Source: Synergistaceae bacterium
Lineage (GTDB): Bacteria > Synergistota > Synergistia > Synergistales > Aminobacteriaceae
DNA length: 30,842 nucleotides
Reading direction: 5' to 3'
NCBI GenBank assembly: GCA_017455085.1
Contig: JAFTBT010000113.1
Span: 1 to 30,842 of the forward strand
Made by a program: the position numbers and the translations under genes. The stretch's first letter is position 1. Every line of letters begins with the position of its first letter. The notes below the pieces were generated by a model. The model saw only the letters and a program-made list of their open reading frames with translations, made no database searches and was not told the origin of the DNA. Below are positions 1-30,842 of the stretch, piece by piece.

Positions 1-156
1 AACGTGAGTCCGGGATTTCGTGGGAATCTCATAAAGATTCGTGTGATTCGTAGCGCAATATATAGCTGCCTAGTTGAAGCCTCGTACTCCGAGAGTGAAG
101 CCGAAAACATAACGGATGATATTTTCAGCATAGTACATCACCGTCCGGAATTATGA
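1..156 (+). CDS. C-terminal end of an upstream gene (possibly type I restriction subunit HsdR)
   Basis: Reading frame 1 is open from the window edge to a TGA at 154-156, giving about 51 residues that end ...DDIFSIVHHRPEL. The stop overlaps the ATG of the next gene in an ATGA junction, so the two are translationally coupled. The visible tail is basic and then acidic-helical and has no diagnostic motif. YgjP-type metallopeptidase genes are often found directly after hsdR in type I restriction loci, and the helix-plus-acidic tail is compatible with an HsdR C-terminus. The identity is inferred from context only and the rest of the gene lies outside the window. Confidence 0.5.
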   Translation, partial: NVSPGFRGNLIKIRVIRSAIYSCLVEASYSESEAENITDDIFSIVHHRPEL

Positions 157-869
157 GCGTAATATTTTCTGTTGAAGGCATTGATATAGCCCTCACACGC
201 AAGAGCAACATCAAGAATCTATACATCCGCATAAATCCTCCTGATGGCCACGTAACAGCAAGTGCACCCGCAAGCATGAGCATTGACGCAGTGAAAGCCT
301 TCGTGATTCAGAAATGGCCGCAGATCCTGAAAGCTAGAGAGAAATTCCGCGCTCAACCCAGACAGACCAAACGCGAATACGTTTCCGGCGAGACCTGTTA
401 CTTGTGGGGTAATCCCTTCATGCTCAGGGTGTTTTACGGCGGAAAATGCAGGGTCGAAGTCTTCCGTGAAGTTATCGATATGCACGTCCCCGAAGGTGCT
501 GCACTCGAAAAACGCAAGAGAGTCCTCACGGAATGGTACAGGCAGGAACTCAAGCGTGCAGTGCCGAACCTGATGGATGACTGCTGCAAAAGAGTCGGCG
601 TGAGTATTTCCGGCTGGGCTGTCAGGAACATGCGCACACGTTGGGGGAGCTGCAACATCACGGACAGAAAAATATTGCTCAACCTTCAGCTCGTCAAGAA
701 GCCGTATAGATGCCTTGAGTACGTAGTGATTCACGAACTGGTTCACCTGCTGGAGAAGAATCACACTCATAGATTCACGAGTCTTGTAGCGAAATACTGC
801 CCTCATTGGCGGGAGAGAAAAGCCCTACTGAACTCTATGCCCCTCGACTACGTGGAGGACTGGACATAA
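153..869 (+). CDS. YgjP-like (DUF45/WLM-type) zinc metallopeptidase
   Basis: A 238-residue protein of the YgjP/SprT-like metallopeptidase group. The C-terminal third carries the diagnostic RTRWGSC motif near residue 162 and the zinc motif HELVH at 194-198. The following NHTHRF segment supplies the probable third histidine ligand. There is no signal peptide, so it should be cytoplasmic. The ATG overlaps the stop of the preceding gene (ATGA), which fixes the start and implies coupled expression. Members of this family commonly sit beside type I restriction genes, where they are suspected to act as housekeeping or defence-linked proteases; their substrate is not known. Family assignment is firm, function is not. 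Confidence 0.88.
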   Translation: MSVIFSVEGIDIALTRKSNIKNLYIRINPPDGHVTASAPASMSIDAVKAFVIQKWPQILKAREKFRAQPRQTKREYVSGETCYLWGNPFMLRVFYGGKCRVEVFREVIDMHVPEGAALEKRKRVLTEWYRQELKRAVPNLMDDCCKRVGVSISGWAVRNMRTRWGSCNITDRKILLNLQLVKKPYRCLEYVVIHELVHLLEKNHTHRFTSLVAKYCPHWRERKALLNSMPLDYVEDWT

Positions 870-926
870 CGGATCTACTCTACTCTGCGCAAAAAATATC
901 ACTCATGCTGTGAAAATATCGTGTAA

Positions 927-935
927 TGCTATAAT
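927..935 (+). promoter_or_regulatory. Extended -10 promoter for rpmB-pepA
   Basis: TGCTATAAT lies 44 bases upstream of the rpmB start: a perfect TATAAT preceded by TGn. No good -35 is present at 16-18 bases, as expected for an extended -10 promoter. The same arrangement recurs ahead of several other genes in this window. The 109-base gap between the YgjP gene and rpmB holds little else. Confidence 0.6.
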
Positions 936-978
936 TACTCAATCACAATTTTTCACACACAACGGAGGATAATATATT

Positions 979-1182
979 ATGGCTAAATTTTGTGAATGCT
1001 GCGGGCGCGGGCCTGTAGCTGGTAATGCTGTCAGCCACTCAAACCGTCATACTCGTAGACGCTGGAACATCAACCTTCAGAGCGTCAGAATCGATGCAGG
1101 AGACGGCTCAATCATGAAGGTAAAAGTCTGCACCAAGTGCCTCAAGTCCGGCTACGTGAAGCGTGCTGTCAATGCAGATTAA
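979..1182 (+). CDS. rpmB: 50S ribosomal protein L28
   Basis: A 67-residue basic protein starting MAKFCECCGRGP, the usual L28 N-terminus, followed by the conserved NAVSHSNRHTRRRW block. Two cysteine pairs (CECC near residue 5 and CTKC near residue 51) make this the zinc-ribbon form of L28. L28 binds 23S rRNA in the large subunit. The length is normal. A GGAGG Shine-Dalgarno sits about 10 bases before the ATG, and an extended -10 promoter lies upstream. The 3' end overlaps the start of pepA, so the two should share an mRNA. Confidence 0.97.
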   Translation: MAKFCECCGRGPVAGNAVSHSNRHTRRRWNINLQSVRIDAGDGSIMKVKVCTKCLKSGYVKRAVNAD

Positions 1183-2620
1183 TCACTGTAACACAAACCA
1201 GTCCGCAGATTCCATTGTAGTCCTTCTCACTGAGGAAGACTCTTTGAATCTCCCGCAGATACCATCCATTTCCGAAGGCCTCAGAGAAATTATCGCTGCC
1301 CTGTCTTCACGCAAGGATTTCACCGGCAAAAAGGGTTCTCTCTTACGTGTGCCTATGCTTGAGGGGGCTCTGTATCTCTCTGGTCTGGGAAAATCGGCCA
1401 AGTGTACGCTGAATGTGATTCGTGACGCACTGGTAAAGGCTCTCAGGACAGCAGGACGTAACCGTGCAAAAAGCTCTCTCGTACCAATGAAGCATCTTGA
1501 CCGTGAGGGCTTGGGGTTTGTTTTCGGGGAAGCTGCGGGACTTTGCGGGTATGTTTTCGACAAGTACAAGGCCAAAGGTGAGGATTATGAACCATTTGCG
1601 CTGGAAAATATATTCACGGACATAGAGGACGCTGACGGATTCAGGAAGGGGCAGATTTTTGCGGAGGCACAGATTTTTGCGCGTGAACTGATCAACGAAC
1701 CGGGATGCGCGATCTGTCCGGAGACTCTTGCGGTGAAGGCGAAAGCACTTGCTGATGAGTGCGGATTAGCGTGTGAAGTTTGGGATGAGGAGAGACTCAA
1801 AGCTGAAGGCATGGGCGGAATTTTGGCGGTCGGAAGCGGCTCAAAGAATCCCCCCAGACTCATACACCTGACGTACAGACCAGAAGGTAAACCCACGAAA
1901 AGAGTCGCGTTTGTCGGAAAAGGTATCACGTTTGACAGCGGAGGCCTGAACATTAAGCCGGACAGCTACATGCGCACGATGAAGGGCGACAAGACCGGGG
2001 CGTGCAATGTGCTTGCGATTCTGAGGGCAGCTGCGGAACTGAAGCCCAGTGTTGAGATTCACGGGTTCATGACGTGTGCGGAGAATATGCCTTCAGGGAG
2101 TGCCTACAAGCCAGATGACATTATCACTGCCCGTAATGGTAAGACCATAGAGATCGACAACACCGACGCAGAAGGAAGACTGGTGCTTGCGGATGCGCTG
2201 TGTGTTGCGAGCGAGCTGAAGCCCGATGTGATTGTGGACATGGCGACGCTGACGGGAGCGTGTGCGGTGGCGTTGGGGCAGTATCGTGCGGGGCTGTTCG
2301 TGAATGACGATGAGCTTGCGGCGAAGATTCTGGAGTGTTCTGACAGGAGGGGAGAGCCTTTGTGGAGGATGCCCCTAGAGGATGAGCATATAGCCGAGAC
2401 GCTGAAGTCGGAGTGTGCGGATCTGGTGAACTGTGGGAAACGGTACGGAGGAGCGATATTTGCGGCGATGTTCCTGAAGGAGTTTGTGGCTGAGGGGATT
2501 TTGTGGGCGCACATGGATATTGCTGGGCCGGACACTGCGGAGAAGGAGTATAGTGTGTACTCTAAGGGTATGACGGCGTTCGGAGTGAGGACGTGCCTGG
2601 AGTACGTGATGAGCCTGTAG
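1172..2620 (+). CDS. pepA: Leucyl aminopeptidase (M17 family)
   Basis: Cytosolic M17 aminopeptidase that releases N-terminal residues from peptides using two divalent metals. The catalytic half is intact: FVGKGITFDSGGLNIKP carries the metal-binding Lys and Asp, MKGDKTGA the next Asp, and NTDAEGRLVLADAL is the family signature with metal-binding Asp and Glu plus the catalytic Arg. Length (482 residues) is typical. I chose ATG 1172 (MQINHCNT...). A GTG at 1163 in the same frame would add three residues. Either start overlaps the end of rpmB (11 or 20 bases), and the Shine-Dalgarno is weak, which suggests coupling to rpmB translation. M17 enzymes usually form hexamers. Confidence 0.95.
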   Translation: MQINHCNTNQSADSIVVLLTEEDSLNLPQIPSISEGLREIIAALSSRKDFTGKKGSLLRVPMLEGALYLSGLGKSAKCTLNVIRDALVKALRTAGRNRAKSSLVPMKHLDREGLGFVFGEAAGLCGYVFDKYKAKGEDYEPFALENIFTDIEDADGFRKGQIFAEAQIFARELINEPGCAICPETLAVKAKALADECGLACEVWDEERLKAEGMGGILAVGSGSKNPPRLIHLTYRPEGKPTKRVAFVGKGITFDSGGLNIKPDSYMRTMKGDKTGACNVLAILRAAAELKPSVEIHGFMTCAENMPSGSAYKPDDIITARNGKTIEIDNTDAEGRLVLADALCVASELKPDVIVDMATLTGACAVALGQYRAGLFVNDDELAAKILECSDRRGEPLWRMPLEDEHIAETLKSECADLVNCGKRYGGAIFAAMFLKEFVAEGILWAHMDIAGPDTAEKEYSVYSKGMTAFGVRTCLEYVMSL

Positions 2621-2643
2621 TGAGATGATCAGTGATTCCGTAG

Positions 2644-2653
2644 CCCCCCCCCC
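2644..2653 (+). repeat. Poly-C tract
   Basis: Ten consecutive C residues lie 24 bases after the pepA stop, in the 150-base gap before the lyase gene. The tract is outside any gene I can support. Confidence 0.9.
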
Positions 2654-2697
2654 ATCCAGTAATTTACGCAGTTCTGAATTAGTATATAGTACATTCT

Positions 2698-2750
2698 GCC
2701 GTGAATGGTTTGCAGTCGTGAATGGCTGTGAGTCGTTCACGGCTTTGTTG
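2698..2750 (+). terminator. Possible terminator-like inverted repeat
   Basis: GCCGTGAA (2698-2705) pairs with TTCACGGC (2736-2743) as an 8-bp stem around a 30-base loop. The loop itself repeats the CGTGAATGG element. The T-rich run after the stem (TTTGTTG) is poor, so this could be a weak terminator or merely an mRNA fold before the next gene. No other feature is seen in 2621-2770. Confidence 0.3.
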
Positions 2751-2770
2751 TGCCTTCAGGAGGAATGATG

Positions 2771-3553
2771 ATGCTCAGAAGTATGCTGTTTGTCCCTTCA
2801 AGAGAAAAGACCCTCAGAAAAATTCACACCCTCGATGCTGATGCGTATATCCTCGACCTTGAGGACAGTATCGCTCCGGACATGAAGCCCCTAGCCCTGA
2901 AATATGCCGCCGAATTTCTGGAGACGTATCCGGAACAGAGAATATATATCCGCGTTGACAGAGCTTTTCTCGCCGAACAGATAGAGACTCTCAGGGCGTA
3001 CAGGTTTGACGGGTATATGCTGCCGAAGTTCGAGAGTCCGGAAGAGTTCGCAGGGTTTGAGCAGGAACTTTCTCGCAGGGACAATATCGCGCTGGTGGAG
3101 ACTCCTTTAGGGATGGTGAACCTGAAGGGAATTGCAGGGTGTGTGTGGGTGAAGGCAGTGGCTTTTGGTGCTGAGGACTACACCGCCGCCGTGAACATGG
3201 AGAACAGAGCAGAGTACCTCACCGGCATAAAGAGCAGGATAGTCATGTTCGCAAAAGCGTTCGGGAAGTGTGCGGTTGATACGCCGTTCATGAATCTGAA
3301 GGATGAGGCGAGATTTCTTGCTGAGGCCAATATTTCGGCAGATATGGGCTTTGACGCGAAAATGGCGGTGCATCCTAAACAGTGCAGTGTGATCAATGAA
3401 GTGTTCTTGCGCAGGAATGACTCGGGTTTTATGCGTGAGGTCATACGGCGTTATGAGGAGAGCGGAGGCGGAGCGGTGAGCATTGGCGGGAAAATCTACG
3501 AACAGATGCATATTGCGCGCTTCAGGAAGATTCTGGAACAGGAGGATGATTAG
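2771..3553 (+). CDS. HpcH/HpaI (CitE-like) aldolase/citrate lyase family protein
   Basis: A 260-residue TIM-barrel lyase of the CitE/malyl-CoA lyase type, which cleaves or forms C-C bonds next to a CoA thioester. It opens with RSMLFVPS, then DADAYILDLEDSIAP (substrate and Mg region), a conserved RVDR arginine, ALVETPLGM (Mg-binding Glu) and AFGAEDYTAA (Mg-binding Asp). Three consecutive ATGs at 2765, 2768 and 2771 follow AGGAGG at 2758-2763. The third is best spaced (7 bases) and starts just before the conserved RSMLF. No citD/citF partners are nearby, so it is not part of a classical citrate lyase operon and the substrate is unknown. The next gene starts within 2 bases of its stop. Confidence 0.85.
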   Translation: MLRSMLFVPSREKTLRKIHTLDADAYILDLEDSIAPDMKPLALKYAAEFLETYPEQRIYIRVDRAFLAEQIETLRAYRFDGYMLPKFESPEEFAGFEQELSRRDNIALVETPLGMVNLKGIAGCVWVKAVAFGAEDYTAAVNMENRAEYLTGIKSRIVMFAKAFGKCAVDTPFMNLKDEARFLAEANISADMGFDAKMAVHPKQCSVINEVFLRRNDSGFMREVIRRYEESGGGAVSIGGKIYEQMHIARFRKILEQEDD

Positions 3554-3554
3554 C

Positions 3555-4127
3555 GTGTATCTTTACGGAAAAAAAGTAGTACTCCGAGCGGTTGAGGAGG
3601 AAGATATAGAGATGCTGAGGGAACTCACAAACAGCCCGGACTTCGAGAAAATGATAACAGGCTGGTCGTTTCCGGTCTCTAGGAAGGATCAACACGAGTG
3701 GTTCATGAACTGCAAGAACAGTGACTCGCGTTTGAGGTTCACGATCGTAACGGAGCAGGATGGAGCTGTAGGGATGATAGGCCTTCGGGATATAGACTGG
3801 AAAAACGGATCGGCTTCGGGCTTGGGCATGAGGATAGCCAGAAAAGAAATCAGGACACGCGGCCTTGCTACTGATGCGTGGATGACGTTGATGCGGTATG
3901 CGTTTGATGAACTGAGGCTGAACAGGATTAACGGCTCGGCCATAGAGTACAATGCGGCTTCGTTGAGAGTCTGCGAAAAGGTCGGCTTCAAGGTTGAGGG
4001 AGTCCAGCGCAAAGCAGTGTACAAGGACGGGAAGTATCACGATGTTGTGATGATGGGCTGCCTGAGGAGCGACTATGAAGAACTCATAGCGAGTAATCAC
4101 TATTGGGATAATGATACTAAAGCATGA
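3555..4127 (+). CDS. GNAT-family N-acetyltransferase (RimJ/RimL-like)
   Basis: A 190-residue acetyltransferase that moves acetyl from acetyl-CoA to an amine. It begins VYLYGKKVVLRAVEEEDIE, typical of the RimJ/RimL-like group, continues through GMIGLRDIDW, and ends with the NAASLRVCEKVGFKVEG block that forms the C-terminal CoA-binding part. The GTG at 3555 is preferred because AGGAGG (3540-3545) is 9 bases away, while the in-frame ATG at 3546 would touch the Shine-Dalgarno. The start lies just past the stop of the lyase gene and the 3' end overlaps the next ATG (ATGA), so three genes form one unit. Substrate unknown. Confidence 0.88.
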   Translation: MYLYGKKVVLRAVEEEDIEMLRELTNSPDFEKMITGWSFPVSRKDQHEWFMNCKNSDSRLRFTIVTEQDGAVGMIGLRDIDWKNGSASGLGMRIARKEIRTRGLATDAWMTLMRYAFDELRLNRINGSAIEYNAASLRVCEKVGFKVEGVQRKAVYKDGKYHDVVMMGCLRSDYEELIASNHYWDNDTKA

Positions 4128-4819
4128 TCGGATACATTTCTGACAGCGCAAGGGTGAAAGATTCTGTGTACCCTGAGAGTGTGAGGCTATACCGTAATGC
4201 TGTGCTGAGCGACTCTGTATGCGGGGAAAATGTCTCTGTAGGCGACGACACCGTGATAGAACGCTCAAGGCTGGGAAACTACTGCGCGATCAACAGGCGA
4301 AGCTACATCAATGACAGCATAATCGGGGATTTCTCGTACAGCGGCATAAACACGACGATAAATTTTGCCTCGATTGGGAAATTCTGCTCAATAGCCCGCA
4401 ATGTCGACATAGGAGGTTTTGACCACGACTACAGGAAAGTTACGACTATGCCGGCGTTCAGATTCAGGCAGATGATTTCAGGGACAAAGCCCGAAACTCA
4501 GCATGAAGAACTCTGCGTGATAGGCAATGACGTGTGGATTGCGGCAGGGGTGAATATTCTTCACGGCGCAAGTATCGGGAACGGGGCAGTGATCGGAGCG
4601 GGATCTGTGGTTACGCGAGATGTGCCGGCGTACGCTGTAGCTGTGGGAGTGCCTGCGAGAGTGATCAAGTACCGTTTTCCTGAGGAGTATATAGCGGAAC
4701 TTGAGGGCATAAAGTGGTGGGACTGGCCGCATGATGTCATAATCAGGAATATGGATTTTCTGCTGAACTCGGAGATGAATGTACAGACTATCCGACGCAT
4801 GAAAGATATTGCTGGATAA
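4124..4819 (+). CDS. Hexapeptide-repeat acetyltransferase (xenobiotic/CatB-like)
   Basis: A 231-residue left-handed beta-helix acyltransferase. Imperfect hexapeptide repeats run through residues of about 20-105 and again around 140-175 (VIGNDVWIAAGVNILHGASIGNG and the GAGSVVTRDVPAYAVAVGVPARVIKYRF block). A long insertion contains GFDHDYRKVTT, whose His fits the catalytic position of xenobiotic acetyltransferases. CatB-type enzymes acetylate chloramphenicol or streptogramins, but many relatives acetylate sugars, so resistance should not be assumed. The ATG overlaps the GNAT stop (ATGA), and the pair may modify the same kind of metabolite. A terminator follows directly. Confidence 0.87.
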   Translation: MIGYISDSARVKDSVYPESVRLYRNAVLSDSVCGENVSVGDDTVIERSRLGNYCAINRRSYINDSIIGDFSYSGINTTINFASIGKFCSIARNVDIGGFDHDYRKVTTMPAFRFRQMISGTKPETQHEELCVIGNDVWIAAGVNILHGASIGNGAVIGAGSVVTRDVPAYAVAVGVPARVIKYRFPEEYIAELEGIKWWDWPHDVIIRNMDFLLNSEMNVQTIRRMKDIAG

Positions 4820-4825
4820 ACAAAG

Positions 4826-4862
4826 CCCCCTTGCCATGAAAGACGAGGGGGAGAATTTTCTC
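4826..4862. terminator. Bidirectional terminator between converging operons
   Basis: CCCCCT (4826-4831) pairs with AGGGGG (4846-4851), followed by the perfect palindrome GAGAATTTTCTC (4851-4862), which provides a T-rich tail on both strands. It lies between the stop of the hexapeptide acetyltransferase and the oppositely oriented last antiporter gene. Confidence 0.55.
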
Positions 4863-4876
4863 TATGTCTCTGTGAA

Positions 4877-4944
4877 TGTGAGGCTATCCGGCGACGTTAG
4901 ACCTACACCAGAACGAGATTGTTGTGAGGCTATCCGCCAACGTT
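4877..4944. repeat. Two-copy 22-base direct repeat
   Basis: TGTGAGGCTATCCG occurs at 4877-4890 and 4923-4936. The similarity extends to 20 of 22 bases in each copy (ending ACGTT), and the spacing is 46 bases. Both copies lie in the short gap between the terminator and the stop of mnhD. Only two copies are present, so it is not a CRISPR array. Confidence 0.8.
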
Positions 4945-4950
4945 TGAGGG

Positions 4951-6438
4951 TTATAGCAATACAGGCAGTATCTTACTACCAACAAAGTCCACTATCCACC
5001 CGCCGAATAATCCTGTCAACACAGCTCCAGCACTCAACACCAACAGCGGCACCTTCATGTTCACCGTCAACTTCAACGGCACTACTCGCTCGTAGTCGTA
5101 ATCCTCGCCAGGAAAAAACGCATCCGTCACTATCGGCAACAAATACCCCGCCGTCAGCAGCGCACTCACCATCAACACACCTATTCCCACTACTCCCAAC
5201 GTCCCCAGCTTCAACGCTCCAAGTGCCATGTACCACTTCGCCGCAAACCCCCCGCTTATCGGAAGTCCTATCAGCGACACAGATGCCAGCGCAAAACACG
5301 TCATCGTTATCGGCAATTCCTTTCCCACTCCGCGCAACTGGTCAGCATAGTGGTAATTCACTCCCTGCATCGTGAAGTAGATCACTACCCCCGCGCTCAG
5401 GAACAGGCAGCTCTTCGCCATAGAATGCGCCGCTATCTGCAACACCGCCCCACGAATCCCGTCCGCATTCAGCAGCATCATCGCAAACACCACGTACGAC
5501 ACCTGACTCACACTCGACCACGCTATCCGCTTCTTCAGGTGCTTCTCGATATACGCCATCATCGACCCCGTGAATATCGTCAGCAACGCCATACTCAGCA
5601 GCGCAGTCTGTACCCATGTCCCGCGCAGAAACTCATCACCCACTACGTAATACACCACCCGGAACATCGCTATCACTCCTGCCTTCGTGATCAGCCCTGA
5701 CAGTACAGCACTCGCAGGAGTTGGAGCTTGGGGGTGCGCTGTCGGTAGCCATGCGTGCAGCGGAACCATCCCAGCCTTCGCACCAAAACCCAGCAGAGTC
5801 AGAAACGTTACTGTCAGCAGCATACCTTCGTTGTGTTCAGCAGATATCTTCGCCATGTCCAGCACGCCACCGGGTGAAAACTCCATAGAGACACCGTACA
5901 CCTGAAAGAAAAAGAATCCTCCCAGTGCTAAAGCAGCTCCCACTAACGAATACAGCAGGTACGATACCGTTGCCCTTATCGACTCGCGCTTCTGTGAGTG
6001 CATAACCAGCGGCAGAGTCAGAAACGTCATCAGCTCGTAAAACAGGTACAGAGTCAGCAAGTTCGCAGCACATGCCACTCCAATCAATACCCCGAACGTC
6101 GACAGAAAGAACGCGTAGAATCTATCAACCGGAGGCCTCTTCCTCAGGTACTCAAACGCATACAGACTCACCAGCGGCCAGATAAACGCCACTAAACACG
6201 CAAACGCCCTCGCAGGATAGTCAAACCGGAACGCTATCGACAATGTAGGTGTCAGCCTCCAGAGTACTATCAACTCTTCAGGTGTTATACATGCCGACAC
6301 AAACGTTACTATTGACGTTATCAGGGTCATCACTCCGACGTATATATGCCTGTCCTCGAAGATCGGCCGCGCAAATAATGCAAACCCCGTGAATATAGGG
6401 AACACTATCGGCACAAGAGTAAGATATATATTACTCAT
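4951..6438 (-). CDS. mnhD: Mrp/Mbh-type antiporter subunit D (NuoN/NuoM-like), distal copy
   Basis: A 495-residue polytopic membrane protein of the proton-conducting transporter family shared by Mrp antiporters, complex I and membrane-bound hydrogenases. The conserved glutamate of the family sits in LYLFYELMT, followed by the lysine-containing GAKAGMVPLHAWLPTAHP segment and a later KRIAWSSVSQ block. Both are hallmarks of the ion-translocating half-channels. It starts with ATG overlapping the TGA of the preceding paralog (ATGA) and is the last gene of the operon, before a terminator near 4850. Two D-type subunits replace the large MnhA of classical Mrp systems. Confidence 0.9.
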   Translation of the reverse strand: MSNIYLTLVPIVFPIFTGFALFARPIFEDRHIYVGVMTLITSIVTFVSACITPEELIVLWRLTPTLSIAFRFDYPARAFACLVAFIWPLVSLYAFEYLRKRPPVDRFYAFFLSTFGVLIGVACAANLLTLYLFYELMTFLTLPLVMHSQKRESIRATVSYLLYSLVGAALALGGFFFFQVYGVSMEFSPGGVLDMAKISAEHNEGMLLTVTFLTLLGFGAKAGMVPLHAWLPTAHPQAPTPASAVLSGLITKAGVIAMFRVVYYVVGDEFLRGTWVQTALLSMALLTIFTGSMMAYIEKHLKKRIAWSSVSQVSYVVFAMMLLNADGIRGAVLQIAAHSMAKSCLFLSAGVVIYFTMQGVNYHYADQLRGVGKELPITMTCFALASVSLIGLPISGGFAAKWYMALGALKLGTLGVVGIGVLMVSALLTAGYLLPIVTDAFFPGEDYDYERVVPLKLTVNMKVPLLVLSAGAVLTGLFGGWIVDFVGSKILPVLL

Positions 6439-7943
6439 AGTACATTCACTCCCCTCGTTATGAGCCTCAGCAGTGGCATGAAGAATAACCCCAAGTAGAA
6501 GTTCAGCGTTATGAATATCAGCATTATGAAGTTATACAGGGCTGTAGGTTTCGGAGCATGAGCCAAGTTTTTGTTCTCGTCCTTGCTGTGAGTCACGATC
6601 ACTATCACCGCAGGAACATAGTACAGTGCATTCAACACCGAGCTAGTCGCCAGTGCAGCCAATGCCCACGCAGTAAATGGGCTGTCGAACGCCGCAAGCA
6701 ATAGGCTCAATTTCGAGGCAAACCCAGCAAACGAAGGTACTCCCATCATAGAGAAAGCTCCCGCAATCAGGCCTAACCCTGCCCAGCGATTCACGTGGAA
6801 TGTCCCCATCAGGGCGTGAAGTCCCTTGTTGTGTCCGGCGGCATTGCTGAGTTCTCCGGCTGACGTACACAGCATAGGCTTCACACACGCATGGACGATT
6901 ATGTGCAGGCACGCAGCAGCTACTCCGGCGGTGGTGTTCATGCCCACACCGAGAAATATATACCCCACCTGCGCGACACTCGACCACGCAATCATTCTCT
7001 TCACGTTCTTTTGCCTGATAGCATGAAGTGACCCCATAATCATCGACAACACACCAAGAATGAATATCACCGTGTCCATCCTGAGGGCATGTATCACGTC
7101 AGCACCGAATACCCTGTAGAATATCTTGATGAGCGTAAATATATGTCCCTTCAGCACCAATCCCGATAACATTGCACTCGATACGTTAGTCGAACTTCCG
7201 TGTGCATCCGGCAGCCACGACCCGAACGGGTACAGCGCACTCTTCACCGCAAGCCCCACAGTCACCAGCGCAAGAGCAACCGTCAGCGGCATCATGTAGC
7301 TGTTTGTGGAGACCAGCACCCGAATCGCGTTGTGCATATTCTGCATCGACAAATGCCCCGTCAGGCCGTAAAGTAAACATATCGCTATCATCACCAGCCC
7401 AGACCCCACAAGACTCATCATCATGTAGCGGAGGGCAGCCCTCACGTTTTCGGGGGTGTCCTTCACGGCGACTATTGCACATGCAGCTATGGTGTTGATC
7501 TCGATGAATAAATACGCCGTAAAAATGTCGTTGGTATATGTCAAGGCCAAGAGCGAGGCTGTCAGGAGATTCACCAGTACGCAGAAAAGATTTCGCCTAG
7601 CTGGGAGTATGTCCTCCTGCGTGGATGAGAAGTTGCCCAGAATCGAGAGTAACATTGCTGTGCTGAAGGAAAAGGCTAGTATTGCCTCAAGCGGTCCGGC
7701 TCGTAACTCGTTGCCCCATGGTGCGGGGAATTTCCCGAGCGAAAAGGTGAACGTTATACTCTGCCCGGAGTTCGTCAGCGCGTAGATCAGGTATGCAGAC
7801 AGAATCATTATTGCACCGATAACCCAGCACGATAACTTTTCCGGAAGCCTGTGCTTGTTGGGAAGTATGGGCGTGATTATCGCGGCTAGCATCATCAAGA
7901 ATATACTGATGAAGGGTATGTTGTAGGCTAATACATCAGTCAT
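6435..7943 (-). CDS. mnhD: Mrp/Mbh-type antiporter subunit D (NuoM/NuoN-like), proximal copy
   Basis: A 502-residue membrane protein paralogous to the following gene. It shows FTAYLFIEINT with the conserved glutamate, the AVKSALYPFGSWLPDAH segment with the channel lysine, and KRMIAWSSVAQVGYI. About 14 hydrophobic segments are visible. It should carry one H+ or Na+ translocation channel in the assembled complex. Its ATG overlaps the mnhC stop (ATGA) and its own stop overlaps the next ATG, so stoichiometric coupled translation is likely. Family assignment is firm. Which of the two D copies corresponds to MrpA-like or MrpD-like function cannot be decided here. Confidence 0.9.
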   Translation of the reverse strand: MTDVLAYNIPFISIFLMMLAAIITPILPNKHRLPEKLSCWVIGAIMILSAYLIYALTNSGQSITFTFSLGKFPAPWGNELRAGPLEAILAFSFSTAMLLSILGNFSSTQEDILPARRNLFCVLVNLLTASLLALTYTNDIFTAYLFIEINTIAACAIVAVKDTPENVRAALRYMMMSLVGSGLVMIAICLLYGLTGHLSMQNMHNAIRVLVSTNSYMMPLTVALALVTVGLAVKSALYPFGSWLPDAHGSSTNVSSAMLSGLVLKGHIFTLIKIFYRVFGADVIHALRMDTVIFILGVLSMIMGSLHAIRQKNVKRMIAWSSVAQVGYIFLGVGMNTTAGVAAACLHIIVHACVKPMLCTSAGELSNAAGHNKGLHALMGTFHVNRWAGLGLIAGAFSMMGVPSFAGFASKLSLLLAAFDSPFTAWALAALATSSVLNALYYVPAVIVIVTHSKDENKNLAHAPKPTALYNFIMLIFITLNFYLGLFFMPLLRLITRGVNVL

Positions 7944-8374
7944 GCTAACACGTCCTGTTCTGCCTGCGAGATTCTGGCCTCGATATCGCTTTGCTGTTCG
8001 GTCATGCGGATTAGTGCCTCGTCAATGTTCAGAGTCCCGTAGTGTTCGTAGAGCTTGAGGGTCAGTGCAAGAGCTGCCGCAGTTACGCTGACGCTGACGA
8101 TCATCCCCGTGAGTAGCAGACTTGTCGGAAGGGGGTTGACGTACATTTCTGGGTTAGTGAGCCATCCGCCGCCTTCTGCCTGAAGCAGAATCGGTGCTGC
8201 ACGTCCGGCAACATAGCCCTTCGCGGCCAAGAACATGTATATCGCCGTGTCCATGATGTTGAGGCCGATGATTTTCTTGATGAGATTTCGCTGAAGTAGT
8301 AAGTTCGTTAAGCCTATGCCGGAAAGAATCACAGCTGCGGCTTCGTAATGGTTAAGCAGTAATTTCTCGAGCAT
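7940..8374 (-). CDS. mnhC: Mrp antiporter subunit C (NuoK-like)
   Basis: A 144-residue protein with three hydrophobic segments in the NuoK/MnhC pattern: HYEAAAVILSGIGLTNLL, then NLIKKIIGLNIMDTAIYMF (the conserved LIKKIIGLNI block), then LLLTGMIVSVSVTAAAL. The C-terminal acidic helix (EALIRMTEQQSDIEARI) is longer than in many homologs. I moved the start from an upstream in-frame codon at 8407 to ATG 8374, which lies 4 bases after the mnhB stop and matches the family N-terminus. The stop overlaps the ATG of the proximal mnhD. Confidence 0.9.
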   Translation of the reverse strand: MLEKLLLNHYEAAAVILSGIGLTNLLLQRNLIKKIIGLNIMDTAIYMFLAAKGYVAGRAAPILLQAEGGGWLTNPEMYVNPLPTSLLLTGMIVSVSVTAAALALTLKLYEHYGTLNIDEALIRMTEQQSDIEARISQAEQDVLA

Positions 8375-8378
8375 GTTC

Positions 8379-9326
8379 CTAAATGTCCCCCTCACTGAAT
8401 AAGGCATAGAACCCGTAAAGTGTTCCGGCAGAGATTATCCCGACGCATATATCCAGCGGAAGAATCAGCCCTGCACTGAAGATATTGCCTAGTGTACCTT
8501 TAGGGATTGCTGAGTTGATGTGATTTGCTCCTGTGAAGAATTTGCAGCCTATGGACAGAGCGAATAATGCCAGTGCTGTCGAGCTAGTCATGATATATGT
8601 GCGTTCGCTGAAGAACTGGTGAACTCGTTCGACCCCGAAAGCGTTTGCGGCAAGAATGAGTGCTGTTGAGAGTATTGCGCCTCCTGAGAAGCCTCCGCCC
8701 GGAGCTAGGTGAGCGTTGACTGCGATAACACAGCCCATCATGAGAATCACAGGGATGGACAGTGAAGCTATACCCTGCAAAATCTGGTCGTTGTGCCTGA
8801 GTGAGTGAGCATGTGTGAGAGAATCTTTAGGCTTGTACGCGCGAGAAGCCCCGAGAATCATCAACACGCTCATTGCGGCCGTGAACAGCACCAGAGTTCC
8901 GCCGAAAGTGTCGAATGCCCTGTAGTCCATAGTGATTCCGACGACGATGCTTTGGGCTCCTGTTTCGGTGAGGCCGTGCTTGACGTAGCGGTAGATGACT
9001 TCGTTGTTGGCGGGGTTATGTTCGTGGCCGAAGGGGGGAAGTTCTGCGACGGTTGCCAGTAACAGTGAGACTATTACGATGCAGATCAGGACGCTCAAGC
9101 CGGAGTATATGATGGAGAATAGGTGAAGGCCGTGAAGTTCGAGCCACTGGGTGTAGCGTTCTTTGAGTGTGGCCTCGTGGAAGCGGGAGAATTTGTCCTT
9201 CGGCTTGTGGGTGAAGGGAAGTGCAGGTGGAGGCTCTGGAGGGATGACTTCGTTTTCTGGGCGTGGGCCGTTGCTCATGACCCAGTTGAAGAATGCGAGC
9301 CAGATGTTGCGTAATTCTTCGTTCAA
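8379..9326 (-). CDS. mnhB: MnhB/MbhF-type antiporter subunit with an MbhE-like N-terminal half
   Basis: A 315-residue membrane protein, about twice the usual MnhB size. After a 70-residue proline-rich cytoplasmic start comes one membrane segment (HLFSIIYSGLSVLICIV). Next is an MbhE/MrpA-tail-like block with QSIVVGITMDYRAFDTFGG and a following helix. The C-terminal half is a normal MnhB domain with the conserved NAHLAPGGGFSGGAILS motif. This looks like a fusion of the two adjacent small subunits seen in Mbh/Mbs-type complexes. The start is TTG at 9326, with AAAGGAG about 11 bases upstream and an in-frame stop just before it. It is separated from the PIN remnant by 25 bases. Confidence 0.82.
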   Translation of the reverse strand: MNEELRNIWLAFFNWVMSNGPRPENEVIPPEPPPALPFTHKPKDKFSRFHEATLKERYTQWLELHGLHLFSIIYSGLSVLICIVIVSLLLATVAELPPFGHEHNPANNEVIYRYVKHGLTETGAQSIVVGITMDYRAFDTFGGTLVLFTAAMSVLMILGASRAYKPKDSLTHAHSLRHNDQILQGIASLSIPVILMMGCVIAVNAHLAPGGGFSGGAILSTALILAANAFGVERVHQFFSERTYIMTSSTALALFALSIGCKFFTGANHINSAIPKGTLGNIFSAGLILPLDICVGIISAGTLYGFYALFSEGDI

Positions 9327-9351
9327 GGTAAGTTATGCTCCTTTCGTGAGA

Positions 9352-9753
9352 TTATGCGAGTTCAAGAAATTCTGATGCGCTCATGATTCGGGGATTGGTT
9401 ATGCCTGAATCTAGAAAGTCCTTATCCCCTGTCAAGAATATATCTGCTCCGGCACTGATTGCTGCTCTGAGTATTGGGCGGTCGTTCTCATCACGGATTA
9501 ATTGCTCCTCTTTGTGAGGCTCATCGGGAACAGGCACAACCTCGCAAAAATGCATGTGCTTTACGAGAAAATCTGCCATGTCAGAAACATTATCCGGAAA
9601 ATTTCGGCTAAATACCCTGTATAGTTCCTCTATGCTGTATTCGCAGATTATAGCCTTGTTTTAGTATGCTGCTTTGATGAATGCTTTTGCCGATTTGCTC
9701 TCAGGCCATACTATGCACGAAATCAGAATGTTGGTATCTATGAAGACTCTCAT
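9352..9753 (-). pseudogene. PIN-domain toxin (TIGR00305/COG1569 type), interrupted by a stop codon
   Basis: From ATG 9753 the - strand reads MRVFIDTNILISCIVWPES, the classical PIN-domain opening with the first catalytic Asp. Codon 31 is TAA at 9663-9661. Reading through it, the same frame continues with the middle conserved Glu region (EELYRVF) and the C-terminal acidic motif DIFLTGDKDFLDSGI, ending at 9352. The domain (133 codons) is otherwise intact, so a single C, G or A to T change (from CAA, GAA or AAA) explains the break. PIN toxins are Mg-dependent RNases that cut tRNA or mRNA. A shorter product from ATG 9579 would lack the first active-site Asp and should be inactive. Confidence 0.8.
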
Positions 9754-9970
9754 TTTTTTTTGCAGCCCTCTCCTCTGCCATTTCTGCACGCAGTTCCTTC
9801 ATATAGGCTACAACATCTTCTTCCGACTCCCAGCCTGCTGTTTCCGCTGCACCCTTCATTGCTTCCTGAAGTTTCCTCATAGCGTGTACAGCCAGATTCA
9901 CTATGTATATTTCTTCGCAGTCCTGTATTGTTACTACATTTTCCCTGCATGTACGTGTATCCATATTCAT
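9701..9970 (-). CDS. Probable antitoxin partner of the PIN remnant
   Basis: A small acidic/helical protein of about 89 residues beginning MNMDTRTCRENVVTIQDCEE, with a helical region rich in Glu, Met and Ala that fits a toxin-binding antitoxin. I do not recognise the DNA-binding fold. The ATG overlaps the stop of the DUF4040 gene (TGATG), so it is translated from the antiporter mRNA. It overlaps the toxin start by 53 bases because the frame runs through a nine-A tract. One more A would end it at ...AAKKK and create an ATGA junction with the toxin ATG. The last 19 residues are therefore probably not ancestral. Confidence 0.6.
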   Translation of the reverse strand: MNMDTRTCRENVVTIQDCEEIYIVNLAVHAMRKLQEAMKGAAETAGWESEEDVVAYMKELRAEMAEERAAKKNESLHRYQHSDFVHSMA

Positions 9971-10227
9971 CACTTATCCTCCTCGTCTTTGTGTCCCATC
10001 TTGGCAATTTTACGCAGTGCCAGAAAAAACAGCACACTCGTTACTCCCGCACCTAATGCCGCTTCAGTTATGGCCAAGTCCGGCGAACGCAGCAACACCC
10101 ATATCACCGCCATCACTAGGCTGTAGCTCATGAAGATTATTACGGAGTTCAGCAGGTTGCTCGAAATAGACACTGCCACAGCACACACTATCAGGAATAT
10201 CAGCAGCAGCCACTCAATCACCAGCAT
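9970..10227 (-). CDS. DUF4040 (MbhD-like) antiporter subunit
   Basis: An 85-residue protein with two to three hydrophobic helices and the family core LLRSPDLAITEAALGAGVTSVLFF. This is the MbhD / MrpA-C-terminal-like DUF4040 domain, which lines the ion path in Mbh and Mrp complexes (family knowledge). Its start overlaps the mnhG stop by 14 bases. In canonical Mrp systems the domain is part of MnhA; as a free subunit it marks the split, Mbh/Mbs-like layout. The antitoxin gene begins in its stop codon. Confidence 0.85.
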   Translation of the reverse strand: MLVIEWLLLIFLIVCAVAVSISSNLLNSVIIFMSYSLVMAVIWVLLRSPDLAITEAALGAGVTSVLFFLALRKIAKMGHKDEEDK

Positions 10228-10558
10228 CTAGACTCTCTCCTTTCGTCATGTCCACGTAGTCACACAGACTCTCTATCTCCGGATTCGTCTTCACTTCCGC
10301 TCCAGCAACAAAATGCATCGCCGCAGGACTACACATCCACAAAAACACCACCACAAGCCCCAGCTTCAGGCTAAACACGCTCCATCCAGACAGCACCATC
10401 AATCCCAACAGCACCAACAGCGCGCCCAGCGTGTCGCATTTCCCGGCTACATGTATCCTGTTCAGCATGTGCGAAAACCTAAACACTCCAAGCACAGACA
10501 CTCCGAACGTAAACAGTCCCGCAAGTATCAGCACTCCAGCAATCACTACACGTATCAT
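10214..10558 (-). CDS. mnhG: Mrp antiporter subunit G
   Basis: A 114-residue membrane protein with three hydrophobic segments. It carries the MnhG core: GVFRFSHMLNRIHVAGKCDTLG followed by the LLGLMVLSGWS helix, and a soluble acidic tail. MnhG belongs to the small-subunit group E-F-G needed for assembly of the Mrp Na+/H+ antiporter. The ATG overlaps the mnhF stop (4 bases) and its end overlaps the DUF4040 start, so the genes form one coupled series. Confidence 0.9.
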   Translation of the reverse strand: MIRVVIAGVLILAGLFTFGVSVLGVFRFSHMLNRIHVAGKCDTLGALLVLLGLMVLSGWSVFSLKLGLVVVFLWMCSPAAMHFVAGAEVKTNPEIESLCDYVDMTKGESLDAGD

Positions 10559-10854
10559 GATTCTTTACTGCCCTCCTCCTTATTCTCCAGCACCGACCGG
10601 CCAAGCACTACCACAGCAAGAAAACTTATTATCGCGTAAATCAGGCATATATCCGCCAAATATTCCTGCCCAACAGCCACAGCAAGCACCGCTATCAATA
10701 CTATAGTCTGAGTCACTACCATGTTCGCAGATATGATTCTGTCAGTGTATCTTGGCCCAAGCGCAGCCAGCATCAGGCACAAAAACACCATCACAGACAA
10801 AAATACCGCGCTCCCTATAAGTAATATCTCCCTCAAAGTCTCAGCATCAGGCAT
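10555..10854 (-). CDS. mnhF: Mrp antiporter subunit F
   Basis: A 99-residue protein with three hydrophobic helices. The MnhF signature region GPRYTDRIISANMVVTQTI is intact, with the conserved Asp-Arg pair between helices 1 and 2. I chose ATG 10854 (MPDAETLRE), which overlaps the mnhE stop by 8 bases. An upstream in-frame start at 10902 would add a non-hydrophobic extension untypical of the family. A GGAGAG Shine-Dalgarno lies inside the end of mnhE. Confidence 0.88.
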   Translation of the reverse strand: MPDAETLREILLIGSAVFLSVMVFLCLMLAALGPRYTDRIISANMVVTQTIVLIAVLAVAVGQEYLADICLIYAIISFLAVVVLGRSVLENKEEGSKES

Positions 10855-11323
10855 TCGCAATTCTCTCCATTCTCGCAAGTAATTTCTCGAATACACTCCC
10901 ATAAAGTCCTGAGGCCATTTTCCGCGTCAATGCATGCACAAGAAATTCATTGCCCTCAAGAGAGACCGTGATAGTTCCAGGAATCAGGGTGATGGAGTTT
11001 GCGAGGGCTGTCCTTGCGGTGTGAGTCTTCAGGGGGGTTGTGAACTTCACCAGACACGGCTCTACGTCTATCTCCGGAGCCAGAACCAGCTTTGTGATTG
11101 CAGCATTGGCTTTGATGATCTCGATTAGCAGCACTATCACGTACAGTACTGCGTCAGGAAAGAGCTTCAGGTATCTCCAGAAAGATACTCCGGTGAAATG
11201 AATATGCATCACGTGTCTGAGAAACTGATCCAGAAGCAGCGACAAGAATATTCCGGCTATGATGATTTCTATGGTAACCCTGCCGTTGAAGATTACCCAT
11301 AAAGCGAAATATACGAGGCTCAA
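10847..11323 (-). CDS. mnhE: Mrp antiporter subunit E
   Basis: A 158-residue membrane protein with N-terminal helices (VYFALWVIFNGRVTIEIIIAG) and the conserved C-terminal soluble region ANSITLIPGTITVSLEGNEFLVHAL, diagnostic of MnhE. It is the first gene of the antiporter operon. The start is TTG at 11323, placed 7 bases after a strong GGGAGGT. No ATG is available before the conserved N-terminus. The complex as a whole should exchange Na+ or another cation for protons at the cytoplasmic membrane. No hydrogenase or dehydrogenase subunits accompany it in the window. Confidence 0.88.
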   Translation of the reverse strand: MSLVYFALWVIFNGRVTIEIIIAGIFLSLLLDQFLRHVMHIHFTGVSFWRYLKLFPDAVLYVIVLLIEIIKANAAITKLVLAPEIDVEPCLVKFTTPLKTHTARTALANSITLIPGTITVSLEGNEFLVHALTRKMASGLYGSVFEKLLARMERIANA

Positions 11324-11365
11324 ATAAATACCTCCCTTATGAATTGATTGATTGGGACTGCAAAA

Positions 11366-11374
11366 ATTGTAGCA
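11366..11374 (-). promoter_or_regulatory. Extended -10 promoter for the antiporter operon
   Basis: On the - strand TGCTACAAT lies about 43 bases ahead of the mnhE TTG start: a TGn extension plus TACAAT. The -35 region is only T-rich. It fits the promoter style seen elsewhere in the window. Confidence 0.45.
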
Positions 11375-11459
11375 TATACTGACTGATAAAAACTCTTGCG
11401 CTGTTATATTTCACGCTATCCCACAACAAAAATTTAGTGTCATTATTCGGCAAAAGGGG

Positions 11460-12381
11460 ATGCATTGTATCACTCTGTTTGTCGGTACTTCAGCAGCAGA
11501 CACCAGAACATGCACTGCAAAAGGCTTCGGCGGAAACATCACGGTAACCCTAACTCTTGAGGGCGGAGTCATCACCGGATACGAAGTTCAGGCGGACAGT
11601 GAGACCCCCGCAACCATGAAAAGGTGCAAAAGTTACCTTTGAGCAGGAAACCGTCGGCATTGGTTCACCGTTGCACGACAAAAACGGCGCAATAGTCGAG
11701 AACGAAGGCACTAATCCGGCAATTCTGCTCCCTGCACAGATGTCTGCTCAGCAGTCTCTTGCTGTCGAGCTGTCTCCGGCGCAAAGGTTACTTCACGTGG
11801 CAATCATGAGTGCTGCTGCACAGGCCACCCGCAAAGCTGGAGGAGACACTACAGACTGACAGGCAGAAGTCCCAGTAACAGTTCACGAACATATGCACGA
11901 AGCTGACGTTGTGATTATCGGTGCTGGAGAATCAGGGCTCACTGCGGCTATAGCTGCCTCTGATTCTGGAGCGTCCGTTATCGTCATCGAGTAGTTTGCG
12001 GAGCTGTGTATAACTCAGTTGACCCCGAAGGACAGAAAAATCTCTCCATAAATGCAGCATATGAAGCGGCTCTAATGGCTGCCCTTGACGAAAAACATAT
12101 GGAACTGCAGCGACAAAGTGGAAGACCTGAAACTTATTGAGCCTTTTGCTGCGGACTCATACCCTGACTATCAATACACACACCTGCTTGCTGACGAGAC
12201 AGAACGCGTTACGGGAGTTCAGGCTGTGAACAAGCTAGGACATACTGAGAGCTTCACCGCAAAGATGGGCATTATCATGGCGACCGGAGGCTATAATGCA
12301 AATGCCAAAATGATTCAGGCAAACAACACCAGCGGAAAATGGGACTTCCGACGTATCATAAAGACTCCAACACCTGAATAA
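11460..12381 (+). pseudogene. Decayed FMN-binding/FAD flavoprotein (flavocytochrome c/fumarate-reductase-like)
   Basis: Pieces of one gene can be read in all three frames. First comes an FMN-binding domain (GGNITVTLTLEGGVITGYEV, then after a frameshift VTFEQETVGIGSPLHD and NEGTNPAILLPAQ). After an in-frame TGA at 11857-11859 comes the FAD-binding Rossmann start ADVVIIGAGESGLTAAIA, ended by a stop near 11991. A third frame has CGAVYNSVDPEGQKN, and a fourth segment from 12085 has MGIIMATGGYNANAKM. The order matches FMN_bind plus FAD_binding_2 reductases that pass electrons to fumarate-like acceptors. Large parts of the flavoprotein are missing and the C-terminus is absent. At least three frameshifts and two stops make this dead. 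Confidence 0.82.
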
Positions 12382-12442
12382 CTCTACGCTCTCACCAACA
12401 AAATCCCAGCTGCCAGTTCGTTATACATGATGAATTGCAATT

Positions 12443-12451
12443 TGCTATAAA
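12443..12451 (+). promoter_or_regulatory. Possible promoter and small palindrome ahead of the acyltransferase
   Basis: TGCTATAAA forms an extended -10-like element in the 147-base gap after the pseudogene. Downstream, CGTTAA (12486-12491) and TTAACG (12499-12504) form an inverted repeat with a 7-base spacer that could be an operator. Nothing else is evident in 12382-12528. Confidence 0.35.
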
Positions 12452-12528
12452 CATGTTAACATACGCAACTACCCATAAATTTCTACGTTAATATATTCTT
12501 AACGCACAGAAGGAGTTGTACTATCATC

Positions 12529-13581
12529 GTGTCCACACCAAACCAGACCATAAAAACCCCACGAAATTCCTCACTCGAACTCTTAAGAATTATCTCGATG
12601 CTGATGATCGTCTCATGTCATTTTGCAGCTCATGGAGGCTTTACGTTTCTTGATGCAGCTTCATTCACTGTCAATAAAGAGTGGTGGCGTTTTCTGGCTA
12701 TGGGAGGAGATATTGGCAATACTATATTTCTGCTTCTGTCTGGGTATTTCCTCATAGGCTCGTCAGGCATAAATTCCAGTAAGATCATCAACTTGTGGCT
12801 GAGAATGTTCTTCTGGTCAGTAACTATTTACTGCGTGTTCGTATTAGCAGGCTTCGACCCATTTTCGCTGAAAAATATGCTGAAGAGTGCAATGCCGGTT
12901 ACTCAATATGCGTGGTGGTTCGCCAGTACGTACTTTATGCTGTATATCTTTCATCCATACTTGAACATACTGCTTCGTAGTCTTTCGAAATCAGAATACA
13001 GAAAATTTCTCATAATCTTCATGGTTTATCATGTCATAGTCCACGTGAGTCCAATGGGGTATCTTCTGGGGAGCAAGCTGGCAAACTTTATGTTCCTGTA
13101 CTCTCTTGCGGGCTATATCAGGCTTCATGCTAACCCGTCCCCTAAAGTGAATTATATTTTCTGGGGCTTTGTGGCTTTAGGAGTAAATCTGTTATGTTTC
13201 GTGGTATTTGATGCTGCTGCAGAACATATACCATCAGTAAGATATCTCGACAAGATTCTGCTGGTAGCGAGGAAATCGTTTGCATTGATCATACCGCTGT
13301 GTCTGATGGTCGGATTCAGCCGTCTCACAATCCCTAATAGCAAACTCATTAACCTTATTGCTTCGGCAACGTTCGGAGTATACCTGATACATGACAACGA
13401 CAACAATCTTATCAGGCAATTTCTGTGGCATACTGTTTTCAAGAATGCTGCATATCAGGACAGTCTGTATTTTATTCCGTACTCTATAGCTGTGATTCTG
13501 ACGGTGTATATCTCTTGCGTCATATTAGAGCTTATTCGGGCGAAGGTCTTCAAGACTATATCCGGAGGGCGGATCTCATAG
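12529..13581 (+). CDS. Membrane acyltransferase, acyltransferase-3 family
   Basis: A 350-residue protein with about ten hydrophobic segments. The N-terminal SSLELLRIISMLMIVSCHF block carries the Arg...His arrangement typical of acyltransferase-3 (OafA/OatA-like) enzymes, which move acyl groups onto cell-surface sugars, peptidoglycan or exported metabolites. A late GVYLIHDNDNNLI segment fits the C-terminal helix of such proteins. There is no attached SGNH domain. The start is GTG at 12529 with AAGGAG 13 bases upstream; no closer start exists. It stands alone, without sugar-biosynthesis neighbours, so the acceptor is unknown. Codon use is more A+T-rich than in the antiporter operon. Confidence 0.8.
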   Translation: MSTPNQTIKTPRNSSLELLRIISMLMIVSCHFAAHGGFTFLDAASFTVNKEWWRFLAMGGDIGNTIFLLLSGYFLIGSSGINSSKIINLWLRMFFWSVTIYCVFVLAGFDPFSLKNMLKSAMPVTQYAWWFASTYFMLYIFHPYLNILLRSLSKSEYRKFLIIFMVYHVIVHVSPMGYLLGSKLANFMFLYSLAGYIRLHANPSPKVNYIFWGFVALGVNLLCFVVFDAAAEHIPSVRYLDKILLVARKSFALIIPLCLMVGFSRLTIPNSKLINLIASATFGVYLIHDNDNNLIRQFLWHTVFKNAAYQDSLYFIPYSIAVILTVYISCVILELIRAKVFKTISGGRIS

Positions 13582-13679
13582 AGTTTTAGTGTTATGAATT
13601 TTGCGTGTGTCCTGCATACCGGGCTGTTACGAGCAAAAGTCTTCATGATTCTCACAAACGGCAGCCTCTCGTAGAATCT

Positions 13680-13688
13680 TGCTATAAT
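13680..13688 (+). promoter_or_regulatory. Extended -10 promoter for the J-domain gene
   Basis: TGCTATAAT, identical to the rpmB element, lies about 35 bases before the predicted start. It also shows that the gene is transcribed separately from the acyltransferase. Confidence 0.6.
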
Positions 13689-13722
13689 TAGTCATCCCAT
13701 TTCTTAACGGAGGACCATTGCC

Positions 13723-14613
13723 ATCGAACACTCAGAGATCATCTCATCCCTGCGGACTCTCGGCCTCGATCCAGGAGCTTCGCAGGAAGATATTCGTTCA
13801 GCCTTCAGGAGACTCGCCAAAGAACTCCACCCAGACGTCACCGGACAGAAAAGCGACTTCCGCTTCAAGCAGATCACCGGCGCATACAACCTCCTGAAGA
13901 CTCTCACACCCGAAGAGCTCCACGCACTCACCGCCCAGAGTCCCGACTATCAGCTCATCAGGGCAGAACATCAACGCCAAGAATCCGCCCGCCAGTCCGC
14001 CGCCAAAATCGACTCCATCCTCGACAAGTACGACCGTGAACTCAAGGACTACTACGCCTCACACCAATCCGCAGGCCTCGACATTCAGGGCGCAGTGTTA
14101 CGCCTCAAGTCCCACAATCCCGCAGCACTCAGAGCAACACTCAAGCACTCCGCTCACCTCGCAAACAGAACAGAGTTCCGCAAAGCAATGTCCGAACTCC
14201 TCAACAGGCCCGAAATCGACTCGTCCTGTGCCGAGATCATCGCCTACCTCCCATTTGACACAATGACCCGCAAAGTCTTGGCCGCAGACTCCGCAGGCAA
14301 TGCCCGCAATTTGCCCGTAAGCCTAATCATCAGCCTCATGGGGAATGACTCGGACGTGATAGAGAGCTTCTTGCTGAACGTAAGGCCCGAAGATTTTGCT
14401 GCTGTGTTGAGACGCTGGCCGACAGGTAAGACCATGAATCCGAACATCATACGCAGGCTGTTGGAGTCCAATGACGCAAGAGTCTTAGTGCCTGTGTTGT
14501 CGCTGATGAAGAGCGCATTTCCGCAAAGTGCCGCATTCTGCCGAAAAAGGCTCTCCGAACTTGAGGGACACCCTACAGCAGCAGTGAGGGCTTGGGCGAA
14601 AAAGTTAGTATAA
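13723..14613 (+). CDS. J-domain (DnaJ-like) protein with a non-canonical start
   Basis: The open frame runs from just after a TAA at 13705-13707. Its first 60 codons encode a J domain: LGLDPGASQEDIRSAFRRLA, then the essential HPD in KELHPDVTG and a final helix FKQITGAYNLLK. J domains stimulate Hsp70 ATPase. The remaining ~230 residues are helical with HEAT-like character (LKSHNPAALRATLKH, LLESNDARVLVPVLSLM). No ATG, GTG or TTG exists in frame before 14095, which would delete the J domain. A GGAGG at 13709-13713 places ATC 13723 at 9 bases, or ATT 13717 at 3. I give ATC, with low certainty on the exact codon. An extended -10 lies upstream. Confidence 0.75.
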   Translation: MEHSEIISSLRTLGLDPGASQEDIRSAFRRLAKELHPDVTGQKSDFRFKQITGAYNLLKTLTPEELHALTAQSPDYQLIRAEHQRQESARQSAAKIDSILDKYDRELKDYYASHQSAGLDIQGAVLRLKSHNPAALRATLKHSAHLANRTEFRKAMSELLNRPEIDSSCAEIIAYLPFDTMTRKVLAADSAGNARNLPVSLIISLMGNDSDVIESFLLNVRPEDFAAVLRRWPTGKTMNPNIIRRLLESNDARVLVPVLSLMKSAFPQSAAFCRKRLSELEGHPTAAVRAWAKKLV

Positions 14614-14614
14614 T
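14609..14614 (+). promoter_or_regulatory. -10 element for the metalloprotease gene
   Basis: TATAAT spans the stop codon of the J-domain gene, about 40 bases before the next GTG start. A clear -35 is not visible. Confidence 0.45.
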
Positions 14615-14653
14615 TCTCTCACACCATACTATTAACAAAGGAGATGCTTCATC

Positions 14654-17600
14654 GTGAGTAACAGGAAGTTTTTCGTGTTCATGAGTATATTTTTCCTGCT
14701 ATGTCTGGCTGCGTTCACCGGCGGATGCGGAGGAGGCGGAGGCGGAAGTTCACACCCAAGTGCTGTTGAACCGAGTCCCGATATTACCGTCCCAACGAGT
14801 CCAGACACACCCGCACCTTCAGGCTACACCGTATCCTTCAACTCCAACGGAGGCTCTGAGATCCCCAGCGTTACCGTCAGCAAAAACAGCACCATCAATC
14901 AGCCCGAAGACCCCGTGAAAGATTCATGCCTCTTTGCCGGCTGGTACAAGGACAACGAAACTTTTGCAGACCCCTTCGCTTTCGGTGATGACGGCGAAAA
15001 AGTAACCGGAAACATTACGCTTTATGCACAGTGGTTCGATGATGACCCCGCAGGTTTCGCAGTGGATTATTCGCTCGCAATGATAGAGATAGCTTACTCT
15101 GACGGAGATAATCCCGACTACGTCACGCAGAATCTTGGCCTGCCCTCAAGCTCCGAAGGACTCCCCATCACGTGGACAAGCACAAACTCCGCAGCCATTG
15201 CCCCAAACGGAGCAGTAACTCGTCCCGCAGGCAGCAACACTAGAGTCATTCTCACGGCCTCAGCAGTCAGCGGAGACTTCAGAGCCGCAAAGAGCTTTGA
15301 CCTCACAGTGATACGCGCAAGGTCTCTCACGCCGGAACAGGCAAAAATAGTGATCGCTCCCGTTGATGTGGCTGATATTGAGGCGATGAACTACAGCAAT
15401 GACGCTTTCGAGATGGACTACTCAGAATCGAGTGACGTTGTTCGCGCGATTGAGGGTAGATTCACGAACATTACTGTGGGGAATGCTGACGATGCCCTTG
15501 ACGCGGTGCAGAGCGTTCACGGTATGCTAGGCATTGATGACCCCTACGAGGAGTCCGAACTCTTCAGCGTTGCCAGAGACGAATACGGAGCTCAGTACTC
15601 CTTCAGGCAGGTATACCCTCACGCGGACACTCACGAGAAGATTCCTGTGTACGGAAGGGTGCTTATGGTCTCGGCGAATGCTTCAGGTGATACGGATTTC
15701 CTCACGTCAAATTTCTCGCCCACTGACAGCATGAATGACGTATACACTCAGTACACGAAGGACATTGCGGAGAGTGCAGCACTCAGGCATTACGCAGGCA
15801 GCAACAGCACCGTTGATGTAGTTTCGAGCGATACCAGAAAGATCATTTACTCGCTGGGAGACTATGAGCTTGAGCCGGTTATGGCCTTCGAGGTGAGAGT
15901 CAGGGGGAATACTTCGAGCGGTGATGTTATTGACGAGAATGTTATCGTGAGCGGTCATGATTTGTCGATTATCGCGGTGGATGAGAATATCCGCACGTGG
16001 AAGAAGAATGACACTGCAAGAGACGAACTCGGAGTCCTCCAGACATTTCCGGTAACGTATGACCTGCTGCTTAGGAAAAATATGCGTGACAGCGGGCATC
16101 CTGAGGTCAGGATATACAACGGCAATCTAGATACTCCTGTGCGTACGATCTTTTCAGGCAGCTTCAGGGACGGACAACAGATTTCAGCCTACACGAATAT
16201 GCGGAGAGTCATAAACTGGTGGAGGGTTACTTTTGGCAGAAACTCTCTAAACAATAAGGGAATGACCGTGAAGGTAGTTACTCACGATACGAGCACACGT
16301 GATAATGCCTACTGGAGTTCCCAAAGCGAATATATCGCCATCTGCAACCTGTACAACAGCAACAAGTACGAGTTTTCGCGCGCAATAGGTCTCGACACTC
16401 TGACTCACGAGACTACTCACGCAGTAATGTATTACTCCACCGGAGGCATTCCCTACAAGAACGCAACGGGAGCAATTGATGACGGCTATGCAGATATTTT
16501 CGGATGTCTCAGAGATCGGGATTGGCAGCACGGCTGGAGAGTCGACCCCAACAGCACAGACCCAGAGAAAGGCATAACGTACTTCGTCGACAAGACTCAA
16601 TGCTTGAGGGACGCTAGGGAGGCCATCACCGTAAACAGCCTCTCTCAGAATGACAACAACGACGGGACTCTGGACGACATTAACGACCTGTACGACATGT
16701 ACAAGACTGTTGCCCCCGCTCGCGTGAACGACAACAACGGCTGTCACACGTATTGCCGACTCGTGACTCATGCGGCGTACCTCATGCATCAGGACGGAGC
16801 AGAATCTGACGGCCTGACTTGGGTGGAGCTTGGCCGGGTGTGGTACAAGTCCTTCACTATGGGTTATGACGCAACATCGGACTTCCACACTGTGAGGCGC
16901 AATATTCTGCGTTCAGCGCAGCAGCTCAGGCTCTCAGACGCAAAGATACGCACCATCAAGAAAGCGTTCGACAAGATCGGAGTCTATGGCCGCAGAGGAA
17001 CTATCAAGGGCAGAGTCACGGACTACATGAACGGCGGGACACTAAGCGTAGGGACTGCGAGCGTGATAATTCGCGGGAGTGCAGGGCAGATCGAGACGCG
17101 TATATCGACGGTGAGTGCTGACGGGAGATTTTCTGTCAATGTGGAGACAGGGCATCACACAGTTACGGTATATCCCAATGCCGGATCTTACAGGACATAC
17201 CAGACTAGAGTCTCCCTCGTGAACGACAAGGACTCCGTTAATATTAATGCTGCTCTGGTCAGGACAGGGACAGGGAGCATTGACGTGTATGTACGTGACG
17301 CGAAGACGGGAAATTATCTCAGCGGTGTAACTGTCCGTGTGGTGAACAACTGGACGCAGGCCACAGAGCAGGGAACTACGAACAGCAGCGGCAGATATAC
17401 CTTCAGGGGGATTCCTTCGGGGTACTACACTGTGAGGACGTACAGAACAGGCTACAACGGCGGAGAGTTTTCGGTGACATTGCCTCCGTCACGGACGATT
17501 ACCCTCAACGGGGCTGTTTACCCGGAATCTAGAGAACGCTATATAGTGCTGCTTGAGACGGAAGAGTCTAACTTCAACGATTTTTCTGCGCACCTGAAGG

Positions 17601-17956
17601 CGAACATAGACGGACAAGCCGAGTTCCTACTGGACAGCGATAACGATACAGTTTACGTGAACGGCAAGGAGTCCGCGCATCATTACGGCCTGCCGGTTGT
17701 TTCCACGCACTGGATCGACTTCATCAATTACTCCAGAAGCGAATACGTGTACTATGTGAAGCGTGAGAACTCATCGGTTGAGTGGGGCTATCCCAGAGTG
17801 AGAGTGAGGCTGTACTACAAAAATAACGCGTTCGTAAGCGAGTACATACTTTTAGACTCGGAAACTCAGGGGGACTACTGGGAAGTGTTCAGGATCAGGA
17901 ATAACGGATACCGCAAGAAAGTAAACGCCATTCGTGAAGAAGAGCCGGATTTGTAG
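14654..17956 (+). CDS. Secreted M4 (thermolysin-like) metalloprotease lipoprotein, multidomain
   Basis: An 1100-residue exported protein. A signal peptide ends at a probable lipidated Cys25 followed by seven glycines. Next are an InlB B-repeat-like domain (residues ~57-128, ending ITLYAQW), an Ig-like domain (~135-222, LPITWTSTNSAAIAPNG), and an FTP/PepSY-type propeptide (~290-450). The M4 catalytic region has HETTH at 585-589, GAIDDGYADIFG at 606-617 and the active-site His698 in NNGCHTYC. The C-terminal tail has two carboxypeptidase-regulatory-like beta domains (~783-970) and an unassigned end. The third zinc ligand, normally Glu in NEAxSD, is Asp610 here. The GTG start follows GGAG by about 12 bases. 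It should sit on the cell surface or outer membrane and degrade protein. Confidence 0.87.
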   Translation: MSNRKFFVFMSIFFLLCLAAFTGGCGGGGGGSSHPSAVEPSPDITVPTSPDTPAPSGYTVSFNSNGGSEIPSVTVSKNSTINQPEDPVKDSCLFAGWYKDNETFADPFAFGDDGEKVTGNITLYAQWFDDDPAGFAVDYSLAMIEIAYSDGDNPDYVTQNLGLPSSSEGLPITWTSTNSAAIAPNGAVTRPAGSNTRVILTASAVSGDFRAAKSFDLTVIRARSLTPEQAKIVIAPVDVADIEAMNYSNDAFEMDYSESSDVVRAIEGRFTNITVGNADDALDAVQSVHGMLGIDDPYEESELFSVARDEYGAQYSFRQVYPHADTHEKIPVYGRVLMVSANASGDTDFLTSNFSPTDSMNDVYTQYTKDIAESAALRHYAGSNSTVDVVSSDTRKIIYSLGDYELEPVMAFEVRVRGNTSSGDVIDENVIVSGHDLSIIAVDENIRTWKKNDTARDELGVLQTFPVTYDLLLRKNMRDSGHPEVRIYNGNLDTPVRTIFSGSFRDGQQISAYTNMRRVINWWRVTFGRNSLNNKGMTVKVVTHDTSTRDNAYWSSQSEYIAICNLYNSNKYEFSRAIGLDTLTHETTHAVMYYSTGGIPYKNATGAIDDGYADIFGCLRDRDWQHGWRVDPNSTDPEKGITYFVDKTQCLRDAREAITVNSLSQNDNNDGTLDDINDLYDMYKTVAPARVNDNNGCHTYCRLVTHAAYLMHQDGAESDGLTWVELGRVWYKSFTMGYDATSDFHTVRRNILRSAQQLRLSDAKIRTIKKAFDKIGVYGRRGTIKGRVTDYMNGGTLSVGTASVIIRGSAGQIETRISTVSADGRFSVNVETGHHTVTVYPNAGSYRTYQTRVSLVNDKDSVNINAALVRTGTGSIDVYVRDAKTGNYLSGVTVRVVNNWTQATEQGTTNSSGRYTFRGIPSGYYTVRTYRTGYNGGEFSVTLPPSRTITLNGAVYPESRERYIVLLETEESNFNDFSAHLKANIDGQAEFLLDSDNDTVYVNGKESAHHYGLPVVSTHWIDFINYSRSEYVYYVKRENSSVEWGYPRVRVRLYYKNNAFVSEYILLDSETQGDYWEVFRIRNNGYRKKVNAIREEEPDL

Positions 17957-17968
17957 GCCAAGAGTGAG

Positions 17969-17974
17969 TATAAT
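17969..17974 (+). promoter_or_regulatory. -10 element for the secreted 264-residue protein
   Basis: TATAAT lies 27 bases before the ATG at 18001 and 13 bases after the protease stop. A TG four bases upstream gives a partly extended element. Confidence 0.45.
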
Positions 17975-18000
17975 CTGCCACAAAGGAGGATGATTTAGAG

Positions 18001-18795
18001 ATGAGACGAATTTTTTGCGGCATAGTATTAGCGATGATGTGTGTATCGTCAGCATTCGGTGAGGGCAGTCCTGCGCATGTAGTGCTTCGTAACGTCATGA
18101 AGTGTATCGGCGGAAATGATGCAGTATTTGTGCAGGAACACGACTATTCCGACTGGGAGTATGACCCTCCGGATGACCCAGAGCAGTATTCGGGAGTAAC
18201 TGTGCTTGCTGAAGAGTGGGCGACTCTCCCTGCACCGAAGAATACCGTACCTACATCGAGATATGGCCTGATGAATCCGTATGACCCTGTGGAGATTGTT
18301 GTTTACGGCGACACGCTGGAGATATCTGACTGGGGAGGAGACGGGGTGTATTCGTTCAGGTTGTTCGACTCTGAGGGGAGATTCATAACGGGAGACTCTA
18401 TGCTTAACGAGCAGCACACTTCCACGAAAATCAAGCTCACTCCGGAAAAACAGGATTACTATCTGGAGTTTGCGCAGGCCAGAGTGAACTACGGTGATGA
18501 GGCTGACTACACGGACACCGAACCTGAAGCACCGTCCCTCGATCCGGAAACGTCTCCGGAATACTGCTACGTGTACTTGAGGATGAGTGCAGGACGTACC
18601 AGACGACTCCGCGCTGAAGACGTACGAGTTCCTCCGGAAATTGCGGGGGATTACGAGGCCTCGCAGACCGAAGTGCAGGAGTATATGCTGCGCCGGAACA
18701 TCAAGAGCATAGGGGACTTGACGGCAGACGACTTCGTGAACATAGCTGTCGAACGTGCCAGAAAACTCTCACGCAGTCAAGATATATACCAGTAA
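18001..18795 (+). CDS. Secreted protein of unknown function
   Basis: A 264-residue protein with a clear signal peptide (MRRIFCGIVLAMMCVSSAFG, cleavage near residue 20-22). The mature part is acidic and rich in Asp, Glu, Tyr and Pro. It includes a beta-strand-like stretch (PVEIVVYGDTLEISDWGG, then YSFRLFDSEGRF) and a helical C-terminus. I do not recognise a family. An AAAGGAGG Shine-Dalgarno precedes the ATG by about 11 bases. It follows the metalloprotease lipoprotein and is closed by its own terminator, so it might work with the protease outside the cytoplasm, for example as an inhibitor or envelope partner. That is inference from position only. Confidence 0.75.
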   Translation: MRRIFCGIVLAMMCVSSAFGEGSPAHVVLRNVMKCIGGNDAVFVQEHDYSDWEYDPPDDPEQYSGVTVLAEEWATLPAPKNTVPTSRYGLMNPYDPVEIVVYGDTLEISDWGGDGVYSFRLFDSEGRFITGDSMLNEQHTSTKIKLTPEKQDYYLEFAQARVNYGDEADYTDTEPEAPSLDPETSPEYCYVYLRMSAGRTRRLRAEDVRVPPEIAGDYEASQTEVQEYMLRRNIKSIGDLTADDFVNIAVERARKLSRSQDIYQ

Positions 18796-18800
18796 CTACG

Positions 18801-18836
18801 AGGGCAGGAGGAAAAACACACTCCCGCCCTATTTTT
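18801..18836 (+). terminator. Rho-independent terminator
   Basis: AGGGCaGGAG (18801-18810) pairs with CTCCcGCCCT (18821-18830) with one mismatch and is followed by ATTTTTG. It closes the secreted-protein gene and may also serve the convergent ATPase gene ending at 18841. Confidence 0.8.
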
Positions 18837-18840
18837 GTGC

Positions 18841-19746
18841 CTATAGTCCGTCAGAATCCATGACACCCTTTTTCTGGGTGCGTAACGCCAAATCTTCGGT
18901 CAAGTTCTTCATGTCGTCCTGAGTCCATTCACGCGAAGCCTTTCCGCCTGTAACTGCCTGCATGGCCGACTGTGCAGCGTTAGAGTCCTGATCGAACAGC
19001 TCCATGTAGCCGTAATACAGCCTGTTGATGGTGTTGCGTATGTCCTGAGCGTTGGGGATGGCCTCAGATCCGGAGTTGAGCCAGTTGTTGAGGATCTTTC
19101 CGGTCTCTTGAGTGATGGTGAAAGTTTGGCTGTCGAACAATCCGGTTCTGTCCTTGCTGACGGTTACGGTGTGGTCCATGCCCAAGTCGAACACTACGGT
19201 GAACTCGTAGTCTACGCCGTCGCGCTGAACTGGGGCGAGTCCAACTTTGCGGATCTCGGTGCGGCCTCTTTCGTTCTGGAGCTGTGCGTAGTCGGTCTTG
19301 CTCCTCATGGTAGCGACAACGTGGCATTTTGAGGCAGTGATAGCTTCGAGTAGTCTTGTGTGCATGGGCATGATTTTCCCCCACGCTGCGTAAGAATTTC
19401 CGCTTTTGGACTTTTCCGTGAGCTGGTTGTGGGCGTCGAGTATTCCGCCTTCTCCGCTCCATGCGTGAGAGAGTGAGTCGATGATGAGGACGTCATAGCC
19501 TGCTTTTTCGGCCTCGTAGATAGCGGAAAGATACTTCTGCACTGTGTAGGGAGCTGCGAGGGTTTCGACGTCGTAGTCGCACATGTTTGCGTAGAGGTCT
19601 CCAGAGCCGTTTTCTGTGTCGATCATGGCGATTCTGCCGCCGAGTCCCTGAGCGAGGATGAGTGCGCCGAAGGTTTTGCCTGAACCTGCGGGGCCAGTGA
19701 GTGCGAGACGTAATTTAGCTTTGCGGCGTTCTGCTTTTCTGAACAT
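18841..19746 (-). CDS. Phage-type RecA-like ATPase (AAA_24 / Sak4-like)
   Basis: A 301-residue P-loop ATPase. Walker A is GPAGSGKT (residues 18-25) and Walker B DVLIIDS (85-91), followed by a sensor-like VVATMRSKTDY and a basic EIRKVGLAPVQRDGVDYEF block. This layout matches the AAA_24 proteins of phages and the Sak4 single-strand-annealing/recombination group. Such proteins pair homologous DNA, usually beside an SSB. ATG 19746 is chosen because AGGAGG lies 9 bases upstream and the conserved FRKAERRKAKLRLAL begins there; a longer start at 19818 would run through the probable promoter. No other phage gene is adjacent, so it is a remnant or a domesticated gene. Confidence 0.78.
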   Translation of the reverse strand: MFRKAERRKAKLRLALTGPAGSGKTFGALILAQGLGGRIAMIDTENGSGDLYANMCDYDVETLAAPYTVQKYLSAIYEAEKAGYDVLIIDSLSHAWSGEGGILDAHNQLTEKSKSGNSYAAWGKIMPMHTRLLEAITASKCHVVATMRSKTDYAQLQNERGRTEIRKVGLAPVQRDGVDYEFTVVFDLGMDHTVTVSKDRTGLFDSQTFTITQETGKILNNWLNSGSEAIPNAQDIRNTINRLYYGYMELFDQDSNAAQSAMQAVTGGKASREWTQDDMKNLTEDLALRTQKKGVMDSDGL

Positions 19747-19790
19747 GAATATATGCCTCCTGAATGAATATTGTGTGTGGTGTGTGAAGA

Positions 19791-19818
19791 ATATTACACG
19801 TGAAAATGTTTGTGGCAA
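19791..19818 (-). promoter_or_regulatory. Promoter for the RecA-like ATPase gene
   Basis: On the - strand TTGCCA (complement of 19813-19818) and TAATAT (complement of 19791-19796) are separated by 16 bases, about 45 bases ahead of the ATG. The gene thus need not depend on the upstream SEL1 gene, which ends 87 bases before it. Confidence 0.5.
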
Positions 19819-19833
19819 TCTGTAGTTATTACC

Positions 19834-21009
19834 TTAATATCCCATATTTTTCAGAGCTTGCTTTGCGTAAGTATTTCCCTGTTCAGCAGCTTTGCGATAC
19901 CATTTCAAGGCCTCTGATTTGTCCTTAGGGACTCCCTCGCCGTAGTCGTACATCCGCCCCAGCCAGTATTGAGCCTTAGCGTGTCCCTGTTCAGCAGCTT
20001 TGCGATACCACTTTGCTGCCTCCGATTTGTCCTGATGGACTCCCCTGCCGTAGTAGTACATATCCCCCAGCCAGTATTGAGCCCTAGCGTGTCCCTGTTC
20101 AGCGGCTTTGCGATACCATTTCACTGCCTCCGAGTCGTCATTAGGGACTCCCTCGCCGTAGTCGTACATCCGCCCCAGCCAGTATTGAGCCTTAGCGAGT
20201 CCCTGTTCAGCGGCCGGAAGAAGATACTTGAACGCCTCATCATAATTCCCGGCATCATAATACTTCTTGCCCTGTTCATAGAGCTGTGTAGCAGACTGTG
20301 ATATTTGCATCGCAGGCTGTGAGAATACTACTTGTTGCTGACTCTTGCTCTGTTGAACTCTGCTCCGCTGTTCCTCAAGCTGCTTTTGTGCCTCCGCTTT
20401 TTTCCGTGCCTCTTCAGCTTTTCGGGCTTCAGCCTCTTTGAGTTCCCTCTGTTTGCGCTCAATCTCTGCCTTCAGCCGTTGCTCTTCCCTGAGTTTTTCC
20501 TGACGCTGGCGTTCTAGCTCTTCTCTTCTCCGTGCCTCCTCAGCTTTTCGGGCTTGCTCCTGCCTCAGCTCCTCCTGCTTGCGCTGAATTTCCGCCTTCA
20601 CCCGTTCTTCTTCCCTGCGCTGCTCCTCAATCTGCCTCTGCAAATCTGCTCTCTGCTTTTTCTCTTCCTCAGTCTGAGCTTGAATGTCCTGCAACGCCGA
20701 ATCATGACGCTTTAGGGTTTCTTTGAGTCTGGCGAGGTGTTGTTCTTCCTGCTGGAGAATCTCTAGCTGTTTACGCAGTTCCTCTTCTGAATCGTCTTGC
20801 TTCTGTGTTTGCTGTAGTGTCTGAGTCACAACATTTTGCAATTGTTCAAGCTGGTGTTTGACTTCCTCATCGTGAGATTCGTTCTTTTTCCTGAATATTT
20901 TTCTCAGGCTCGGAAATATCGCGAACGCTATTAAAAGCAGAACCGCAGCAACAATTTCACTGCTAACTTTTTTCAAACCTTCAATGATGATCTCAATCAG
21001 AGCTGTCAT
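19834..21009 (-). CDS. Membrane-anchored coiled-coil protein with C-terminal SEL1 repeats
   Basis: A 391-residue protein. One N-terminal transmembrane helix (IVAAVLLLIAFAIFPSL, about residues 20-37) is followed by a basic stop-transfer. Then comes a ~190-residue charged coiled coil dense in Glu, Gln, Arg and Lys (REEERVKAEIQRKQEELRQE style). Three full 36-residue SEL1 repeats plus a partial fourth follow (AAEQGHAKAQYWLGRMYDYG...). SEL1 repeats are protein-binding solenoids found in many bacterial signalling and envelope proteins. I chose ATG 21009 with TAGGAGA upstream. The topology suggests a scaffold projecting from the inner membrane, and no enzymatic domain is seen. The tRNA genes lie divergently upstream. 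Confidence 0.85.
   Translation of the reverse strand: MTALIEIIIEGLKKVSSEIVAAVLLLIAFAIFPSLRKIFRKKNESHDEEVKHQLEQLQNVVTQTLQQTQKQDDSEEELRKQLEILQQEEQHLARLKETLKRHDSALQDIQAQTEEEKKQRADLQRQIEEQRREEERVKAEIQRKQEELRQEQARKAEEARRREELERQRQEKLREEQRLKAEIERKQRELKEAEARKAEEARKKAEAQKQLEEQRSRVQQSKSQQQVVFSQPAMQISQSATQLYEQGKKYYDAGNYDEAFKYLLPAAEQGLAKAQYWLGRMYDYGEGVPNDDSEAVKWYRKAAEQGHARAQYWLGDMYYYGRGVHQDKSEAAKWYRKAAEQGHAKAQYWLGRMYDYGEGVPKDKSEALKWYRKAAEQGNTYAKQALKNMGY
19877..20216 (-). repeat. 108-base tandem repeats encoding SEL1 units
   Basis: The segment containing CCCTGTTCAGC recurs at about 19877, 19985, 20093 and 20201, an exact 108-base period. The units are nearly identical at DNA level, not only in protein, which points to recent duplication or gene conversion. 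Confidence 0.85.
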
Positions 21010-21059
21010 TTCAATTCTCCTAATATGGGGGGGATTTTGGCTAAATGATAACATGCAAT

Positions 21060-21088
21060 TTGCTTTTTTTGAGAGGTGATAATATAAT
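21060..21088 (+). promoter_or_regulatory. Promoter of the tRNA-Lys/tRNA-Glu unit
   Basis: TTGCTT (21060-21065) and TATAAT (21083-21088) are separated by 17 bases. The -10 ends 21 bases before the tRNA-Lys 5' end. It is the best full -35/-10 pair seen in the window. Confidence 0.65.
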
Positions 21089-21109
21089 ACCCCTTGTTGT
21101 CGAAAAACT

Positions 21110-21185
21110 GAATCGCTAGCTCAGTCGGTAGAGCACCGGACTTTTAATCCGGGTGTCGGGGGTTCAAGTCCCCCGCGATTCACCA
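21110..21185 (+). tRNA. tRNA-Lys (anticodon UUU)
   Basis: A complete 76-base cloverleaf. Acceptor strands GAATCGC and GCGATTC pair fully. The D arm is GCTC...GAGC, the anticodon stem CCGGA/TCCGG encloses loop CTTTTAA (anticodon at 21143-21145), and the T arm is GGGGG TTCAAGT CCCCC. The discriminator A and the encoded CCA (21183-21185) are present. Confidence 0.97.
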
Positions 21186-21202
21186 GAACAGTCCACAAAA
21201 AT

Positions 21203-21278
21203 GGTCCCATCGTCCAGAGGCCTAGGACACAGCCCTTTCAAGGCTGCGACGCGGGTTCGAATCCCGCTGGGACCGCCA
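21203..21278 (+). tRNA. tRNA-Glu (anticodon UUC)
   Basis: A complete 76-base cloverleaf. Acceptor strands are GGTCCCA and TGGGACC, the anticodon stem is CAGCC/GGCTG with loop CTTTCAA (anticodon TTC), and the T arm is GCGGG TTCGAAT CCCGC. The discriminator is G with encoded CCA. It follows tRNA-Lys after 17 bases, so one transcript is likely. Confidence 0.97.
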
Positions 21279-21299
21279 AAATATCAATTTGTCTATCTT

Positions 21300-21341
21300 A
21301 GTACTCAAGATGGAAGAAAGGAGTACTCAAGATGGAAGAAA
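21300..21341 (+). repeat. Tandem duplication around the small peptide's start
   Basis: AGTACTCAAGATGGAAGAAA occurs at 21300-21319 and again at 21322-21341, a perfect 20-base copy with a 22-base period. Each copy carries an ATG followed by GAAGAA. Only the second ATG (21332) opens the 46-codon frame. The first copy supplies the AAAGGAG Shine-Dalgarno for it. Confidence 0.9.
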
Positions 21342-21472
21342 AAAAGAAAGTAGAGAATCCCCGCATAAAATATCATAAACCCGCTGTGTTGCTTTCAAGT
21401 GAAGACCATGCCCCATTCAGTTTGTCCTGCAAAGGCGGTATAGCGAATTGTCTTCACTGCCGCGAAGCATAA
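21332..21472 (+). CDS. Candidate RiPP precursor peptide (46 residues, three Cys)
   Basis: ATG 21332 to TAA 21470-21472 gives a 46-residue peptide. The Lys/Glu-rich N-terminus (MEEKKKVENPRIK) leads into YHKPAVLL, then a Cys-containing tail SLSCKGGIANCLHCREA with Cys at about residues 33, 40 and 43. AAAGGAG lies 8 bases upstream, a good ribosome site. The Y-x-x-P element resembles leader motifs bound by PqqD-like recognition domains, and the next gene encodes just such a domain fused to a radical SAM enzyme. The small size, leader/core layout and position argue for a modified-peptide precursor. I cannot name a family. It sits 53 bases after tRNA-Glu with no obvious terminator between. Confidence 0.62.
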   Translation: MEEKKKVENPRIKYHKPAVLLSSEDHAPFSLSCKGGIANCLHCREA

Positions 21473-21556
21473 TCCTAGTGTTGGTAGTGTAACATGCTCA
21501 GAGTCGGTAACTTTTATGACTTTGGGCATTTCGTTTATTAGGCTGAGAAACTTAAA

Positions 21557-23008
21557 ATGAGGTACTATTCGTTAAAATCTGATTGTTACGTCAGAACTTA
21601 CGGCGATATTGGTTACATTTCTAGGCCGCTTGCTGGTATAGACAAGATTGTAGATTCAACCGGTGCTGTCTTTCTCAGTAAACTTCAGTACGTGCCGTTA
21701 TCTATTAATGACATAACAAAGTCATTGACGGCCAGCTTTGAGGATGCTGATGAAGCTGAACTTGCAGAAGACGCTGTTTCTTTTTATGATATGTTGCTTG
21801 CTGATGATTTTCTGAATGTCGGCAGCAGTATGCAGGTTGAATCGGATTCTTGTTTTGATTATTCTACTCTCAAAGGTGAACTTGCATACAAAGATGGTTA
21901 TATTGCTGATACATCATCTGAAAAGTTCCTGATTGATTACTCAAAGAAGAATCCTTTTTTATTTACTTTTCATATAGAATTGACGAGTAAATGCAACGAG
22001 CGGTGTATTCATTGTTATATTCCTCACGAATGTAAGAATGCCGATATTGAGTATGATTTGATGATAAAAGCTCTCAATCAGTGCAGGGAGATGGGTGTGA
22101 TGAACATTGTTTTTTCTGGCGGAGAACCAATGCTGCATCCCAATTTCTGCGATTTTCTACGTTATGCTAAAGACTTAGATTTTAACGTTACTGTCCTCTC
22201 AAATCTTACGTTGCTGAATGATGAGATCTTAAGCGCATTAAAATACAGGCATAGTTCTTGTGTTAATGTGTCCCTGTATTCAATGGACGGCCGGGTACAC
22301 GACGCTATTACCACAGTTGAAGGATCTTTTTTCAGGACAAAAAACAATATTCTTCGGCTGATAGATAATAACATTGCAGTTCAAATTAACTGTCCAGTGA
22401 TGAAGCAGAATCAAGCTGTATTCCAAGACGTAATACTATGGGGACACGAGCATAAGTGCGCCGTAATTCTTGATTATATTATCATGGCGAGAAGCGACCG
22501 TTCTGTAGATAACCTTGAATGCCGCTTAACAAAAGAAGAAATTAGGCCGGTACTGGAGAGAATATTACAGAATGATGTAGTTGTTCAGGCAAATATTAAA
22601 TCATCTGCTTACCGAAGCGAATTATCATCGGAAATAATTGACCCTGATGAAAGGGTTTGCGGCGTGGCGTTGTCTACAATATGCATGGTTGCAAACGGCA
22701 ATGTGTACCCTTGTGCTGGATGGCAGAAATATGTTTGCGGAAATCTTAATGAGTCATCATTGCAGGAGATATGGACGAAATCACCAGCAGTTATTTTTCT
22801 GAGGCAGCTGCGGCTGAAGGACTTTAAGAAATGTATGGGCTGCGAGGACAAAAAATACTGCCTTATGTGTATCAGCCGAAATTCTAATGAAAGTGAAACA
22901 GGAAGTGTGTTTGATGTACCTCAAATTACATGCGAGGCAGCCAGAATACAGCATCAAGTTTTTGATGAATATGCTGTACAAAATTATGTTAAAGAGGAGG
23001 AGTCGTAA
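21557..23008 (+). CDS. Radical SAM/SPASM peptide-modifying enzyme with N-terminal PqqD-like domain
   Basis: A 483-residue protein. Residues ~1-90 look like a PqqD-type RiPP recognition element (YVRTYGDIGYISRP..., ending in an acidic helix DADEAELAEDAV). The radical SAM core has the CNERCIHC cluster motif (Cys146, 150, 153) and SGGEP at 187-191. The C-terminal SPASM region carries Cys368, 376, 386, 394, 426, 429, 435, 438 and 459, enough for two auxiliary 4Fe-4S clusters. Enzymes of this build install thioether or C-C crosslinks or epimerise ribosomal peptides. The likely substrate is the peptide encoded 84 bases upstream. The ATG has only a weak ribosome site. The DNA is visibly A+T-richer than flanking genes, which suggests transfer. 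Confidence 0.9.
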   Translation: MRYYSLKSDCYVRTYGDIGYISRPLAGIDKIVDSTGAVFLSKLQYVPLSINDITKSLTASFEDADEAELAEDAVSFYDMLLADDFLNVGSSMQVESDSCFDYSTLKGELAYKDGYIADTSSEKFLIDYSKKNPFLFTFHIELTSKCNERCIHCYIPHECKNADIEYDLMIKALNQCREMGVMNIVFSGGEPMLHPNFCDFLRYAKDLDFNVTVLSNLTLLNDEILSALKYRHSSCVNVSLYSMDGRVHDAITTVEGSFFRTKNNILRLIDNNIAVQINCPVMKQNQAVFQDVILWGHEHKCAVILDYIIMARSDRSVDNLECRLTKEEIRPVLERILQNDVVVQANIKSSAYRSELSSEIIDPDERVCGVALSTICMVANGNVYPCAGWQKYVCGNLNESSLQEIWTKSPAVIFLRQLRLKDFKKCMGCEDKKYCLMCISRNSNESETGSVFDVPQITCEAARIQHQVFDEYAVQNYVKEEES

Positions 23009-23277
23009 TGGATATACGTTACATTGAGAGCCAAACAAAGACAGTTCAGGGAAAAGAAAACGAGATTCGCCGAAAGTACGGCAAAGAATGGAATATCCAG
23101 CCGCTAGGAGGTGGAAATGGTAACTGGCTGCTGAGCAAAAACAGTGATGTTCTTGTAGATGGAGTAAGTTATCGCTATTTTGTGCTTGAAAAATATCACG
23201 AGGATAAATTAACCAAAGGTCTGTTTGAACAATTCCGTAAAGATGTGGAAGATGGTAATATCGAACTGCCACAATAG
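23008..23277 (+). CDS. Small protein coupled to the radical SAM gene, unknown function
   Basis: An 89-residue protein whose ATG shares a base with the radical SAM stop (TAATG), with GAGGAGG just upstream, so it is made together with that enzyme. It is charged, has no Cys and no signal peptide, and contains a glycine-rich turn (PLGGGNGNWLL) followed by a beta-like segment (DVLVDGVSYRYFVLEKY) and an acidic helix. I do not recognise it. In peptide-modification loci such a coupled small protein may be an accessory or chaperone, an immunity protein, or an additional precursor. The lack of Cys makes a thioether precursor unlikely. Confidence 0.7.
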   Translation: MDIRYIESQTKTVQGKENEIRRKYGKEWNIQPLGGGNGNWLLSKNSDVLVDGVSYRYFVLEKYHEDKLTKGLFEQFRKDVEDGNIELPQ

Positions 23278-23300
23278 ATATTAACAAAAGTCCTGCAATA

Positions 23301-23333
23301 GAAAAGGAGCCGTCAAAGCCCCTCTTTTGTTTT
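23301..23333 (+). terminator. Probable terminator of the peptide locus
   Basis: AGGAGC and GCCCCT form an imperfect stem around CGTCAAA, flanked by A and T runs and followed by TTTTGTTTT. It closes the peptide cassette. The rest of 23334-23445 shows no gene. Confidence 0.5.
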
Positions 23334-23445
23334 AGCTGATATGCATTCTCATGAATAACTTAGATCCCAACATAAGCATTAGACATTTTTTGTGAGGTCT
23401 GTGATAATTCGCTCATCCCAAATTTTACAGGAGGCTTCACACAAA

Positions 23446-24480
23446 ATGTTAAAGATTATAGCTTCAGCGTTAATGCTTCTCTCTATTGCGTCTGCAGCAA
23501 TGGCTGCGGACATCGAGGACTTCAAGGACGATACGCGCGTCTTCAAGATTGACCCGACTATCACCGTAAAGAAAGCGCATTTTCACAACAGGTACGGAAT
23601 AGATTTGACCGGAGACCTGTATCTTCCGGCAGGGTTCGACAGCGCAAAAAAGTATGCCGGTATCGCAGTAGCCGGGCCTTTCGGCGCAGTGAAAGAGCAG
23701 GTTTCAGGGCTGTACGCTCAGGAAATGGCTAAGGCCGGATTCGTGGCAGTAGCGTTTGATCCGTCGTTCACCGGCGAGAGCGGAGGAGCTGCGCGGTATG
23801 TTTCGTCCCCTGAGATTAACACTGAGGACTTTTCTGCGGCGATAGACTTCCTGATGACCAGAGACTTCATCGACCAGGAAAGAGTCGGTATCATCGGCGT
23901 ATGCGGCTGGGGCGGAATAGGTCTGAACGCCGCCGCGGCTGATACCCGCATAAAAGCATCCGTTATCTCTACAATGTATGATCTGAGCAGAGTTGCGAGG
24001 AACGGGTATTTTGACGCTCAAGACAGCGCAGAGGCACGCTATCAGGCCAAGAAAGCCATGAACGAGCAGAGAATCAAAGACTACAAGGCCGGGACATATG
24101 CACGTGCAGGCGGAGTAGTTGACCCATTGCCGGAAGATGCTCCGCAGTTCGTGAAGGATTATTATGCTTACTACAAGACACCTAGAGGCTATCACAAGAG
24201 ATCTCTGAACTCAAACGAAGGCTGGAACGTTACAGCAGGACTCGCAATGATCAACATGCCTATGCTTACGGACATTGAGGATATTCGCAGCGCAGTGCTG
24301 GTGATTCACGGCGAAAAAGCCCACTCAAGATATTTGGGTGAGGACGCTTTCAAGAGGCTCAAGGGCAGCAACAAGGAGCTGATGATCATTCCGGGAGCTT
24401 CACACGTGGATCTATACGACAACATGGAGGCTATCCCGTTTGCAAAGATAGTGGAGTTCATGAACACATACATGAAGTAG
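23446..24480 (+). CDS. Exported alpha/beta hydrolase (dienelactone-hydrolase/YcjY-like)
   Basis: A 344-residue protein with a signal peptide (MLKIIASALMLLSIASAAMA, cleavage near residue 20-22). ATG 23446 is chosen because AGGAGG lies upstream and a signal peptide begins there. The alpha/beta-hydrolase core shows AGPFGAVKEQ (oxyanion region), the nucleophile elbow GVCGWGG with Cys153 instead of Ser, VLVIHGEKAHSRY in the acid region, and a catalytic His320 in GASHVDLYDN. Cys nucleophiles are known in dienelactone hydrolases. The substrate is unknown; a periplasmic ester or lactone is likely. It is a stand-alone gene with its own terminator. Confidence 0.85.
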   Translation: MLKIIASALMLLSIASAAMAADIEDFKDDTRVFKIDPTITVKKAHFHNRYGIDLTGDLYLPAGFDSAKKYAGIAVAGPFGAVKEQVSGLYAQEMAKAGFVAVAFDPSFTGESGGAARYVSSPEINTEDFSAAIDFLMTRDFIDQERVGIIGVCGWGGIGLNAAAADTRIKASVISTMYDLSRVARNGYFDAQDSAEARYQAKKAMNEQRIKDYKAGTYARAGGVVDPLPEDAPQFVKDYYAYYKTPRGYHKRSLNSNEGWNVTAGLAMINMPMLTDIEDIRSAVLVIHGEKAHSRYLGEDAFKRLKGSNKELMIIPGASHVDLYDNMEAIPFAKIVEFMNTYMK

Positions 24481-24507
24481 CAGAAACATAAACACTCTGA
24501 GATTCAG

Positions 24508-24539
24508 TTACCCTGCATATGACGTGCGGGGTAATTTTT
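24508..24539 (+). terminator. Rho-independent terminator after the hydrolase
   Basis: TTACCCTGCA (24508-24517) pairs with TGCGGGGTAA (24525-24534) with one T:G wobble around a 7-base loop, followed by TTTTTG. It is strong and compact. Confidence 0.88.
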
Positions 24540-24547
24540 GTTATCAT
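24539..24547 (+). promoter_or_regulatory. Extended -10 fused to the preceding terminator
   Basis: TGTTATCAT begins at the last T of the terminator run. A possible -35, ATGACG (24519-24524), lies inside the hairpin at 17 bases spacing. It is placed 33 bases before the next ATG. Confidence 0.5.
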
Positions 24548-24579
24548 GACCCGAATTTTCACGAACAGGAGAGATTCAC

Positions 24580-25974
24580 ATGAAGCCAGACATACGCAGA
24601 TTCTCACCAGAGAGCCGCAAAGGAAAGTCTTCGGTGGTGCCGATCATCATGATCTCACTCGGAGTAGTATTCTGTATCGGCATTGTTATGCAGTTCATGG
24701 ATGCCGCAGAACAAGAAAGCATCATTAACGAAACCGTGAGCTTGTTTGACGCAGGGCAGAAAGAAGATGCATTGACGTGTTTGCAGCGGAGAGTGTTTAG
24801 TTTTTCTGACGAACAGAGTAAAAAACTGAATGATGCTGTGATGAGATACGTTGACCGCAAAGTATCAGCTAATGAGTATAAAGACGCTATAGATACCCTC
24901 AACGATTACAGGCTTAACGGAGTACTAAACTACAGCAGCGTACGGAATGCAAGATACACAAAACTGGATGAGGTCAGAGAAAAATATATCACCTACTCAG
25001 TCGATAAGAATGACTACAGGACAGCAATAAATCTTCTTCAGGCAAGAGGTAATTTGCTCACTGATCAGGAACGCACCCAGCTTCACGAGATACTCACAGA
25101 ATATGTCCTCAAGGAATCGGAAGCAGGAGAGATTACCGACTCTGTGAAGCTATTTCGGGAGTCTTGGCCGGAAGGGAAAGATGTTATCACTCCAGCTCTC
25201 TCGAAATATGCCGCCAAGATCACCGCAGAAATATCGGCTCTCTCTTCCCCTGACTACGAACTTGCACGGGCAAAGGGCAGCAAACTTGACTGTGTGGACC
25301 TTCAGTTACAGTATTGTCATGAGTTGTACAAGTTGAGCTATGACATTAAGCAGGTGTATCCGGACGGAGTTGAAGTTGGTGATACAGACCTGAAAAAGTA
25401 CTACATAACGAATATCATCAACAACACTTCAGGCAGAGACATAAAGTTCTCCCCGATGATAATCTTCAGCAGAGAGCAGAAAAGTATGGTGCTGACCATT
25501 GACCTTGAGAGCATAAAACCGAAGTATTCAGTGCGACTCCTTGCGGGAGAGATGTTCAGGCACGGAGCAGAGTTTGCTGCAAAGAGTTTCGCTGAAGCCG
25601 AGAGCCTGCTGCTTGCTGATGCGGTATATCTTGACATCGGGACAGTAACAGAAATAAAGGAGACAACAATACGAAGAAAAGATGATAGGACGGTTTTCAG
25701 TTCAAGGACTACCAGCCGCGATTTGAGCATATATTCTGCGGTGAATAATCTGGCTATGTACAGCGTAAAGGATCCTTCAAAAGGTGTAGTGATGATTATG
25801 GATTCACATGATCCGCAGGCCGCTAATGAAGAGTGGCTGGCGAAACAGTATCAATCACTCTATGATTGGGACAGGCTGGGGAGTTTTGACTCAACGAAAG
25901 TAATGGAGAATCTGGACAGAGTAATAGATTTCTCGTACATGTACAGAAACGCAGAGAGGAATCACCCAGAGTGA
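24580..25974 (+). CDS. Membrane-anchored protein of an unrecognised family, paralog 1
   Basis: A 464-residue protein. A short basic N-terminus is followed by one transmembrane helix (VVPIIMISLGVVFCIGIVMQF, about residues 19-39). A helical, TPR-like middle comes next (FDAGQKEDALTCLQRR, NEYKDAIDTLNDYRL, NDYRTAINLLQARG). The C-terminal ~230-residue domain contains YCHELYKLSYDIKQVYPDGV, AAKSFAEAESLLLADAVYLD and SKGVVMIMDSHDPQAANEEW. These three blocks recur in the next gene. I know no function for the domain. The protein most likely faces the periplasm or is anchored at the membrane. AGGAGAG precedes the ATG. Confidence 0.8.
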   Translation: MKPDIRRFSPESRKGKSSVVPIIMISLGVVFCIGIVMQFMDAAEQESIINETVSLFDAGQKEDALTCLQRRVFSFSDEQSKKLNDAVMRYVDRKVSANEYKDAIDTLNDYRLNGVLNYSSVRNARYTKLDEVREKYITYSVDKNDYRTAINLLQARGNLLTDQERTQLHEILTEYVLKESEAGEITDSVKLFRESWPEGKDVITPALSKYAAKITAEISALSSPDYELARAKGSKLDCVDLQLQYCHELYKLSYDIKQVYPDGVEVGDTDLKKYYITNIINNTSGRDIKFSPMIIFSREQKSMVLTIDLESIKPKYSVRLLAGEMFRHGAEFAAKSFAEAESLLLADAVYLDIGTVTEIKETTIRRKDDRTVFSSRTTSRDLSIYSAVNNLAMYSVKDPSKGVVMIMDSHDPQAANEEWLAKQYQSLYDWDRLGSFDSTKVMENLDRVIDFSYMYRNAERNHPE

Positions 25975-25991
25975 TTAGGCACTTTATGTTT

Positions 25992-26025
25992 TCCCCGTGA
26001 GTGGAAGAGCTTGCGGGGATTTTTT
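25992..26025 (+). terminator. Rho-independent terminator
   Basis: TCCCCG (25992-25997) pairs with CGGGGA (26014-26019), with possible further AG/CT pairing inside, and is followed by six Ts. It lies 18 bases after the stop of paralog 1. Confidence 0.78.
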
Positions 26026-26026
26026 A

Positions 26027-26035
26027 TGCTATTAT
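26027..26035 (+). promoter_or_regulatory. Extended -10 promoter for paralog 2
   Basis: TGCTATTAT begins one base after the terminator T run and lies 32 bases before the ATG at 26067. This is the same terminator-promoter fusion as before paralog 1. Confidence 0.5.
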
Positions 26036-26066
26036 AGCGGCCATCCCAAATAATGAGGTGATTTGT

Positions 26067-27431
26067 ATGGCAGCAGGAGAGTTTCTATTGGTGCTGTTAG
26101 GTCTGGTTTACTTTGTGTGCTGGTTATACGCAAAGTTTGATCACTCTGGCTGGAATGAACAAAATAATCCTTATGAGAATGCACGTATAACCGAAGAAAC
26201 AATCGGTAAACTAAATTTCTTAATGACTAAGCGATATAGGGACATGCAGGGCGGAAATTATTACACACGCAAGATAACATTCACTTTCTCTGATGGCTTC
26301 TGGTACACTTCCTATAAACTTATACTCCCTTCTGATTTGCAAAACATACCCCCTAACCCCTTCAGTCCAGAGTGGTCAAAACTTAGACAGAAAGCAATCA
26401 ATGCCCACTCTAAAGCCGTCCGGAAAAAAACTTCACGCAGAACCCACACAAATATCAACACCAAAAAATTGCTAGTACGTGCAGTAGTTACAGTTATTGT
26501 TGTCTTGGCAGTGTATATACTCATGCGTCCGGTCATATTTGCCTATCTCGGTAATGCAGCAGTGAAGAGAGGAGAATACGAGAAAGGCATTGAGCTTTTG
26601 CAGAAGGCACAGGGTTGGGAATCTGCCCAGAAAGATTTGTATGACGCTTGGCTGAAGTTTGCTGATCATGAGGCGGATGAAGTCAAGGCCAACAAAGAAG
26701 ATTCTAATGCTGCCGGAGCTCGCGGCCAAAAACTCCGGGCTCTGGATGCTCAGTTGAGGTACTGCCACGCTCTCCACACTATGAGCTATGACCTGTCGAA
26801 AGTTTACCCATCCGGAGTAGTCGTAGATGGTGCTGCACTTGACGGCTATCACATCACAAAACTCGGCACAGAATCTCAGGATAGACTTGTAGACGCTTCA
26901 AGTATACTAGTTTTCAGGCGGGAACAGCTGGGTATTCCGAGAGATACTGACTCAGAGACAGACGAACCTCCTGCTGTGAAGTATGCAGTGAGACTTTTGC
27001 CGGGCAGCATGTTCGTACTTGACGGGGATTTTGCAGCAAAGTCCTTCAGTGAGGCGAAGTGCATAATCATAATGGATTCTGTTTATGTCGAGACTGGTGC
27101 ATTTATAGAATCCAGTATACCAAGCGGCAAGGAAGTTTACACTATGGACATGAAAGAATACGCCAGCAGAATCAAAACTAGGAGGCTGCCTTACTATGCA
27201 GCTGTTGACGCTCTGACAGCCTACAGTAAGGCAAAACCTTCAAGCGGTGTAGTCTTACTAAGCAATATAAATCAGCCTGTGTGTGCAAATGAAGACTGGC
27301 AGAAACAACATACTGGGATTGATAGATATTACTCCATAAATGACTACTACAGGATAGGTAAATTTGACACCAGCATAAAGGTAGAACGTCTTGCTCCGAT
27401 CATTATGCTTTTCTTGTTGGAGGCAATGTAG
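26067..27431 (+). CDS. Membrane protein of the same unrecognised family, paralog 2
   Basis: A 454-residue protein. There are two transmembrane helices (EFLLVLLGLVYFVCWLY at the start, and VTVIVVLAVYILMRPVIF near residue 140). Between them is a soluble part with NYYTRKITFTFSDGFWY, absent from paralog 1. A single TPR-like unit (KRGEYEKGIELLQKAQG) leads into the shared C-terminal domain: YCHALHTMSYDLSKVYPSGV, AAKSFSEAKCIIIMDSVYVE, SSGVVLLSNINQPVCANEDW. ATG 26067 (MAAGEFLL) with GAGGTGAT upstream is chosen; an upstream frame extension to 26001 would start inside the terminator. The aldo/keto reductase gene follows one base after the stop. Confidence 0.8.
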   Translation: MAAGEFLLVLLGLVYFVCWLYAKFDHSGWNEQNNPYENARITEETIGKLNFLMTKRYRDMQGGNYYTRKITFTFSDGFWYTSYKLILPSDLQNIPPNPFSPEWSKLRQKAINAHSKAVRKKTSRRTHTNINTKKLLVRAVVTVIVVLAVYILMRPVIFAYLGNAAVKRGEYEKGIELLQKAQGWESAQKDLYDAWLKFADHEADEVKANKEDSNAAGARGQKLRALDAQLRYCHALHTMSYDLSKVYPSGVVVDGAALDGYHITKLGTESQDRLVDASSILVFRREQLGIPRDTDSETDEPPAVKYAVRLLPGSMFVLDGDFAAKSFSEAKCIIIMDSVYVETGAFIESSIPSGKEVYTMDMKEYASRIKTRRLPYYAAVDALTAYSKAKPSSGVVLLSNINQPVCANEDWQKQHTGIDRYYSINDYYRIGKFDTSIKVERLAPIIMLFLLEAM

Positions 27432-27432
27432 C

Positions 27433-28332
27433 ATGAAGAATATGACAGTTATTTTTCTGGCAGTGATGCTTTTGACAGGGTATGTGTCACCCAATTCAAG
27501 CTACCCTCAGCCTCATGAAGTCCCAGCAGTAACTCTCAATTCCGGATACACTATGCCTGTGTTCGGACTCGGTACGTGGACGCTCAACAACCACACAGCA
27601 GAAGAAGCTACATACACCGCCATACTCTCAGGCTACAGACTCTTCGACACCGCACGCTACTACGCCAACGAACACGGAGTCGGACGCGGAGTCAGAAAGG
27701 CTATCTCCGAAGGCATAATCTCACGTGAAGATGTCTTCATCACCAGCAAGATCGTTCCATACGGAAAAAGAGACTATGACTCTCTCATCAACGACAGCAA
27801 TAATACTCTTGGGCTGAAGTATATTGACCTCATGCTCATTCATCAGTCAGGATACGGCGATAAATATCTCTACAAAGCTCTCGAACGCGCAGTAAAAAGA
27901 GGCATCGTAAGGTCTATCGGGATCTCTAACTACTACACTCCGGAAGAATACGAACGCATCACTGAAGACGCAGAGATTCCCCCAGCAGTCGTCCAGAACG
28001 AGAATCATCCCTATTACCAGAACACCCAGCTCCAGAAATACCTTCAGCCCTATGGAGTCATCATAGAGTCTTGGTATCCTTTGGGAGGACGAGGCCACAA
28101 TCAGGAACTATTTTCCGACAAAGTCATTGCTCGTATCGCCAAAAATCACCGAAAATCTCCCGCGCAGGTCATCATCCGCTGGCACATTCAGGACGGCTAT
28201 ATCGTGATACCCGGCTCAAAAAATCCCGAACATATCCGCGACAATATTGACGTGTTCGACTTCGAGCTTACTGATGACGAAATGAAAGCTATCCAGAATC
28301 TCAACCATAACCGCAGATTCGAAAACTGGTAG
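27433..28332 (+). CDS. Aldo/keto reductase with a signal-like N-terminus
   Basis: A 299-residue (beta/alpha)8 oxidoreductase that should reduce carbonyls with NADPH. The catalytic tetrad is complete: Asp72 and Tyr77 (LFDTARYYANE), Lys106 (VFITSK) and His137 (DLMLIHQ). The NADP-binding end is present (IVIPGSKNPEHIRDNI). It opens TMPVFGLGTWTLN like class AKR5-type enzymes. The odd part is the 25-residue hydrophobic N-terminus MKNMTVIFLAVMLLTGYVSP, which resembles a signal peptide or anchor. ATG 27433 has GGAGG 9 bases upstream and directly follows the stop of paralog 2, so it may be cotranscribed. The 3' end lies 2 bases from a convergent gene. Confidence 0.9.
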   Translation: MKNMTVIFLAVMLLTGYVSPNSSYPQPHEVPAVTLNSGYTMPVFGLGTWTLNNHTAEEATYTAILSGYRLFDTARYYANEHGVGRGVRKAISEGIISREDVFITSKIVPYGKRDYDSLINDSNNTLGLKYIDLMLIHQSGYGDKYLYKALERAVKRGIVRSIGISNYYTPEEYERITEDAEIPPAVVQNENHPYYQNTQLQKYLQPYGVIIESWYPLGGRGHNQELFSDKVIARIAKNHRKSPAQVIIRWHIQDGYIVIPGSKNPEHIRDNIDVFDFELTDDEMKAIQNLNHNRRFENW

Positions 28333-28334
28333 GG

Positions 28335-28874
28335 CTATATGCTCTGCCAGATACTTTTTACGAACTCCATGAAGCTGTTCGTCGTGAAGTACCTGCACAT
28401 AAACGCTATCACTGATATTCCTACAGACCACAGCACAAACGTAATTTCTCCGCCGCTCATCACTCCGATCTTGTTCGACATCCTGAATACATGCATCCCA
28501 ATTTCTCGCTTCCACGGGCGCAAGAACGGCACAGTACCGCACCATGCATCCTCAAGAATATGCAGCAGGCACCCCACAAACCAGAACCCTGCACACGCCC
28601 ACACGTCCCTGTGAGCATCTCGGCCGTCCACCAGCGCAGCTATTCTCGGCACTATCCACCCAGCCCGCTTGAAACACACATACGTCAGCAGCCCCCACGG
28701 GATAAACCAGTGCGTATATCTCCTGTGATACCTGTTGCGCCTCTTCCCGAAAAACATGTACTCTGACGAATCCGGAAACGTGCTGCCCATGTAGCTCATC
28801 AGTGCCGCCAAAACTGAGCCGGTCGTCCCAAAAACTATTGCTGTCGTAGAAATTCTGTGTCCTTTTCCCGTCAA
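28335..28874 (-). CDS. YdjM-like membrane-bound hydrolase family protein (DUF457 type)
   Basis: A 179-residue membrane protein with about four hydrophobic segments. It carries the family's metal-binding-like residues: MTGKGHRIS at the start, GSTFPDSSEYMF, then HRRYTHWF, and CLLHILEDAWCGTVPF. These His and Asp clusters match the YdjM/LexA-regulated membrane metal-dependent hydrolase family, whose reaction is not established. The TTG start overlaps the TGA of the metal permease gene (TTGA), so it is translated as the last gene of the transporter operon. No terminator separates it from the convergent reductase gene. Confidence 0.82.
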   Translation of the reverse strand: MTGKGHRISTTAIVFGTTGSVLAALMSYMGSTFPDSSEYMFFGKRRNRYHRRYTHWFIPWGLLTYVCFKRAGWIVPRIAALVDGRDAHRDVWACAGFWFVGCLLHILEDAWCGTVPFLRPWKREIGMHVFRMSNKIGVMSGGEITFVLWSVGISVIAFMCRYFTTNSFMEFVKSIWQSI

Positions 28875-29668
28875 AATATCACCCTCACTAGTATTAGTAT
28901 CGCTGTGTCTGAAAGTATTACTCCTGCGCCTACAGGTATGTTTATCAGGAACGAAAACACCAGCCCCGCAATAAAACCCGTCAGAGAAATTACACCCGAC
29001 AGTATCATAAGACTCTTGAACCCTGACGCGATTCTTCTCGCAGTCACCGCTGGAAGTATTATTATTCCGGAGATGAGCAGTGTACCAGTTATCCGCATCC
29101 CTATCACCACAACTAAAGCCGTAAGCATCGAGATTATGAACTGGTATAGTGCCGTGTTGATTCCCAGTGAGCGCGCATAGTCCTCGTTATAGGTGATCAG
29201 AAAAATCCTGTTGTAGAACACCACAAACACACCCATCACCAGAATCGACAGCCCAGCCGACAAATACATATCCCCGTCACTCACTGCTAATACACTCCCG
29301 AAAAGATAGCTGTTCATCGCTGAGAATTGGCCCGTCAACGAAGACACCATCACTCCCAGCGCAAGGGCAGCACTCGAAGCTATGGCTATGGCTATGTCTC
29401 CGGCAGTCCGGAATCTCTGGCTGACGTACATTATCGCAAACGAAGCTAGTATCACCGCAGGAGCAGACACCAGCATTACCGGCAGCCCCAGTGCCGAAGC
29501 TATCGACAGGGACGAGAATCCCACCTCAGAGAGCCCGTGACCTATCAGCGAATAGTGCTTAAGCACCAGAATCACACCCAGCACTGACGCGCACACAGCT
29601 ATCATTGCTCCGGAGACCAACGCCCTCCACACGAACGGGTAGCTCAGAATCTCGACAAGCTCACTCAT
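28871..29668 (-). CDS. znuB: Metal ABC transporter permease (ABC-3 family)
   Basis: A 265-residue inner-membrane permease with about eight hydrophobic segments and the ABC-3 family core (VLVLKHYSLIGHGLSEVGFSS-type block near the N-terminus, and GTLLISGIIILPAVTAR late). It moves Zn2+ or Mn2+ inward with the ATPase encoded just upstream, whose end it overlaps by 8 bases. I use znuB for the family. The metal is not certain. The downstream YdjM-like gene begins in its stop codon. Confidence 0.88.
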   Translation of the reverse strand: MSELVEILSYPFVWRALVSGAMIAVCASVLGVILVLKHYSLIGHGLSEVGFSSLSIASALGLPVMLVSAPAVILASFAIMYVSQRFRTAGDIAIAIASSAALALGVMVSSLTGQFSAMNSYLFGSVLAVSDGDMYLSAGLSILVMGVFVVFYNRIFLITYNEDYARSLGINTALYQFIISMLTALVVVIGMRITGTLLISGIIILPAVTARRIASGFKSLMILSGVISLTGFIAGLVFSFLINIPVGAGVILSDTAILILVRVIF

Positions 29669-30299
29669 TGGGATAATTCACTGCCTTTCCGTGAGAGAGT
29701 GTGATGACTTTGTCGGCATGTATTCCCTCAAGGTCAGAAGCATCATGCGTCACCATCACTACAGCACATCCAGAATCTACGCACTTCCTCAGCACAGAGA
29801 AGAGCAGTTCATGACTCTCCGCATCGAGTCCAGCGCAAGGCTCATCCAGCAGAAGCAGCTCCGGCTCTCCGCACAATGCCCGCGCCAAAAGTACACGCCT
29901 CATCTGTCCGCCCGAAAGCATGTCTATTCCGCGTCCGGCCAAGTCCGAAATTCCGAGTGCATTCATCGCCTGCAAAGCCCTGTGTCTGTCGTGAGCAGTG
30001 TAGAACAATCTTCCGCGTCCCTGCGTTCCGGTGATGACGATCTCGCTGACGGTTGCGGGAAAATTCCGGTCTGCCTCCTCGATCTGCGGGACATAGCCGA
30101 TTCTGCCGGTGCGTGTGATTTCTCCTGAACTCAGTGGCAGCAGCCCAGCAATACCCTTCGTGAGCGTACTCTTGCCGCTTCCGTTTGCGCCGGTGATGAA
30201 TACGAACTCTCCGCCCTTCACGCTCAGAGATACCCCGTCAATTGCTGCAGCATCCCCGTACTTGATGACGGCATTAGTGAGCTTGAGTCTGTCAGTCAT
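29661..30299 (-). CDS. znuC: Metal ABC transporter ATP-binding protein
   Basis: A 212-residue ATPase with all ABC motifs: Walker A GANGSGKST (37-45), Q-loop at YVPQIEEADRNFP, signature LSGGQMRRV (128-136), Walker B LLLLDEPCAGLD, and the switch His in VVMVTHD. The DRNFPATVSEIV stretch after the Q-loop is typical of the ZnuC/MntB-like subgroup. The ATG overlaps the end of the binding-protein gene by 8 bases, so the three proteins are coupled. Confidence 0.93.
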   Translation of the reverse strand: MTDRLKLTNAVIKYGDAAAIDGVSLSVKGGEFVFITGANGSGKSTLTKGIAGLLPLSSGEITRTGRIGYVPQIEEADRNFPATVSEIVITGTQGRGRLFYTAHDRHRALQAMNALGISDLAGRGIDMLSGGQMRRVLLARALCGEPELLLLDEPCAGLDAESHELLFSVLRKCVDSGCAVVMVTHDASDLEGIHADKVITLSHGKAVNYPNE

Positions 30300-30842
30300 T
30301 CAGAAACCTTGCGAGATTCGTGAAGTTGTCGGCCATGATTTGCAGGAATGTGCGTGAAGTGTCCTGCGCTGTGTGTGCTGTGAAGAAGGGCAGAATTTCG
30401 GTGCGGGTCTGCTTGCTGATGGATTGGGTCACGAGCGAGATCGGCAGGTCGGAAAGTATATGCCTGACGTGATTCTCCTGAATGTGCCTGATGATTTCGG
30501 CCATGCGCTTGATGCCGGGTTCGTTTTCGCCCTCGTATGCGCTGACGTACTCGAAGCCGTAGCGTCTCACGAAGTACACGCATGAGAACTCCCCAGCGAA
30601 GACCAGAGTGCGATTCTTTGGGAGGGCAGCAAATTTTTCGTCCAGTTCCGCGAGTTGTGCGCAGTATTCGGCGGCGTTGTGGGTGTACTTGGCCGAATGG
30701 TCGGGGTCAGCACTGCAGAGAGCTTCCGTGATGTTGTAGATCATTCTCTGCGCGAGTGATAAGTCCATCCAGATATGCGGGTCATTTTCGGCGGTTAAGT
30801 GTATGCCGTTTGACGCATCGACTATCAGGGTATTAGTGATTG
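30292..30842 (-). CDS. znuA: Metal ABC transporter substrate-binding protein (C-terminal part)
   Basis: The frame is open to the window edge, so the N-terminus is missing; about 183 residues are visible. ENDPHIWMD contains the conserved DPHIW metal-ligand His of the ZnuA/TroA/PsaA family. The second-lobe segment reads FAGEFSCVYFVRRYGFEY, where zinc-type proteins usually have His and manganese-type proteins have Glu at the ligand position. It is a periplasmic or lipid-anchored receptor delivering metal to the permease. The stop overlaps the start of the ATPase gene. Homologs with this Glu are often Mn-type, but that is only suggestive. Confidence 0.87.
   Translation of the reverse strand, partial: ITNTLIVDASNGIHLTAENDPHIWMDLSLAQRMIYNITEALCSADPDHSAKYTHNAAEYCAQLAELDEKFAALPKNRTLVFAGEFSCVYFVRRYGFEYVSAYEGENEPGIKRMAEIIRHIQENHVRHILSDLPISLVTQSISKQTRTEILPFFTAHTAQDTSRTFLQIMADNFTNLARFLND

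Follow-up and report, generated by a model that had tools for sequence, protein, structure and literature searches.

A short Cys peptide encoded beside an RRE-type radical SAM/SPASM enzyme in Synergistaceae: a probable two-gene RiPP module

A 46-residue peptide and the radical SAM/SPASM enzyme encoded downstream of it in a Synergistaceae genome probably form a two-gene RiPP module, a reading to which we give a probability of about 80%. The enzyme would use its PqqD/RRE-like N-terminus to hold the YxKP-type leader of the peptide, its substrate, and its radical SAM/SPASM body to link Cys of the core oxidatively, most likely as thioethers, with 2 Da lost for each link. The window, meaning the whole stretch of 30,842 nucleotides that was analysed, carried an initial annotation proposing a locus of this kind, and every one of its sequence details that was checked, coordinates and features alike, holds on re-reading. 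The features of the locus are as follows.

21300..21343, plus strand: peptide start units, two of 22 nt each (AGTACTCAAGATGGAAGAAA plus two bases), from the sequence with the frames worked out
21319..21323, plus strand: ribosome-binding site AGGAG, 8 nt 5' of the peptide ATG, from the sequence
21332..21472, plus strand: precursor peptide of 46 aa with a KYHKP leader and a C-x6-C-x2-C core, from profiles and codon pattern
21494..21529, plus strand: RNA hairpin of 13 pairs in the gap between peptide and enzyme, from folding and covariation
21557..23008, plus strand: RRE-radical SAM/SPASM enzyme of 483 aa, from Pfam, alignment and PDB profile
21653..21811, plus strand: PqqD/RRE-like part of the enzyme, residues 33-85, from Pfam PqqD on the N-terminus alone
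23008..23277, plus strand: 89-aa protein of unassigned function whose start overlaps the enzyme stop, probably outside the modification system, from locus comparison

Directly upstream of the peptide lie two tRNA genes, for Lys (21110-21185) and Glu (21203-21278), and it is possible that the peptide is transcribed from the tRNA unit. A scan of 20900-23700 for sigma-70-like consensus sites found none on the plus strand 5' of the peptide, a result that says little because such sites were no commoner than in shuffled sequence (5 versus 6.6). Each 22-nt start unit has a ATGGAAGAA start; the frames of the two differ, and the second unit provides the start of the peptide. The gap that follows the peptide gene (21473-21556) is 84 nt, the spacing first reported.

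The peptide read in 21332-21472 is made up of the Lys/Glu-rich leader MEEKKKVENPRI, the element KYHKP and the tail CKGGIANCLHC, with three Cys in all, and thus has the leader, YHKP and C-x6-C-x2-C with which it was originally described. Orthologous peptides are found at the same place in three other Synergistaceae loci (L039/L089, L090 and L091). Over 32 core codons, differences between the window peptide and these orthologues at codon positions 1, 2 and 3 number 0, 1 and 9; 2, 2 and 13; and 1, 2 and 14. The mostly third-position changes argue for a translated, conserved peptide and, as judged from sequence, 21332-21472 encodes a real one; a chance ORF is ruled out by this pattern together with the pairing of the peptide with the enzyme.

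The gap between the two genes contains a stem of 13 pairs (21494-21529; -22.1 kcal/mol, z -2.16), and the corresponding gaps of the orthologues have z of -2.22, -5.01 and -1.52. When the four sequences are compared, 98.1% of cells are paired, and 5 pairs are changed on both sides, compared with 0-2 in slid controls. Of 53 loci with gaps of 40-200 nt, 45 have z below -2; the window is at -1.9 and L091 at -1.5 in this test, which used simple rather than dinucleotide shuffles. Hairpins 3' of precursor genes in other RiPP operons may set a peptide-rich stoichiometry, and this one would probably give a higher dose of peptide than of enzyme.

The pairing of peptide and enzyme was followed through a sample of related loci, since only the best 80 of 261 loci confirmed by a genome scan among 589 stretches were kept. 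Further loci were 3 viral ones and those of a Synergistaceae search in which 13 of 81 genomes were positive. With L029 and L032 (cut by contig ends), L083 (a partial match of 30%), L084-L089 (duplicates or fragments) and L101-L115 (not part of the set) left out, 92 oriented loci were kept, window included, and 13,783 small ORFs were listed in them. Two iterated profile runs over the 92 loci recovered 87 short Cys peptides in 84 loci, and all 87 lie on the same strand as the enzyme, upstream of it and within 1.3 kb; the upstream same-strand zone contains 1168 of the 13,783 small ORFs (8.5%). Seeding with AAGCP peptides recovered 82 peptides from 80 loci, all upstream, but not one of the four window-type peptides; with GRPC peptides as seeds the yield was 87, from the same 80 loci plus the four window-type loci. 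The seeds, 18 peptides in all, were picked from the upstream zone and favour it, and it is therefore the recruited matches that carry the weight. One of the 87, an 80-aa ORF in L020, is probably spurious because that locus has a better one. The profile runs found no peptide in the remaining eight loci (L049, L052, L053, L059, L064, L066, L072 and L076), among which L049 and L064 have little upstream DNA (105 and 406 nt). The conserved pairing in related genomes for which the initial annotation recommended a search is thus present: 84 of 92 loci have a profile-related peptide 5' of the enzyme.

When the four window-type peptides were removed, a profile built from the other 83 members placed L090, L066, L091, L039 and the window at ranks 84-88, with E of 0.012, 0.026, 0.072, 0.17 and 0.33, and the first unrelated ORF at 0.36. 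Individual held-out scores are weak, with the window peptide just above the best unrelated ORF. Wider sampling found positives in 2 of 391 genomes (both already known) and in 2 of 297 (one already known), and for enzymes 50-63% identical to that of the window the genomic context is covered for a minority.

Peptides of the main branch follow the pattern YxKP-x16-C...C-x2-C-[ED]R. In the window, 16 residues separate YxKP from the first core Cys, as in 45 of the 47 AAGCP-class loci measured (52 in the class), and 13 do so in all 27 GRPC loci, both classes being assigned by loose letter patterns; a single window-type value of 36 is a pattern artefact on an upstream extension in L090. A database search with the peptide alignment returned 1668 proteins at E up to 0.01, from 1747 candidates, an adjacent enzyme being established for part of them. 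Among the best 120, the 16-residue spacing is kept in 118 and the C-x2-C-[ED]-R end in all 120 (98 with Glu, 22 with Asp); none has a Pfam domain, and names, where given, are mostly 'hypothetical protein'. Stray names in this set are 'Bacteriocin [Treponema peruense]' (P0282) and 'L-asparaginase II' (P0295). Family peptides differ from one another between the first Cys and CxxC, and beyond CxxC the AAGCP loci, a looser set, show more variety, with 6 peptides that do not have the C-x2-C-[ED]-R end. The window keeps the spacing and C-x2-C and then continues with RE or RQ, not [ED]R, so that its branch ends in CLHCREA (window, L039 and L091) or CLHCRQL (L090). With the 16-residue spacing after YxKP and a gene upstream of the enzyme, the window peptide has two hallmarks of an unnamed YxKP-x16-C/CxxC family, and the rank order in the held-out profile, the location and the spacing together make a convincing case, at the level of sequence, that it is an outlying branch of that family.

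No match to the window peptide was found in NCBIfam or Pfam at E up to 1, which rules out known precursor families for it, and related peptides (ten tested in NCBIfam, nine in Pfam) gave nothing above cut-off. The original statement that the core matches no known precursor family therefore survives as regards these models and fails as regards isolation, the peptide being an outlying member of a large family that apparently has no name. A published atlas of radical SAM RiPPs reportedly exists. No account of the YxKP-x16-C/CxxC family was recognised in the open-access literature, nor is it mentioned in the accessible portions of PMC10352776, PMC9062424, PMC9413430, PMC12710340, PMC7470986 and PMC11002830; its novelty is provisional and refers to open-access literature only.

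The enzyme carries the radical SAM motif CNERCIHC (Cx3Cx2C) and, in agreement with the first count, nine Cys in its SPASM region between residues 368 and 459 (368, 376, 386, 394, 426, 429, 435, 438 and 459), of which C368, C386, C426, C429, C435, C438 and C459 are invariant in 34 aligned enzymes. Pfam Radical_SAM and SPASM match 34 of 34 family members, and PqqD matches 30 of 34 relatives (E up to 0.01). In the window enzyme the PqqD match lies close to the cut-off of 23.4 bits, under it for the whole protein (19.9 bits, E 9.4e-4) and just above it for the N-terminal 96 residues alone (23.5 bits), and the N-terminal match recurs in 27 of 28 relatives. The best two PDB matches of an N-terminal profile, both with weak E-values, are PqqD 3g2b (E 0.021) and TbiB1 5v1u (E 0.042), the latter a lasso-peptide RRE. 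These profiles point to an N-terminus of PqqD/RRE type. The initial annotation had staked its reading on conservation of the peptide beside homologous enzymes and on an RRE fold in this N-terminus; by sequence the peptide is conserved, and the N-terminus is PqqD/RRE-like by profile. PDB matches of a whole-enzyme profile include SkfB 6efn, 5v1q (SuiB), PqqE 6c8v and 5wgg. The last is CteB according to the available part of PMC10352776. In NCBIfam, no cut-off was approached by the enzyme among the 25 best models shown. One of the nearest enzymes, at 80% identity, is labelled Synergistaceae bacterium, and orthologous loci at 81-91% come from three genomes, G001 (L039, Synergistaceae bacterium), G025 and G046, the last two found by a search of the family of G001. 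On this evidence the window probably derives from a Synergistaceae relative.

The type of core tracks the enzyme tree, a quick maximum-likelihood tree of 91 enzymes with SH-aLRT support, no bootstraps and several long branches. Peptide class changes 10 times on this tree, against a shuffled mean of 34.4 and with values as low in 0 of 200 shuffles, a clustering that near relatives inflate. All 27 GRPC rows fall within one 29-row clade with SH-aLRT of 100, and the three full-length window-type enzymes form one clade on a long branch, the deeper position of which the tree leaves unsettled. By record title, tree rows belong to Spirochaetota, Bacteroidota, Bacillota, Synergistota, Fibrobacterota, Verrucomicrobiota, Elusimicrobiota, Thermodesulfobacteriota, Actinomycetota and Pseudomonadota, although some of these labels may be wrong because many rows are MAGs.

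The genes that neighbour the enzyme bear on what becomes of the product, and they keep alive the possibility, a minority one in our estimate, that the modified peptide is trimmed to an intracellular cofactor or signal like PQQ or mycofactocin, by a housekeeping hydrolase or one belonging to the system, such as the main-branch amidohydrolase. Of the 92 loci, 47 have an amidohydrolase gene 3' of the enzyme; in 40 of these 47 it begins no more than 250 nt from the enzyme end. The three amidohydrolases scanned all match Amidohydro_2. Furthermore, the ten gene clusters common to at least 4 of the 92 loci included nothing recognisable as a peptide exporter or C39-type peptidase, although these clusters were judged mostly by eye and diverse single transporters would escape such a comparison. 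This absence is unusual for an exported RiPP and counts against the main reading as well as for a cofactor. However, by class the amidohydrolase occurs in 45 of 52 AAGCP loci, 2 of 8 peptide-less loci, 0 of 27 GRPC loci and 0 of 4 window-type loci, and thus neither the window nor its orthologues have one. The variable stretch between the first Cys and CxxC is likewise unlike a fixed cofactor scaffold, and a family member is named 'Bacteriocin' by one source, a further point against a cofactor although the label is unsupported. In 12 loci (11 of the 27 of GRPC class, and L052, which is peptide-less) a UvrA-like ATPase gene directly follows the enzyme, and the one such ATPase scanned has a UvrA DNA-binding domain. 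A transporter-like gene on the opposite strand recurs in 4 Synergistaceae loci.

The small protein encoded after the enzyme was at first regarded as coupled to it, and a system of three genes, in which the 89-aa protein is a needed carrier, chaperone or immunity protein, would account for its position. The 89-aa ORF starts within the stop codon of the enzyme (TAATG) and has a GAGGAG ribosome-binding site, and a complete homologue with 76% identity sits at the same place in L090. In L084 there is just a 3' remnant, and the protein was not found in the L091 stretch compared. A search for its homologues gave 82 proteins (E up to 0.01), mostly at 52-98% identity and with no Pfam domain. In Clostridia the gene was found in 1 of 10, 5 of 397 (the first one included) and 7 of 400 genomes, for a total of 12 genomes. 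The 12 loci represent one mobile element with a RepA_N gene; they match L101 at 99.97-100% identity over 3061-3261 nt and have no enzyme or precursor in the roughly 3.1-3.3 kb examined. The length of the protein and the TAATG overlap are as first described, but it is not a conserved partner. Patchy presence in orthologues and an enzyme-free element in Clostridia mark it as a passenger or independent gene, and make it unlikely as an essential partner and a three-gene system improbable. Even less credible is the proposal that the enzyme leaves the peptide unmodified and is adjacent for some other reason, the peptide itself serving as a thiol or metal-binding protein. Metal binding by three Cys with a CxxC end is conceivable, but the proposal does not explain the pairing in 84 of 92 loci, the RRE-type domain, the conserved leader, or a core class that tracks the enzyme tree.

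For the two-gene module, a chemical precedent is PapB, which joins Cys to Asp in Cys-x3-Asp and tolerates Glu as well as other spacings (PMC9413430, available part). The main-branch end C-x2-C-[ED]-R includes the C-x3-[ED] spacing cross-linked by PapB, and PapB chemistry makes such a link plausible for the main branch. In the window branch the acidic residue has moved (REA) or is lost (RQL, in L090), and the acceptor is therefore probably different; in that branch one would have to assume a new acceptor, or linkage through a different Cys. The Glu of C-x3-E as a universal acceptor can be rejected, because the spacing is missing from the window branch. Once the core was linked, the leader would presumably be removed to give a product whose final role may lie inside or outside the cell.

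Compared to known systems, PapB/freyrasin (a ranthipeptide with C-x3-D/E thioethers) is alike in joining a radical SAM enzyme to a short Cys peptide, and the C-x3-[ED] at the C-terminus of the family's 120 best matches is the spacing that PapB uses (PMC9413430, in the portion accessible). It differs in enzyme score (55.1 bits for the window enzyme, against a cut-off of 340 for NCBIfam NF047865) and in motif number, with one C-terminal motif here versus six there and none in the window branch. CteB (SCIFF), SkfB and AlbA share the radical SAM body and SPASM, with SkfB 6efn and CteB 5wgg among the PDB matches, but the window enzyme reaches 72.9 bits against 850 for AlbA, 51.9 against 300 for SkfB and 66.3 against 625 for StsB (NCBIfam), and SCIFF peptides have six Cys in about forty-five residues, unlike the three core Cys here, which have no NCBIfam precursor match. 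PQQ (PqqE/PqqD) and mycofactocin also combine a PqqD-like module with a SPASM enzyme, and PqqE 6c8v was matched; however, scores are 62.8 against 381 bits for PqqE and 69.5 against 265 for mycofactocin, and the core here is Cys-based. The general radical SAM/SPASM architecture is shared with SynChlorMet ScmE/ScmF and GeoRSP radical SAM enzymes (81.5-91.9 bits), the 400-bit cut-offs of which the window enzyme does not reach.

RiPPs made by radical SAM enzymes yield new cross-link chemistry, and the precursor profile described here finds 1668 peptide clusters (best 120 examined), the tested representatives of which match no family model. The core types (AAGCP, GRPC and that of the window) correspond to enzyme clades and differ in their partner genes. 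A tentative picture, less than evenly favoured, is one of three branches within an unnamed RiPP class spread over about ten phyla: a main branch that would make one C-terminal Cys-to-Glu/Asp thioether (C-x3-[ED]) and use the amidohydrolase, a Synergistaceae side branch that would have dropped the hydrolase and the acidic acceptor and, on the same enzyme scaffold, changed the site or acceptor chemistry of the link, and a third with CGxGPCGRPC cores, whose pairing with a UvrA-like ATPase may hint at a DNA-directed product.

Genes for an Amidohydro_2-type protein lie 3' of the radical SAM/SPASM enzyme gene in 47 of the 92 related loci, and they are linked to the main branch of precursor peptides, the AAGCP class, where 45 of the 52 loci carry one. 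The three such proteins scanned had no NCBIfam match, and the family is a candidate for the processing enzyme. A second gene neighbor, encoding a UvrA-like ABC ATPase, is found immediately 3' of the enzyme in 11 of the 27 loci of the GRPC class, another peptide branch, and in L052, a locus in which the profile runs recovered no peptide. Domain assignment of this ATPase comes from a scan of one protein, that of L052, and a role in self-protection against a DNA-directed product is possible. The genes concerned, with two features of the window, are:

L093:2042-2776, Amidohydro_2-type protein, downstream of the enzyme (example)
L031, L033, L037, L038, L040, L041, L043, L046, L071, L077, L079 and L052, UvrA-like ABC ATPase, 3' of the enzyme
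Window 21110-21278, tRNA-Lys and tRNA-Glu genes, immediately 5' of the peptide gene
Window 14654-17956, protein of 1100 aa in which a Listeria-Bacteroides repeat is combined with M4 thermolysin-type peptidase and carboxypeptidase-regulatory domains

In two database proteins of 825-826 aa (P0009 and P0015), an additional radical SAM/SPASM copy, which by eye lacks some SPASM cysteines, is fused N-terminal to an enzyme of the window's family, and in L035 the enzyme and amidohydrolase genes are separated by a further ORF (3154-4419) whose N-terminus resembles that of the enzyme. In a single genome (L039/L089 and L084), the enzyme is in two pieces on two contigs, with residues 187-247 not found, and the downstream 89-aa gene is reduced to a remnant, reflecting either an assembly fault or decay.

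As judged by eye, a tRNA end also lies directly upstream of the peptide gene in the orthologous Synergistaceae loci L089, L090 and L091. In these loci and in the window (21300-21343), start units with ATGGAAGAA occur in tandem, spaced 22 or 25 nt apart and in differing reading frames. The productive unit is the downstream one in the window and the upstream one in L089, and L090 has three units, each in its own frame. The productive start of the peptide gene would change with a one-base slip.
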